Shown here: piece by piece, positions 1 to 64,000 of the stretch
Layout: each line of letters opens with the position of its first letter
How positions within the stretch are numbered: position 1 is the first letter of the stretch
Assembly (NCBI RefSeq): GCF_040958095.1
Contig: NC_091219.1
Coordinates: 24,442,202 to 24,506,201 of the forward strand
DNA length: 64,000 nt
Direction of reading: 5' to 3'
Source: Procambarus clarkii
Taxonomy: Eukaryota > Arthropoda > Malacostraca > Decapoda > Cambaridae
Program-made: the position numbers and the translations under genes
Notes under the pieces: generated by a model
Told to the model about the DNA's origin: nothing
The model's input: only the letters and a program-made list of their open reading frames with translations
Database searches by the model: none

Positions 1-84
1 AGCCTAAGTAGCATATAGGGGTCACCAGAATATGTATGATACTGCTTGTCACTATGTGACGTGTAGCTTGTGTTCTAACCAACT

Positions 85-235
85 TAAGGAAGGTTTAACC
101 ATTTAGATGCTAGATAAAAAAGATTCAACAATTTAGCTGCTAGATAAAAAAAAGTTCAACCATTTAGCTGCCAGATCAGAAAAAGCTTTACCATTTAAGT
201 GCTAGATCAAAAAATGTTCAACCATTTAGCTTACT
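85..235 (+). repeat. Short degenerate tandem array, about 36-bp unit
   Basis: Four to five imperfect units share the core caaccatttagctgctagat followed by A-rich spacer. The rest of 1-1200 is AT-rich with no supported gene. Confidence 0.7.
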
Positions 236-1199
236 GTGATAAGTTTTTTCTTTATTGCACATTGACTGGTTGTATAATACCCAGTCTGATTTTACTGGGT
301 GGGTTATGAAATTTTATTTCTGTAGCTCCAATAACTACACACACAAAAAAATAATTCTTTGGTACGAATTTAAAGAAAATGAATAACTTTAAAAAATAAA
401 AATAAAACTTGGTTTGCATTTTCAACGTGTAAACCTGTGTTATTTTTTTAGCAATAATGATTAAATATTTTCTAATTTTTTATAGCAAATACTTTTGATT
501 TTCTGTATGGAATTATACTCGTATAAATAATGCCACAGCATATTTACAAATGCACTTACCAACACTGGTGGGCAGTGATGGCAAAATTGTCTTTTGAGCA
601 TGCATTTTTGTGACCTTTTTGGTACTAATTTAGAAATCTGACCTAACATAAATATTCAAGTTATTTCTCAATACTGCCTGACATAAATAAAACTGGGTTG
701 ACACAAGATTTGTATTGTCAATATATTGTATTATTAGGGGTGAACTATTCTGAAAAAAATATTTGGTAATATGCAAAATGGTTCTAGCTATTAGGTAAAA
801 TGAGTGAGAGAAAAAGAGAGATAGAGGGTGTGTGTGTGAGAGAAAGAATGAGAATGAATAATTGGAGTAATATCGTGTATAAAAGGGGAAGAAAAGTTTT
901 TGTTTTTTGCAGGCCTCAACTGTCTTGTAGGTCCAGTTATTTTCCTCAAAACTTCAGTGTGTTATATAATTGCTTGTTATATAAACTGAATAACATATGG
1001 GGAAAGATATTACATTCTGAGATAAGACAAAATTGTATGAATAGCCCACATGCACTCGGGCATGGGTAATGGTGTTCTCCACCATATGCTTCCTTTAAAT
1101 GCACACAAGGAAATCACAATGACATGATCAATGCTAAAAGCATTTTTTAACAATGCTGGGGCTAAACCAGTGACCTAGTTAACAATAGCTGTGGTCCAT

Positions 1200-1385
1200 A
1201 CCACTAGGCCATGACATGGTGCCCAAATCTCAAGAAGCACATAAACTGGAAAAGGTGCAATGGCATGCTACAAAATGACTTTCGGAACTGAAAAACAAAG
1301 AATTACGAGGAAAGACTGGTGGCGTTGAACATGCCAAAACTAGAAGATAGAAGAAAAATGGGAGATATGATCGACCCCGCCTGGG
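1200..1385 (+). mobile_element. LINE reverse-transcriptase C-terminal relic
   Basis: Broken frames read NYEERLVALNMPKLEDRR and then MGDMID. This is the conserved post-palm R-L-x-x-L-x-x-x-x-L-E-x-R-R...G-D-M-I region of CR1/L2-like LINEs. It is a fragment with stops, not functional. Confidence 0.55.
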
Positions 1386-1724
1386 ATGCAACCCAACAAT
1401 GGGCTCAGCCCATCCTCCTGTTTTGGTAGTAGGACAAACCAGAACACGATTTTCTACTTACGTTGCAAAGACAAACTAAACTAACTTAACCTAATCTAAC
1501 CTTCCTAGGCCTAATACACACTATCCGAGATGTAATGACGTAATATAGTACATATGTGTGCTATACTAGGCCTAGGAATACTTGTTTATTTTTTAGCTTA
1601 ATTTTTTTCAGACTATAAAGTGAATAATACAAGCTTAGTACGTCAATGTTTGTACTGTACTATGGTGCACATAGTGACAAAAAGTTCTATCTAAACAGGA
1701 GGATGGGTTGACAAGCCTACTAAC

Positions 1725-1855
1725 TCCAGAGTTCCTACTTACTTGCAGGTTGAACATGTGCATTAGGTGAAAGGAAATGTGTCTAATTATTTCAGTCCCG
1801 CCCTAGATTCGAACCCGGAATTCTTGATTGTCCGTCGAGAACCAACCCGACATTA
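1725..1855 (-). mobile_element. tRNA-derived SINE fragment
   Basis: The stretch attaggtgaaaggaaatgtg followed by a B-box-like ttcgaacccgg read in reverse resembles the copy at 33225-33360. It is old and truncated. Confidence 0.5.
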
Positions 1856-2129
1856 TTAAATAGTGTGGGTTTATGTATAGTTAGGTCTAGCTAGTTTAAG
1901 GTAGGTAAGGTGTTTTGGTTAAGTTTAGAGCATACGTTGTCACTATACGCTGAACGTGAACGAAACACGTTTCGAATCATAACCTCGAACATAACTCGGT
2001 GGCCTATAAGTCCAAATATTGACTTGTGTAGGTTGTATTTGACTTAAACGTTGCGAACCTAACAACCTTTTGTTTTGATGATAGGCTGAAGGGTCTTGGA
2101 GTAAGTACACCTGGCTCCGTTCTTGACTC

Positions 2130-2215
2130 TCAGTCCCACGAGCATTACTTAGTGGGCCTCTGGGCCAGCCAGAGGCTTAGGGCCCGCGCAGGAATTTCCC
2201 TCCTCCCCACCCCCC
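2130..2215 (+). repeat. Interspersed repeat, GC-rich (agaggctt/gggcccgcgcagg)
   Basis: This segment with ttagtgggcc, agaggctt and cccgcgcaggaat is found again inverted at 53050-53122, showing that it is dispersed. Confidence 0.6.
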
Positions 2216-2243
2216 CCACACACACAAAAAATAAGTCCCACGA

Positions 2244-2345
2244 GTTACAGCCCCTTTCCCGTGCCAAGTAAATCCACTGCGGGCTCACCATAGCCCGTGC
2301 TACTTGCAACTTAGTTCCCAGTAGCTGAATCTAAAACAATAGCAA
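2244..2345 (+). mobile_element. SINE-like repeat C (gggctcaccatagcccgtgc)
   Basis: The core has a small hairpin (gggct...agccc) followed by agtagctgaatctaaaacaa, an A/C-rich tail. The same unit recurs at 6014-6160, 43974-44072 and 62574-62644. The last of these has a perfect 13-bp target duplication, which supports retroposition. Confidence 0.65.
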
Positions 2346-2496
2346 CTCTCAGTCGGGGATCCCGGGCGGGACAGAAATTGTTTGGCACATGTCCTTTCAT
2401 CTAATGCCGCTGTTCCCAGACTGAGTCTAAAACTGATATACATAGCCATTTTAACCTATCTTAAATGGTATCCATAGAGTTCTATAGTATCTACTT

Positions 2497-2600
2497 ATAA
2501 ATAAATAAATAAATGTTTATTTAGGTAAGGTACATACATAAAGAGATTTTACAAAGTTTGTTGGTAGAGCTAGTACATACAATGCCTAAAGCCACTGACT
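2497..2600 (+). repeat. Interspersed repeat H with (AAAT)n edge
   Basis: A simple (aaat)n run leads into catacataaagagattttac and gagctagtacatacaatgcc, repeated at 48715-48830. This looks like a retroelement 3' end in reverse orientation. Confidence 0.55.
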
Positions 2601-3227
2601 TTTCATGTTGAATTTTCAAGTGCTTGAGGAGTCGAGTTTGAATCACATACAATAATTCATCCTGAATTGTGGACTTTATTAGTGCTGGTTGTGGTGCTCA
2701 AGCGATCATTTTTTTCGCCAAAAGTTCCAACTTTTGGCTTTTTGTTTGGCAAAAGTTTGGCAACTTTTGGCTACTAAAACCTCTTAAATCTTTTGATAAC
2801 ATTTTTCCTAAGATAAAGGCAACCTGGGTGTGGTGGTATTATATGAAATTAGTATTTAGGAGATAGCAGGTGAAATAATAAAATGGATTCAGGCACCGCC
2901 CAGTCCATTTGATTTGATTCCGCGCCGACGCCAGTGCCGCGCCTTGAGAAGATTCCAACAAGAAATTATTGACCGGGAAATGCTAAAATAGCACTTACAA
3001 GTAATAACGAGTTGTTTATGCAGGTAATGATACTGAAGCATTATATTAAATTAGTTTTAGATGCAAGCTCTTTTACGAAGATTGACTATTAGTGTTTAAT
3101 ATAATACTAGTTAAAACAATAATAACAGATATATTCACTAATTGGTAACGAAGTGTATCCATGCACAGTGTACGATGTTTATCGAGCTAGCCCGTTAACT
3201 GGTATGACATAAATATATCTGAATTTT

Positions 3228-3390
3228 CCTGAGGACCACTAACACAACAACTAACACTAGAGGCCTCGACAAGGACAGGCTTGTCAAAGATCCCCCCATT
3301 TGTCCTGGTGATTTTTATAGTGATGGATTTAACAAATCGGCAGGGTTTTGGCATTACCTGCCTGGAACACGAAAAAGAGATCGAAATACC
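3228..3390 (+). repeat. Interspersed repeat E, copy 1
   Basis: The stretch containing actagaggcctcgacaaggacagg and then ttgtcaaagatccccccattt matches copies at 33826-33990 and 49875-49975. No coding capacity is visible. Confidence 0.55.
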
Positions 3391-3819
3391 TATAGCATTC
3401 CTGAATTTACAAGAGAGCCACTAACAAATATTTTTAAATCAGTCTCATAATAGGGTTGGTTTCCGTTTCCAAATCTGTGATACAGGCTGCTTTGCTTTGT
3501 AGCTAAGCTTGTTAGAAAAAAATGTACAGTGCATGGCTACTTCTAGACTCAGAAATCGCAAGTGAGACTTGTGGTGTTGCATTGTGACCTTTCTCAGTAT
3601 GCAACACCACAGAGTATATTATGCCAATAATATACCCGCTCGAAACTCTCAGTAGCTTACTGAGATGGGTATGTTAAGTCTACGTAATCCACTAATTACA
3701 ATTAATACCTTTTCCCAATGTACAGTTCACACCTTTTCCCTAACCAGTAAGGCATTTAAGAACGAAAATCTTTTAAGACGCTGAATCTTCGACACAGAGC
3801 AGACAGCCAGACTACGACC

Positions 3820-4260
3820 GCATCGAGCTTTTCACGCTCTTGTTCCTGGCACCATCGAGCTCCCACGCTCTTGGCCCCCTCAAGCTCTTGGCCCTCCTTA
3901 AGCTCTCACGCTCTTGGCCCTCCTTAAGTTCTCATGCTCTTGGCCCCCTCGAGCTCCCACGCTCTTGGCCCCCTCGACTCCTCCTCTCTTGGGCTGGACG
4001 GTAGAGCGACGGTCTCGCTTCATGCAGGTTAGCGTTCAATCCCGGACCGTCCAAGTGGTTGGGCACCATTCCTTCCCCCTGTCCCATCCCAAATCCTTAT
4101 CCTGACCCTTTCCCAGTGCTATATAATCGTAATGACTTGGCGCTTTTCTCTGAAAATTCTCTTCCCTTGCCCCCCCTATCGAGCTCCCAAGCTCTTGACC
4201 TCCTCGAGCTCCCACGCTCTCGTCTCGCATCGAGCTCCTCGACTCCAGCTGCATTTAGCT
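3820..4260 (+). repeat. Degenerate 26-bp minisatellite split by a SINE
   Basis: Units of the form cgagctcccacgctcttggc occur from about 3820 to 3985 and resume at 4178-4260. The interruption is the tRNA-derived SINE at 3985-4150. The array is therefore older than the insertion. Confidence 0.75.
3985..4150 (+). mobile_element. tRNA-derived SINE, family B
   Basis: An A-box-like tggacggtagagcgacgg and a B-box-like gcgttcaatccc are followed by a body with caccattccttccccctgtc. A reverse copy of the same family lies at 17530-17740. Confidence 0.75.
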
Positions 4261-4263
4261 CTG

Positions 4264-4440
4264 CTCTGCTCCAGATTGATTGATTGATGAAGATTAAGCC
4301 ACCCAAAAGGTGGCACGAGCATGAATAGCCCGTAAGTGGTGGCCCTTTTGAGCCATTACCAGTATCAAGAGCTGATACTGGAGATCTGTGGAGGTGCGAC
4401 TGCGTCTCTCTGCTCCAGGCTTCGTCGCAACGTTTATGGT
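4264..4440 (-). mobile_element. SINE family D (ATCA-tailed)
   Basis: In reverse orientation the element ends in (atca)n after ggtggcttaatcttcatca. The body contains gtgccacct, and the cgggctattcatgctcgtgc hairpin. It matches 62372-62560 and 62658-62720. Confidence 0.7.
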
Positions 4441-4804
4441 ACTGCCAACAATCGACTACTGTAACCAAGCCTACTAAATAAATATGAAAACCCACTAAAC
4501 ACTGTGTCTCTAATCTACCCAACAACGTAACATAATCGTACGTTACAAACTTATAGTTAGTTGTTTGGACAGTGGGTTGGTTTTTGTATTGAGGCAGGTA
4601 TTTTCTCCCCTGATTCCATGTATGACTAACCATCCTGTGAGATGGGAATATTAGATGAACTTATAACTAGTTTTTGATCTACACTGTGTAATTTTTCATA
4701 TATAATAGGGTAGTAGCACATTGCTGTGTATACCTAAGTTTGTTAATTAAAAAAATCATATCGGGGATGTTGTACAGGCTGCTATCGCGGCGTGTTCACG
4801 GGGG

Positions 4805-5000
4805 TCTGGTAGCTGGGTGAACATCGCGCAGGACTCGTAATTCTGTGGCCCGGGTTTGATTCCCGGACCAGGCAGAAACACATGAGGCAAAGTTTCTTTC
4901 ACCCTGAATGCCCCCTGTTACCTAGCAGTAAATAGGTACCTGGGAGTTAGACAGTTGTTACGGAGCTGCTGCCTGTGTGTGTGTGAAAAAAATAGTAACA
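4805..5000 (+). mobile_element. tRNA-derived SINE, family A
   Basis: An A-box-like region (tagctgggtgaacatcgcgc) and a B-box-like gggtttgattccc are followed by ttctttcaccctgaatgccc and cagtaaataggtacctgg. It ends in a short (gt)n run. Other copies lie at 13896-14128, 39578-39770 and 41098-41271. Confidence 0.8.
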
Positions 5001-5004
5001 TTAG

Positions 5005-5090
5005 TAAAAGGCGGGCCGAAAGAGCAAAGCTCAACCCCCACAAGCACAACTAGATGAATACAACTAGGTGAATACAGGATGAGTGACGTT
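5005..5090 (+). mobile_element. LINE 3'-end fragment (agctcaacccc...caagcacaactag)
   Basis: This 3'-terminal segment reappears after LINE C-terminal coding sequence at 48935-49240 and again at 60245-60312, so it is a LINE tail rather than an independent repeat. Confidence 0.6.
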
Positions 5091-5127
5091 GCACAATAAA
5101 CTAGTCCTCCGGGGTCAAAATTTAAGA

Positions 5128-5235
5128 TAAATTGAAATTGAAATTGAAATAAGTTTATTGAAGTAAAATACACACAAAGGGATGAGGTAGCTCAAGCTAT
5201 TCTCACCCCGTTCAGTACATCGTGTTAATACATAC
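5128..5235 (-). repeat. Interspersed repeat I with (AATTG)n edge
   Basis: A run of aattg units leads into aataagtttattgaagtaaa and gatgaggtagctcaagctat. The simple-repeat edge suggests the 3' end of a minus-oriented retroelement. No ORF. Confidence 0.45.
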
Positions 5236-5635
5236 ATAGATACACATCACAAGCAATAAACGTATTACCGAACATTCTGAGAGATAAACATATACATTTC
5301 CTCCTTTACACAAGTAGTATGGTATCAGACGTACACACAAATACTATTATGACCTAGGTATACTGTATAGACAATTTGCAAGAGACATGTAGATAATTCA
5401 AAAAAAGATTACAGTCTTGGTGCAAAATTCTTGTATCTCTCAAGAATATCATCAACCTTTCTGTTGATTTAAGATAAAAGTAATTAAGAGCTAGTGTGAA
5501 AGCGGGTCGGGTACGGTAGTCGTCGTCTAGGTACGAGGTTTAGGTCTCCTCGACCCGCTAAATTTTGGAACTATTCATAGCGTCGTTACCCGATTACTGA
5601 CGTTAGTATCAGCTACCTTCCCAAATCCCGCCAAA

Positions 5636-5658
5636 ATGGTTCGAGCTACGCAAAAGAC
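5636..5658 (+). CDS. CENPA: CENP-A-like gene, coding exon 1 (23 nt)
   Basis: A tiny first coding exon encodes seven residues plus two bases of the eighth codon. The ATG sits in a good Kozak context (gccaaaATGG) and the exon ends at a consensus GTGAGT donor at 5659. Its phase-2 end is completed by the first base of exon 2 to give threonine. The peptide MVRATQK resembles the start of histone H3. Exon 2 contains no ATG, so an upstream start exon is required, and this is the best one found. Confidence 0.75.
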
Positions 5659-8600
5659 GTGAGTTTGAAGCACTCTGTAAAATTAGCCTTTCACTAAAGA
5701 CCAGTGTTGGCGGTTTGATTAGGTGGTTACCTGAGTTTGTGGCTGAAAAAATGAATTCGCCGCCCGAGCCACAGAGGTGTCGTCTTAAGTTCATGTTTGT
5801 TTACCTCGTTCATTTGCATATCCTCGAGTGTCTGGGATGCCTGGACGGCCAGCAGACCTGGAATTAGAAATGGAAAATGAGGACTTTGGGTTAACGGTCC
5901 TTGGAGAGGCTGGGGAAGGGTCCCTGGCCCAGACAACATGCATGACAAGGTTTGGTCCAACTGTCGTAATCATTCCCACTACCTCGCACGGGCTGGCTAT
6001 GGCTGCATAGTTTGTTGTTATAGATTCAGCTACTCGGAACAAGTTCCAAGTAGCACGGGCTATGATGAGCCCGTAAATTACCTGGTACAGGAGCGGGGCA
6101 AGTAGCATGGGCTATGGTGAACCCGTAGTGGACTTACCTGGCACAGGAGCGGTGCTGAATGTGCTGTATGAGCTTCTGTAAATGATGCATAGTAAATGGA
6201 CGGATAGTAAATGAACACAATTAAATATCATCTCATCTTGCAACATTTCTTCAACTTTTTGGAATATTTATCAGTTATACATGACAATTAATTTTAAGCA
6301 CTTCAAAAAAATAAAAAAATATAGAGTATATTTCAAAATAATAATTTAAATTAAAGGTAACTGCCTGGTTGCCGGATCAGTCCGGCAACCAGGAGGCCTG
6401 GTCGACGACCGGGGCCACGGGGACGCTAAGCCCCGGAAGCACCTCAAGGTAACCTCAAGGTAAGGTACATACACATGCTTAAAACTTGTAGTTGTTAATT
6501 GTAAGGTTTTGTTTTAAAACATTTGTGTTTATTATTATTTTGTGCACTTACAGTAAACAGTACTACATTCTTCAAAAAATGTGTTGATTTTTATTATGAG
6601 TTAAGTTAGATTTTAAAATCTGTGTGGAAACTGTCTCCTTTACAAAGTGAGTTGTAGGTTATACCATTCTTGATGCACCACTACACAAATACTTGCCACT
6701 AGATACTAAGTCCCCTAGATACACAACTTTACGCAGTTCGATGCAAGAAGTTTCCAGAGCATGCTGTACTGAAGTAAATTTACAGTACGGTATAGAAATA
6801 TCATGGGTCAACTGCGTCACATAACAATTAGGTTAGGCTAGAATTAGTTTACTTTTATTATACAGTACTGTATTAGGGTTGGTTAGGTTTAGTGACTTGC
6901 AAACAGGCGACTCTCCATTACCATTTTTCTCCCGGAAACGGAAAATAATGATTTAATCCATTTAATTAACCTAACAGTGGCCGAATCATTTAGCCTTTGA
7001 CTTGCCAAATCAGTTACTGTTTTGGCAAGTTCAAACTTTGGCCCTGTTACTCATCCTGTAACTTAGGAAATTACAGTACAGGTATATAACGTATAAAATT
7101 TTTTTTTTTAGAAAGACGAAAATAATAACTTCTACACCAAAAAAAGGTGCGAGAGAACCAATATCAACACCAGCAGGCCTGACTCCATCTACAAAGCGCA
7201 GGAAGTCTAACAGCTTTTATCGTAAAAAAGTGAGTTAATTTTGGTTAATTTAATAATGGTTACTTTGCATTTGCTAATTTTGCATATGCATGTATGCTTC
7301 TTAAGCTGGTGGGTAGCTCCTGACACACCATCTGACTATTAAAATATATTTTCCAACAACCGTTTCAATACAAATATATGATTTGTGCAACATAATCTAC
7401 CTCGAAATCCACCATATTTCTTAACAGTTACATAGGCATGCTATTGCTTCATTCACTACAGTACAGTATTATCCCCATTTCTTCCGACATACACTCCCTG
7501 CCTCTTCTCAACACCATTTCCTCATCTCCCTGATCACACGCACACTTATCCCTGTCTCCTCCATCCCTAACCACCCATGCCTTTTCCTCATCTCCTTCGT
7601 CACTGCTCAAACTCTTACCCCCGCCCACACACACCCTACCCTTGTCTCCTTCCTCCCTGCCCATATGATCATTTCTCCAGTCTCCTCCCTTCCTGGCCAC
7701 ACACACACATACACAGGGAATTGGTGGGGGAATTTTCCCCCATCTCTTCCCTTAATGGCCTTACACACCTTTCAACATGTCCTTCTCTCTTGCCCACACA
7801 TGTCCTTCTCTCGTCTCCTTCCTCCTTGTCCCCACATAGTGTCTTTTTCCCTACCCTATCCACACACTTTCCCCCCCCCCCATCAATGTAACCGAAAGAT
7901 TGTCCAGAATGCAAATCTCTCATCTAAACACATGTTTTGAAAATCAGTATGTACAGTATATGCTTAGAAATAGTTAAAAAAAAATTGACAAAGTAATATT
8001 ATAAGCAGATAGTTACTGAAACAATTAATTCATATCTAATTTCTTACTCAGTCCAAGACCCCCAAGAGCCCTGTTGAGCAGAAGCGAAAGCACCGGTTTC
8101 GTCCTGGAACAGTTGCCTTGCAGGAAATCCGCCATTACCAGAAAGGAGCAGGACTCTTGGTCCCAAAATTGCCATTTTCTCGACTCATCCGGGAGGTCTT
8201 GAATGAGCAGGGCAAGGAATACAGGTTTGTTCTTAAATATTATTTCAATTTCACTCGAGGTGCTGTAACTCGTCAAAATACTGTACTGTAAAATAAATGT
8301 CTTATTTTGCACGTCATTACCACTGTACGGAAAAATATCTATACAGTACTATAATTCCCACATCTGTTTTCTGAAATGTAGGTACAGGTACAGTGTAACC
8401 TTGATTAGGTGAACTACTGGATTTGGAACCAGCCCCAATTTGTTGGAGTGAGGGATTTGTTGCAACCAGAGGCAATTATGTAATGCATTTTTATAGTATA
8501 AATTGAGAATAATTCATTGTTATATACAGTACTACTAAACTGTACAACAATAAATCATACTGTATCATTATATACCTTAGAAAAGGCATACTGTATACAG

Positions 8601-10797
8601 TACGTGTATTTTGCTAGACTCCTCTTGAGGCACCACTTGTAATTATAAACACCTTGTGTGTGACTGTTACAACGGATGTGTCAGTAACTGTAAACAAACA
8701 TTGCTACCCCCCCCCCCTACCTTGCTGGATACCAATCTGAGGGAGGGAGGGGGGAGGCTTTAAGTGAGGGAGAGAGGCAGTGAAGGAGAAAGGCAGTGAG
8801 GGAAGGAGACAGTGAGGGAGGGTGATTTCAATGAGGAAAATTTTAATTTATATCTCAAATGAAGGAAATTTAACATTTTATCCTGTGGCATGATGTGAAA
8901 TATTTCCACCAGTGTGTGAACCGTCCCAACATTATAAGCAAATGCGCACATCCCCCATTTCGGTGAACCAAAATTCGTCGAGTTGAGCGAATAAATCCGG
9001 CCTGAAAAGTGTGCGTCTTAACCGGAGATTTACTGAATCGAGGTTGTACTGTATTTGTGGAACACAGTCAGCATTATTGTCCTACAGGAGTTTGCCCACA
9101 GTGTTCACAACACCATGTATCCTACCAGCTACATAACAATGTTGGCCAGGAGAGTTATGTAGCCCTCTATGCACACACAGTTGAACATGATTACCATACC
9201 ATTGGTAATCACAGTTGAACATGATGGTATTCATGTTCATGGCCAAGGGGGGGAGGGGAGAGGGTCTCCAGCAACACGCTGGCAGGGGGATGTCTCCAGC
9301 AACACGCTGGCAGGGGAAGTGGGGGGGGGGTTCCAGCAACACGCTGGCATGGGGAGTCTCCAGCAACACACTAGTAGGTTTCCACACACAGGCTTCAATT
9401 ATAACAAGCCTTATCAGACGGATATTAATCCTATCTTGTAACTCAACTTGGCCATCCAGGGATACATCAGTTCAATCACCAGTACTTCACTAAGTATCAC
9501 AGACAAATCACAGTCTACACAAACTCGCCCGCGTGTTCCCACTGGAACACGTCTTTAGTTCAGGACTGCCCTGGGTGAACTGATTCCTGTCGACCTAGGT
9601 ACCACCCACATCTCTTCTGAGTAAAAGATGAATAGTAAGAAGGAAACTACACAAGGGTCAATAAGATGACAGCCTTCCACCAGGGCACAGAAAATGGGGT
9701 CGGGTGTGCTCAACAGGTGGTGTTGACATAATCATACCGCCCTTCCTAAAAGAATTGGGGTTGGGTGCTCTCAACAGACGACATCAACGTCGTCACACAC
9801 TTAATGGACCAAATCTGTTACACTGCTGCTTGACCATTTTTTGCGCTCACTTGAGTTTGGCTATTGGCAGAGTATGTCCCATCAGTCCTTTCATTGTATG
9901 CCTTGGTACAGGTATAGTAGGGTGGTATCTTGAGTGCCTTCTGGTCTGCTGGGTTCTGGTTGTCTCTGTCTTATAGTCTTTACCCTCTGGTGTCTTGGTG
10001 GCCTACTACACCATCTCCTCTGCTCAGCAGTATTAGTCGAGGCCATACTTGCAGTGCCCTGTTCTTACAAAGGGTCTCTTAATTATTATGGTGAGTTCTG
10101 AAGCCTCACTTGAGTCTGGATAAGTTGCTTCTCCATGAGATCATTCCTTCTCCTGCATTCTGGTTAGATCAGTGTATCACAGTTTCTCCAGGTGGTTTCG
10201 AGCACCTGTATCTAGGTTTGTTTGCCTGGTTCTCTGGAATTGCCCATTGGCATACATTCCTTCCTGCATTGCCAGTTTGAAGCCTCTCGTGTACTACTAT
10301 TAGGCTTTAAAGTTTGGTCAATTGGCCCTTGAATCTTTTCCCGTCTGATTTCTCTGATACAGTATTACAGGTACTTCTTCGTCTTCAAGTGATTTGCATT
10401 AACTCCTCAAGGAAAGACAAAAATGTGCAAATTTATAAATGGAAATAGTTTATGAAATACCCTGTACAGTATTTGAAGAATTAAAAGTTTGTGTAACAGT
10501 TACTTATTTAAGGTTAAAAAGTTCTATGTATTTGGCATGATTTTACCTTATTAATTTAAAGTGTATCTCTGGAATCTAATGTGAAATTCTTTGCCATTTT
10601 ATTATAAAACGTGTATAAAAAGGTATCCTTTCCTTTACAGAATCCAGACCTTAGCACTAATGGCTCTTCAAGAAGCAGCCGAGTGTTATATTATTGGATT
10701 GTTGGAAATGGCTAACTTATGCTCCATTCATGCCAAAAGAGTAACCATATACCCTCAGGATATGAAGTTGGTTCGTCGTATTAGAGGAGATTGCTGA
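5636..10797 (+). CDS. CENPA: Centromeric histone H3 variant (CENP-A/CenH3-like), four exons
   Basis: Joined coding exons 5636-5658, 7112-7229, 8052-8224 and 10641-10797 give 471 nt, 156 residues plus stop. All introns are GT/AG and phases match (2, 0, 2). Residues 1-60 are a basic tail with an H3-like start, five S/T-P sites and a KRRK basic patch at 36-39. Residues 61-156 are a histone H3 fold: [10 protein letters not shown] at 61-70 (alpha-N), [10 protein letters not shown] at 86-95, [10 protein letters not shown] at 110-119 in alpha-2, IHAKRVT at 134-140, and RRIRG near the C-terminus. It is too divergent, and too intron-rich, for a replication H3. QEAAE and KLPFSRL resemble CENP-A more than canonical H3 (QEASE, KLPFQRL). 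Known role of the family: replaces H3 in centromeric nucleosomes and nucleates the kinetochore. Oddities: loop 1 has the same length as H3 (many CENP-As are longer), a proline occupies the position of the usual arginine before KLPF, and the C-terminus is very short. The alternative is another divergent H3 variant. H3-fold identity is near certain, the centromeric role is inferred. Confidence 0.85.
6014..6160 (-). mobile_element. SINE-like repeat C, two partial reverse copies
   Basis: Within CENP-A intron 1, two adjacent reverse copies carry gcacgggctatggtgaaccc and ggtacaggagcgg. Family as at 2244-2345. Confidence 0.6.
6361..6468 (+). mobile_element. SINE family A, 3' tail only
   Basis: The tail contains aggcctggtcgacgaccggg and ggacgctaagccccgg, ending in a duplicated cctcaaggtaa. 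The tRNA-related head is absent. It sits in CENP-A intron 1. Confidence 0.65.
7112..7229 (+). CDS. CENPA: CENP-A-like gene, exon 2 (N-terminal tail)
   Basis: The exon follows a run of T ending in AG (7110-7111) and stops before GTGAGT at 7230. It encodes residues 9-47, rich in K, R, S, T and P, with TSTP, ISTP and [10 protein letters not shown] motifs. These look like proline-directed kinase sites and an RRKS basophilic (Aurora-type) site, as seen in other CENP-A tails; this is inference. Confidence 0.8.
7470..7880 (+). repeat. Pyrimidine-rich degenerate minisatellite in CENP-A intron 2
   Basis: Irregular units built from tctcctccctgcccacacac recur every 30-40 bp. Overlapping ORFs here are low-complexity artefacts. 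Confidence 0.6.
8052..8224 (+). CDS. CENPA: CENP-A-like gene, exon 3 (histone fold, first half)
   Basis: The acceptor is TTCTTACTCAG at 8041-8051 and the donor is GTTTGT at 8225. It encodes residues 48-104 and two bases of R105: end of tail, alpha-N helix, alpha-1 and loop 1. Two more S/T-P sites (KTP, KSP) precede the fold. This is the exon that most clearly marks the protein as an H3-family member. Confidence 0.92.
8391..9051. mobile_element. pogo/Tc1-like MITE in CENP-A intron 3
   Basis: The element starts CAGTGTAACCTTGATTAGGT and ends with the inverse of CAGTACAACCTCGATTCAGT. It has TA on each side (8389-8390 and 9052-9053). About 17 of 23 terminal bases match. It has no transposase. The same terminus occurs at 22668-22735. 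Confidence 0.65.
9238..9372 (+). repeat. Minisatellite, 4 units (ctccagcaacacgctggca)
   Basis: Four copies of a 30-37 bp unit with G-rich spacers lie in CENP-A intron 3. The cagcaacacgctgg core is itself partly palindromic. Confidence 0.75.
10641..10797 (+). CDS. CENPA: CENP-A-like gene, exon 4 (histone fold, second half, stop)
   Basis: The acceptor is TTTCCTTTACAG ending at 10640 and the stop is TGA at 10795-10797. It encodes residues 106-156: alpha-2, loop 2, alpha-3 and a very short C-terminal tail ending RIRGDC. The CATD-equivalent region (loop 1/alpha-2) spans the exon 3/4 junction. Confidence 0.92.
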
Positions 10798-11850
10798 GGA
10801 AGGCTTGCCTGTCAGGCTTTGCATGCAACAGCAATTGTGTTTAATGTTTATAGTTTACATCTGCCAGATATGCAGGGCATGCTAATAAGTTAATCAAAGG
10901 TCAAATTCTCCATTAACATTGCAAAATTTTACAAAACTTTGCTGATGGCTGATGTATATTAGTGAGCGAGTTGCCTTTTATGATCAGAGATAAGGGCTTG
11001 TGTTCAAAAGGTAAGAAGAGTTATGTTATATTAAGTGTGAGTGAAAGAGAAATGTGAAATTTTTTATTTGAATAATTTTAGAACGTGTTAGTTATCACAT
11101 GATGGGCTTATGTATGAGAGAGAGACACCCAGTGGTAGTACCCATTTTATTTTTTTCCTAGCCCCCATGATGCTTTCACAACTTTTTAGAACCTTGGTGG
11201 ATACATCCGGTCATGAATTTGAGTCCACTTTTATTGTTAGCTCAAACTACCTATAATGTGTGATTGAAAATTTTGTGTAAATTAGTTTTCTTTGGACAGT
11301 CACTAGTCTATTATCATCTGGGCCTCAACTGGAAAAAATTGTCTATTGATTATCCTGTACTGTATCTGCAAAAATTGTGTGTTCGATTGTTATTTTTGCC
11401 GTTTTTTATTGTTTATTTTGGATTTTAGGTAATTTCCTGCCATTTTTAATTATCTATCACATTATCTCTATCTTTGTCATAATGGATATTTTAAAAAGAT
11501 AGCCGATTCACAGATAATAGATCAGTGACTAATTGTAAATTGCATTCGGAATACAAATTAACATATACTATATATTGATTATTTTTGTGTTTACTTGTAT
11601 GACTATGTATATGTATGGATATACAGGTAATTGCACATGTATGCAAGTGTATATGCAATTACCAATTTATGTTAATGTCTTTAAGGAAAATAGTTCTTGT
11701 GTGAGGAGGTGGGAGTGAAATTTTGTTGAAATTGTAAATTTTGTCTTAAGGCAGGAACAGTAGCAAACAGTTTTTTACTAACCACTTTTTTACTAAAGTA
11801 CAAATTTATTTACATTTCTAATAAAGATTTAATCTGTAAAATACTTATAT
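10798..11850 (+). other. Probable 3' UTR of the CENP-A-like gene
   Basis: This AT-rich stretch has no ORF of note or recognisable repeat, apart from a short inverted repeat (ggtaattgca and its complement) around 11626-11665. The first canonical AATAAA after the stop that I see is at 11820-11825. The exact 3' end is inferred. Confidence 0.4.
11820..11825 (+). terminator. Candidate polyadenylation signal for the CENP-A-like gene
   Basis: AATAAA about 1.0 kb past the stop codon in an AT-rich region, followed by T-rich sequence. Position and sequence only; no transcript evidence. Confidence 0.35.
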
Positions 11851-11899
11851 TTTTTATTCTTGAATGTCTTGGAGGGAAATAAGAAAATTCTATTTAAAA

Positions 11900-13890
11900 T
11901 TATCACTTTGGAGGTGGTGGCTAGGTGCAGAAGTGCCTAAAGGATGCGCGTTTGTTTGGTTAACAAAAATGTTAGACAATTGGCAGTTACAGTACACCAA
12001 AAATAGCATGAAGACATACCGTATTTGCTGCAGTATAAAATCCACCCCATGTTACAAGGATATTTTGTGGGAGAAAAAACTATTTTAGTATGTTTCATTA
12101 TACATTGAAAGATATTTTAAAGTTGATTTGGTACCATAAATCTTACTTCCTCAAAGATCAGCTGTGATGTAATTGTTTATATTTCGGGCAAGAGAATTTC
12201 TATACAGGATGTGAAACTTGTTTTTGTCCTGTCCAAATAGGCTGCCCGCCCACCAAAATCCACCTTGCCTACCTGCCAGTCAGCCACCAATCCATCCATC
12301 CAGCCAGCCTGCCTGCCCACCTGTCCACCCAGCCAGCCTGCCTGCCAACCTGTCCACCCAGCCAGCCAGCCTGCCCATGATTTATACCCACCCCATGCTG
12401 CCCACCCACCTGCTGAACCTGCCTGTCTGCCCACCCACCCACCCTGTTAGCAATCATGTCTGCCTGCCTGCCCATTCCACCCACCAGTCAGACACCAAAT
12501 AATCCACCCCACCTGCTTGCCAGTCAGCAACCAATCCATCCACCCACCTACCCACCCTGCCTGCCCACAAGCCGACTAGCCCACTTGCTTGCCTGCCTGC
12601 CATCCATCCATCATACCTGAAGAGGGTTTAGTAACACGATTTACTTTAATAATTTTGCTTTTCAAAATTTTATTATTGGCAATGATTGTTTTTCCTAGCA
12701 AACTTGCCCAGTGTGCTTGTCCGGCCCCCCCTAGCCTACGCCGCTAGGTCTTGCATCCTTTATACGGCCGCAGTAGACGCAGGGCAATTTTTTTATACAT
12801 TTAAAAATAAAGTATTTGCAGGGATTGTATACAGTACCTGCAAATATGGTAGTTGCTGTTTACCAGCATGTTCCTGTACAAAAGTAAATGGGAAGAAAAG
12901 TTCAGACAGAAAAGCACAAGAATTTGGAAAAAAAATAATTAATTAGGAAATCGGTATTTGGTAGAGCAACAGTGTGAAAGTTGAGAGGTTATAGCAAGTT
13001 AGCAAGGTGCCTTGCAGTGTAACAAGTAAATTCATAAGTTTTGATGTAGCTACTGGGACCACAAATATAATGTGGGGTGAGCACTGAGTAACTGCCGCAA
13101 GTAATAATTGCTTGTAGTGTATAAGCCTTCCACAGCAGAATTTAATTTGTTTAATTTTTACTAAATGCAGTTTCATGTTAGTGTCTCGTGTTATATATAC
13201 TGTATAACTTTTTATCTACCGTTTCTGCATTACCGTATGTTGAGAATGCTTTTGCATATCGGCTTCAAACTTTCAGGAGTTATTGAAGATCTCACTTCTT
13301 GCATTGCTATGTAGCCTCCTAGTGGCAGATTTTACAAATCTATTTTTTTTTAATAATTTTCCAAGTTAGTGCCTTGTTAATAGCTGGGGTACTTTCATCC
13401 CCAAAATGTACCACTCTTTAACAACTTTGTAAATTAAAAATATACATATTAATTTTATAATTAAGTAATAAAATAGTAGGCAGGTGGATACAGATTAGCT
13501 AAGTATAATTACAAGAGGAGAGCTACACCAGTGGCTTGTTTGCTGACCCAAACAGGAATCCTGTCACACTGGGTGCCTTGTGCTCTGCTCCAGCAGGAAA
13601 GTGACAGGAAGCAAAAATCGCCTTAACCGTTCAGAAATAATATGGAAATGTACCTTGGCACATTAAGGCAGCACCCATGAATGGTATGTACAGTATCTAC
13701 GATATTTTCAGTCTGAAGTTAGACTACTGTTATTTCCATACATCATGTACACTTATCATTCTAAGGGGCCCATCACCTATCACCCATAATAATTACCGTA
13801 CAACGTTTTGGTATCTACCAATGTTACCAAAAATTATAAACTGTGTTCTTAAGCAACATTTCTCTATTAGGTACAAGCCGAATTTTCATT
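11900..13890. other. Intergenic, no gene recognised
   Basis: Apart from the CCTGCC array, this AT-rich stretch between the two genes shows only short ORFs without splice or family support. Confidence 0.5.
12235..12620 (+). repeat. CCTGCC/CCAGCC low-complexity array
   Basis: The degenerate 4-bp-based repeat (cctg, ccac, ccag) gives long proline/cysteine-rich open frames on both strands with no gene signal. Confidence 0.8.
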
Positions 13891-13895
13891 ATCTT

Positions 13896-14128
13896 GAGGT
13901 TATCTTGAGATGATTTCGGGGCTTTAGTGTCCCCGCGGCCTGGTCTTTGACCAGGCCTCCATCCCCAGGAAGCAGCTTGTTGACAGCTGACTAACTCCCA
14001 GGTACCTATTTACTGCTAGGTAACAGGGGCATCAGGGTGAAAGAAACTTTCCCGCCGGCGCCTGGGATCAAACCCGGGACCACAGGATCACGCATCCAGT
14101 GTTCTGTCCACTCAGCCACAGGCTCCCA
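13896..14128 (-). mobile_element. tRNA-derived SINE, family A, near full length
   Basis: Read on the minus strand it has the A-box-like gtggctgagtggacag, the B-box gggtttgatccc, the ctagcagtaaataggtacct body and the ggacactaaagccccgaaat tail ending in gataacctcaa. It is the best-preserved copy in the window. Confidence 0.85.
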
Positions 14129-16063
14129 TTAAATCGAGTTTTTTGTAACTTTTTTTTCTTATGGAATGATAAAGCTTTCCTTTACATTATATATGATTTT
14201 ATTTTATTATTTTGAATTAACACTAACAAGTTGGTAATTCATGTTCTGAATATAATACTGTAGTATTAATTGGAATAAACCAATTTGAAAATAAATATTT
14301 AAAAATGAAAATCATTTTGCCTGTTAGGCACATTGGGACTTTCATACTAGGGCAAATAGTGTGTTCTAGCTGTTAGGTACAACAAATATATATATAAGGG
14401 TACCACCACTGGTGCAGTTATTGGGACCCATTTTTAGCTTCAGAGAAGCAAATAGGGAGCATTCAGAGAAAATTTTTCGCTTGTCCCTGATTTCTTGGGT
14501 ATTTGCTTCTACCACCCATTTGATTGAAAACGTTATTGTACATGATTACAAATTTTGTGTGTGAATTTATTTTTCATTCACACTGCTATCACATGCAGCA
14601 TTGGCAATATTAGCAGTAACAGTGATACATCATATGATGCAGTATGTCATTGCCTTGTGCCATTCTGCAGTCTTTGTTGGCATACTCCTCAAATTTTCCC
14701 TTGCTCCCATCCTAAAGATCTTTATGCCATTCCTGTCTGTCACTTTGACAACTGTCAATACATTCGGCTTGCCGACGACCTATACAGGGTACTAGTATTT
14801 CCAACATGTCATCATAACTGTATATCCAATTTCCCCCAATGTTTACCTATCCTACCTCTCATCTCAATTTAAATAGGCTATCCTTGTTAACCTTATTTTT
14901 TCCTTTCAATATCTTGCATGTAGTAATCATGTACTATTTCTTCTCAAACCCCCTAACTGCACATCCTAAATTAGGTAGATTTCCTGGTGTGCATTAGAAA
15001 AATAAAAAATATTTTTACCATTCTATATTGTAAAGCATAGCTTTCTGATGTTGGGGAAAATCTTAATAATTTTAGTTTGCCTGTAGTGAGGTGAATGTTA
15101 ATGATATATTCTGATAAATAATTTTAAAGTTAACTGTTTGTAATCGATTTCCCATCACAAATATCTTCCACATCAATAAGTCCTTGAAATTTTGCAAGGC
15201 ATCAATGGTTACTAGCATTGGCTTCAGTAGAGATGTTGATGCACCTGACATGGTGGTCATCTTTTTCACAATATCGCAAATGATTGCCAGAAGTCTGTTG
15301 CTGAATGATGTCCACGTAGAATCTTTAGGACTTTTGACTATTACAGGGAACATCTGGTCTCCCACAGACAATAGGCACACCATTGATCTATCGTTTGAGG
15401 AGACGGCAGCAGTTTAAGGAGCCAATAGATAGTTTTTTAAAAGTTGTTCAATGTCAACCAATATTTTTTGACTAGTTGTACAGTATATGAAAAGGGGTGC
15501 AATTGTTCCAAGTTTCAGTACTGCACCCTAAATAGAAAGGGAGATTTGATTTTTTTTTTCAACGAATTTTACACATTTTCAAATCCGTATAACAACCACA
15601 AGTTTCAAATGAAATCATTTTTCTGACACATTAGCATATAATAAAGAATCTGGGGCCGGGGATTTTCCAAAACATCTTTAGTTTTTTAATACAAATAGAC
15701 AAAGTGCCCCCAAAAATTATGCAAATATATCATGTTTTATTTCTATTATAAAATCATTAAATGAACTAAGGAAAAAATGCTGGCTCCTGATTTTAGACAT
15801 AAACTTTACATATAAGGTGTAAGTTTCATGTAAATTGAGTAAACAATGAAAGAGTTACACGAAGATTTATGTAACTTGAAAAAAAAAAAGAGTAAAAAAT
15901 AGTCTAAAGTGCTGCCATCTGTGGCTGAGGTTGATATCAACCAATTTCCTCCAAAATTGGCACCCTTACAGATAGGCTTATGTGCAGTCAGGTGTATAAG
16001 TTTCATGCAAATCGTCCTATAAACAAATAAGAAAAAAAAGATTTAATACTAATTTATTTTTGG

Positions 16064-16096
16064 TCAGCTATCACAATATGCTATTGTGATAGCTGA
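16064..16096. repeat. Perfect 15-bp inverted repeat, 3-nt loop
   Basis: The left arm TCAGCTATCACAATA is exactly complementary to TATTGTGATAGCTGA. No poly-T or gene nearby suggests a terminator; its role is unknown. Confidence 0.85.
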
Positions 16097-16194
16097 GAGT
16101 CATAGATATGATTTTAGTTGACACTTGTTTGATAATCATTTTTGACCATTTTGGAAAAATTTTGAAACAATTCAATTTTTTTTTTCCCCCCCTT

Positions 16195-17000
16195 TTCTAT
16201 GCTCTTCGTAGTCAATCTTCCTTTGTAGTTGTTGTTGATTCTCGTAGTGCCCTCGTGGCTCTCGGGTCCTTTAAGGCTGATGTTCGTTGACACCTGTATC
16301 GTGCTTCAATTTAATCGCCAGGAGATCACCCTCTCACTAGACTCGTCTGTAGGAAGTACAGTATAGTATGTCAAATTACCTTGGATCATAAATATTAATC
16401 CGGTTCATCCAGTGGTTGTCGAGATCCAGCATTGGCTGTTTCTTGTTCACAGTAAATTTAAGTCGGTTGAGTTTTGTTGGGTTCCCAGCCATATGGGTGT
16501 CTCATTAAATGAGCGTGCAGATGCTGCCACCAGGGAAGCTGTCCGCTCTTGTCCCATCTCTCGTAAAGGTATTCCTTATTCCGACTTTTACCCGGTTATC
16601 CATTCCTCCATCCTTACCCGTTGGCAGGCTTGTTGGTTGTCTGTTACTGGTAACAAACTACATACTCTTAAAAGTTGTGTGTCCTCGTGGCTCCTACCAC
16701 CGTAACCGGTGATGGGAAACGGCTCTGGCGAGGTTGCGTATTGGCCATACTCGCTTAACTCATGGTCACTTAATGGAGCACTGTCCTGCTCCTTATTGTC
16801 CCTCTTACGGTCGTGCATATCCTTGTTGAATGTCCCGATTTCCGGGACGAACGTGTCTTGTTTTCCGACTGTCCCCCGTGGTCGATTGTCTCTCGATCGT
16901 ATTCTTGGTGACTTGGATACTTTTGATATTGATATCGTTCGCCTTATGCATTTCTGTTCTCGCATTGGCATCCTTGGTGATATTTAGCGCCCTCTGATTA
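16195..17000 (+). pseudogene. LINE RNase H and C-terminal relic
   Basis: Open pieces read VVVVDSRSALVAL, then EFCWVPSHMGV..NERAD (RNase H active-site region), then in a shifted frame LARLRIGHTRLTHGHLM and CPAPYCPSY (the Cys motif near the C-terminus of RNase H-bearing, Jockey/I-type LINEs). Frameshifts and stops (e.g. the +1 shift near 16700) show it is dead. A related reverse copy is at 19420-19680. Confidence 0.8.
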
Positions 17001-17529
17001 TCCCGCACATTTTATGGTGCTACATAGCCTTTCCGGTTTGGTGCCTTCTTTTGATTACTTACGTCCCGGTTTGGTGTCTTCTTTTGATAATTACTTACTT
17101 CTCCCTTCCTATTTATGCTACGATGCTGAGACTTGGACCAGATGAAACCCTTTTCATATACAACTAGTCAAAAAAAAAAAATTGGTTGACATTGAACAAC
17201 TTTCAAAAAGCTATTTATTGGCCCCTTAAGAGCGAGAGGTTAAACTCCCTTTATTTGTCCTCATAGCCAAGCCCTTTCAATCCTGCTATTACTGTAGTCT
17301 AGTTGTAAACATGTACTTTCTCATGTACAGTGTGATTGATTCACATTTAGTTTATATTACATTGTAACAAGTCGCTGACACTACGTAACTGTTCCTATGA
17401 CTACCCCAGACATTTGAGACAGTTGGTGGTTCTCTTGATCTGCTTCTAAGAGTTTGTATATATAATAGGATATTGTTTAGTTAATGTCTTTAGTGAGGGA
17501 CGACTAATAAAAGTAAATGCTTTATCTAG

Positions 17530-17740
17530 CAAATTGTCATTGGGGAGTGGGGAAGGGATGGGAACTATCAGGGAAAAGCACCAAACCACAAGGATTGTAT
17601 AGTACTTGAAAGAGGTCAGGATAAGGATTTGGGACGGGACGGGGTAAAGGAATGGTGCCCAACCACTCGGACGGATGGGGATTGAACGCCGACCTGTATG
17701 AAATGTGGCCATCGCTCTACCGTCTAGTCCAAGTGCTTGG
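17530..17740 (-). mobile_element. tRNA-derived SINE, family B, reverse copy
   Basis: On the minus strand it carries tggactagacggtagagcg, a B-box-like region and the caccattcctttaccccgtc body, matching 3985-4150. Confidence 0.75.
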
Positions 17741-17744
17741 ACAT

Positions 17745-19365
17745 TGGGGAAAATAAATTTTTAAGGGGATTTTTAAATCATTTAATTTGACAAATATTTA
17801 CAGTCCTGTAGTGTCGGATATTGCATTGTTCTATTGTACAAAACAAATTTAGAAAACAAGGAAAGGGCAGGATGCTCTTAACTCTAATATTTTTGTCTCT
17901 TGTCCTTTAACCCTACAGTACTGTACAAACAATAGGTTACAAATGATAATACTTTGCCAGGCATGCACAAAATTTGAAACATTTCAAGCGCATCTTTAAA
18001 AAGCAGTTTACACTTTACAGGCAGCAAAGATGTGTTGAAAAGTTTCTGCATAAGGGAGTATCGGTTCCACAACAGACATGGCATAAAGATAGAACAGAAT
18101 TATTTATAAATTTCATGAAACAATTACTATATGAAGCCTGCTAAAAAAAAAAAAGTCACAAGAAGCCCAAAGTCTGGAGCAATTCAAAGTCCTGTAACAT
18201 GTGACTAGCAATAAGTTGGGGACTTCCATCTGTTAGTGTTCCAGTTTCTCTTACACACAAACATTATATATAAAAAAAACTAATAAAGTAATGCATCTTA
18301 AAATATCAGTTACATGGCATAAAAAGTGGGGGAAGACAGATTAATATAAGTACTGTACTTTACAAAAGTGTTTGCAGATGGTTATGTAGTATATTTTACC
18401 TTAGTGAAGAATATAATACACAACATGTCTGGATTGTGTCCTTGTCCCACTCCATTCAAAAGCCCACCTTCACTCAACTTTGTGAGTCCTCCCAGTAGTA
18501 TCTAATCATCTAACCAGTGTTCCCTCTGCCTTTTTAAAAGCTGCTGCTGTCTGCAGATTAATCCTATTCTTTAATTTTTGCAATAATGGTAAAATCTAAG
18601 CACTAATAACAGTAAGAAAAAGAAACAAACTTTGCTACTTAGGTATTATATATTGTTCAAGTACTTTAGTACACACACACACTGCTTTAACTCGATACAA
18701 CCCTTTAAACTTCAAATGTACATCTCGCAAAAATTTGAATTTCTTGTTTAATCTTAGACAGTTACAGCACTTACACAACAAGCATATTTTTCATGATTTA
18801 ATCGTATGTACCATTCACCGAATTCCTATAATAATATAACTGAGCTTACATTGTTACTTACATTATCCATGGATTCATTGCTATACATATCAAATAATAC
18901 AAATTAGCTATTTCTGCATGATGCAAAACAGTCAAAAGCTTTATTACCATTCATGAATAACTAGATTTTGCAACCAATCTGGTGTTAGACTGCATTAAAA
19001 TGAACTGTTTATACCTTTTATCATCTCTAACCTTCGGTGAATCACCATTTTAAGATGTTTAAAGTTATTTCCCTACAATGGTTCCAACATATGTCTGTCC
19101 AAAAATACCAAAAAGTACTGTAGTTGCATAACAATTTTCCCATTCCTGTACATATGTCTTTATGACAATTAGTTCATAGATCTTCTAGACAATGTTAATT
19201 CAAGGTTTTATTCAGCACTATATATTCCATATTGCTTACAATACAAGGCAGAAGGGCTTTAAATTATATATTACTGGAACTCTACAAACTTTATTGCATA
19301 TTCCAAAAATCAGGTCAGTAGGTAGAGGTTAATTTGTTTTTTGTTTCAAGCAGAAACAAAAGTAC
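17745..19365. other. Intergenic, no gene recognised
   Basis: AT-rich sequence downstream of RNF170 with short ORFs only. It may include distal 3' UTR of RNF170, as several TTTATT (AATAAA on minus) sites occur. Nothing else is supported. Confidence 0.4.
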
Positions 19366-19369
19366 GGTG

Positions 19370-19685
19370 ATTAATTATCATAAGGAGCCAAGCTGGGAAG
19401 ACTGTAGCAGTCTGTCACTGGATATTCAAAATGCACTAAATATCATCCAAGATGCCAGTATGAGAACAAAAAGATACAAGGGGGAGCGATATCAAAGGTA
19501 CTGGATTCTACTGAGGGACAAATTTTTCTTTGGGATATTAGGAAAGCAAGAAACATGATCCCAAAAATCAGGATATTCTACAAGGAGATGCATGACTAAA
19601 TGGGACAATGCAATTCAGACCAAAAGGAGCAGGATGTTCCATTAAATGACCATGGGTGAAACTTTAGCACAATCCATTTATTAGG
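19370..19685 (-). pseudogene. LINE C-terminal relic, same family as 16195-17000
   Basis: Reading the minus strand, fragments align with the C-terminal tail encoded at 16720-17000: a region resembling THGHLME, then a degenerate CPxC area and a final FLFSYWHLG-like stretch. It is heavily mutated. Confidence 0.5.
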
Positions 19686-20727
19686 GGTAAAAAAGAGCAA
19701 TGTTAAAAAATTCAAGGTTTCTCAAACTGCACACATCTTTTTATATATCATTTTTTTTACAGTGAATACTACACTTTGAATGCAATGATTAGCAATTATT
19801 TTGTACAAGTCTGTGTTGACACCATTATGTTTGCTGTATTGCTTCATTCTGTGAATATCACAGTATCCAAGGAAACCAAGATACAAAGCTCCTGACTACA
19901 TACAGTACTGTACTTTTCCATTTACTCTATACACATATGTAAACAAACTTTGAAAAAATATATGTTTAAACTATTTTTCAACAATATACTAAACCTAATC
20001 ATTACCATTTACAGTGTACTTTATCTGCTAATAAAGAAGTATTTTGAGCCGTGTATATAAATTATGTAAAAAAAAAGTACATTAATTAATATTAAATTAC
20101 ATTCTGAAGTACAGTATAAATAAATAGTTTTAAATCTGCAGGACATTACTGCATGTATCCCCCAGAACATTTTTGTATGATAATACTAATCATCCAAAAT
20201 CTACCTTCTTTGATAAATTTAACAGGCTGTGTGTAGCATTTATTTACTGGCTATGCTGTTCAATTTTTTGACCACATGATATGTAGCAGACATGCTATAG
20301 GTAAAAATATTTGGTCTCCCATTTGTGTTAATTTCCAAAGTTCTGACTGGATATTAAAATGCTGAGATTACTGTATATATATAGTAGTACAGTACTGTAA
20401 CATAAAATATAGTCACCAGACTTTGTCATTTGATGTTACTACTGGGGTGAAATTTTCCAAGGTATAAAAACGGAATTGCCTAAAATTCAGTACAGTGCAG
20501 TATTTACAGTAAGCTCGAGTTAAGATCAGTGTACTTTTGAAGTAGTCAGGAAACTCATATTGTCTGTCGACAACAAAAATTTGCATAAAAACATGACAAG
20601 TTAATTATTACAATATTTATATATTGGATTTGTCTTATATGTTAATTTTTTCTCTATAAATTAAGGTACAGTACTGTTAAACTTTAATTCTCACCGTAAA
20701 ATCAACAAAACGTAATTGTTTCCAACC

Positions 20728-20994
20728 CTACCAGTCTCTATTAGCAACAACTGTGCGGTAAACAACGCTAACTTGTATTAACAAGAAAGCAATGACCACA
20801 ACATCATCAATAAGTCCAAGAAGACCCAAAAAGGCTTCGGGAATTAAGTCAATGGGTGTTATTGCATAAAGGATGGCAGTAGCAACACAAATGAGAAATC
20901 TAAATCTTGATAACATTTCAATACCACGCCAGGTGAACAGTTCTGCCCAGATGTGACGTAAAATAGTGGGCAGATCTTGTAGTTGGCCATAGAA
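20728..20994 (-). CDS. RNF170: RNF170 coding exon 6 (DUF1232, stop)
   Basis: This last exon has acceptor CCCTTTTTCCAG and stop TAG at 20730-20728. It encodes residues 160-247. The DUF1232 hallmark P-I-D-L-I-P-E at 206-212 and the IDDVVVI stretch at 221-227 lie within two predicted membrane helices. No further intron is needed. Confidence 0.96.
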   Translation of the reverse strand, partial: FYGQLQDLPTILRHIWAELFTWRGIEMLSRFRFLICVATAILYAITPIDLIPEAFLGLLGLIDDVVVIAFLLIQVSVVYRTVVANRDW

Positions 20995-23900
20995 CTGGAA
21001 AAAGGGAAAATGTGTTCAAGATTTTCTTAAGAATTCAAGTTGTTCAAGAATTAAGATTTCATCTTAATCTCTCAATCTGTCTTCATTATTCTTACTTTAT
21101 TTCCCCACAAAATACCCGAGTAGTAAAATACAAAGTGCTAAAAAAATGATGGTTTATGTACTATAGATACATACATATACAAGAGCATAATGCAGATAAA
21201 AAGTCTTATGGTCACTGATTTGTCATTCCAATTGCTCTCACCTTTTCAATTTTAATTATCAATTTTTATGTTTTATCTCAAGTTATGAAATTTACCCGCT
21301 GTTTATATCACTTTTCCAATTGCTTTGAGGTTTTTAAATACTGTACAGTATATTACTCTCGTGTCATAAAATGTTATGTTTTCTAATGTCAAAATTAACT
21401 TTTCAGAAGGCATCAATGTTCCCCATATGAAATAATTTAATCCACTTCAATAATCCAATAATTCTTCCACTTCTGCTTATGGGGAAGAATATGGCTACCA
21501 ATATATTTATATTTAATGAGAACAGCATACTTATCAGCCCTGGATGGGCTCCAAATCATCATACACCTGCTCCCCAAACCTTTAGTCATTTTGAGTCCAT
21601 TGATCTGTTCCATTATTATCCTCCACAACACATGCACTCTATTATCCCCCCACTCATTGATTCCTATTTCCCCAAATGCATTCACTCTCCAACCCACACC
21701 TATTCCCACCCAACAAAAAGAAAAAAAAACTGAAAATGTGCAAAGACACACTATTAATGACTTCCAGAACTGAAAAACTAGAGCTATGGAGAGGCTGGAG
21801 GTGTTAAATGTACCAAAGCTAGAAGATAAAACATAAAAATAAAAATTAGGCAATATGATCACTACTGTACATACAAAATAGTAACAGGAATCAACAAAAC
21901 TGACTCGAGAGGAATTCTTGAAACCAGCACCCCTCAAGTACAAGAGGTCATAGGTTCAACCTAAGGAAACAAAGGTGCTGAAAAAATATTAAGTTTGCAA
22001 AAATATTTTGTTGCAAACAGTGATAGACAATTGGAAGAAGTTAGGCGAGAAGGCGTTGGACATCAAACCCATCAGTAGTGTCAAAGTGTCATATGACAGA
22101 GTACTGGGAGGATGAGCCTATCCTGCCAAAAATATACCACCAGTCTTGTTCAAATATTAATTGGAATGGGTGGGCAGACAAGTTCATTATACTGTACTAA
22201 GAATGTGAGAGTACAGTACCCACAGTACATATTTATAAAATCATGTTTCACCTGTATCATTACTCTAATAAACCTTTAATATATAAGTTTAGGTAAATAA
22301 TTACAATGTCAGGAATGCACCTCCACAGGATTATACTAAAATAAAGTTTTAGGGTTGATTGTGATAATGCTCCTGTTTCCAGGAAAATATTCCCAGCAAT
22401 AAATGAGATGTGTGTATCCCGTGTTAAACACTGCTCAAAATTCACTTACTGATCTAGGGTGTTCAGAGTACATGCGATTGTATTGCTGCACATCAACCAT
22501 AATACGCTCCCTTTCTTCAACTTCTTGAAGTTCCGCTGTATTAGTTTCCCCTTCAGAAAAACATGGCAATAGTAGTGTTACCTGAAATAGATATGAATAA
22601 TTGTAATATGGAATAAATGTTCTCATTAAATGGTAAGAGCAACAGTTGATTCTTCACTTAAAGCTATACAGTACAACCTCGATTCAACTACGTATCTTGG
22701 GACCGACCCCAATTCGTTACAAATTATTAAAATATATTGCTCTAGAAAGAAGAGAGATTTGTTAAATAATGCTCATTCAAATTTTTTAAAAGTTGTTTAA
22801 TAACAATAAAACCATGGTCACCTGCCCCCCTACTATTTTCTATTCCACTACTATTCTATTCTATACTATTTCCCCTCTACTATTCATTTGGTGGTTTTTG
22901 AAAAAAACCACCAACTGTGTTCATGTAGCAGTTGGCAGAACATTACATATTCCCGCTCTCTCGTGAGGCATTGTATTGGAATTATTCTATATCAAAATGA
23001 TCGAAAAAGAAGGGTTAAAATGATTAGCATAAAGATTTTTAGAAAATTTGAAATGGAATAAGGCTAAATTAGGTCTTTGAAATAGACAAAAAAGCAGCAA
23101 ATTATGTTAATTAGCTGTATCTGAATTTGAGTGTTAAAAAGAATTAATAAAAATGAAGTTAAAATAACATTTTTAAATAGCAATTAGTTTCAAATTTCAC
23201 ATTTACAATTCTTTAAACAAGAAAACATGATGAAGCTAAACTTACCTCCTGACGACAAAACGGGCATGGCATGGGTGATGTGCTAAAATTAGTCCTCCAA
23301 TTCTGGATTATGCAACTTGCTGAAAGAGGAAAACTCATGAATCTAAGAAGGACAATGGCAATGAGTAGAGTATACACTTAGAGTAAGCAAAGGAACATGA
23401 ATTATGGGAACACATGCCAAATGATTAACTAATTCATCACATCTTAGTAGAAAGCTCTACTTGCTTTCTACCTTTCTGCTCAATTCTCTTTAGTTGATGG
23501 CTTAAGGATTTGCCCATGCTCTATTCTCCTACCAACATACATGCTTCTCTGATTATCCATTTATACTGATCTAACTCATAATTTTTCAATTACTCAAGGC
23601 CCACAATTATTAGTAGTCATAACAGAAAATCTGTTTTTCACAGGTTTAATCATTACTTCCCTGAAGTTAGTGTTTCTAAGGATGATTGAAGTACCTGGTT
23701 TATTACATAGTTTAACACTATGTTTAGCCAGGAATGTACATACAGCATAATGAATGGATGCCTAATGAGCAAAACTATGCCACGATGTCCAAACCACACA
23801 TCACAAAATGAAGAAACAACACTTCGGTCCATCAAAGACCATTATCAATTCAATGTTATTTCTTCATTTTCTGATTTGTAGTTTTAGACATCCTACCTTC

Positions 23901-26900
23901 AGCCTCATGACTTATTGTGACTCATTGTCTGCAAAGCTATGTCATGACTTGATGAGGATCCAGGAAAGGCAAAAATATGTTGACCAGACCACACACTAGA
24001 AATTGAAGGGACGACGACGTTTCGGTCCGTCCTGGACCATTCTCAAGTCGATTGTGATGAGGACAGGTAGGGACAGGCATTAAATAGGCAAGAGAGAGCT
24101 GAGGAGGAAAGTCAGGTGTAGGGGATAGTAGTAATGAGAACTGCAGCAAGCCTATTGGCCCATACGAGGCAGCTCCTATTATAACCACCGAAGGAGATAG
24201 TAATAGGAATAAGAAGAGGATAGCAAGGGAACATCATCTCCCTTTTTCTGTTCATTGTCTTCTACGCTCCCTTGCTATCCTCTTCTTATTCCTATTACTA
24301 TCTCCTTCGGTGGTTATAATAGGAGCTGCCTCGTATGGGCCAATAGGCCTGCTGCAGTTCTCATTACTACTATCCCCTACACCTGACTTTCCTCCTCAGC
24401 TCTCTCTTGCCTATTTAATGCCTGTCCCTATCTGTCCTCATCACAATCGACTTGAGAATGGTCCAGGACGGACCGAAACGTCGTCGTCCCTTCAATTTCT
24501 AGTGTGTGGTCTGGCCAACATACTTCAGCCACGTTATTGTGACTCATCGCCTGCATAAGGCAAAAATATGATCACTTTAATTTTTTTTTATATGTTTGGG
24601 TTGGGTTACAGTACTTGTTTCAGCCACGTTATGATGACATTCTGTGTAGCCAAGCTCAACATAAAGTTACGGTTGGGCAGACTCAAGGAAATTGTGTTTA
24701 TAATTTATGTTCACTGTTACAATTAAAATTTCTAAGTATATAAAATCAAGTCATCAGTGACAATTCCCACTTCTATTCCTCCCAATGTAGTTAGTAACTT
24801 CTTACACTACCCATAAAGAAAAGTTGATCTATTTTTAGGGCCCAATTCCTAAAGCTGATTTGCTTATTAATACAGTACAGTAAATCTATAAGTGAAATTG
24901 ATCTCCTCACCACAATACATATGGCCACAGTTTGTTTCCACAGCAAACTTTGCTGGATCCATGCAAATGGGACATTCATTTTCAGATGCTGATCTGCGTA
25001 CACGCACCATATCTGAGTCTGAAAACATTATGGTTATTTATTGTTAAAAATGAGCAGTAGTAATTTCTTGTGGTATAAAGTGATCAATAGTTATATTTAT
25101 TGAAATATGATTAGCTTTTTTAAAGATTTAACATATCTTTTTTTTCACCTCCTTATTCATTTTTACATATTTACTTAATTTGATTTTCATCTAAAATGTT
25201 GTACCATATTTGAAATAATATAATTTGTGTTCTTTACTCGCAATCCTTATTTTATGTATTTGGAACAAGAAGACATAATGAAATATTGTTGATTCTTCAG
25301 ATTTAAAATATGCATGATTAAGCCACTATGAATTCATTTCAAATTTCAACTTGATATAAATGTTACTGCTAACCATATAATATAAATGCCAACTCCACTG
25401 CCTGGTAACTCCTGGTAACCATATAACAGAAATGGTAATGCTACTGCCCGGTACAGTAACTGCATTGCCTGGTAATAATGGCTGCTGGTTTGTCAATCAC
25501 AAGTAAGATTTAGGAGAGATAATGCAAACATAAATCTGGCACTTAACTTTTCTGTACATGCAATGGATTCTTAAATACAATATAATAAAAACTTTGCCCC
25601 TTAACAAACCTTCAAATTAATGTATATCCTGCTTAGTAAGGGTAGAGCTGTATACAGTACGTGTATAGTAATTTTTTAAATATTTTGGGATATTACATTC
25701 ATGAAAAGACAGTATTCATTTGGTCAGTGTTTGGCTCTAAGTGCATGATAAACTCTCTTATAATGATTAGTGACCAACTCATTTGCTCTTGTCTCACCTC
25801 CCATACCTCTGAGTTACCAACATCTATTTATCAATAAATTTAACAGGTCTAAAGCTTAAAACATAGGTTATTGTACAGTGTAATGAGAAGATCTAAATAC
25901 AGCAGTGTGCCAAAAAAAAAAAAAAATAAATATTATCTAGTTCTAATAAACAACAACAGTAAATAAACTACCATACACAACTAAACTAATAAAAATTAAC
26001 ACCAGAAGATATGACAAAAACTAGAAATTAAAAGATTTCTGAATATTGCTTAGAAGGTATTTATCTGGTACGAGTTTTCAAAGCAAAAACCAAACTTTGT
26101 CCCACATACCTGTGCTTACTTCGTCCTCATGAATGTGTTGCTTCTGAACCGGAGGTTTTAGCTTTGCAAGGAGGAATCTGAGTCAATAATTGGGCATTAT
26201 TAATAAATACTGTCTCTTCAAACAAATCTCTTTAAAGCAGAGGTTCCCAACCAGTGGGTTTACGACCTCCTTGGGGATCTTTTGAGCATTAGAAAATAGA
26301 GTCTTTACTAAAAAAGTTGGGAACCACTACTCTAAAGGGAATACAGTACAGTACTGCCTTTATCAACCTACATAAATAGTATCTGGCTGCAGAATACTAT
26401 GATCTTCAGGAATTAAGCACATTGAATCACATTAACACGATTCATCTATGAGAAAATATTTGGTGCAGCTTCTGTCCCATTACACTGCCTCAATATTTTC
26501 TCATAATTAAGATTTTACGTGAATATAGAAATGGAATACACCTAATAATACATACAGAAATCACAACAGTGTGATGCATCAAATGAACAAATCCACAAGG
26601 GCCGTGATGAGGGTTTGAACCTACGCTCGGGATGATCCCAGATGCGCCTTAGTCAACTATGCCACGACATGGTTAAAAGAACTGCAACCTGGAGTGCTAC
26701 TGCCCTCACGAGGCTTCCGCAGCTTCTCCGAAGCACAGTCCGGGGTTTTACACAATTCCCGCATGCACCCGAGTTCTGTCAACCAAATCTTCTACTTCTT
26801 CACCCTTACTTCAATACACATAGTACATTTTTTTTAACCATATCGTAGCACAGAGTTAATTCTTAGTTATAGTTAATTCATAGTTAATTGTTTTAATCAT

Positions 26901-29900
26901 GTCGTGGCATAGTCAATTAAGGCGCTTCTGGGATCATCCCGGGCTTGGTCCGAACCCTCATCACGGCCCTTGTGGATTTGTTAACACCTAATAATGTCAT
27001 ACATTTTTGGAATACTGTATTACCAACATAACAAATTCCATGACATATAAACATAGAAGAAATAATTCAAAATTTAAAAGCAAGCAGTACAATGCTTTTA
27101 ATAAAGCTAAGCATACACAAATATGAAAATTTAAAGTTTGGCAGGATTTCAAAGTTCTGTACTATACAATACAATACTGCATTACAATTAAATCACATAT
27201 CTTCTGAAAAAGGAAAAATGGAGGATCTTTACCAAGTTGCCAGCTTCCTGCCCCCCATTGTGGCCACTAGAGCGAGAGCGTGGCCTTCAGGTAAGACAAC
27301 AACAACAAAAATATCAGAGCACCTAATTAGCTCTTGGAGGAATGGTACCCTAAATGATAGGGTTTGGTTAATTCAGTACTGTATTTGTTTACTGAGTTTT
27401 TGCCATGTGATCCCAGAATATTTTATCTGAGTTTTGAGTGGATTTTTGTTGTCGTAAGATTTCTTATTGGGGATTGTTATTCAGTGATGCAAAGCAAAAG
27501 CATGTTTAATTTACAATAATACAAAAAGTTGAAAGTTAAAGAAAAATTGCAGGGCATAAATTTATGCCCCTAGAGCTAGAGCCGTGGAAGGTGTAGGATG
27601 TTGACTCCTTTGTTATTTAAAAAAAAAAAAGAGCTTATTTCAGTTATTTGAAAATTTTGGGATAGGAAAGATGCCCCAATCTTGAGTGCATTTTTTTTTT
27701 TTGTGATTATTGAAACCTTATTTGCTCCTGCCCTTTTCTGTGAGAGACTCAAATTTTCAGCATCTTATAGTCAGGGTAGACCACAAGGCTGTTTGCTGTG
27801 TTGTCGCTGTGCAGAATTTTGAGAGAGCTACCGAGGCTGAGCTACCGCAGTTCAACCCTTGAGCTGTGCTTGCAAGGGTTGAACTTCGGCTCTTTGGTCC
27901 CGCCCCTCAACTGTCAATCTACTGTACTGGTGTGCAGGTTCCTGAGTTTATTGAGCTGTTTCATATCTATACAGTGGCACCTCGACTTATGACTGCCCCT
28001 ACTTATGAATTTTTCGAGTTACGACCCCAATTTTATAAAAAAATGTGACTCGACTTACGATCTTTGCCTTGACTAGCAACTTTGTTGATACAGGTATGGG
28101 TCAACCGAGCGCATGGTTCCTGGTGGCATGGGCAACTCCGCCTCAGTTTACCACAGCCGCCCACTAGTGACGATCGCGCTTGTAAAGAATTTAATTGTTT
28201 TTGTGCTTTTTTTGTTTTTGGAACATAAAAGTAATTATATACTGTATCCTGCCATGGGTCCCAAGAAAGTCAGTGGTAAGGTTCAACCTAAGAAAATTGT
28301 TGTGAGTAGAGGCAGTAGAGAATGTCCCTTCCTCATTAAGAAAATGTGTGAAGTATGCGAAGAACTGCAAAGTTTTGTTGAAAAAACTCGTCCAGATAAA
28401 GCTGTAGCAGGCCGTTGCATTGACCTTTTGAATGACAAATGTGATGCCTCACTACTGACATATGTTAAAATGTAGTGAAAAACAAGTGTCTTTAGACAGA
28501 TTCTTAGCAAGACAAGCAAGCAGTGAGACACAACCAGGTCCTAGTGGTATGCCTGCAAAACGTAGGATAGAGAGAGTACCCCCCAGAAAAGTCATCATTG
28601 CCTGATGTTATCATGGAAAGGGACTCCCCTTCTAAACAGTAACACCTCTCCTCACCTTCCCTCCTCTCCTTACCAACAAAAGTCCTCAATAAAGGTAAGA
28701 TGTACATACTGTATTGTAGCTAGTACAAAAAAAAAAAAAAAAGTGGTACAGTATTCAGTATAAAATGTATTTTTAAGATAGTATTTTTGTGGAACATAAT
28801 TCGATTAACATTATTTCTTATGGAAAAATTTGTTTCGAGTTATGAATTTTCGAGTTACAACCTGTCTCTGGGAACAGAATAAATTCGTAAGTGGAGGTAC
28901 TACTACATTTGAAACTGCATGGAATCAGCCTCCACCACATCACTTCCTAATGCATTCCATTTACTAACTATTCTGACACTGTGAATGCATCCAACTGTAT
29001 TCTTGAACTCTGGTGGCTTTTTCCCCATGGGTTATTCACTCAAACTTTATCATTATAGTATTTCTGTTTCTTGCATCAAAGCTGGGTTTTTTTCCAAGAG
29101 GCACCGGTAGGAATATGCCCTGGGAAAGCTACTGACAGCAGCTCAGAAATCAAGCGTCAAACATAATGAAATACCCAATTTTTTAGGTGGCCTCAATAGC
29201 TCTCTGTAACCATCCCTTCTTTGTCCTCCTTTTCCACGAGGATCGGGTGTGTCGGATGGTGGTGCTCGAATGAGTGTGGGGGCTAGCTGGTCCCCTTGGG
29301 TGACCTGAGCTGCCACATGGTGGCACACTTAAGCACTAGTGCAAGGATAGTTGGCAATAGGTGACTTACCTCTTGCTTGTTTCATTCTTCACTAAGATCC
29401 CAGAGTTTCAAAGAAATGTACAGTATATCCTGTTTAGTAAAGGTTGTCTCTGATACCAGAGTGTGTTTGTTTGGTTGTTTATTTCTTTATTTATTTGTTT
29501 GTTTATTTTATACTAAAACTTGAGCCAACTTCTAAACACATCACTAACTCATATGAGATGAGCTATAAATAAATAAGCATAAGGAAAAAATTATTTTTAT
29601 TAGCAAAACTTGCAAATATTTGACTTTCACATTTAAGGGTTTCATTTTACTGCAATATGGTTCACCCTGTGGTTTCCCATAGCTGGGGAAGGGATGGTTT
29701 AATGATGTTTGCTTAGTCCAACATTTGCATAACTCCCGGGTACTTACTTACCGCTAGGTAAATAGAGGTATCAGATGATAGTAAACACTGCCCAAATCCT
29801 TTAGTATTACTACAGGAATTAAACCCAAAACAGCTGTGACCCAACTGCACTTTATGCAACACCATAAATGGTTGTATTTAATATTTCACATGCAATGAGA

Positions 29901-32900
29901 GTCAATTCACAGGATATTGGCGGAACCAGGCTGTCGGCCCTTAGCATTTCAAAAGTCACACCTTTCGAGTGCTAATTGTGCACAGGTTGAGCAGAGGTCA
30001 TATCGTGTCAGGTGACCTCGCTCTCTGCTAAGCTGATAATTACAGACGGGTTGCTGTGTTGTTTCCATCAAACAAGTCGCGGTCTAGGTGTGGTAGGAAG
30101 ATAGCCAGAGGCTATCTCCTGGCAGGCGGAGTTTAGTTCCCGGTTCCCCCTTAAATAACCGACAAATTGTACATTTGACAGCGGAGCCTCGCTACACAAA
30201 AGAGGTTCCAGCAGCCCAGGCCAGGTCTATACAGGCCAGTCCTCAGGCTAGTGGGGACCAACTGTATAAACAGTTGGAACAAATTAAGTGAGAAGGCGGT
30301 GAAGGCCAAAACCATCAGTGGTTTCAAAGCGTTACATGACAAGAGTGCTGGGAAGACAGTACACCACGAGTATAGCTCTCATCCTGTAACTACACTTTGA
30401 TAATTTCAACTTCTTCACAAACCCTCCCACCCACAATTGCACATCATACTATTTTAAATAAAGGTATGCCTATATTATGCAACTGTCATGTCTGGAAACA
30501 TAAATAAATAAAATTGGAAAAATAGGGTTATTTATTTATATATACAGTATATTGTATTCTATACAAGGTAACATTGGGTTTATGCTACAGTATTTATATA
30601 TACAGCATTGATGATTTTACATTCTTGTAAAACCGCTAACATGCACAGCATTTTGAGCAGGTCCTTAATATAGCAGACAATTTTAAGTAGGTAATTTCTA
30701 GCAAAATTGAGAAATGTTAACAGATACATTGTAAGAAAATTTGATGAAGATTAGTACTGTATAATGAAGTTATATGTATGTTATGTTATAGTTTATATAT
30801 ACAGTTTATATTCAATATGTTATTCAGTTTACATACAGCACGCCAGCAGTGGCACTGGTAAGGTCACAGCTTACGCTTCCCTCAAAACAACCTATGGGAA
30901 GAAAGTTGGCAGAAATGCTCCTCGTCTATTGACCAATTCATAGCTTATGCCTGTGGGCAAGGTAAGAGTGAAGTAGTCATTCTGTGTTGGGCAGCCACTA
31001 GCTCTGGTTGTGCATAATTTTTGCTTATCAGCCAGTTGGTAGAATTACTGCACAAGGTACTCAGTAATGTTAAGTTACTTATCATCCACTTACTAAACTT
31101 AAAAACCGAAATGCTAGAATAAAATTTGCCCATTATTTGTAGTTGAAATGAGGGAACTTTGATACAGAGATATTCTCAAAAGACTTATAATTAGGCATTG
31201 CCAATGTGATTTTGTGTTATCATAATCTTACAGACTGTGGGGACAGCTGTCAACCATTATTCATCACATGAACCAGCCAAGCTGTGTGCACCTGTCACCA
31301 TCATGTGATGTGTATCCGAGAGTCATATCGCCACTGCCTAACCATTGTCCCAGCCCCCATCTTGTCTTTGACACCAGCACCACCCATGGTGTCTTGCCTA
31401 TTAATCCTTGCACGTACCACATGCAGTGTGAAGGAAACCAACAGGTTCATATCACTTGCAGTGACTGCAGGAGAGTGAGAGTTGATGAGTGGGAATGTGA
31501 CTGGTAAAAAAGCTAGTACAATAATATTCTGATATGAATCTTAGTAGCTCTGTTTTATTTGTCTCTCTGTGAGTTAATCTCTTGGATATTACCCAGTTGA
31601 ATTCTCCCACTGAACACCTGCAACAGGCAAAAGATTAAGGTATGAAGACAGAAGGTCTGCCTGACGTGCCTGAGTGGAGGCAGCAGTCACACCTAATTTC
31701 ACATGTCGCTCAGTATAGCGACAGGCGTGGAAAATTACATACGCAACACTTATACAGTAGTTGTTTTATTATATATATTTTTTATTTTTGAATACTGTAT
31801 ATACAAGAGTTCTTACATTCTTGTAAAGCCACTAGCGCATACAGCATTTCAGACAGGTTCCAAATCCCTATGTCCAGATTAGTTCTTGTATGACCCCAAT
31901 TAGATAAAATATCCCAAGTGTATTGACAAATTATGTTTTATTAAAAAACTTATTAAACAATGTTTCAGTGAAACCTTCTCCCATAGAGATACTAAATCTC
32001 CCTTGCATATCTAGTAAATGATGCTAGCATTATTCATACTTAAATATTAAATGTTTTGTGGACCTTCAACATTTTTCCTGCCTAAGTGTTGGGCAGGAGA
32101 TTTTCAGAAATACACCATATTCTCTGGAACACCTGTCTGAGGGAGGCCATCCACAGTAAGGCCATTCTTTGATAGGTTAGATCTAAGGGCATGTGTTGCT
32201 GCTCTGGCATCTATATACTGTACGTCCTGGATAACCTTTTAAAGTGGTCTGCCCTAGGCAATATTAGAAGCAGAGGTGATCAGAAAACAGTAGAAGCCTA
32301 AAATGTACATAAAGAGCACATGAAATTTTTCAGCCACAGATATACTGTTCAGTCACCAATGACATGGATAAGAGTAAACATTACTGTACATAGCATATGA
32401 TGCGTTCAGTGTCATGTTCGTTCAAATTTGGTCATAAACCCTTTCAAATTAAGAACAACTTAAGAATACCGGTAACTGCAGAAGGTCTATTGACCCATAC
32501 GAGGAAGCTCCTATTTATAACCACACAATCCCACTCATGATCCGATATTTGAAATTTCAGATATTTAAAACTGAAATTAAACCGATATTTTACAGATTCA
32601 TAGCGATTAGCTAAGGTAAATTTTTACGAACCAAGTGTTTACTGTTTTGATGCACTGCTTATGTCCTGGAGTGAGGGCCACCATCTGGGGGCATTTTGTA
32701 ACATCTTATTAAAGAACTTGTGTTTTGTTATAATTCAGTGCTGGCAAGCAATGGTTGGGAGGGATCCAGTGTGCAATGCATCTTGAAAACACAGGTCTCA
32801 AATTAATTCCATGCAGAAATCCTTGTTATGAAATGTAATGCGCTTTATGCATGCTGTTTAACCTTTCTTGAAAGGAAGTTCATTTTAAGCGTTCAAGATG

Positions 32901-34294
32901 TACCTCACAAAATTATTCCCTGCTCTGAAATCTATTTACACAGTGAAAGTATTAAGCATTGTATCTACTTCTGTAGGGTGATTCTTTATATATCCTGAAC
33001 TCTCACATAGTAAGAGCTGACTCCAGCTAACCCCACATTGTACTCCATAACAATGTGGGTAAATATTACATTTAATAAATAGTATTGAATGTTAAATCAT
33101 TTTTTTAATTCATTTTGTTGGGGACAGGCAGCCTGCATATGTATATATGTTAGGCCTATATCAAGGTTTCCCCTACGTCGCACTATTGACCCTCCCTAGG
33201 ATGCAACTCTACAACAGTTGACAAACTTGGGTACCTATTTACTGCTAGGTGAATAGAGCCATTAGGTGAAAGGAAATGTGCCAAACTATTTCTGTTCTTC
33301 CCGAAATTCAAACCTGGGATTCCCAATTGTGAGTCAAGAAGAAACCCAACTGTACTGCCGAGACCTTTGTATATGAAAAAATCAACTGGAGCTCTTATGT
33401 GACGAACCCGCGACCGAGAGTATCCCAGCCACTGGACCACCCCGGGTTTGAGTCACCTCTGAGCTCCAGTTGATTTTCTCATTAATATTCAGTACATCAC
33501 ATTAGTGTGATTTCTCTGTGCACCCTTGTATATATTAACATTCACATCATAGTACTGTATAATTGTAAATGACTTGGGCAAAGCTGTATACAAGATATTA
33601 AAAAAGCGTCAGTGTTCACCACACATTTCAGTACTATACCCGACATTGTCCCTCTTACATAAAGCCATTTCAAGTGAGAACAGAATTTGGCACTCAAGAT
33701 TCATTAATTGTTTCCATGTCAAATCAATGACAATTTTGTTCATGAATGTCTCAGGAGAGTATACACACAGCATCTTTGATATACAGTACTACACTGTTCT
33801 TTTGGGTCAGATAATGAATGATCCCTGATTTACCTGAGGGTCACTAACACTAGTGGCCTCAAAGAGGACAGGAAGCCAACGGCTTGTCGAAGGTCCCTCC
33901 ATTTGCCTTTATGATCTTTTCCAGTTGAACTTTAAAATTAAACAATTTTGGCATTTACGGCTTAAGAGGGTACGCGGTTCCATGGGTTTATAACCCTGAG
34001 GGGGTGAAAAAACATCACCTGTTCCTAGTCCTACATTGTAGCTTGTTGAGCTCGATACAAAGACATCTCTCTCAGGAGACCCCTAACTTAAATACAGCAG
34101 GCATCATTTGTTTACACAAAAGTGTTTTGAAGCTACAAAAAAGCAGTTTGATTTTTGTCTTGCTTTAAATACTCCAGAGTGCACACTCTCTGTACTCACC
34201 CAGCCAACACAGCTCCAACAATTGCCGCTGGTGTTCCCAACGTGAGAAGCAGACCTGCTACAGGGCTTTTGCTCTCTTGTACCATTTCCTCCAT
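20728..34294 (-). CDS. RNF170: E3 ubiquitin-protein ligase RNF170, six coding exons
   Basis: Coding exons on the minus strand, in order: 34294-34200, 26177-26110, 25018-24911, 23319-23246, 22581-22450 and 20994-20728. They total 744 nt, 247 residues plus stop. Splice sites are GT/AG and phases agree throughout. Residues 13-36 form a first transmembrane segment spanning the intron 1 junction. The C3HC4 RING has C70, C73, C85, H87, C90, C93, C109 and C112. Residues 190-239 are a hydrophobic DUF1232 region with two more membrane segments and an ITPIDLIPEA motif. Vertebrate RNF170 is about 258 residues with the same order. Known role of the family: an ER-membrane ligase that, with erlins, ubiquitinates activated IP3 receptors for ER-associated degradation. 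The start ATG is the first in frame after an acceptor at 34306-34307, so a 5' noncoding exon lies upstream and was not found. A possible AATAAA (minus) is at 20244-20239. The introns, about 0.7-8 kb, are full of transposons. Confidence 0.95.
21770..22115 (+). mobile_element. LINE C-terminal relic in RNF170 intron 5
   Basis: The fragments MERLEVLNVPKLEDK and, after a gap, VIDNWKKLGEKALDIKPISS correspond to the L-E-D-R and V-V-N-x-W-N-x-L motifs of LINE C-termini. It is in sense opposite to RNF170. Confidence 0.6.
22450..22581 (-). CDS. RNF170: RNF170 coding exon 5
   Basis: This 132-nt phase-0 exon has acceptor CTATTTCAG and donor GTAAGTG. It encodes residues 116-159: VTLLLPCF, an acidic Glu-rich stretch, then DVQQYNRMYSEHPRS, matching the conserved linker between the RING and DUF1232 regions of RNF170. 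Confidence 0.93.
22668..22735. mobile_element. pogo-like MITE terminus, fragment
   Basis: The sequence CAGTACAACCTCGATTCA followed by gaccgaccccaattcgtt matches the end of the intronic element at 8391-9051. The other end was not located. Confidence 0.5.
23246..23319 (-). CDS. RNF170: RNF170 coding exon 4 (second half of RING)
   Basis: This 74-nt exon has acceptor CTCTTTCAG and donor GTAAG. It encodes A91 to E115, supplying C93, then CPFC at 109-112, the last zinc ligands, followed by RQE. The W at 98 and P at 110 are in positions typical of functional RINGs that bind E2. Confidence 0.94.
23750..23945 (+). repeat. Older diverged copy of the palindrome repeat
   Basis: The cores acttcggtccatcaaagacc and ttcagcctcatgacttattg match, with divergence, sequences in and just beyond the right palindrome arm, so this is an earlier copy of the same family. 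Confidence 0.5.
23977..24521. repeat. Long near-perfect palindrome, two 254-bp arms
   Basis: The left arm 23977-24230 and right arm 24268-24521 are reverse complements with about three mismatches seen by eye, separated by 37 bp. Each arm contains ggaccgaaacgtcgtcgtcc. The structure lies in RNF170 intron 3 and would fold into a long hairpin in the pre-mRNA. Such a low divergence implies recent origin or gene conversion. Confidence 0.92.
24911..25018 (-). CDS. RNF170: RNF170 coding exon 3 (first half of RING)
   Basis: This 108-nt exon has acceptor TTTTCAG and donor GTGAGG. It encodes residues 55-90 and one base of A91. It carries CPIC at 70-73 and NCGHMYC at 84-90, i.e. the first five zinc ligands of the C3HC4 RING. 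Confidence 0.95.
26110..26177 (-). CDS. RNF170: RNF170 coding exon 2
   Basis: This 68-nt exon lies between TTGACTCAG and GTATGTG. It completes G32 and encodes residues 33-54: the end of the first membrane helix (FLLAKL) and a polar linker with QHIHEDEVST. Only one frame is open, and it joins both neighbours in phase. Confidence 0.88.
26238..26329. mobile_element. hAT-type MITE with 8-bp target duplication
   Basis: The 92-bp element begins CAGAGGTTCCCAAC and ends with the inverse of TAGTGGTTCCCAAC. It is flanked by ctttaaag (26230-26237) and ctctaaag (26330-26337), one mismatch in eight. This is the classical hAT signature. It lies just beyond RNF170 exon 2, in intron 1. Confidence 0.85.
26550..26983. 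mobile_element. Composite inverted-SINE element, copy 1
   Basis: tRNA-like arms at about 26585-26678 (reverse) and 26891-26981 (forward) flank a non-repeated core containing ggttttacacaattccc. The forward arm has an A-box-like gtggcatagtcaattaagg. Both sides show a direct repeat acacctaataat (26538-26549 and 26984-26995), a probable 12-bp target duplication. It lies in RNF170 intron 1. Confidence 0.75.
27835..29010 (-). mobile_element. LINE 3' end interrupted by a Tigger-like element
   Basis: Minus-strand LINE tail (27835-27969) continues at 28906 with cattt...tggaatcagcctccaccaca. The uninterrupted form is seen at 58265-58489. The 932-bp gap is the element at 27972-28903, inserted at a TA. 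Confidence 0.75.
27972..28903 (+). mobile_element. Tigger/pogo-like transposon, internally deleted
   Basis: The termini are CAGTGGCACCTCGACTTATG and an inverse resembling gtacctccacttacgaattt, flanked by TA. An ORF from 28249 starts MGPKKVSGK (typical pogo-family N-terminus) and runs into LQSFVEKTRPDKAVAGR, which belongs near the transposase C-terminus. A frameshifted tail (KQVSLDRFLARQASSETQPG, from 28481) follows. The DNA-binding and catalytic middle is missing, so it is a non-autonomous deletion derivative. Confidence 0.8.
29720..29830 (-). mobile_element. SINE family A fragment
   Basis: cccgggtacttacttaccgctaggtaaat matches the conserved body of family A in reverse, with no tRNA head retained. 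Confidence 0.5.
30250..30410 (+). mobile_element. LINE C-terminal/3' fragment in RNF170 intron 1
   Basis: cagttggaacaaattaagtg and gcgttacatgacaagagtgc followed by ctcatcctgtaactacactt match the LINE end at 38490-38760 and 22000-22115. Confidence 0.6.
30525..30690 (-). repeat. Interspersed repeat G, copy 1
   Basis: ttacattcttgtaaaaccgc plus cacagcattttgagcaggtc recurs at 31765-31880 and 39495-39575, each time next to (ttat)n-rich sequence. Confidence 0.55.
31765..31880 (-). repeat. Interspersed repeat G, copy 2
   Basis: acaagagttcttacattctt and gccactagcgcatacagcat match the other copies. No coding sequence. Confidence 0.55.
33225..33360 (-). mobile_element. tRNA-derived SINE fragment
   Basis: gtacctatttactgctaggt and aggtgaaaggaaatgtgcc followed by a reverse B-box-like attcaaacctgg mark a family-A-related copy in RNF170 intron 1. 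Confidence 0.6.
33372..33482. mobile_element. Small palindromic tRNA-like element
   Basis: 22-bp terminal inverted repeats (with aaatcaactggagctc) match except for one base. The interior, read on the minus strand, has an A-box-like tggtccagtggctgg and a B-box-like gcgggttcgtcac. Confidence 0.7.
33826..33990 (+). repeat. Interspersed repeat E, copy 2
   Basis: tttacctgagggtcactaac and agtggcctcaaagaggacag match copies at 3228 and 49875. Confidence 0.6.
34200..34294 (-). CDS. RNF170: RNF170 coding exon 1 (N-terminus and first TM start)
   Basis: The acceptor gggtgcag ends at 34306, the ATG is at 34294-34292 and the donor GTGAGT begins at 34199. It encodes 31 residues plus two bases of G32. A short acidic start is followed by a hydrophobic segment rich in L, A, G and V. 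No upstream in-frame stop exists between acceptor and ATG, so an additional coding exon cannot be excluded. Confidence 0.85.
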
Positions 34295-34305
34295 CAAACT
34301 GAATT

Positions 34306-36820
34306 CTGCACCCAGTGTAAATTGCTGTTTATTGCATATTATGTAAAATATTATACTACCTTGCACCATCAAAGTGATCATTTTACTGTTCTGGTTAGTA
34401 ACATACCGATCATAAATTGATTTTTTCACAATGAAATATTCTGCAACCTGAAACCAAAAAGCTACTTGCGAACAGAATTCTTTTAAGACAGGCTGGCAAA
34501 TGAGTGTGCTCTGGACTACTCTTAATTAATATTTACAGTGATATCCTGATTATCTGCAAGGCATTTGAAAGCAGGTTCTGATACAACAAAATGTTTATCA
34601 TTCATTTATTTGGGCTTTTATCTATATCAAGAGGATTAAATGTGCATTAAATGGATTAGGTGTCCAAATAAATGAGGAAATTTAGATAATTGGAATTTGT
34701 GATGTTAATAAACAAAAATCAGCAGGTATATTTATAATAAAAATTTACCGTCATGTAATTTTTGGCAAGGTATACAAAATATACCGAAATACACGTTTTT
34801 TTGTTTGTGCCAATTTTAAACAATTTAACTGTGGCACAAATTAACTCTTGGATGAACAAGAGGTTATCCCAGTACGTATAGCAAAAAGATAAAATGTTCC
34901 GTGGCAACAGAAGACGGTGAAAAAAACAAAAAAAAAACAGAATATCAAGATATCACTGCACAGTAGTTTGCACCAATACAAATATATACTGTGTTTAAAA
35001 TGCTTCCAAAGCAGAGTTTAACTGAAAGTATGAATTAAAAAACTTAACACTTGAGGTTATTTAGATTAAGTGTTATCACAACAAGACTAAAATTATCACT
35101 ACTCTATTGTGTATTGCTTCTGAATACTGCAATTCAAATTAGCTTCTATTGAATGCTTAAAAAAACAAAACAAAGGAGGTTAAACAAATAAAATCAAATG
35201 AAAAGGTTGTTCATGATTCAGTTACTGTACTTTTATGTAAACAAATAATTAAATAACTCAACCCACAAATTAAATGAAAGTGACAATGTCATCACTTTCA
35301 CTTCATGTGTGGGTTGTTTGTTTCATGAACATTATTGCTACTTATTTTCTGCACACACAAAGCTCTGCACACACACACACACTATACTAGGGTATCTGTC
35401 TAGGATTGCCAGCACATATGTCCACATGCATATTTATATTTTAATTATGTCAGGGATTTTAGAATTTTCCTAAGGACAGATAGCTAATTCCTTTAAGGAG
35501 ATGTATATTTATTATATTTTATTGGGATTATACATCACAATAGAGTTTTGGACTGGAACTGGACACATGAAAATATTTGTTAATCACTGACATTAATTAA
35601 GATAAGGAGAGCAATGAAGTACAGTAGTGGGAGAGGAGTAAGGTAAGGGGTAGGAATAAGATAAGGGGTAGGAATAAGATAAGGGGTAGGAAGAAGAAGG
35701 TAAAGGGATGAAGAAAGAGGTACAGGGTAAAAAAGGGAGGTACAATGAGGGAATAAGTAATGAGTGCAATGAAAAGTTTTTTTCTGGCGGGCCTATAATA
35801 GCTCCTTGAACCTATGCAATGGTGCCACCCAGCCTTAGCTCAACCAACTAGGCCTCTAACCATCTGTGTCCTACCAAAAGACAGGACCAGAATCTGGTGC
35901 ACTCTACATTCATCAAGGAGAACTTGAAAATCAGATATCAACTCAAAACTGAAGAAAAAAAATCGAGCATAGGTGCAACAAAACGAGCAACAGTTTGAAG
36001 GAAACAAGGTAAACAATTATTGCCGCAAGGCAAATACCCAAACTGTGATGGACTCGATTGCCACCAAATGGCAGCCCAAGTCACCTGTGGTCCCAGTCAG
36101 CTCTTCCCTTCACTCTGGAGCCATCCATGCCCAACTCCCTAACTACACAGGAGAGAAGGGAACAGGGTGAGCCACTAGCAGTATACAAGTAATGGCCATT
36201 TCATTACATTCATTGCTTAAGTCTGGAAGAGGTCCCTCAGCAGCTCCCAGAGCTTACTAACAATACTACCTTGGTAGGGGGAGGCTGACCTTTCTGGAGG
36301 AAAATATTTAGTAAAACAGAAAGATCAATTGAATTTACTTGTGGAAGAAATGCAGAAGAGAAGGACCTGGGGCAGATGAACGTTGGTGCCATGCCAAACA
36401 TCCAAATGCAACAAAGGTGATGCAAGGCCGAGGGATTTCCAACTAGTAAAGCTAAGCCAATAAGATGTTAGACTGCGAAAAGCCCTGAGCCTGGATATTA
36501 TCAACCAAAACATTAGCAAAGAAAACTGTCAGAGCAGCAATCTTTTACACCAAGTGTGTGAGGATGTACAGCCATCTAGCTGAACTGAATTACCCTGTGG
36601 AAAACCTGAGAGGGGCAGGCCTTGGAACAAGAAATGTCAAAGTTAGGATTAACAAACACCTTTATCACTGCAAGACAAGTTTTGCACAAATAATGCTGAG
36701 CAAACCAAGTGTCAATGAGGACTCATCAGGAAAGTAGAAATGTCATTCTTAGCAAAGAATGAAGGAGAAAGCTGCAGGTCAAGAAAATGAAACCCTGGAT
36801 CAAAACACACAACCCAAAAC
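34306..36820. other. Upstream of RNF170, no gene recognised
   Basis: Likely holds 5' noncoding RNF170 intron or exon sequence, but no donor or exon could be singled out. A short purine array (gataaggggtaggaataa) is at 35640-35760 and an imperfect hairpin at 35259-35316. Confidence 0.4.
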
Positions 36821-36824
36821 TACC

Positions 36825-37278
36825 GCTGTTAGGTAGGGAAGTCCCACAATCATTGACAGAAGCATGGGTTGTGTGAACAAATCCTCAAGGGCCGTGACGA
36901 GGATTCGAACCTGCATCCGAGAGCATCCCAGCCGCTGCCTTAATCGACTGAGCTACGACATGGTAATAAGAACTGCAACCAGAAATTCAACTGAATTTAC
37001 TTGGATCCTGCAGCCTTCTCCGAGACACAAACCAGGATTTTACACAATTCCCCCCATGCACTCGAGCTATGTCAATAGGCTGTTCTACCTCTTCCCCCTT
37101 ACTTCATTACACATTACATTCTGGTTGCAGTTCTTATTACCATGTCGTAGCTCAGTCGATTAAGGCAGCGTCTGGGATGCTCTCGGATGCAGGTTCGAAT
37201 CATCGTCACGGCCCTTGTGGATTTGTTCACACAACCCATGCTTCTGTCAATGATTGTGGGACTTCCCTACCTAACAGC
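36825..37278. mobile_element. Composite inverted-SINE element, copy 2
   Basis: Arms 36825-36983 and 37120-37278 (159 bp each) are reverse complements. Each contains a tRNA-like head (tcgtagctcagtcgattaag and ggttcgaatc). The core shares gattttacacaattccc, gcactcgagc and acttcattacac with copy 1 at 26550-26983, so arms plus core form one repeat family. Confidence 0.8.
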
Positions 37279-38489
37279 TAGATGCAAAGGTCAGGAGAAA
37301 ATTTGCCTCAAAAAATTAATCCTGAAAGAAAGAAGCAGTAACTCATCAGGGCATCTCCATTTGAGTTGTCCTGAATGTGAATTGCATTGAAGATTAAATC
37401 CAAAGAAGCCAGAAGTGAGAATCATCAGAGTCCATTCCCACAGGAAATGAAGTGGGAAATGAATTCCCACAGGCAATAAGTCACTAGGGTGCTGGTATTC
37501 TGGAAGGCACTCAAACATCTCATCTGTATGACATCCCTAGGGCATACAACAAAAGAGTACTGCCAGACCTGGACGAGCACCAAAAGAACCAAAACTGCAC
37601 GAGTATCAAAACATTGGTGCCTGCCGAAGGGTCAAAGATGGACCTGCATGCACTTGAGCAACCAACACCCAAGAACCCTTTGTCTAGGAGACCAAGAAAA
37701 GCAGGCACTTCATTTATCCAAAGATGGACCTATAGTTGCAAGCCGCAGCAAAAATACTTGACTTGGTAGCTAAAAGTATGCAGCCACTGCTGCCAAAACC
37801 TGTAATACATACACATCTTGAACAACCTGTCCTCTTACAAATTACGTCTGAATGTGGTCGTTTACCCGTATGGCATAAAATGGATGTACAGTACTGTAAT
37901 TTGAAAATGGATTTTTTTTTAAATAAATTTGGGATTTTTTTTTCCAAAACAGTAAGTTAAGGGTCCTTTGGTAGGTTAGGAGGGCAGGAAATTCTCCTTA
38001 AGTTTCAAAAGGTAATGAAAAAATTAATTGAAAATGTCCTTTCCTAATCTAACAGACTAAGCTGGAGGACCCAAACAGAAAACGGGACAGTACATCACTT
38101 TCATGAGCCGATTTCATTTCAAGTTACATTCATTTTTGGCCATAGCGCACATACGAGCGAAAAGCAACGTTATTTTTAAGAGGATGGGTTGTCCAGAAAG
38201 GGGAGACAAAAGAACAGGTGGTGAACAGTAGGGAGTGTGTGACAAAACAGACACCTGGAGAGAATGTACTACTGCAGTCCAACAGGCATGATGAGCAAAA
38301 TAAAAGTCAGCAACTGCATCCTTCAGGAACATAGTGAACAAGATGGGAATGCCATCTGCAGCAGTGGACAACAAGGCAGGTGGAGTGAAGCCCAAAAAGA
38401 GAATTAAAATTTGTTTAGAAAAGCTCAGAAAAAGCCTCTAGCAATGCACAAGAATGGAGAACTTCTGCTGAACAGAAGTGAACTCTGGT

Positions 38490-38760
38490 CTGCTGGAGGA
38501 ATTCCCGAGACCTAGAACGTCAAGAACAACAGGTCATAGATTTAAATTAACTAAACAAGGCTGCCGAATAAATGTAAGAAAATTCACTTTCACAAGCTGA
38601 GTGGTAGACGGTTGGAACAAGTTAGGCGAGAAGGTGGTGGAAACCAAAACCATCAGAACTTACTTTCAAAGCGTTATATGACAAAGAGTGCTGGGAATAC
38701 AGGATACCACGAGCGTAGCTCGCATCCTGTAACTACACTTAGGTAACTACACACACACAT
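38490..38760 (+). mobile_element. LINE C-terminal relic and tail
   Basis: Broken frames read RFKLTKQGCRINVRKFTF and VVDGWNKLGEKVVETKTI, followed by a noncoding end with catcctgtaactacacttag and (ca)n. The motif V-V-x-x-W-N is typical of LINE C-termini. Confidence 0.7.
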
Positions 38761-39494
38761 GCTTATTATACATATGGGTCTAAACTCTCTGATGCCAAAT
38801 TGTGCAAATGAACATAACAGATTTAAACATTTTATTAAATTCCAGTTGCCACTCATGATTTGTTATATTATGAACAATCTATACTGGTTATACTTAAAAC
38901 ATGGGTGGTATAATTACCAATGTAATTGTTCAACAGACTTAAAATTTAATGCAAATTTTAGGGATTGTCATTATCATCATGATGAAATATTCATCTCAAG
39001 AATGATCCACTATTTGGAGACATCTTGTTAACCACGACACGTGACATGACTCAAAGTACTTTACAGATTACCGATGCTGTATTATAGACAAATATTAAAA
39101 TATATTTAATGATAGTTCACTAAATTGATGTTGAAACTTGAATCTTCATTTAATATAAACATACTTTAGATTTTTATCCCACTGTAAATTTTTTGGAAAT
39201 GGGTAAAATACCAATTTTAACCATTTCCTAATTGTCTGGAGAATAGCATCAGGGGTGTCAGAACATTTGTTGTGAATAACGAAACTCCAGTTACTGCTAG
39301 TTTTTTTTTCATGACTATCTCTGCCAGTATGTACAGAGCCCATATCAGTATTATTTTATTGAACAATATCTTGCCTTTCAATTCATATCATAACCTAAAA
39401 AAAATTTTTTTAGTTAAAGAACATCAATAACGTAGTTTGGAGACGAGCAACATTACCATGTTCAAGCTATGATATAAAGCTGTTGATTTTTGTT

Positions 39495-39575
39495 TTTTAA
39501 TTTATTTATATACACAAGAGTTCTTACAATCTTGTATAGCCACTAGCACACATAGCATTTTGGGCAAGTCCTTAA
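39495..39575 (-). repeat. Interspersed repeat G, copy 3
   Basis: acaagagttcttacaatctt and gccactagcacacatagcat match 31765-31880. It directly abuts a family A SINE. Confidence 0.6.
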
Positions 39576-39577
39576 TC

Positions 39578-39770
39578 CTAACTTTCACACACATCCCCAG
39601 GAAGCAGCCTGTAGCAGCTGTCTAACTACCAGGTACCTATTTACCGTTAGGTGAACAGGCACATCAGGGTGAAAGAAACTCTATCCATTTGTTTCCGCCT
39701 CTACTAGGGTTCGAACCCGGACCCTTAGGACTACGAACCCCGAGCACTGTCCACTCAGCTGTCAGGCCCC
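39578..39770 (-). mobile_element. tRNA-derived SINE, family A
   Basis: Reverse copy with cccaggaagcagcctgtagc, caggtacctatttaccgt, a reverse B-box (gttcgaacccgg) and the head end gtccactcagctgtcaggc. Confidence 0.8.
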
Positions 39771-40054
39771 CCCATAATACACTAGCGGCTTATTCTACTC
39801 ATACACAGCACTTTTCCTAAACCAGAAGCTCCCTTTATGCCTGAAAATTATAAAATAAATTTTCACCAGCTTTTACTCATTACTGCGGGTTCTGCCTTGT
39901 TCCGACAGTCTCAGAACTATGCCACGTGATGCCTATTGAGAACACGAGGACAGTAGTTAAAGTGAATGTCTATGAGCAAAATAGGTTGTTGCCTACTGGA
40001 GCCACGTAGTGGTTAAGGAGATCAAGAAGAAATTCAAATATAACCAAGTTCTTA

Positions 40055-40395
40055 TCCGCTGGCGTGGAGCCCCACACCTTTGACTAAACTCAAGAGCGTC
40101 ACCCTTGGGTGGAGCCAGAGTACCTGAGCTGGCGTGGAACAAGAATACCTCACTCAAAGCTGGTGTGGTGCCAGAGTGCCTCACCCTGGCGAGTAAATCA
40201 AGCACCTGACAGCTGGGGTGGAGTCAGTGCCACACCTGAGGGAGGAAAAACTCCAGTACCTGACAGCTGGTGTGGAGTCAAAGTGCTTTTCCCTGGTGAG
40301 TAACTCAAGTGCCTCACAACTCGGGTGTTGTTGTTAGTTGAATGGCGACAGAACTAAGGTGCAGTTCGAGTGCCTCACAGCTGGCGAGAAGCACG
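40055..40395 (+). repeat. Degenerate minisatellite (agctggtgtggagtc)
   Basis: Units of about 30-40 bp with ctggcgtggagc, gagtgcctcac and ccctggcgagtaa alternate with variable spacers. Confidence 0.65.
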
Positions 40396-40424
40396 TTCCT
40401 CCTCCCGTCAGCTGATGCAATGTA

Positions 40425-40460
40425 AACAATCCCAATCGGCCGCCTCTGATTGGTGGAGCG
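40425..40460. promoter_or_regulatory. Divergent CCAAT-box pair, possible promoter
   Basis: CCAAT on plus at 40432-40436 and ATTGG at 40449-40453 sit about 12 bp apart in a locally GC-rich stretch. NF-Y pairs of this kind occur in arthropod promoters. Whether it serves RNF170 or the orphan exon at 40944 is unknown. Confidence 0.25.
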
Positions 40461-40641
40461 TCGTCCAACCCTGAGCACCCTAATCACTCCTTGTATTATT
40501 AGTGTTATGTTGTTTCCTACTTTTAAAACCTTTTTCTTTTATGTTTTCCAGGATGGAAGTGAAGTGACAATTACAGTTATTCTGATGCAAATGTAGATAA
40601 ATTTCGGTATGGACTTGATATGTTATCTATTCACGTTTTGG

Positions 40642-40852
40642 GCACCCCCTATACCCATCTTGTGGGCGGTAGTGCACCCCATACCCATCCCGTGGGCGGT
40701 AGTGCACCCCATACCCATCCCGTGGGTGGCAGTGCACCCCCATACCCATCCCGTGGGCGGTAGTGCACCCCCATACCCATCCCGTGGGCGGTAGTGCACC
40801 TCATACCCATCCCGTGGGCGGTAGTGCACCCCATACCCATCCCGTGGGCCCA
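40642..40852 (+). repeat. Minisatellite, 30-bp unit, about 7 copies
   Basis: The unit is cccatacccatcccgtgggc plus ggtagtgcac. The divisible-by-three length produces an apparent HPVGGSAP repeat ORF on plus, and a matching one on minus; neither looks like a gene. Confidence 0.85.
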
Positions 40853-40943
40853 GAACATAATTACAAGGCGACAATTATCTCGCGAACAACTGAGTCACTC
40901 GGAACCGTTCAGCTCTTGAGGTATTTATATATTCTTCCCAAGA

Positions 40944-41069
40944 TGTTGAGTTGCAGGCGTGACGAACTAGAGAACAGCAGAAGACAATCGTTAAGAGTGG
41001 AAGGTGGTCCATTCCCTGCAGTGATTACTAATAGCAGAGGAGGCAACTTGTCGAAGGGGCAAAACAGCT
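40944..41069 (+). CDS. Possible orphan first exon
   Basis: A 42-codon open stretch with ATG after cccaag, a mixed-composition peptide (MLSCRRDELENSRRQSLRVE...) and a consensus GTAAGA donor at 41070. It is immediately followed by a SINE. No partner exon or homology is recognised. It could be chance. Confidence 0.18.
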
Positions 41070-41097
41070 CGGTAAGATGTATCTATATGTTGTAGCT

Positions 41098-41271
41098 GTC
41101 CAGCTATTCACCCCGATGCACCTGTTCACCTAGCAGTAAATAGGTACCTGGGGATTAGACAGCTGCTACGGGCTGCTTCCTGGGGATGTGTAACAAAAAG
41201 AGGAGGCCTCGTCGAGGACCGGGCCGCGGGGACGCTGAGCCCCGAAATCATCTCAAGATAACCTCAAGATG
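41098..41271 (+). mobile_element. SINE family A, 3' half
   Basis: gcagtaaataggtacctggg, ggaggcctcgtcgaggaccg, ggacgctgagccccgaaatc and gataacctcaaga are all in forward order. Confidence 0.8.
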
Positions 41272-41275
41272 TTCA

Positions 41276-42126
41276 ACAACTCGTCCTCAGACTAAGTCCA
41301 TTCCATCCAGCAGTCGACCCCAAAGATGAATTCATCAATTTTAACATTCTGTTCATTCAAAACGGGAATTTTCTCAAATATAAATGAATATTATTATATA
41401 TTTGCATATTGTGCATAATTATGCATTGGTTAGGTTTTGTTGGCGATTATTTGTATTTGTAGTACGTAGGTAAAACATTTACTGCATTGTTGTTCGAACA
41501 AAAGTCACCAGCGAAGCACTTGTTCGAGAAGTGTTCGAACTTCGTCAGTTGTGAATCGTGTGCCAGCCCGTCCTCCAAACAAAGACCCAAAAGTGATTCC
41601 ATGCACCCGCCAAACCCCCTGTTTATGAATGAAAAGCGGTTTACACACGACTCACAACTGTTGACGTTCGAACATATCCGGAACAAGTGCTTCGCTGACG
41701 AATTTTGTTCGAATCACAACGCTGTAAATGCTTCACCCACGTCAGCCCGTCCTCCAAACAAAGATCCAAAAGTGATTCCATGCACCCGCCAAACCCCCTG
41801 TTTATGAATGAAAAGCGGTTTACACACGACTCACAATTGCTGACGTTCGAACATATCCGGAACAAGTGCTTCACTGACGAATTTTGTTCGAATCACAACG
41901 CTGTAAATGCTTCACCCACGTACTACAAATACAAATAATCACCAACAGAACCTAAACACCTAACCTAACCTAACCTATGCCTATTTATACACAATATGCT
42001 AATATATTATAATATTAATTTATATTTGAGAAAATTCCCGTTTTGAATGAACAGCATGTTCAAATATATGAATGCGTCTGTGGGGTTGACCGCTGGATGT
42101 AATGGACTTGAGTCGAGGACGGGTTG
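41276..42126. mobile_element. Foldback element with tandem-duplicated centre
   Basis: The left arm 41276-41562 is inversely repeated at about 41824-42126. Shared pieces include cccgttttgaatgaac/gttcattcaaaacggg and gtactacaaatacaaataat. The interior carries two 179-bp direct copies (41565-41743 and 41744-41921). A further partial arm follows at 42127-42245. No transposase. Confidence 0.8.
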
Positions 42127-42256
42127 CCCACGTACTACAAATACAAATAATCGGCAACAGAACCTAAACACCTAACCTAACTAGTGCATAAATATGCACA
42201 GTATGCTTATAACAATATTACTTTATATGTGAGAAAATTTCACATATAAAGTTCCC

Positions 42257-42495
42257 CACGAGTTCTCTCACATTAACAGTGGCTTGATGAAAAAACGTAT
42301 AGTAACCTCTCACTTGTCTAGTGCCCTTGGGAGGTGGAGATATTTGAGGTGTATATATATCTCGAAGTCTCTACTTCTTTTGTAGGGTCTGATGGTGTAG
42401 TGGGTTAAGGCATACTAGTTATGGCAGCTACTGGAAGGTAGTTGTGCTTTCTGGGTTCGAGGCCCACTGCATGGTGGGTGTTGTCCAAAGATTGT
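42257..42495 (+). mobile_element. tRNA-derived SINE, copy 1 of a duplication
   Basis: The A-box-like atggtgtagtgggttaagg and B-box gggttcgaggccc are 45-60 bp apart. The upstream part with cacgagttctctcacatt is identical in copy 2. Confidence 0.75.
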
Positions 42496-42540
42496 TAATC
42501 TTCACTTGTGGTTTATGCAAGTATAGGCTTATAGCATGGA

Positions 42541-42770
42541 CACGAGTTCTCTCACATTAACAGTGGCTTGATGAAAAAACGTATAGTAACCTCTCACTTG
42601 TCTAGTGCCCTCGGGAGGTGGAGATATTTGAGGTGTATATATATCTCGAAGTCTCTACTTCTTTTGTAGGGTCTGATGGTGTAGTGGGTTAAGGCGTACT
42701 AGTTATGGCAGCTACTGGAAGGTAGTTGTGCTTTCTGGGTTCGAGGCCCACTGGTGGGTGTTGTCTAAAG

Positions 42771-42772
<2 letters not shown>
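42541..42772 (+). mobile_element. tRNA-derived SINE, copy 2, (TA)n-tailed
   Basis: It is nearly identical to 42257-42495 at an offset of 284 bp, and ends directly in a long (TA)n tract, which may be the expanded SINE tail. Confidence 0.8.

Positions 42773-42842
<70 letters not shown>
42773..42842. repeat. (TA)n microsatellite
   Basis: About 35 perfect TA units followed by (taa)n. Confidence 0.97.
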
Positions 42843-42856
<14 letters not shown>

Positions 42857-43344
42857 AATATATACTGTTCTCAAATACGGAAGTCTTGCATAATGTATAT
42901 CTTTACGGGCTGTGAGAACTTCGACAATAGGTAGAAATGTTTTGTATTTATAAATTTCCTCGGAATTCTATAAAGTACTTTGCTAGGAAAATCATTTGAA
43001 TCATAAAAACAATCATGAAAGAATTTAACTTCAATATCAAATAATTTATAATCCAAACAGAGATTAAATGCTTTATTCAGTAAAAACTTTAATTATATTC
43101 AGTTTTTGTTAGAACCTATATATACTTTAAATATAATCATGTGAATGTAGTTTTAATATAAACTGATGAAGAAAATTGACCTCCAATATTAGTAATTTTA
43201 AAGTTAATGGATATTTTAGAATTTTCTTTAACGTAAGTTAAAGTCAAACTTAAGTGTTTGGAATTCAAATACGAAGGACAGCATTCAGACTTTACTTCAT
43301 GAAAATTGCAGGTGGTGGGGATGGAGGATGGAGGAGGGGGGTTG

Positions 43345-43457
43345 CTGAAGATCCCGATAACTCTTAAAGTGTGGCACTGGGGCCGACCTCGAGTGACCCC
43401 ATACTCGCCCTGATTCATCTTGTAAAGCTGGGCGAGGCTAGTCTCAGCCTCTAGCAT
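43345..43457 (-). other. Open segment of unknown origin
   Basis: The minus-strand reading MLEAETSLAQLYKMNQGEYG... is compositionally normal and follows an ATG in fair context, but no continuation or family is recognised. It may be part of a repeat. Confidence 0.15.
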
Positions 43458-43973
43458 CGGACAGAAGCACAGATAGAAAGGTAAACAAACCTATTATCCT
43501 TTTTAGAGGCTGGGTGGCATGTACCTAGCAGTTTGTCCGTATTTTTCTGTATATCTCTTTCGACCCCTTCACCCCCTTATCGTCCCCCCCTCCAACTATC
43601 GTCCCCCTCCAACCTTATCGACCCCCTCTTCCCATCTTCTGCTTCTGTCGAATTATATAGTATGTTCATGGAAGTAACATTGGTACATTATCAATTGTCA
43701 CTGTTTTCTTTTAACATGAGCCCCATAACATATAATATGAGAAATATTATATGTATAATATATATCTCACATATATATATCTTATATATATATCATGTCT
43801 GGTGATATATATCACAAGACATTTACCCCTCATTAACTGGGGTAAATACCCGAGTTACACTAGTCCATCTCTTACACTAACTGGGGAAGATGGAGAGCCC
43901 GTGCAATATAACTTGAAATATACCTTTTTAAGTGTCCATAATCTGCCTAATTTCGCCAATTAGATCCAGTTAC

Positions 43974-44072
43974 AACCCCGCTCCTGTGCCAGGTAAGTCC
44001 ACTACGGGCTCACCATAGCCCGTGCTACTTGGAACATTTTCTTCCAAGTAGCTGCATCTAAAACAACAACAA
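43974..44072 (+). mobile_element. SINE-like repeat C with (AAC)n tail
   Basis: ccgctcctgtgccaggtaag, cgggctcaccatagcccgtg and gtagctgcatctaaaacaac then (aac)n. The tail supports retroposition. Confidence 0.75.
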
Positions 44073-44189
44073 CAACCCATTAGATTGCTATTTCAGTGGA
44101 TTAGTCTGATGGAAAATGTATTGTGCTGTAAAATATCTTGAACACAACTAAGGTAAACAGGGAGACGGATTGACTATTTATTATATTAG

Positions 44190-44345
44190 TGGTAGTGATG
44201 GAGGGTGTGGTGGTGATGGAGGGAGTGGTGGTGATGGAGGGAGTGGTAGTGATGGAGTGGTGGTGGTGATGGAGGGAGTGGTGGTGGTGAAGGCAGGAGG
44301 GCTGAGGGAGAGAGTACTGGGAGGAGGAGGTGGTGGTGGTGGAGA
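44190..44345 (+). repeat. GGT/GGA triplet-rich tract
   Basis: Imperfect gatggagggagtggtggt units, coding for Gly/Asp or His runs by chance. Confidence 0.8.
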
Positions 44346-45284
44346 CGCGACCATGAAGACCTCTCAGGGCCCATAAAGCCGCCATCAGCCCTCAGGAACG
44401 CGCCTTTGTCGCAGCTCATGCAATTTGCCCGACCTACTCGAGTCTAAAATTCAATATTTTTCCCTTAGTGATTTTCCAGGACTCTAGGATGGCGAGGAAA
44501 GGGGGCGAGGGATTATCCTCGTACTCCTTATACCTTGCTTCTCGTCCTCATATAGTCCTGACCTCGCCCTTACTCATCCTGCTACTGCCTCGACCCCTCT
44601 ACCTGACTTTTGCCACTCCGCACCCCGCTATATTCCTGCCCTTGTCTCCTGATTCTGCTACTTCTCCTTCTACCCATGTTTGGTCACCCATTGGTCATAT
44701 AATGGTAGATAGTAGCTATGAAAGCAAGCAAGAGGGCAGGATGTTGACGGGGGACCTAGGGACCCAGACGCCCAGGTCACAGCTAGGTATAAGTACTACC
44801 TTTATGGTCACTGTTACTGGCCCATGGAGGCGAGCTCCACGATGCGTGTGACAGCAGCGGCTGGGTTTCTCGAGGTTACCAGAGGTTTTCTGGGGTTTGC
44901 TGGGGTTCCATGGAGCTTTCACGGAGTTCTCTGGGGAACCCTTGATGCCAGAGTCAAGGGCCTTAATCCTATTCTGCTTTATGGCTGTATGAGGAGATTG
45001 TTTCAAGATGCTTCTGTTTCAGTGTGAATTTACAGCCGGGAATACAGAGGTCTATTGTTTCAGCTGGTTTCGTTCGGCTGAAACTCCCCTGTACTCCCCT
45101 GCACACGCCCGAGACCACTACGCCACGACATGGCAAAAGCAATGCAAGCTGGGATTCAATTGAGTCCTCCAGGGGTCCTAAGGCCAACAATATCTCCACC
45201 TATATGGCAATTCCCCTGCCACTGTATACCATTATTTTCCTGCTTCAACTTCCCCTCTTCATACAACAGCATTTCCAATAGCAA

Positions 45285-45285
<1 letters not shown>

Positions 45286-45379
<94 letters not shown>
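45286..45379. repeat. (GT)n microsatellite
   Basis: About 46 GT units ending in a gcgcgtgcgcac variant. Confidence 0.97.
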
Positions 45380-45383
<4 letters not shown>

Positions 45384-45397
45384 TGCGCACGCAATAC

Positions 45398-46640
45398 TCT
45401 CAACATTTCCCTATCAAAAGAATACAAATTTTCCCGCCAAATCCAAGCGTTTTCTTACCAGTCTCCAAAATTTTCCTCTCCATAGAACATTCCCCCCCCT
45501 CACCCCCCCCAACTTTCAGACCCAAACATTTTCTTCCGCCAGACATCAACATTTGGTCCTTCTGGTCCTAATAGTTCATCCAATAAACCCAACATTTCCC
45601 GGCAGACCGAAGCATTTTATCCCAGAAACTGAACATTTCATACAACAGACTTTGTAACTCCTCGAACCAGATCTCGGCATTTTCCACTCCAGGGCCAAAA
45701 ATGTCCTCCACTAGATCACAACATTTTCTCCTCAACGTTCCAACATTTTGTCATCAACGTTCCCGGTCAGATCCCGACCATTTTCCAGTCAGAGTCCCAA
45801 TCAGACGACAGCATTTCTTCCATCAGACGACAGCATTTCTTCCATCAGACGACAGCATTTCTTCCATCAGACGACAGCATTTCTTCCATCAGACGACAGC
45901 ATTTCTTCCATCAGACGACAGCATTTCTTCCATCAGACGACAGCATTTCTTCCATCAGACGACAGCATTTCTTCCATCAGACGACAGCATTTCTTCCATC
46001 AGACGTCGGCATTTCCTAATGATTGCATGAATAACAAATGAGTAATTGTTCTGTTATCATAACACGAGGTTATCATTACAGTATAAACACGACATTTTCA
46101 TAACCGTTGGGTTAGTATATATGTCAATAGTGACTCGGATCACAAACTGGAGTCAAACCGGAGGGGACAGGGCCATGTGGATCAACATGACCACATAATT
46201 CATCCATAGAGGATGGGAAACTCTTAAGCCACAAGAGAGTATTCACAAACCACACTCAACTGTCCTGCAGGTCGTCATGTCATACAATACCATCATTACG
46301 TGGGGTACTGTGACGCCTGGACTATAAAATAACCACAATATAGACTGGGCGCCATGTAGGGGGGGGGGGGGGGGGGTTTCCGCGCATATTCCAGCATCTC
46401 CACACACACATCCTAGCATTTTCACTGTAGTTCCGAACATTTCTACCTATAGATCTCAACATTGCCTATTCATGATCCTAGCATTTCCCATCTATATCTA
46501 AATATTTTCTCCGCAATCCCAATTTTTCCACAGTGGATCCCAGCAGTTTTGAACTCTCCAATATTTCCACCCGAAATAACCCCAAAATTTCCCTCCTCTG
46601 AATCCCAACGTTTATTTCCCCTTAAAACTCGGCATGTACG
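45398..46640 (+). repeat. Ancient degenerate array (CCxxCATTTTCxxC)
   Basis: Variants of aacatttt, agcatttc and gaccattttc recur every 20-35 bp for over 1.2 kb on both sides of the clean 22-bp array. The regular spacing suggests one decayed minisatellite. Confidence 0.55.
45803..46015 (+). repeat. Minisatellite, 22-bp unit, about 10 copies
   Basis: The near-identical unit is cagacgacagcatttcttcc plus at. Confidence 0.93.
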
Positions 46641-47276
46641 CTTGTAAATTTGTAAATAATAACATTTCTCCCCTCGAATCCAACACGCCTCCCTACAGAA
46701 TTTTGTTTGGAGTCTTTGCACCTCGTGTTCTTTGCCAAGCCCCAGAATTCTCCCGCCAACCCCCGGCTGACCGCCATGTTTTAAAGGCGTCGGTGCAAGT
46801 TCGGTGTTTACAGTGAGGTTGTTTTCCCCCGATACTTTTCAGAGATTTCCCCCAGGTAAAGGCCAAAATTTCACTTCTTCTCTGGGGGAATATTCATCGA
46901 GAAATATAGATTTTTTCCTTGTTTTACGGGAGTTTCCTGTAATAAGAAATATTGCTCGTTCGTTCGGGACTTTGGTGGTAGTCAGAGAACGTCTTTCCCT
47001 CCCCTCTAGACCTAGCCCTAACCTTCACCTCTACTCTTCCCTACATGCTCAAAAATCCCGCCCCCTACTTCACACCCCCACCTGGCCATTACCCTCCCCA
47101 CCTGCATCTCATTAGTGGAATGCGCCGGAGTCAGTCAGCTGTCGTTCATACTCCCTCGCTCCCCCACACATACACGGCATTTTATCGAGAACACGGAAGG
47201 TGTGATGGCCCAAATGGCTCCCCCCCTCCTCCCCCTTTGTCATACAGCCGGAGGGGTGTGGGTAGCTCCCCCCCTC

Positions 47277-48018
<742 letters not shown>

Positions 48019-48259
48019 CTCACTAACAATCACCACTGCTGGGCTACAAGTACCCCCAGCTAGGAGTCTACACCACCTGCTGACGTAGAGCTGACTAAAT
48101 GTAAACTCTGCCACCAGAACTATTCACATACTCTGCTTCATTATATAATCAAATGCGAGAAAAATCGCGGAATTCAGAGACAACACCATCAATGGTGTTA
48201 AGGAAATGAGTAAGTACTTTCTTCATTAGGATGTGTTACCTTAAGTCTTAGCCAAGTAT

Positions 48260-48261
<2 letters not shown>

Positions 48262-48346
<85 letters not shown>

Positions 48347-48347
48347 T
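48262..48347. repeat. (TA)n microsatellite
   Basis: About 42 units of AT. Confidence 0.97.
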
Positions 48348-48714
48348 TCTGCTCCACCCACGTCCTTGCCTCCCGCGCCCTCTATGGACACCGCCAACAT
48401 TAGGCAGGCGGACATTTGACAGAATATAGATGATATAGATTTTCTGGGATCAAAGCGACGTGAAGGGGATTGATCAGGGTTCGTGTTGCTGGTGGTTTGT
48501 TTGGTCCTGTGAAAGGTGGTTCCTCTGGTTTTGTCTGTGTCATTCATGGGAGAGGGGGGGGGAGTTTAGTTATTATGCACCACATACCCATCTGGTGGGG
48601 GGGGGGGGTTAGGGTTACAGAGGCACATAATGGGTTCAGGAACTGAAGCCCCATAGTTCGTTTAGTGAGTACAAGTGATAAGATTTAGTAGGAAGGATGG
48701 TTACGCAAGTAATA

Positions 48715-48830
48715 ATAATAATAATAATTTTTATTTACGCAAAGGTACTTACATAAAGAGATTTTACAAAGTTTGTTGGCTTTATAGATAGAGCTAGTAC
48801 ATACAATGCCTAAAGCCACTATTACGCAAC
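48715..48830 (+). repeat. Interspersed repeat H, copy 2
   Basis: (aat)n then cataaagagattttacaaag and gagctagtacatacaatgcc, matching 2497-2600. Confidence 0.6.
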
Positions 48831-48934
48831 GCGTTTCTGGCAGGTAATAATCCTATAGTGCTAGTTAGACAATTTTAGCGCGCACACACATACACACACA
48901 CACACTACATAAAAAATCCTCAGGGGTATTGACA

Positions 48935-49240
48935 GGGTAGACAAGGATAAACTATTCAACACTTGTGGTACGCGAACAAGGGGACACAGGTGGAAACTGA
49001 GTACCCACATGAGCCACAGGGACGTTAGAAAGACCTTTTTCAGTGTCGGAGTAGTTAACAGGTGGAATGTATTAGGCAGTGATGTGGTGGAGGCTGACTC
49101 CATACACAGTTTTAAATGTAGATATGATAGAGCCCAGTAGGCTCAGGAATCTGTACACCAGTTGATTGACGGTTGAGAGGCGGGACCAAAGAGCTGAAGC
49201 TCAACCCCCCGCAAGCACAATTAGGTGAATATTAGGTGAG
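48935..49240 (+). pseudogene. LINE C-terminal end and 3' tail, uninterrupted copy
   Basis: The plus strand reads LFNTCGTRTRGHRWKLSTH, MSHRDVRKTFFSVGVVNRW and DVVEADSIHSFKCRYDRAQ, then a stop and the aagctcaacc...caagcacaattag tail and (ca)n. This copy shows the intact order of the element that is broken at 58265-59350. Confidence 0.8.
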
Positions 49241-49614
49241 TATACACACACACACATACACATTTCATCCACTCGAGTCATAAGAGCCTCCAACCACAGA
49301 CCACCAGAGCGGTAGCAGCTGTAACCACTGAGCTCCTGAACACACCACAGAGAGAGAGAGAGGATCTCAAACAGACACAACTGGTACCCCCTCCCCCCCT
49401 GGGCCTCTAGGCCTCCCCTGGGGTGGCACCTGAGCACCCCGGGTATCAGGTGATCCACGCCCCAGTCATATCAAGTGTTAAACAAGATAAATGTGGATTG
49501 TGTCCCTTCAGCCACTGGGTGTGCTGGGGGTGAATATAGCCTAAGCTACTCTATCCCTTTGAGATGTATTTTATTGTCTCAATAAACGTACTTGAAGTTG
49601 GTGTGCTCAGGAGC

Positions 49615-49765
49615 TCAGTGGCGAGGCGTGGGGTGAGGGCACGCCACCTCTGGCGAGGCGTGGGGTGAGGGTACGCTACCGCTGGTGAGGCGTGGGGTGA
49701 GGGCACGCCACCACTGGGGAGGCGTGGGGTGAGGGCACGCCACCACTGGAGAGGCGTGGGGTGAC
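49615..49765 (+). repeat. Minisatellite, ctggtgaggcgtggggtgag unit
   Basis: Four to five units of about 34-35 bp with gggcacgccacc. Confidence 0.8.
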
Positions 49766-49874
49766 ACCTGCAGGAAGACACGGGTCGCTCGTCACCCCAT
49801 CACACTGGAGTGACAGGCCAGGAAGTCTCTCATTCCTGGCGGGAACTTTCGACTGAATTCTATACGATGTCTTT

Positions 49875-49975
49875 CAGTTTACCCGAGGGCCACCATCTCT
49901 CTAGTGGCCTCGACGAGGACAGGAAGCCGGTGGCTTGTCAGAGGTCCCTTCCACCTTCCCTTGAAGGATCTTGTA
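49875..49975 (+). repeat. Interspersed repeat E, copy 3
   Basis: tttacccgagggccaccatc, agtggcctcgacgaggacag and ggcttgtcagaggtccctt directly precede the 32-bp minisatellite. Confidence 0.65.
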
Positions 49976-50706
49976 CACGAGCCAGTGTTCCATACTCTAC
50001 AAGTGCACAAGAGCCAGTGTTCCATACTCTACAAGTACACAAGAGCCAGTGTTCCATACTCTACAAGTGCACAAGAGCCAGTGTTCCATACTCTACAAGT
50101 ACACAAGAGCCAGTGTTCCATACTCTACAAGTGCACAAGAGCCAGTGTTCCATACTCTACAAGTACACAAGAGCCAGTGTTCCATACTCTACAAGTACAC
50201 AAGAGCCAGTGTTCCATACTCTACAAGTACACAAGAGCCAGTGTTCCATACTCTACAAGTACACAAGAGCCAGTGTTCCATACTCTACAAGTACACAAGA
50301 GCCAGTGTTCCATACTCTACAAGTACACAAGAGCCAGTGTTCCATACTCTACAAGTACACAAGAGCCAGTGTTCCATACTCTACAAGTACACAAGAGCCA
50401 GTGTTCCATACTCTACAAGTGCACAAGAGCCAGTGTTCCATACTCTACAAGTGCACAAGAGCCAGTGTTCCATACTCTACAAGTGCACAAGAGCCAGTGT
50501 TCCATACTCTACAAGTACACAAGAGCCAGTGTTCCATACTCTACAAGTACACAAGAGCCAGTGTTCCATACTCTACAAGTACACAAGAGCCAGTGTTCCA
50601 TACTCTACAAGTGCACAAGAGCCAGTGTTCCATACTCCACAAGTGCACAAGAGCCAGTGTTCCATACTCCACAAGTACACAAGAGCCAGTGTTCCATACT
50701 CCACAA
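49974..50706 (+). repeat. Minisatellite, 32-bp unit, about 23 copies
   Basis: The unit is gtacacaagagccagtgttc plus catactctacaa, with gtgcac/gtacac variants that alternate in the first six units and then form blocks. It has no stop in any plus frame, so three long ORFs overlap. Confidence 0.96.
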
Positions 50707-51419
50707 ATGCACAAATACAAACATAATAGCTGCTATGAAAAACAAAACAAAACACACCCACCTCCCGTAAAACAACTCTAAACTCCGAAAAACTCAAGCG
50801 CTTCAAACACAGATAAACACCGCTTGCTAACACCAACAAACTACTCCAATAAAAGAACTTCAAAATCTCGCAAAAACACACAAATATAAATAACCCGCCG
50901 CTTGAAGGATTTAGTGGAGGACCGTTCCGAATAGGCTACCACAGACGTCCGGATGCGAAACTGAATTTGTCGGAAAACGGGGAAGTTTCCCGAGCATGTT
51001 GTGTTCACTTTGGAAAACTTGGGGTAAAGTTAATGGCTGAAGAGGAGCCGGGCAGTGAATTCTTCCTCCCTGGAGACTGTCGGGGAGTTTATTGTGTTTG
51101 TTCTTAAGTGGAGCTTCACCTAGTGTCCAGATATGGTAAGGATTTGTACCTTGTTTATCTGTTTGTTTTGGTTTAGCCCGTTATCCCAGGGCAAGGAAGG
51201 ACGCCTGGGCACGAATCCTTAACTGTTATTCCAACAGTAACTGGGAACTTGGTTATAAATTCATTGGCGGATTGTATTCCAGGGAAAACTACTAGGGAAA
51301 AGACTTAATGTGAGCGGGTGGCCTTTAAGACCTCGAACAACACTGCGAAATCTGTTGTGTTCCAACCAGTGTGAAGACAAGAGGAGTAAGACAGGGTTCA
51401 ACCAGCCGTGGGAACACTG

Positions 51420-51970
51420 GTCCCAGTGTGAGGGCGTGGAACAGGACCTGCAGTGTGAGGGCGTGGAACAGGACCAGCAGTGTGAGGGCGTGGAACAGGA
51501 CCAGCAGTGTGAGGGCGTGGAACAGGACCAGCAGTGTGAGGGCGTGGAACAATACCAGCAGTGTGAGGGCGTGGAACAGGACCAGCAGTGTGAGGGCGTG
51601 GAACAGGACCAACAGTGTGAGGGCGTGGAACAGGACCAACAGTGTGAGGGCGTGGAACAGGACCAACAGTGTGAGGGCGTGGAACAATACCAGCAGTGTG
51701 AGGGCGTGGAACAGGACCAGCAGTGTGAGGGCGTGGAACAGGACCAGCAGTGTGAGGGCGTGGAACAGGACCAACAGTGTGAGGGCGTGGAACAGGACCA
51801 ACAGTGTGAGGGCGTGGAACAGGACCAACAGTGTGAGGGCGTGGAACAGGACCAACAGTGTGAGGGCGTGGAACAGGACCAGCAGTGTGAGGGCATGGAA
51901 CAGGACCAACAGTGTGAGGGCGTGGAACAATACCAGCAGTGTGAGGGCATGGAACAGGACCAGCAGTGCA
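51420..51970 (+). repeat. Minisatellite, 27-bp unit, about 20 copies
   Basis: The unit is cagtgtgagggcgtggaaca plus ggaccag, read as a nine-residue QCEGVEQDQ repeat on plus. Two plus and three minus frames are open. Variants (caa/cag, caatacc) follow a non-random order. Confidence 0.96.
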
Positions 51971-52493
51971 CGACACCTAGTATAAAAAGACCAAGAATGA
52001 GTACAGCTTCATGAGAACACAAACATAAGAAATTTGTAAATTAAATAAGGTGTAAGGGCAAGAACCGACGGAAGCTCCGCCACACCCAGACCAGAAGGCA
52101 AAAAACAGGAACGGAACAAGTTATGAAAGCATGGATAAGAGAGAAAGAGAAACATTCTCACTGGACGATAAGGGTTAGTGAGAGTGACATAAACGCGCGA
52201 GTCCAAGAGGTCTTTACAATAGAAAAAGGGAAGCGCCCTAAATTGAGAGGGAAATTGTCAAGTCAAGTACCAATGGAGAACTTTGAGAAATGAATGATGC
52301 ATTTGCTGCAGTTGAACACAACAACATCCTAGGCTACGATCCCTCCAGAGAAGCTAAAAGAGTGAGCTAAAATTTTGTATTGATCCCTTATTGAGATGTA
52401 GAACATCACTAGAAAACGGATTAACTAACAGAAATCTGGAAAACTGGCAATGTTTAAAAATATAAACAGACAAAGCCTCTAAACATCAATGTA

Positions 52494-52607
<114 letters not shown>

Positions 52608-52974
52608 TTTCTGTATAACATTCTGGCAGTGAATTAATAAAAATACGGAATCTGAAATTCTAGTTTTTATATTCTGGCGCCATCGTCAAGGTGATGAAGT
52701 GAGCGCAGATGATCCTGTGTATTGTTACTGCTGCTACTACTGTTTTCCTCACCGCTCCACGGCCGGCTTGGGAATAGGTAGGGTGGGGGCGGGTAGCCTG
52801 GGTAGGCAGTATAGCTAACCAGGGCGGATGAGGTGTAGACAGATGCTTGGAGTTAGTGGAAGACAGCAAGGGGATCCATACCAGGTATAGTTAGAATATT
52901 AATGACAGATGATAATAAGTGCAATATAGATACCTTATAAGATAGCTATAAGAGTTAGACAAGACTTAGCGATG

Positions 52975-53245
52975 ATTAAATGAGGGATAGTTCTATAGTA
53001 TGCTTCTATAGATGATTAGCGATGATTCTATATCATGCTTCTATATATGATTAGCATTTTTTTTTTTGCAGGGATATTCCTGCGCGGGCCCGAAGCCTCT
53101 GCTGACTGGCCCACTAAATGATTAGCGATGATTCTATAGTATATTTCTGTAGATGATTAGCGATGATTGTATAGCATGCTTCAGTAGATGATTAGCGATG
53201 ATTCTATAGCATGCTTCTATAGATGATTAGCAATGATTCTATAAC
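52975..53245 (+). repeat. Minisatellite, 35-bp unit, interrupted
   Basis: The unit is atgattagcgatgattctat plus agcatgcttctatag. The run is broken at 53053-53122 by a T-run-led repeat fragment. Confidence 0.85.
53050..53122 (-). mobile_element. Insertion of the gggcccgcgcagg repeat
   Basis: A poly-T edge then gcagggatattcctgcgcgg matches 2130-2215 in reverse. The T-run reads as the A-tail of a minus-strand retroposon placed inside the 35-bp array. Confidence 0.65.
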
Positions 53246-53249
53246 AAAT

Positions 53250-54560
53250 GTTCAAGATAATTGTAAATAATTCATTCAACATTATCTGCTACTAGAAATA
53301 GCTAAATATCCCCAGTTTGCTAACCGTAGGTAGTCACTAAGTGATTGTAACCTATCCACCCCTGCCCAGTGGATGGGGAGCGGTGTGCAGGACAAACATA
53401 TCAATTGTGACACTAGCTCTCCACATATGTCAGTTCTTTAATTTAAAAAAAACTGTACTTGTGGTCGGTCTCGAACTAATGGTTGATGTGACGATGTGCA
53501 TTGAATTTTGTAACTAGCTAAATCAAGACTGTAACTTGCTTAGCTAACTGAATTGTGGGGTTCGAGTTCCTGAGCCTAGTATGAACTTCTGTAACGTCCA
53601 CAGGATGGGTATGGGGTGCATAATAAATTAACTAAACGTAAATGAGGGGTAATATTTAGACACTATTAAATGTATTTTTAACCGGCAGCTTCAATAAGAG
53701 CTGCGTGACTGGGGGAGAAAGGTTCATAGAGTTGGCGTAGAACACCCCAGGAAGACAATGGCAGCTGCATCATAACTATGAATGGCAATGGAGGTGATTC
53801 CTTGAGGAGGGGGTGAGGGGAAGCGAGGGGGAGGTGAGGGGAAGCGAGGGGAGGAGGGGGAAGGTATGGCAATAAGAAGTGAATCACGGCTTTTATGAGA
53901 GCCTCTTGTGAGCCCACTTGTCTTGCCTTTCTCAGTTTATTTCCCGCCATTTTTGGCCTGGTTTTCGTATCCACCTTTCTTTTAGTTTCACTGTTTTGAT
54001 CCTGCTGCTTCAGTGTGTGTTTGTTTCTTATATTTTCTTTTGCAAATACTCACAATTTTGTATAAATATTTGACCTAAAGAGAACAATAATCAATTACAT
54101 TCATCAACTCAGACGAGAATACGGAACTTTCAGTTGCAAAACTCCATAAAGATTAGCTCTGATGCGAAAATTTTATTTTAATAATTGTTCTTTAAATCGT
54201 AAATTTTTGTGTTGGAAAGATTTTAGAGCCACAAGTTCATAAAAATAATATCAGCTGAACATTTTAATACTTAAGGATAGGCTTTAGAGATTGGACAGTG
54301 TAGCCACGAGCTCACCGTCCGACCCAACACTGTTGCCAACACATTTCTTTTGTGTTTATGAAAGAATATTGATGTATAACCGTCTAAATTTCAATTTAGC
54401 TCTTACTTAATTGTACCCATTTCAGATACTTGACGCTCTAAATAAGGGTAATGTATTTATATATTGTATGAGTTTACTACATTCCGTTAATACCTGTTAA
54501 TAGAAAACCAAACTTCACAGGTCTTCTAGTGGAGTTTAGATTCCTTTAAATATATTTCAC
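53250..54560. other. No gene recognised
   Basis: AT-rich with a G-rich purine patch at 53810-53865. Short ORFs only. Confidence 0.5.
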
Positions 54561-54567
54561 AATTTAG

Positions 54568-54682
54568 CTAGAACTTTCACTTAGAGAGCATATTATATAT
54601 TTTCACTTAGGGAGCATGTTAAATAATTTCACTTAAGGAGCAAGTTATATACTTTCAACTAGAGAGCAAGTAATAAACTCTC
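54568..54682 (+). repeat. Degenerate short array, about 33-bp unit
   Basis: Four diverged units of ttcacttagagagcatattat. Confidence 0.65.
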
Positions 54683-55092
54683 GAATTATTTTGAATTGCA
54701 AATTAAAAAACGTGTTATTGGAAAATAATAGTTTAACATATTTTCAAATGCTTTTGTTGATGCATATGTTGGTAAATGCTTAATAATAATAATAATAATC
54801 CACAAATGTTAAAAAATCTATATATTTTATACAGTGTATTTTAGATCTTTGCTTTATAATTAAAGGTATCGTACTGAATAGTCTTATCAAGGATTTTTAA
54901 TCAGAATTACAATAGAAAATCTCGTTAATTCACAATTTAATTTTTTTTAGTTTACAAATATACTTGTGATATATATGTGTGTTATGTCTTATATAAACAT
55001 AAATATTTGTGTAAATGTATATTGTTACACGTAAGAATGACCAACTTAAGACATAAGAATGCCTTACTTAAGACCAACAAACTCGGCAAAAC

Positions 55093-55093
<1 letters not shown>

Positions 55094-55187
<94 letters not shown>
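55094..55187. repeat. (TA)n microsatellite
   Basis: About 46 units. Confidence 0.97.
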
Positions 55188-55399
55188 ATATCTATATATC
55201 ATTAGGTTCGGATATAAAAGCTTAGATTAGACTCAGGTAGGTTATAAAATCCAAATCCGGTAGCGAACCGTCTTGTGTACGATGCGACTTGTAACCACAC
55301 TCTAAGTCTTGTTTACACGTCATCGGAGCCATCAAAGTATTATTATTAGTAGTTTCCTGTAGCACAGTGTTCCTTTCCCGGGCGAGACAAACGTTTGGG

Positions 55400-55500
55400 C
55401 ACATTTCTATTCACCTGATGCTTCTCTTCACCTAGCAGCAAGTATGTACACGAGAGTTAGGCAATTGTTGTTGGGCTGCATCCCAGGAAAGGTCATTAGC
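55400..55500 (+). mobile_element. SINE family A fragment
   Basis: ttcacctagcagcaagtatg and gagagttaggcaattgttg match the family body with divergence. Confidence 0.5.
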
Positions 55501-55524
55501 TGACGGCTTAGTTGGACCTCAAGC

Positions 55525-55785
55525 CAGACTTGCCTGATATTGCCGGAGCCAGGCTTGCCGGAGCCAGGCTTGCCGGATATTGCCGGAGCCAGGCTTGCCG
55601 GATATTGCCGGAGCCAGGCTTGCCTGATATTGCCGGAGCCAGGCTTGCCGGATATTGCCGGAGCCAGGCTTGCCTGATATTGCCGGAGCCAGGCTTGGCG
55701 GATATTGCCGGAGCCAGGCTTGCCTAATATTGTCGGAGCCAGGCTTGCCTAATATTGCCGGAGTCAGGCTTGCCTAATATTGTTT
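55525..55785 (+). repeat. Minisatellite, 25-bp unit, about 10 copies
   Basis: The unit is ttgccggagccaggcttgcc plus ggata, with tgata and taata variants towards the right end. Confidence 0.93.
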
Positions 55786-56265
55786 GATATTTTGAGTCAT
55801 TGACCTGCCAATATTGCTCCCATTTAGTGTAAAAGTATTGATCATGTGTGGTTTGTATATAGGCTGACACTGTTAATGAGTTAATATCATATTGTGTAGT
55901 TTAAATACTGATAAAGACTTGTATATTTGATGCGGAATTTGAATGATTTTTGTTGAGGCTAAAAGTTACAGAGTGTTTGCTTTATATTAGTGGTTGTTGT
56001 TGATTTACACCATTATTTATGTGCATATTGATGTTTCTATGCTAATAATAATTATTGCTATTGTTTGTACATCAATAATTTATTGCCGAGTCAGGGCGCT
56101 GAAAGACCATCAATTTTTTATGAGTGTTTTAATGGTTCGTCGTTCAGAGGGTACTGATGTATTGTTCTTATTGGCAGCCTATCGTAAAGCTCAAGATAAT
56201 AAATTGTGCACCACCTATTTCCCTTTTAAGAGTTTATATGGGTAATTTAAAGTGACCTAACAAGT

Positions 56266-56369
<104 letters not shown>

Positions 56370-56370
56370 A

Positions 56371-56570
56371 CTGAAAATTCACACCCCAGAAGTGACTCGA
56401 ACCCAAACTGTCAGGAGCACTCGGCAACTGGTGTACAGGATCCTTTAACCACTCGACCATCACGACCGGACAAAAGATGATGGTAGCCGAGGCTAAGGTA
56501 GATGGCAGCTTAGTTGCAGAGTGCTCCTGGCAGTATGGGTTCGAGTCACTTATGGGGTGTGAGTTTTCAG
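56371..56570. mobile_element. Inverted pair of tRNA-like SINE ends
   Basis: The 52-bp arms 56371-56422 and 56519-56570 match at 48 positions. Each holds a B-box-like gggttcgagtcac. The centre has a reverse A-box-like region (gtgatggtcgagtggttaaa on minus). Confidence 0.85.
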
Positions 56571-56607
56571 TTGCATATATGCCTGGGGACCATTCAGGCT
56601 TGTACGC

Positions 56608-56610
<3 letters not shown>

Positions 56611-56702
<92 letters not shown>
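56611..56702. repeat. (TA)n microsatellite, right of palindrome
   Basis: About 44 units. Confidence 0.97.
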
Positions 56703-56704
<2 letters not shown>

Positions 56705-56709
56705 ATTTC

Positions 56710-58255
56710 TCGTACTTGATAGGTTACTTTAAAGTACCCAGATAATATATGTAAATGGAAAAATAAACGGGCAGCCACTTCTACTCAACATGGCTTTGTG
56801 TAATGAGTTAAATTTTATATACGATTATTTTGGGAATGTGATTACAATCTATCAGAGAGAGAGAGAGACGTATATTGACGTACCAGTGACAGATCCTCAC
56901 AATAGATGAATGGAACTTGAAGTATAATGCTGCTTCGCCAACCTACAATCATAATGAAAACTCGATGCGATCGCCATATCATGGGGGGGATGTTTGGTGT
57001 CAACTCAAGGTCAATTATGTCCATCAGCCGATAATGTGAATGATGTATGTGTCAATAATTATAGAGGAGCGAGGACCCATCCTATTTCTATGGGGGGTTT
57101 AGCAACACACACATTGATTAGCAAGACCGCGTAATATCCTAAGTGCAATTTGTTAAGTGTTATTGGATATTTTGTAAATGTAAGAGGCGGTAAGGGCCAT
57201 ATTTCAGTAATACAGTAGTTTATTAATATTGATCAATATTCTATCGGTAATATTGACTAGGCTTTACGATCAATACAACGTCTACACGGTTTGCCACTTC
57301 GTTAACAAATATAAATGTTTTTGCCTAATCAGGAACGTACCGTACCCATGCAACCCACTTAACCCTATCGAGGCCGATGTATTGAAAACGTTAGTATTAT
57401 GGTGCGAAATTTGCACTAATACGTCACATTTGCAGCGCAATTGACAGATTCCGTTAAAAATGCGACGTTTATGGAATAAGTATACGTTATGACGTATGTG
57501 ACACAATGTGACACCTTCCCACCCCCAGATAAGACACCATATGACACAACTCCACCCCCCCCCCCGCCCACATATTTCTACACCACACACATAATTCTGG
57601 AACTTGAAAAAAGTTGCAGAGGTAAGGGACATTTTTAATTCCCCCGAGGAAAATTATTGTCCGGACCAGATGTTGGCCATTTGCCAGTCAGCGACCCCCC
57701 CACCTTTTACCCCGCCCATCAGACCGTATCCTGCCCACCCCCGCCCATCGGAACCGCCCATCCGCCAGCTCATCCGCCCGCCAGCCCGTCCAGCTAAGGT
57801 CCCAACGCCAAGAAATTGCCGTACTAAATGCCGTGCATTCTTTGTGCTTATTCTTATAATAGTTGCATCATTTGCAGACGTTGATAAAGCGTTCCATGTG
57901 TTCCTTAATGCATGTCTCATAGTTCAGATTGTTTGCTGAAGGTTACATGTAATCCTTATAAGCTAAACGAATTACTTTTAGTGTATTTTGAAGTCAAATA
58001 CAGATATACATTTATGACAATCAAATGGGTCCATTAATGTTGTTGGTGATAATGGTCTTCGATTGAGTGGTGTTTGTCTTCCTGTTTGTATGTTGACCTG
58101 TAATAGCCGTTTTCCAACACTAGAAACTTTATCTTTTCAACGGAGAAGTTAACTATTACAGCAAAGGGGAGTGCACAGTGTTTCCGCCGCCTTCTTTACT
58201 GTCTAAGGGGATATCTTGTCTAGTCTTATAGATTTGTCTCATCCACTTCCTGCAG
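56710..58255. other. No gene recognised
   Basis: Contains a CCGCCCATC-type low-complexity patch at 57695-57800 and short unsupported ORFs. Confidence 0.5.
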
Positions 58256-58264
58256 TAGTGGTGT

Positions 58265-59350
58265 GTGTGTGTGTGTACTCACCTAGTTGTGGTTGCGGGG
58301 GTTGAGTTTTGGCTCTTTGGTCCCACCTCTCAACTGTCAATCAACTGGTGTACGGATTCCTGAGCCTACTGGGCTCTATCATATCTACATTTCAAACTGT
58401 GTATGGAGTCAGCTTCCACCACATCGCTGCCTAATGTATTCCATCCGTTAACTACTCTGACACTGAAAAAGTTCCTTCTAACGTCCCTGGTTGATACCTG
58501 GTTGATGGGGTTCTGGGAGTTCCTCTACTCCCCAAGCCCGGCCCGAGGACAGGCTCGACTTGTGAGAGTTTGGTCCACCAGGCTGTTGCTTGGAGCGGCC
58601 TGCAGGCCCACATACCCGCCACAGCCCGACTGATCCGGAACTTCTCTCTTAGAAAACAGTCCAGTTTTCTCTTGAAGATGTCCACAGTTGTTCCGGCAAT
58701 ATTTCTTATGCTCGCTGGGAGGGTGTTGAACAACCGCGGACCTCTGATGTTTATACAGTGTTCTCTGATTGTACCTATGGCACCTCTGCTCTTCACTGGT
58801 TCTATTCTGCATTTTCTTGTTCTCTGTATTCCCTCTATTTCAGCAGTCTCTCCTGCTCTGAAGGAGGAAGTGAGTACTGAGCAGTACTCAAGACGGGACA
58901 GCACAAGTGACTTGAAGAGTACAACCATTGTGATGGGATCCCTGGATTTGAAAGTTCTCGTAATCCATCCTATCATTTTCCTGGCTGACGCAATATTTGC
59001 TTGGTTAAACTCCCTAAACGTTAGGTCGTCGGACATCATTATTCCCAAATCCTTGACATGCTGTTTTTCTACTATGGGCAGATTCGATTGCGTTTTGTAC
59101 CCTGTATTATGTTTAAGATCCTCATTTTTGCCGTACCTGAGTACCTGGAATTTATCACTGTTAAAAATCATGTTATTTTCTGCTGCCCAGTCGAAAACTT
59201 TGTTGATATCTGCTTGTAATGTTTCAATGTCAAGCAGATATCAACAAAGTTTTCGATTGGGCAGCAGTAAATAACCTGTGGCTCATGTGGGTACTCAGTT
59301 TCCACCTGTGTTCCCTTGTTCACGTACCACCAGTGTTGAATAGTTTATCT
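58265..59350 (-). pseudogene. LINE C-terminal end split by a second LINE
   Basis: The outer element on minus reads HRWKLSTHMSH (59340-59280) and resumes as DVRRNFFSVRVVNGW (58489 downward), then the tail. The join is broken exactly by 58490-59274. The uninterrupted copy at 48935-49240 proves the original order. Confidence 0.85.
58490..59274 (-). mobile_element. Inserted LINE fragment with 5' inversion
   Basis: Minus-strand reverse-transcriptase C-terminal half: NSDKFQVLRYGK after the palm, KDLGIMMSDDLTF, VVLFKSLVLSRLEYCSVLT and LFNTLPASIRNI, open for over 200 codons. At its 5' end a 45-bp piece (59231-59275) is an inverted copy of 59172-59216 (two mismatches). A cctg direct repeat flanks the insert. 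Confidence 0.85.
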
Positions 59351-59515
59351 ATTCTACCTCCTACCTATTCTATCTATTCCACCTCCACCACCATCTGCCA
59401 CGGCCCTCCACCTGCTCCACCTGTGAGTGTGCGTGTACGTTTGCGTGTGCAAACCGCCGTGACCATTGCCGGCGTGTGTATGTGTTTCGCATGAGGCAAT
59501 GCACGTGAAATAAGC

Positions 59516-59516
<1 letters not shown>

Positions 59517-59582
<66 letters not shown>
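59517..59582. repeat. (TA)n microsatellite
   Basis: About 33 units. Confidence 0.97.
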
Positions 59583-59586
<4 letters not shown>

Positions 59587-60063
59587 TTACATTCACCGAG
59601 GATTCAGTTTCCGGTGGCTGTAGACTGCTCTAGTGCCCTAGCTCCCCTCCCCTGAAGCTCTCCCTCGCGTCACCCGCCACAAGAAAGACAAAAATAAGCT
59701 TAAAAACGGTATATATATATATCTATCTAACACCAAAAATCCATGCAGATAACGAAAGCTGGCGGAATATATATATATATTCAAAAGACTTCGCGGAATC
59801 CTAGAATAAAGGTGAGAATATTTCTTGGGTGAAACTGCGCGTTTTGAAAACTTTTTTTTTTTGGTGGGGGGAGGGGGGGGGAAGGGTTATTAAAAATGTT
59901 TTTGTATTTTTTGTATCTTTTTGTTTTTGTTTGTTTCCCCCTTCCTGGTGTCTCGTTTTATTTGTTGGTGGACACACGCAATTAAGCTTTAGATCCTGGG
60001 GTCCGCCTCTACCTTTGTTCAATTATTAGTGTACATGTTCCATGATGCCTTATGTTGTCTCGT

Positions 60064-60175
60064 GGCTGGTGACACAGGACAATGCCTGGAGACACAGGAC
60101 AATGTCTGGAGACACAGGACTATGGCTGGAGACACAGGACAATGGCTGGAGACTGTGTCTCCAGCCATTGACTGT
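60064..60175 (+). repeat. Short minisatellite ending in a palindrome
   Basis: About five 20-bp units of ctggagacacaggacaatgg, then a self-complementary tggagactgtgtctcca. Confidence 0.8.
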
Positions 60176-60244
60176 GTGGAGGCTGGAAATATTGAAAGTA
60201 GAAAAACATTGAGGCCGTGTAAAATACAAATAGTAAATGCACAC

Positions 60245-60312
60245 GCGCCTAGTTGAGAGGCGGAACCAAAGAGCCAGAGCTCAACCCCCGCAAGCACAAC
60301 TAGGTGAGTATA
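60245..60312 (+). mobile_element. LINE 3'-end fragment
   Basis: gttgagaggcggaaccaaag and caagcacaactaggtgagta only; the coding part is missing. Confidence 0.65.
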
Positions 60313-60314
60313 TT

Positions 60315-61105
60315 TAGAAGTGAGTCCACGCTGTTAAAAATTGAAGTATTTGATTCTTTTGGCCAATTGTGTTTTGTGCCACAAGCGAACAATGCTTTTT
60401 TTTTTGCTTTATTTTAAAGAAAAACGGATATATAAAATATTTTAAAGTATTTTTAATGTTTATTTTTATTATGAGGAGAGCGCTCACAATGTCGGCAACA
60501 CTGGTAAGTTGCCAGCTATTCTTTTTTGTTTAAAGAAAGCACATAATCAGATTAATTGAATTCAATTCATTGGAAAACAAATACATCGTTATTTACGTTG
60601 AGGACTTTTTAAGCGTTGCATTTTTGGCTGGAAAAAGAAAATCTTAAAATCATATATTTTTCTCTTAAATCCTATTATCTAGGTGCGTTTCTATCCGATT
60701 TTAATTAATTTTTCACACAATGCGCAACATAGCGGCCGGTGCGCAGTGTGTACCTCATTTGTCTTAATTTCAAATATTTGATGGTTTTCCGTTATTTCAG
60801 TTTGAAATTATTTAAAAATAAAACTCAAAAGATTTTCTTACTTCGCTGCCAAACAGGATAAAAAAAAGCTCCATTATTTAAGTTAATGAACTGTTTTATG
60901 TACAAAGTTTGGCAGCAAAAGGTAAAGATGTCGTGACGGTAGGCAAGTTGTTAACGAACCTGGTGGAGTTTGGTGGGAGGGGTAACGCCTCATCCAGCAG
61001 GAAAGGAAGGGATGGACAGACTGGGGTCTTGCCGGAGTGTGGGATGGCTCTTCGTAGTCTGGGACAGGAAGCCGCCTCATTTCACTCACAACCTAACCAC
61101 AGCGT
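60315..61105. other. No gene recognised
   Basis: AT-rich then mixed sequence, short ORFs without support. Confidence 0.5.
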
Positions 61106-61114
61106 TGCCATGAA

Positions 61115-61270
61115 GCGTGTCTATTTACTACTAGATGAAAGAGACGCATCAGGTGAAAGGAAACGTGGCCAAGCGTCTCCGTCGTGAAAATGGGAATTGA
61201 ACCCGGGTCACCAGAGCAGCAACCAGGAGGTCTGGTCAGAGACCGGGGCCGCGGTGAGGTTGAGAGCCCT
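61115..61270. mobile_element. Rearranged SINE family A pieces
   Basis: A reverse head part (aggtgaaaggaaacgtggcc, attgaacccgggtc) abuts a forward tail part (ccaggaggtctggtcagaga). Confidence 0.55.
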
Positions 61271-62371
61271 AGCGTCGTCAACAGGGAGTCAGGTAGACTG
61301 GGAGCTCTCACGTACGTCAGTCATCATTGTCATGATGCAGGGGGCAACCAGGCCACTGTTTATACAAAATGTATAACGATAGTGCAAGCACATTTAGGTA
61401 CACACATATATAGATACACATGTATACACACGCTCTCACACAACACATACACTCTTACACACACACCAACACATGATCGACAGTGTCACCCAAAAGTGTC
61501 AGGAGGCAGTAAATAGGTTCATCCCGGCCCAAAAGGAGAAATCCGAGAAGCAAAAGAAGAATCCATGGTATAATTGGACATGTATGGAAGCAAAGGGACT
61601 GAACAAAAGGGCGTGGAGGAACTTCAGGAATAACAGAACACCAGACAGTAGAGAAAGAGAGAGGTACTAGAGAACCAGGAACGAGTATGCTAGTGTGAGA
61701 AGAGAAGCAGAGAAGCAGAGAAAAAATATGAAAATGATATAGCAGGCAAAGCCAAGACTGAACCAAAGCTACTCCACAGTCACATCAGGAGGAAAACAAC
61801 AGTGAAAGAACAGGTAATTAAATTTATAACAGGCGAGGACAGGTATACAGAGAATGACAAAGAGGTGTGTGAAGAACTCAACAGGAGGTTCCAGGAGGTC
61901 TTCACAATAGAACAAGGTGAGGTCACTGCACTAGGAGAGGGGGCAGTAAACCAGGCGGCCTTAGAAGGGTTCGAAATTACAAGAGATGAGGTCAAGAGGC
62001 ACCTGTTGCATCTGGACGTGAGAAACGCTGTTGGCCCGGACGGAATCTCACCATGGGTATTGAAAGAGTGTGCAGAGGCACTTTGCTTGCCACTCTCCAT
62101 AGTGTATAGTAGGTCACCGGAGACGGGAGACCTACCAGAAATATAGAAGACAGCTACGGACAGATAGGTGAACAGAAGACAGAAGACAGACAGATATGGA
62201 ATGACTTAGACAATCTGTAAAATTAGTCCGTGAAATCGCTTCAGGATTTTAACACCAGCAAGTTTAAGGTGATTGGAATGGAAATAGGTGACATGAGAGC
62301 AGCAGGGAGTGGGCACAACACCACACCTAACTCCGAAGGCATATATAAAAAAAATAGGATACCATCGGCAT

Positions 62372-62560
62372 CACAGGTACATCCATCTGGTCACCATTTG
62401 GTCCGGGAGACATCTCCCGTCACGCAGGGTGCAGTCGCACCTCCACAGATCTCCCGTATCATCTATTAATACTGGTAATGGCTCAAATGAGCCACCACTT
62501 ACGGGCTATTCATGCCCGTGCCACCTTTTGGGTGGCTTAATCTTCATCAATCAATCAATC
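62372..62560 (+). mobile_element. SINE family D inside the LINE
   Basis: Forward copy ending ggtggcttaatcttcatcaa and (tcaa)n, flanked by ccatcggca on both sides (62362-62370, 62560-62568). Confidence 0.8.
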
Positions 62561-62573
62561 CATCGGCAGCATA

Positions 62574-62644
62574 TTACGGGCTCACCATAGCCCGTGCTAC
62601 ATGGACATTTCGTTCTGAGTAGCTAAATCTAAAACAACAAACAA
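62574..62644 (+). mobile_element. SINE-like repeat C inside the LINE
   Basis: Flanked by a perfect 13-bp duplication catcggcagcata (62561-62573 and 62645-62657), with an aacaacaaac tail. Confidence 0.85.
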
Positions 62645-62657
62645 CATCGGCAGCATA

Positions 62658-62722
62658 GTTTACGGGCTATTCATGCCCGTGCCACCTTTCCGGTGGCTTA
62701 ATCTTCATCAATCAATCAGCAG
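62658..62722 (+). mobile_element. Truncated SINE family D inside the LINE
   Basis: Third element of the cluster, starting at the cgggctattcatgcccgtgc hairpin and ending in (aatc)n before gcagc. Confidence 0.75.
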
Positions 62723-62957
62723 CAAAATCTACCGAACGTTCAGAAACCTAAAGAAGGAGACATTTAGATCACTGTTCATCGCCTTTGTGAGATCAGTTTT
62801 AGACTGTGCTTCTCTATCGTGAAGACATCATCCAAAAAATAAATGCATAAGAAAACTGTAAAACATTCAGCGACTTACAATGAAGCTCGTCCTAGGTGTG
62901 CGAGAAATGGGGAATGAAGAAAGACGGAAAGAACGAGGCTTGACGTCGCAAGAAATG

Positions 62958-62960
62958 AGG

Positions 62961-62996
<36 letters not shown>
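62958..62996. repeat. (GA)n tract within LINE coding sequence
   Basis: About 19 GA units lie between a REMREG-like stretch and RRHDRVVEDT, where related LINEs read a charged R/E run before GDMI. Confidence 0.9.
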
Positions 62997-62999
<3 letters not shown>

Positions 63000-63639
63000 C
63001 ATGATAGAGTTGTAGAAGATACTCATGGGGATATACAGAGTGGGAAAAGAGCTGTTCACAATGAATATCAATTGAACAAGATAACAAGGGTGGAAGTCTA
63101 AGAAACAGATGAGCCATAGAAATCTTAGAAAGTTTACTTCTAAGGTAAGAGTAGTGAGAAAATGGATTGAACCAAATGAGCGGGTTACTTCATTCATAAT
63201 TGCAAAAGTAGATATGAGAGAAAAATAAGTTGACATTGCATTAGACAACCGGAGGTTGGAAAGAAAAGGTCCAAGAGCTGAAGCTCGACCCTGCAAACAC
63301 AAATATGAGTACAAATATATGAGTACTCATATATTTGTATACTCGTACACACACGCGCGCACACGCGAGCGCGCATTAAGATTGTCTCTGCGGAACTGAA
63401 ATATAAATTTTACAGACGATTTTTCAACTCACGTTACCTGTTTTATTAAAATTCCGAGGCACTCCTCAGCCCGGCGTCGTGACCTATCTTCCTATCTTTT
63501 GAAATATTTCGCCTGTATAATAGATCCTTGATGCTTTACCCAGGGAATTTAATTTGTCTTGCTCCTGAATACAATTTAAAAGTGGTTTGAAAAAATTACA
63601 AGTCCAGCGCCGGCTAAAGTAAGTTCAGAGTCAAACTGC

Positions 63640-64000
63640 CGGAGGAGCCTTGGGTGTCCCTGGCCCCCGTGTGGTTGTGGTGACGTCCGGGCGCCTGTAC
63701 GTCTCGGCTCAGTACCCGCCCTCGGCGTCGTGTGGTTGTGGTGGCGTCCGGGCGCCTGTACGTCTCGGCTCAGTACCCGCCCTCGGCGTCGTGTGGTTGT
63801 GGTGAGGTCCTGGCGTCTGTACGTCTCGGCTCAGTACCCGCCCTCGGCGTCGTGTGGTTGTGGTGAGGTCCTGGCGTCTGTACGTCTCGGCTCAGTACCC
63901 GCCCTCGGCGTCGTGTGGTTGTGGTGGCGTCCGGGCGTCTGTACGTCTCGGCTCAGTACCCGCCCTCGGCCCCCGTGTGGTTGTGGTGACGTCCTGACGT
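63640..64000 (+). repeat. CpG-rich 61-bp tandem array, runs off the window
   Basis: At least five units of gtgtggttgtggtggcgtcc, gggcgcctgtacgtctcggc and tcagtacccgccctcggcgt. Units vary between gacgtccggg, gaggtcctgg and ggcgtccggg. The array is truncated by the window edge. Confidence 0.93.

Follow-up and report, generated by a model that had tools for sequence, protein, structure and literature searches.

The gene described here encodes a divergent histone H3-fold protein of Procambarus clarkii that probably works as a centromeric H3 of the CenH3/CENP-A type with a short loop 1. As judged from its sequence, it is a CenH3-like variant with a loop 1 of H3 length, whose formal membership of the CenH3 class is not established. 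A first-pass annotation of the same DNA had named it the centromere-specifying histone. In favour of that claim are an intron-bearing and divergent H3 gene with no close paralogue among the matches listed, a tail that is not that of H3 and three residue diagnostics of CenH3s; against it are a loop 1 without the extra length of the published criterion and trees that place it between H3 and CenH3 with neither side supported, and for these two reasons the candidate is not filed here as a full CenH3 member.

The window, by which we mean the whole stretch of 64,000 nucleotides that was analysed, corresponds to C70:24442202-24506201 in a 4.03-Gb genome of 2308 contigs. On its + strand lies the gene, with four exons (23, 118, 173 and 157 nt) that make up a 471-nt coding sequence for 156 amino acids, and with introns of 1453, 822 and 2416 nt that have GT..AG ends in all three cases. 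The coding part of exon 1 (5636..5658) starts with an ATG at 5636 (surrounding sequence GCCAAAATGG; a stop codon precedes it in frame) and covers residues 1-7 plus two bases of codon 8 before a gtgagt donor. Exon 2 (7112..7229) encodes the N-terminal tail up to residue 47 and exon 3 (8052..8224) the end of the tail, alpha-N, alpha-1 and most of loop 1. Intron 3 (8225..10640) interrupts codon 105 inside loop 1 in phase 2, and exon 4 (10641..10797) supplies the end of loop 1, alpha-2, loop 2, alpha-3, the C-terminal RRIRGDC and the stop codon, which ends at 10797. Pfam PF00125 (Histone) matched residues 34-153 with 124.1 bits and an E value of 4.8e-36, which excludes a chance match. Solved H3 chains in the PDB matched as well (179 chains, best 3.7e-36), the alignments of the best 60 of these 179 starting at residues 46-60 and reaching 155. 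The four-exon gene for a 156-residue H3-fold protein that the first reading had proposed is thus present. It is an intact H3-fold gene, neither a canonical histone nor a broken copy.

Elsewhere in the window, a tRNA-like match at 4804-4874 (Rfam RF00005) scored 32.4 bits, barely above the cut-off of 29, and is possibly a tRNA-derived repeat. Dense minisatellites occupy 47274-52022 (37-bp x16.4, 32-bp x23.1 and 27-bp x20.2), and the stretches 49975-50714 and 51424-51968 among them have several open frames, giving long repetitive ORFs. At 28113-28475 a 120-aa ORF with the basic stretch MGPKKVSGKVQPKK had no Pfam match; Pfam searches on 5 of the 37 window ORFs gave 0 matches.

Within the fold the candidate shares 58 of 95 residues with the H3 of its own genome (61% kept) and is changed at 37. 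By segment the changes amount to 3/14 in alpha-N, 7/15 in alpha-1, 6/7 in loop 1, 11/30 in alpha-2 and 0/5 in loop 2, in agreement with the diverged loop 1 and alpha-2 of the first-pass annotation. The tail, which had been called novel, indeed contains none of the five H3 tail motifs (ARTKQ, ARKS, GGK, GGVKK, KAPRK). With 37 of 95 fold residues changed and these motifs missing, neither the near-invariant fold nor the tail of a canonical H3 or H3.3 is found. Residues C110, H113, A114, R116, D123 and L126 (H3 numbering), which we take to be those of the H3-H3 interface or four-helix bundle, are kept, and A127 is replaced by V. Of 14 listed basic residues that presumably lie on the DNA side of H3, 10 are kept and R49, R53, R63 and K122 are lost; K79 is likewise lost. 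The proline P85 that had been singled out does stand at H3 R63 but is no peculiarity, as Drosophila CID has a proline there in the same context. Similarly, C156 lies six residues past R150, where RRIRG starts, but the end of the protein (RRIRG followed by DC, versus RRIRG followed by ERA in canonical H3) falls short of the H3 end by just one residue.

Comparison with one H3 copy of the same genome (L001) showed that 18 of the 58 codons for shared residues are identical and that third codon positions agree at 30 of 95. Synonymous sites thus appear saturated although 61% of the residues are conserved, a pattern that points to long maintenance under selection; on this reading the gene is old and maintained.

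The consulted sections of two studies (PMC4359364, PMC7598501) give as CenH3 diagnostics a phylogenetic group of their own, an extended loop 1, a divergent tail and the absence of Q, F and T at H3 positions 69, 85 and 108, Met counted. In the candidate these three positions (Met counted) are occupied by S, I and A, respectively, and the histone fold expected of a CenH3 is present by both Pfam PF00125 and the PDB H3 chains. Q, F and T are retained in the H3 of the same genome, in H3.3 and in H3.Y (PDB 5ay8), the last of which we take to be a non-centromeric H3 variant; Cse4 and Cnp1 also retain T at 108. The third position is printed as 118 in the consulted section of PMC4359364 versus 108 in that of PMC7598501. 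In our alignment the candidate keeps the H3 residue at 118, and since the RVT/RIT threonine at this position is kept in five CenH3s, we adopted the 108 reading.

The five solved CenH3s compared were Drosophila CID, human and chicken CENP-A, Cse4 and Cnp1, and the comparison covered the 74 positions at which four or all five of them have a residue. At nine positions all five are unlike H3, and the candidate is changed at every one of them, versus 2 of the 18 positions that are unchanged in all five (hypergeometric 1.8e-4, Fisher 1.2e-5, both post hoc figures). Several of the nine lie next to the gap at loop 1. Five of the nine positions are changed in H3.Y too and two in H3.3, and the five in H3.Y imply that part of this signal is tolerance. 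Beyond position, 13 of the 37 changed residues carry the same replacement as one or more of these CenH3s; matching replacements numbered 26, compared with a mean of 10.0 after shuffling (p 0.0026, 20000 shuffles), and include G59, P63 and S68, which are common to the candidate and CID. The F84 position has no W in the candidate, whereas W is present in four of the five CenH3s and V in CID. By overall identity the candidate is closer to H3 (58/95) than to any of the five, the values being 53/95 for Cnp1, 49/92 for Cse4, 39/74 for chicken, 31/64 for human and 35/91 for CID.

The fold phylogeny that the first-pass annotation had named as a check placed the candidate between H3 and CenH3, with neither side supported. 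In the nine-row tree it lay between the two groups, the split of CenH3 plus candidate from H3 receiving 58/26 and that of H3 plus candidate from CenH3 40/26. Without CID (eight rows) the corresponding values were 56/0 and 64/49. In a ten-row tree, one H3 row of which was composite, the candidate was on the H3 side (73/87), and a CenH3 grouping was not rejected (AU p 0.197); we rely on the other two trees, from which the composite row was left out and which are neutral. By path length it is closest to H3 in all three trees, without support; CID was the sole other arthropod CenH3 sequence in these trees.

In a genome search with the whole protein, H3-like copies filled the best 150 of 1063 matches and the candidate gene itself was absent from them; searches with the tail and with exon 4 alone were used in its place. 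The first 60 residues gave one real match, exon 2, at 73.4 bits (all nine candidate matches scored), which supplies the genomic copy count suggested in the first pass. A second tail match, on contig C66 (56%, E 2.2), was taken as chance. Exon 4 matched itself at 104.6 bits and other loci at 67.6 bits or less with 65-67% identity, nothing lying between the candidate and canonical H3 among the best 150 of 980 matches. Among the matches listed, the candidate has no close paralogue in the assembly. A search for a relative in viral_contigs gave 17 pattern matches, of which 0 were confirmed.

We also sought a second and better CENP-A gene, which the first-pass annotation had put forward, alongside non-centromeric localisation, as evidence that would count against its claim, and among the best 150 of 975 matches there was none. 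Pieces of human CENP-A (alpha-1 to alpha-3) and chicken CENP-A (alpha-2 to alpha-3) gave no outstanding match; most matches tied at 65.2 and 63.6 bits, respectively, and the top ones, at 66.1 and 64.5 bits, were on contig C740 (best 150 of 975 for each query). The C740 match was rejected as a second CENP-A, being an ordinary H3 carrying one change. By sequence similarity these searches argue against another single-exon gene in the genome that is closer to CENP-A. Their reach is limited, since the best 150 of 975 matches are taken up by canonical H3, and a more divergent or intron-split second CENP-A could lie below these. A Pfam Scm3 search of the genome gave 0 matches with no control detected either, and a CENP-C_C search gave 0 matches with controls detected in 8 of 14 and 0 above the cut-off; given introns and poor controls, both nulls are uninformative.

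Canonical H3 itself gave at least 150 matches without inner stops (best 150 of 4036) on many contigs (e.g. C71, C57, C16 and C49), frequently with a spacing of about 8 kb that resembles dispersed repeat arrays; none of these best 150 of 4036 was on C70. Some canonical H3 copies are broken: in L012 (C83:24010132) the frame is shifted and the tail contains a stop, in L022 (C83:24036728) the first half is out of frame, and L024 (C23:44115374) has two stops.

Loop 1 of the candidate has 0 extra residues relative to H3, versus 2, 2, 2, 3 and 6 in the five CenH3s, so that the longer loop 1 of the published criterion is lacking and the missing insertion reported in the first pass is confirmed. As intron 3 lies inside this loop, the claim of its length depends on the splice junction. 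The candidate might accordingly be a CENP-A whose loop 1 is as long as usual, if its transcript is spliced at another junction or includes a micro-exon from intron 3; the short loop would then be an artefact of the gene model, an explanation that overlaps with the preferred one as regards function. The exon 3/4 junction is predicted from DNA alone, and an acceptor 18 nt upstream would preserve the frame. With an approximate home-made matrix, applied to sites within 45-80 nt, the exon 4 acceptor in use scores +8.5 versus -8.3 for the upstream one, and each other in-frame donor/acceptor pair listed contains a worse site. Alternative junctions were rejected for these far lower scores, approximate as the matrix is; we regard a long loop as improbable and the short loop 1, under the predicted splicing, as likely. 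The segment presumably read by a chaperone is then changed in letters and not in length, six of its seven loop residues differing from H3.

With a loop 1 of H3 length, the candidate could instead be a non-centromeric replacement H3 variant (e.g. germline- or stage-specific) that diverged from H3 independently and resembles CenH3s at tolerant positions. Its proximity to H3 by path in the three trees and its alpha-N and loop 2, which are nearly those of H3 (3/14 and 0/5 changed), would agree with this, as would the five changes that non-centromeric H3.Y has among the nine positions, several of which are thus simply tolerant. Against it, H3.3 and H3.Y lack the three CenH3 residue diagnostics that the candidate shows, none of the five H3 tail motifs is kept, and the genome would be left without a visible CenH3, none better being found among the best 150 matches per search; we therefore hold a replacement variant to be rather unlikely. 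Far less probable still is that the gene is a pseudogene, a retrocopy or an artefact of the assembly. The genome does contain damaged H3 copies (L012, L022, L024), but a gene with three introns cannot be a processed retrocopy, all four exons have open frames and GT/AG splice sites, and third positions agree with H3 at 30/95 while 58/95 residues are kept. The predicted ability to pair like H3, the lack of H3 tail motifs and the rewritten loop 1 together fit a variant nucleosome ignored by ordinary H3 readers, features that make a CENP-A type function the most likely.

We infer deposition, CENP-C binding and centromere position for the candidate as follows. CenH3s localise to centromeres, recruit the kinetochore and are deposited through the CATD by a chaperone such as Scm3, HJURP or CAL1. 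In the candidate the retained four-helix-bundle residues C110, H113, A114, R116, D123 and L126 would allow it to pair with H4 and with a second copy of itself, and it would replace H3 in centromeric nucleosomes. The altered loop 1 and alpha-2 would be read by a chaperone of the Scm3/HJURP type and, as loop 1 is no longer than that of H3, this recognition would need to rest on residue identity and not on extra length. The resulting nucleosome would recruit CENP-C and the kinetochore, and ordinary H3-tail readers should not bind a tail without the five H3 motifs. Whether this is an animal centromeric histone with an H3-length loop 1, in which chaperone and centromere recognition rely on loop 1/alpha-2 residue identity alone, appears to us an evenly balanced question.

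To identify CenH3 genes in new genomes, residue diagnostics are used together with a longer loop 1, and the candidate shows the former and lacks the latter. Should it be the centromeric histone, the rule on loop 1 would not be general and a centromere-targeting domain could work at H3 length; CenH3s may then have been overlooked or wrongly scored as absent in other lineages. The papers listed in our literature search include no description of a decapod CENP-A, and CENP-T is reported from shrimp in the consulted section of PMC12678787. According to the consulted section of a 2021 crayfish repeat study (PMC7859515), a candidate centromeric satellite needs CENH3-ChIP with sequencing for confirmation, and the protein described here, if centromeric, would be a direct reagent for ChIP mapping of centromeres.

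With the canonical H3 of its own genome the candidate has in common 58/95 fold residues, the length of loop 1, RPGT and RRIRG; it differs in the tail motifs, in 6/7 loop 1, 7/15 alpha-1 and 11/30 alpha-2 residues, in having introns and in copy number, at least 150 copies of H3 being matched whereas the candidate is without a close paralogue (exon 4, best 150 of 980). H3.Y is similar in its H3-length loop 1 and in its changes at five of nine positions, but still has Q, F and T at the diagnostic ones. Human (3nqj) and chicken (7bxt) CENP-A, in contrast, have two more residues in loop 1 and W at F84, neither of which is found in the candidate; both share with it L at V89, A at S96 and A at T107, to which human CENP-A adds S at Q68 and chicken CENP-A adds Y at L82, L at F104, S at A111 and Y at M120. 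Drosophila CID (PDB 6xws) differs in its two extra loop 1 residues, in the lack of RPGT and RRIRG within its residues 130-225 and in overall sequence, only 35/91 residues being common to both. Yet CID is a divergent H3 as the candidate is, and the candidate has CID's G at E59, P at R63, S at Q68, L at V89, L at F104 and M at I124.
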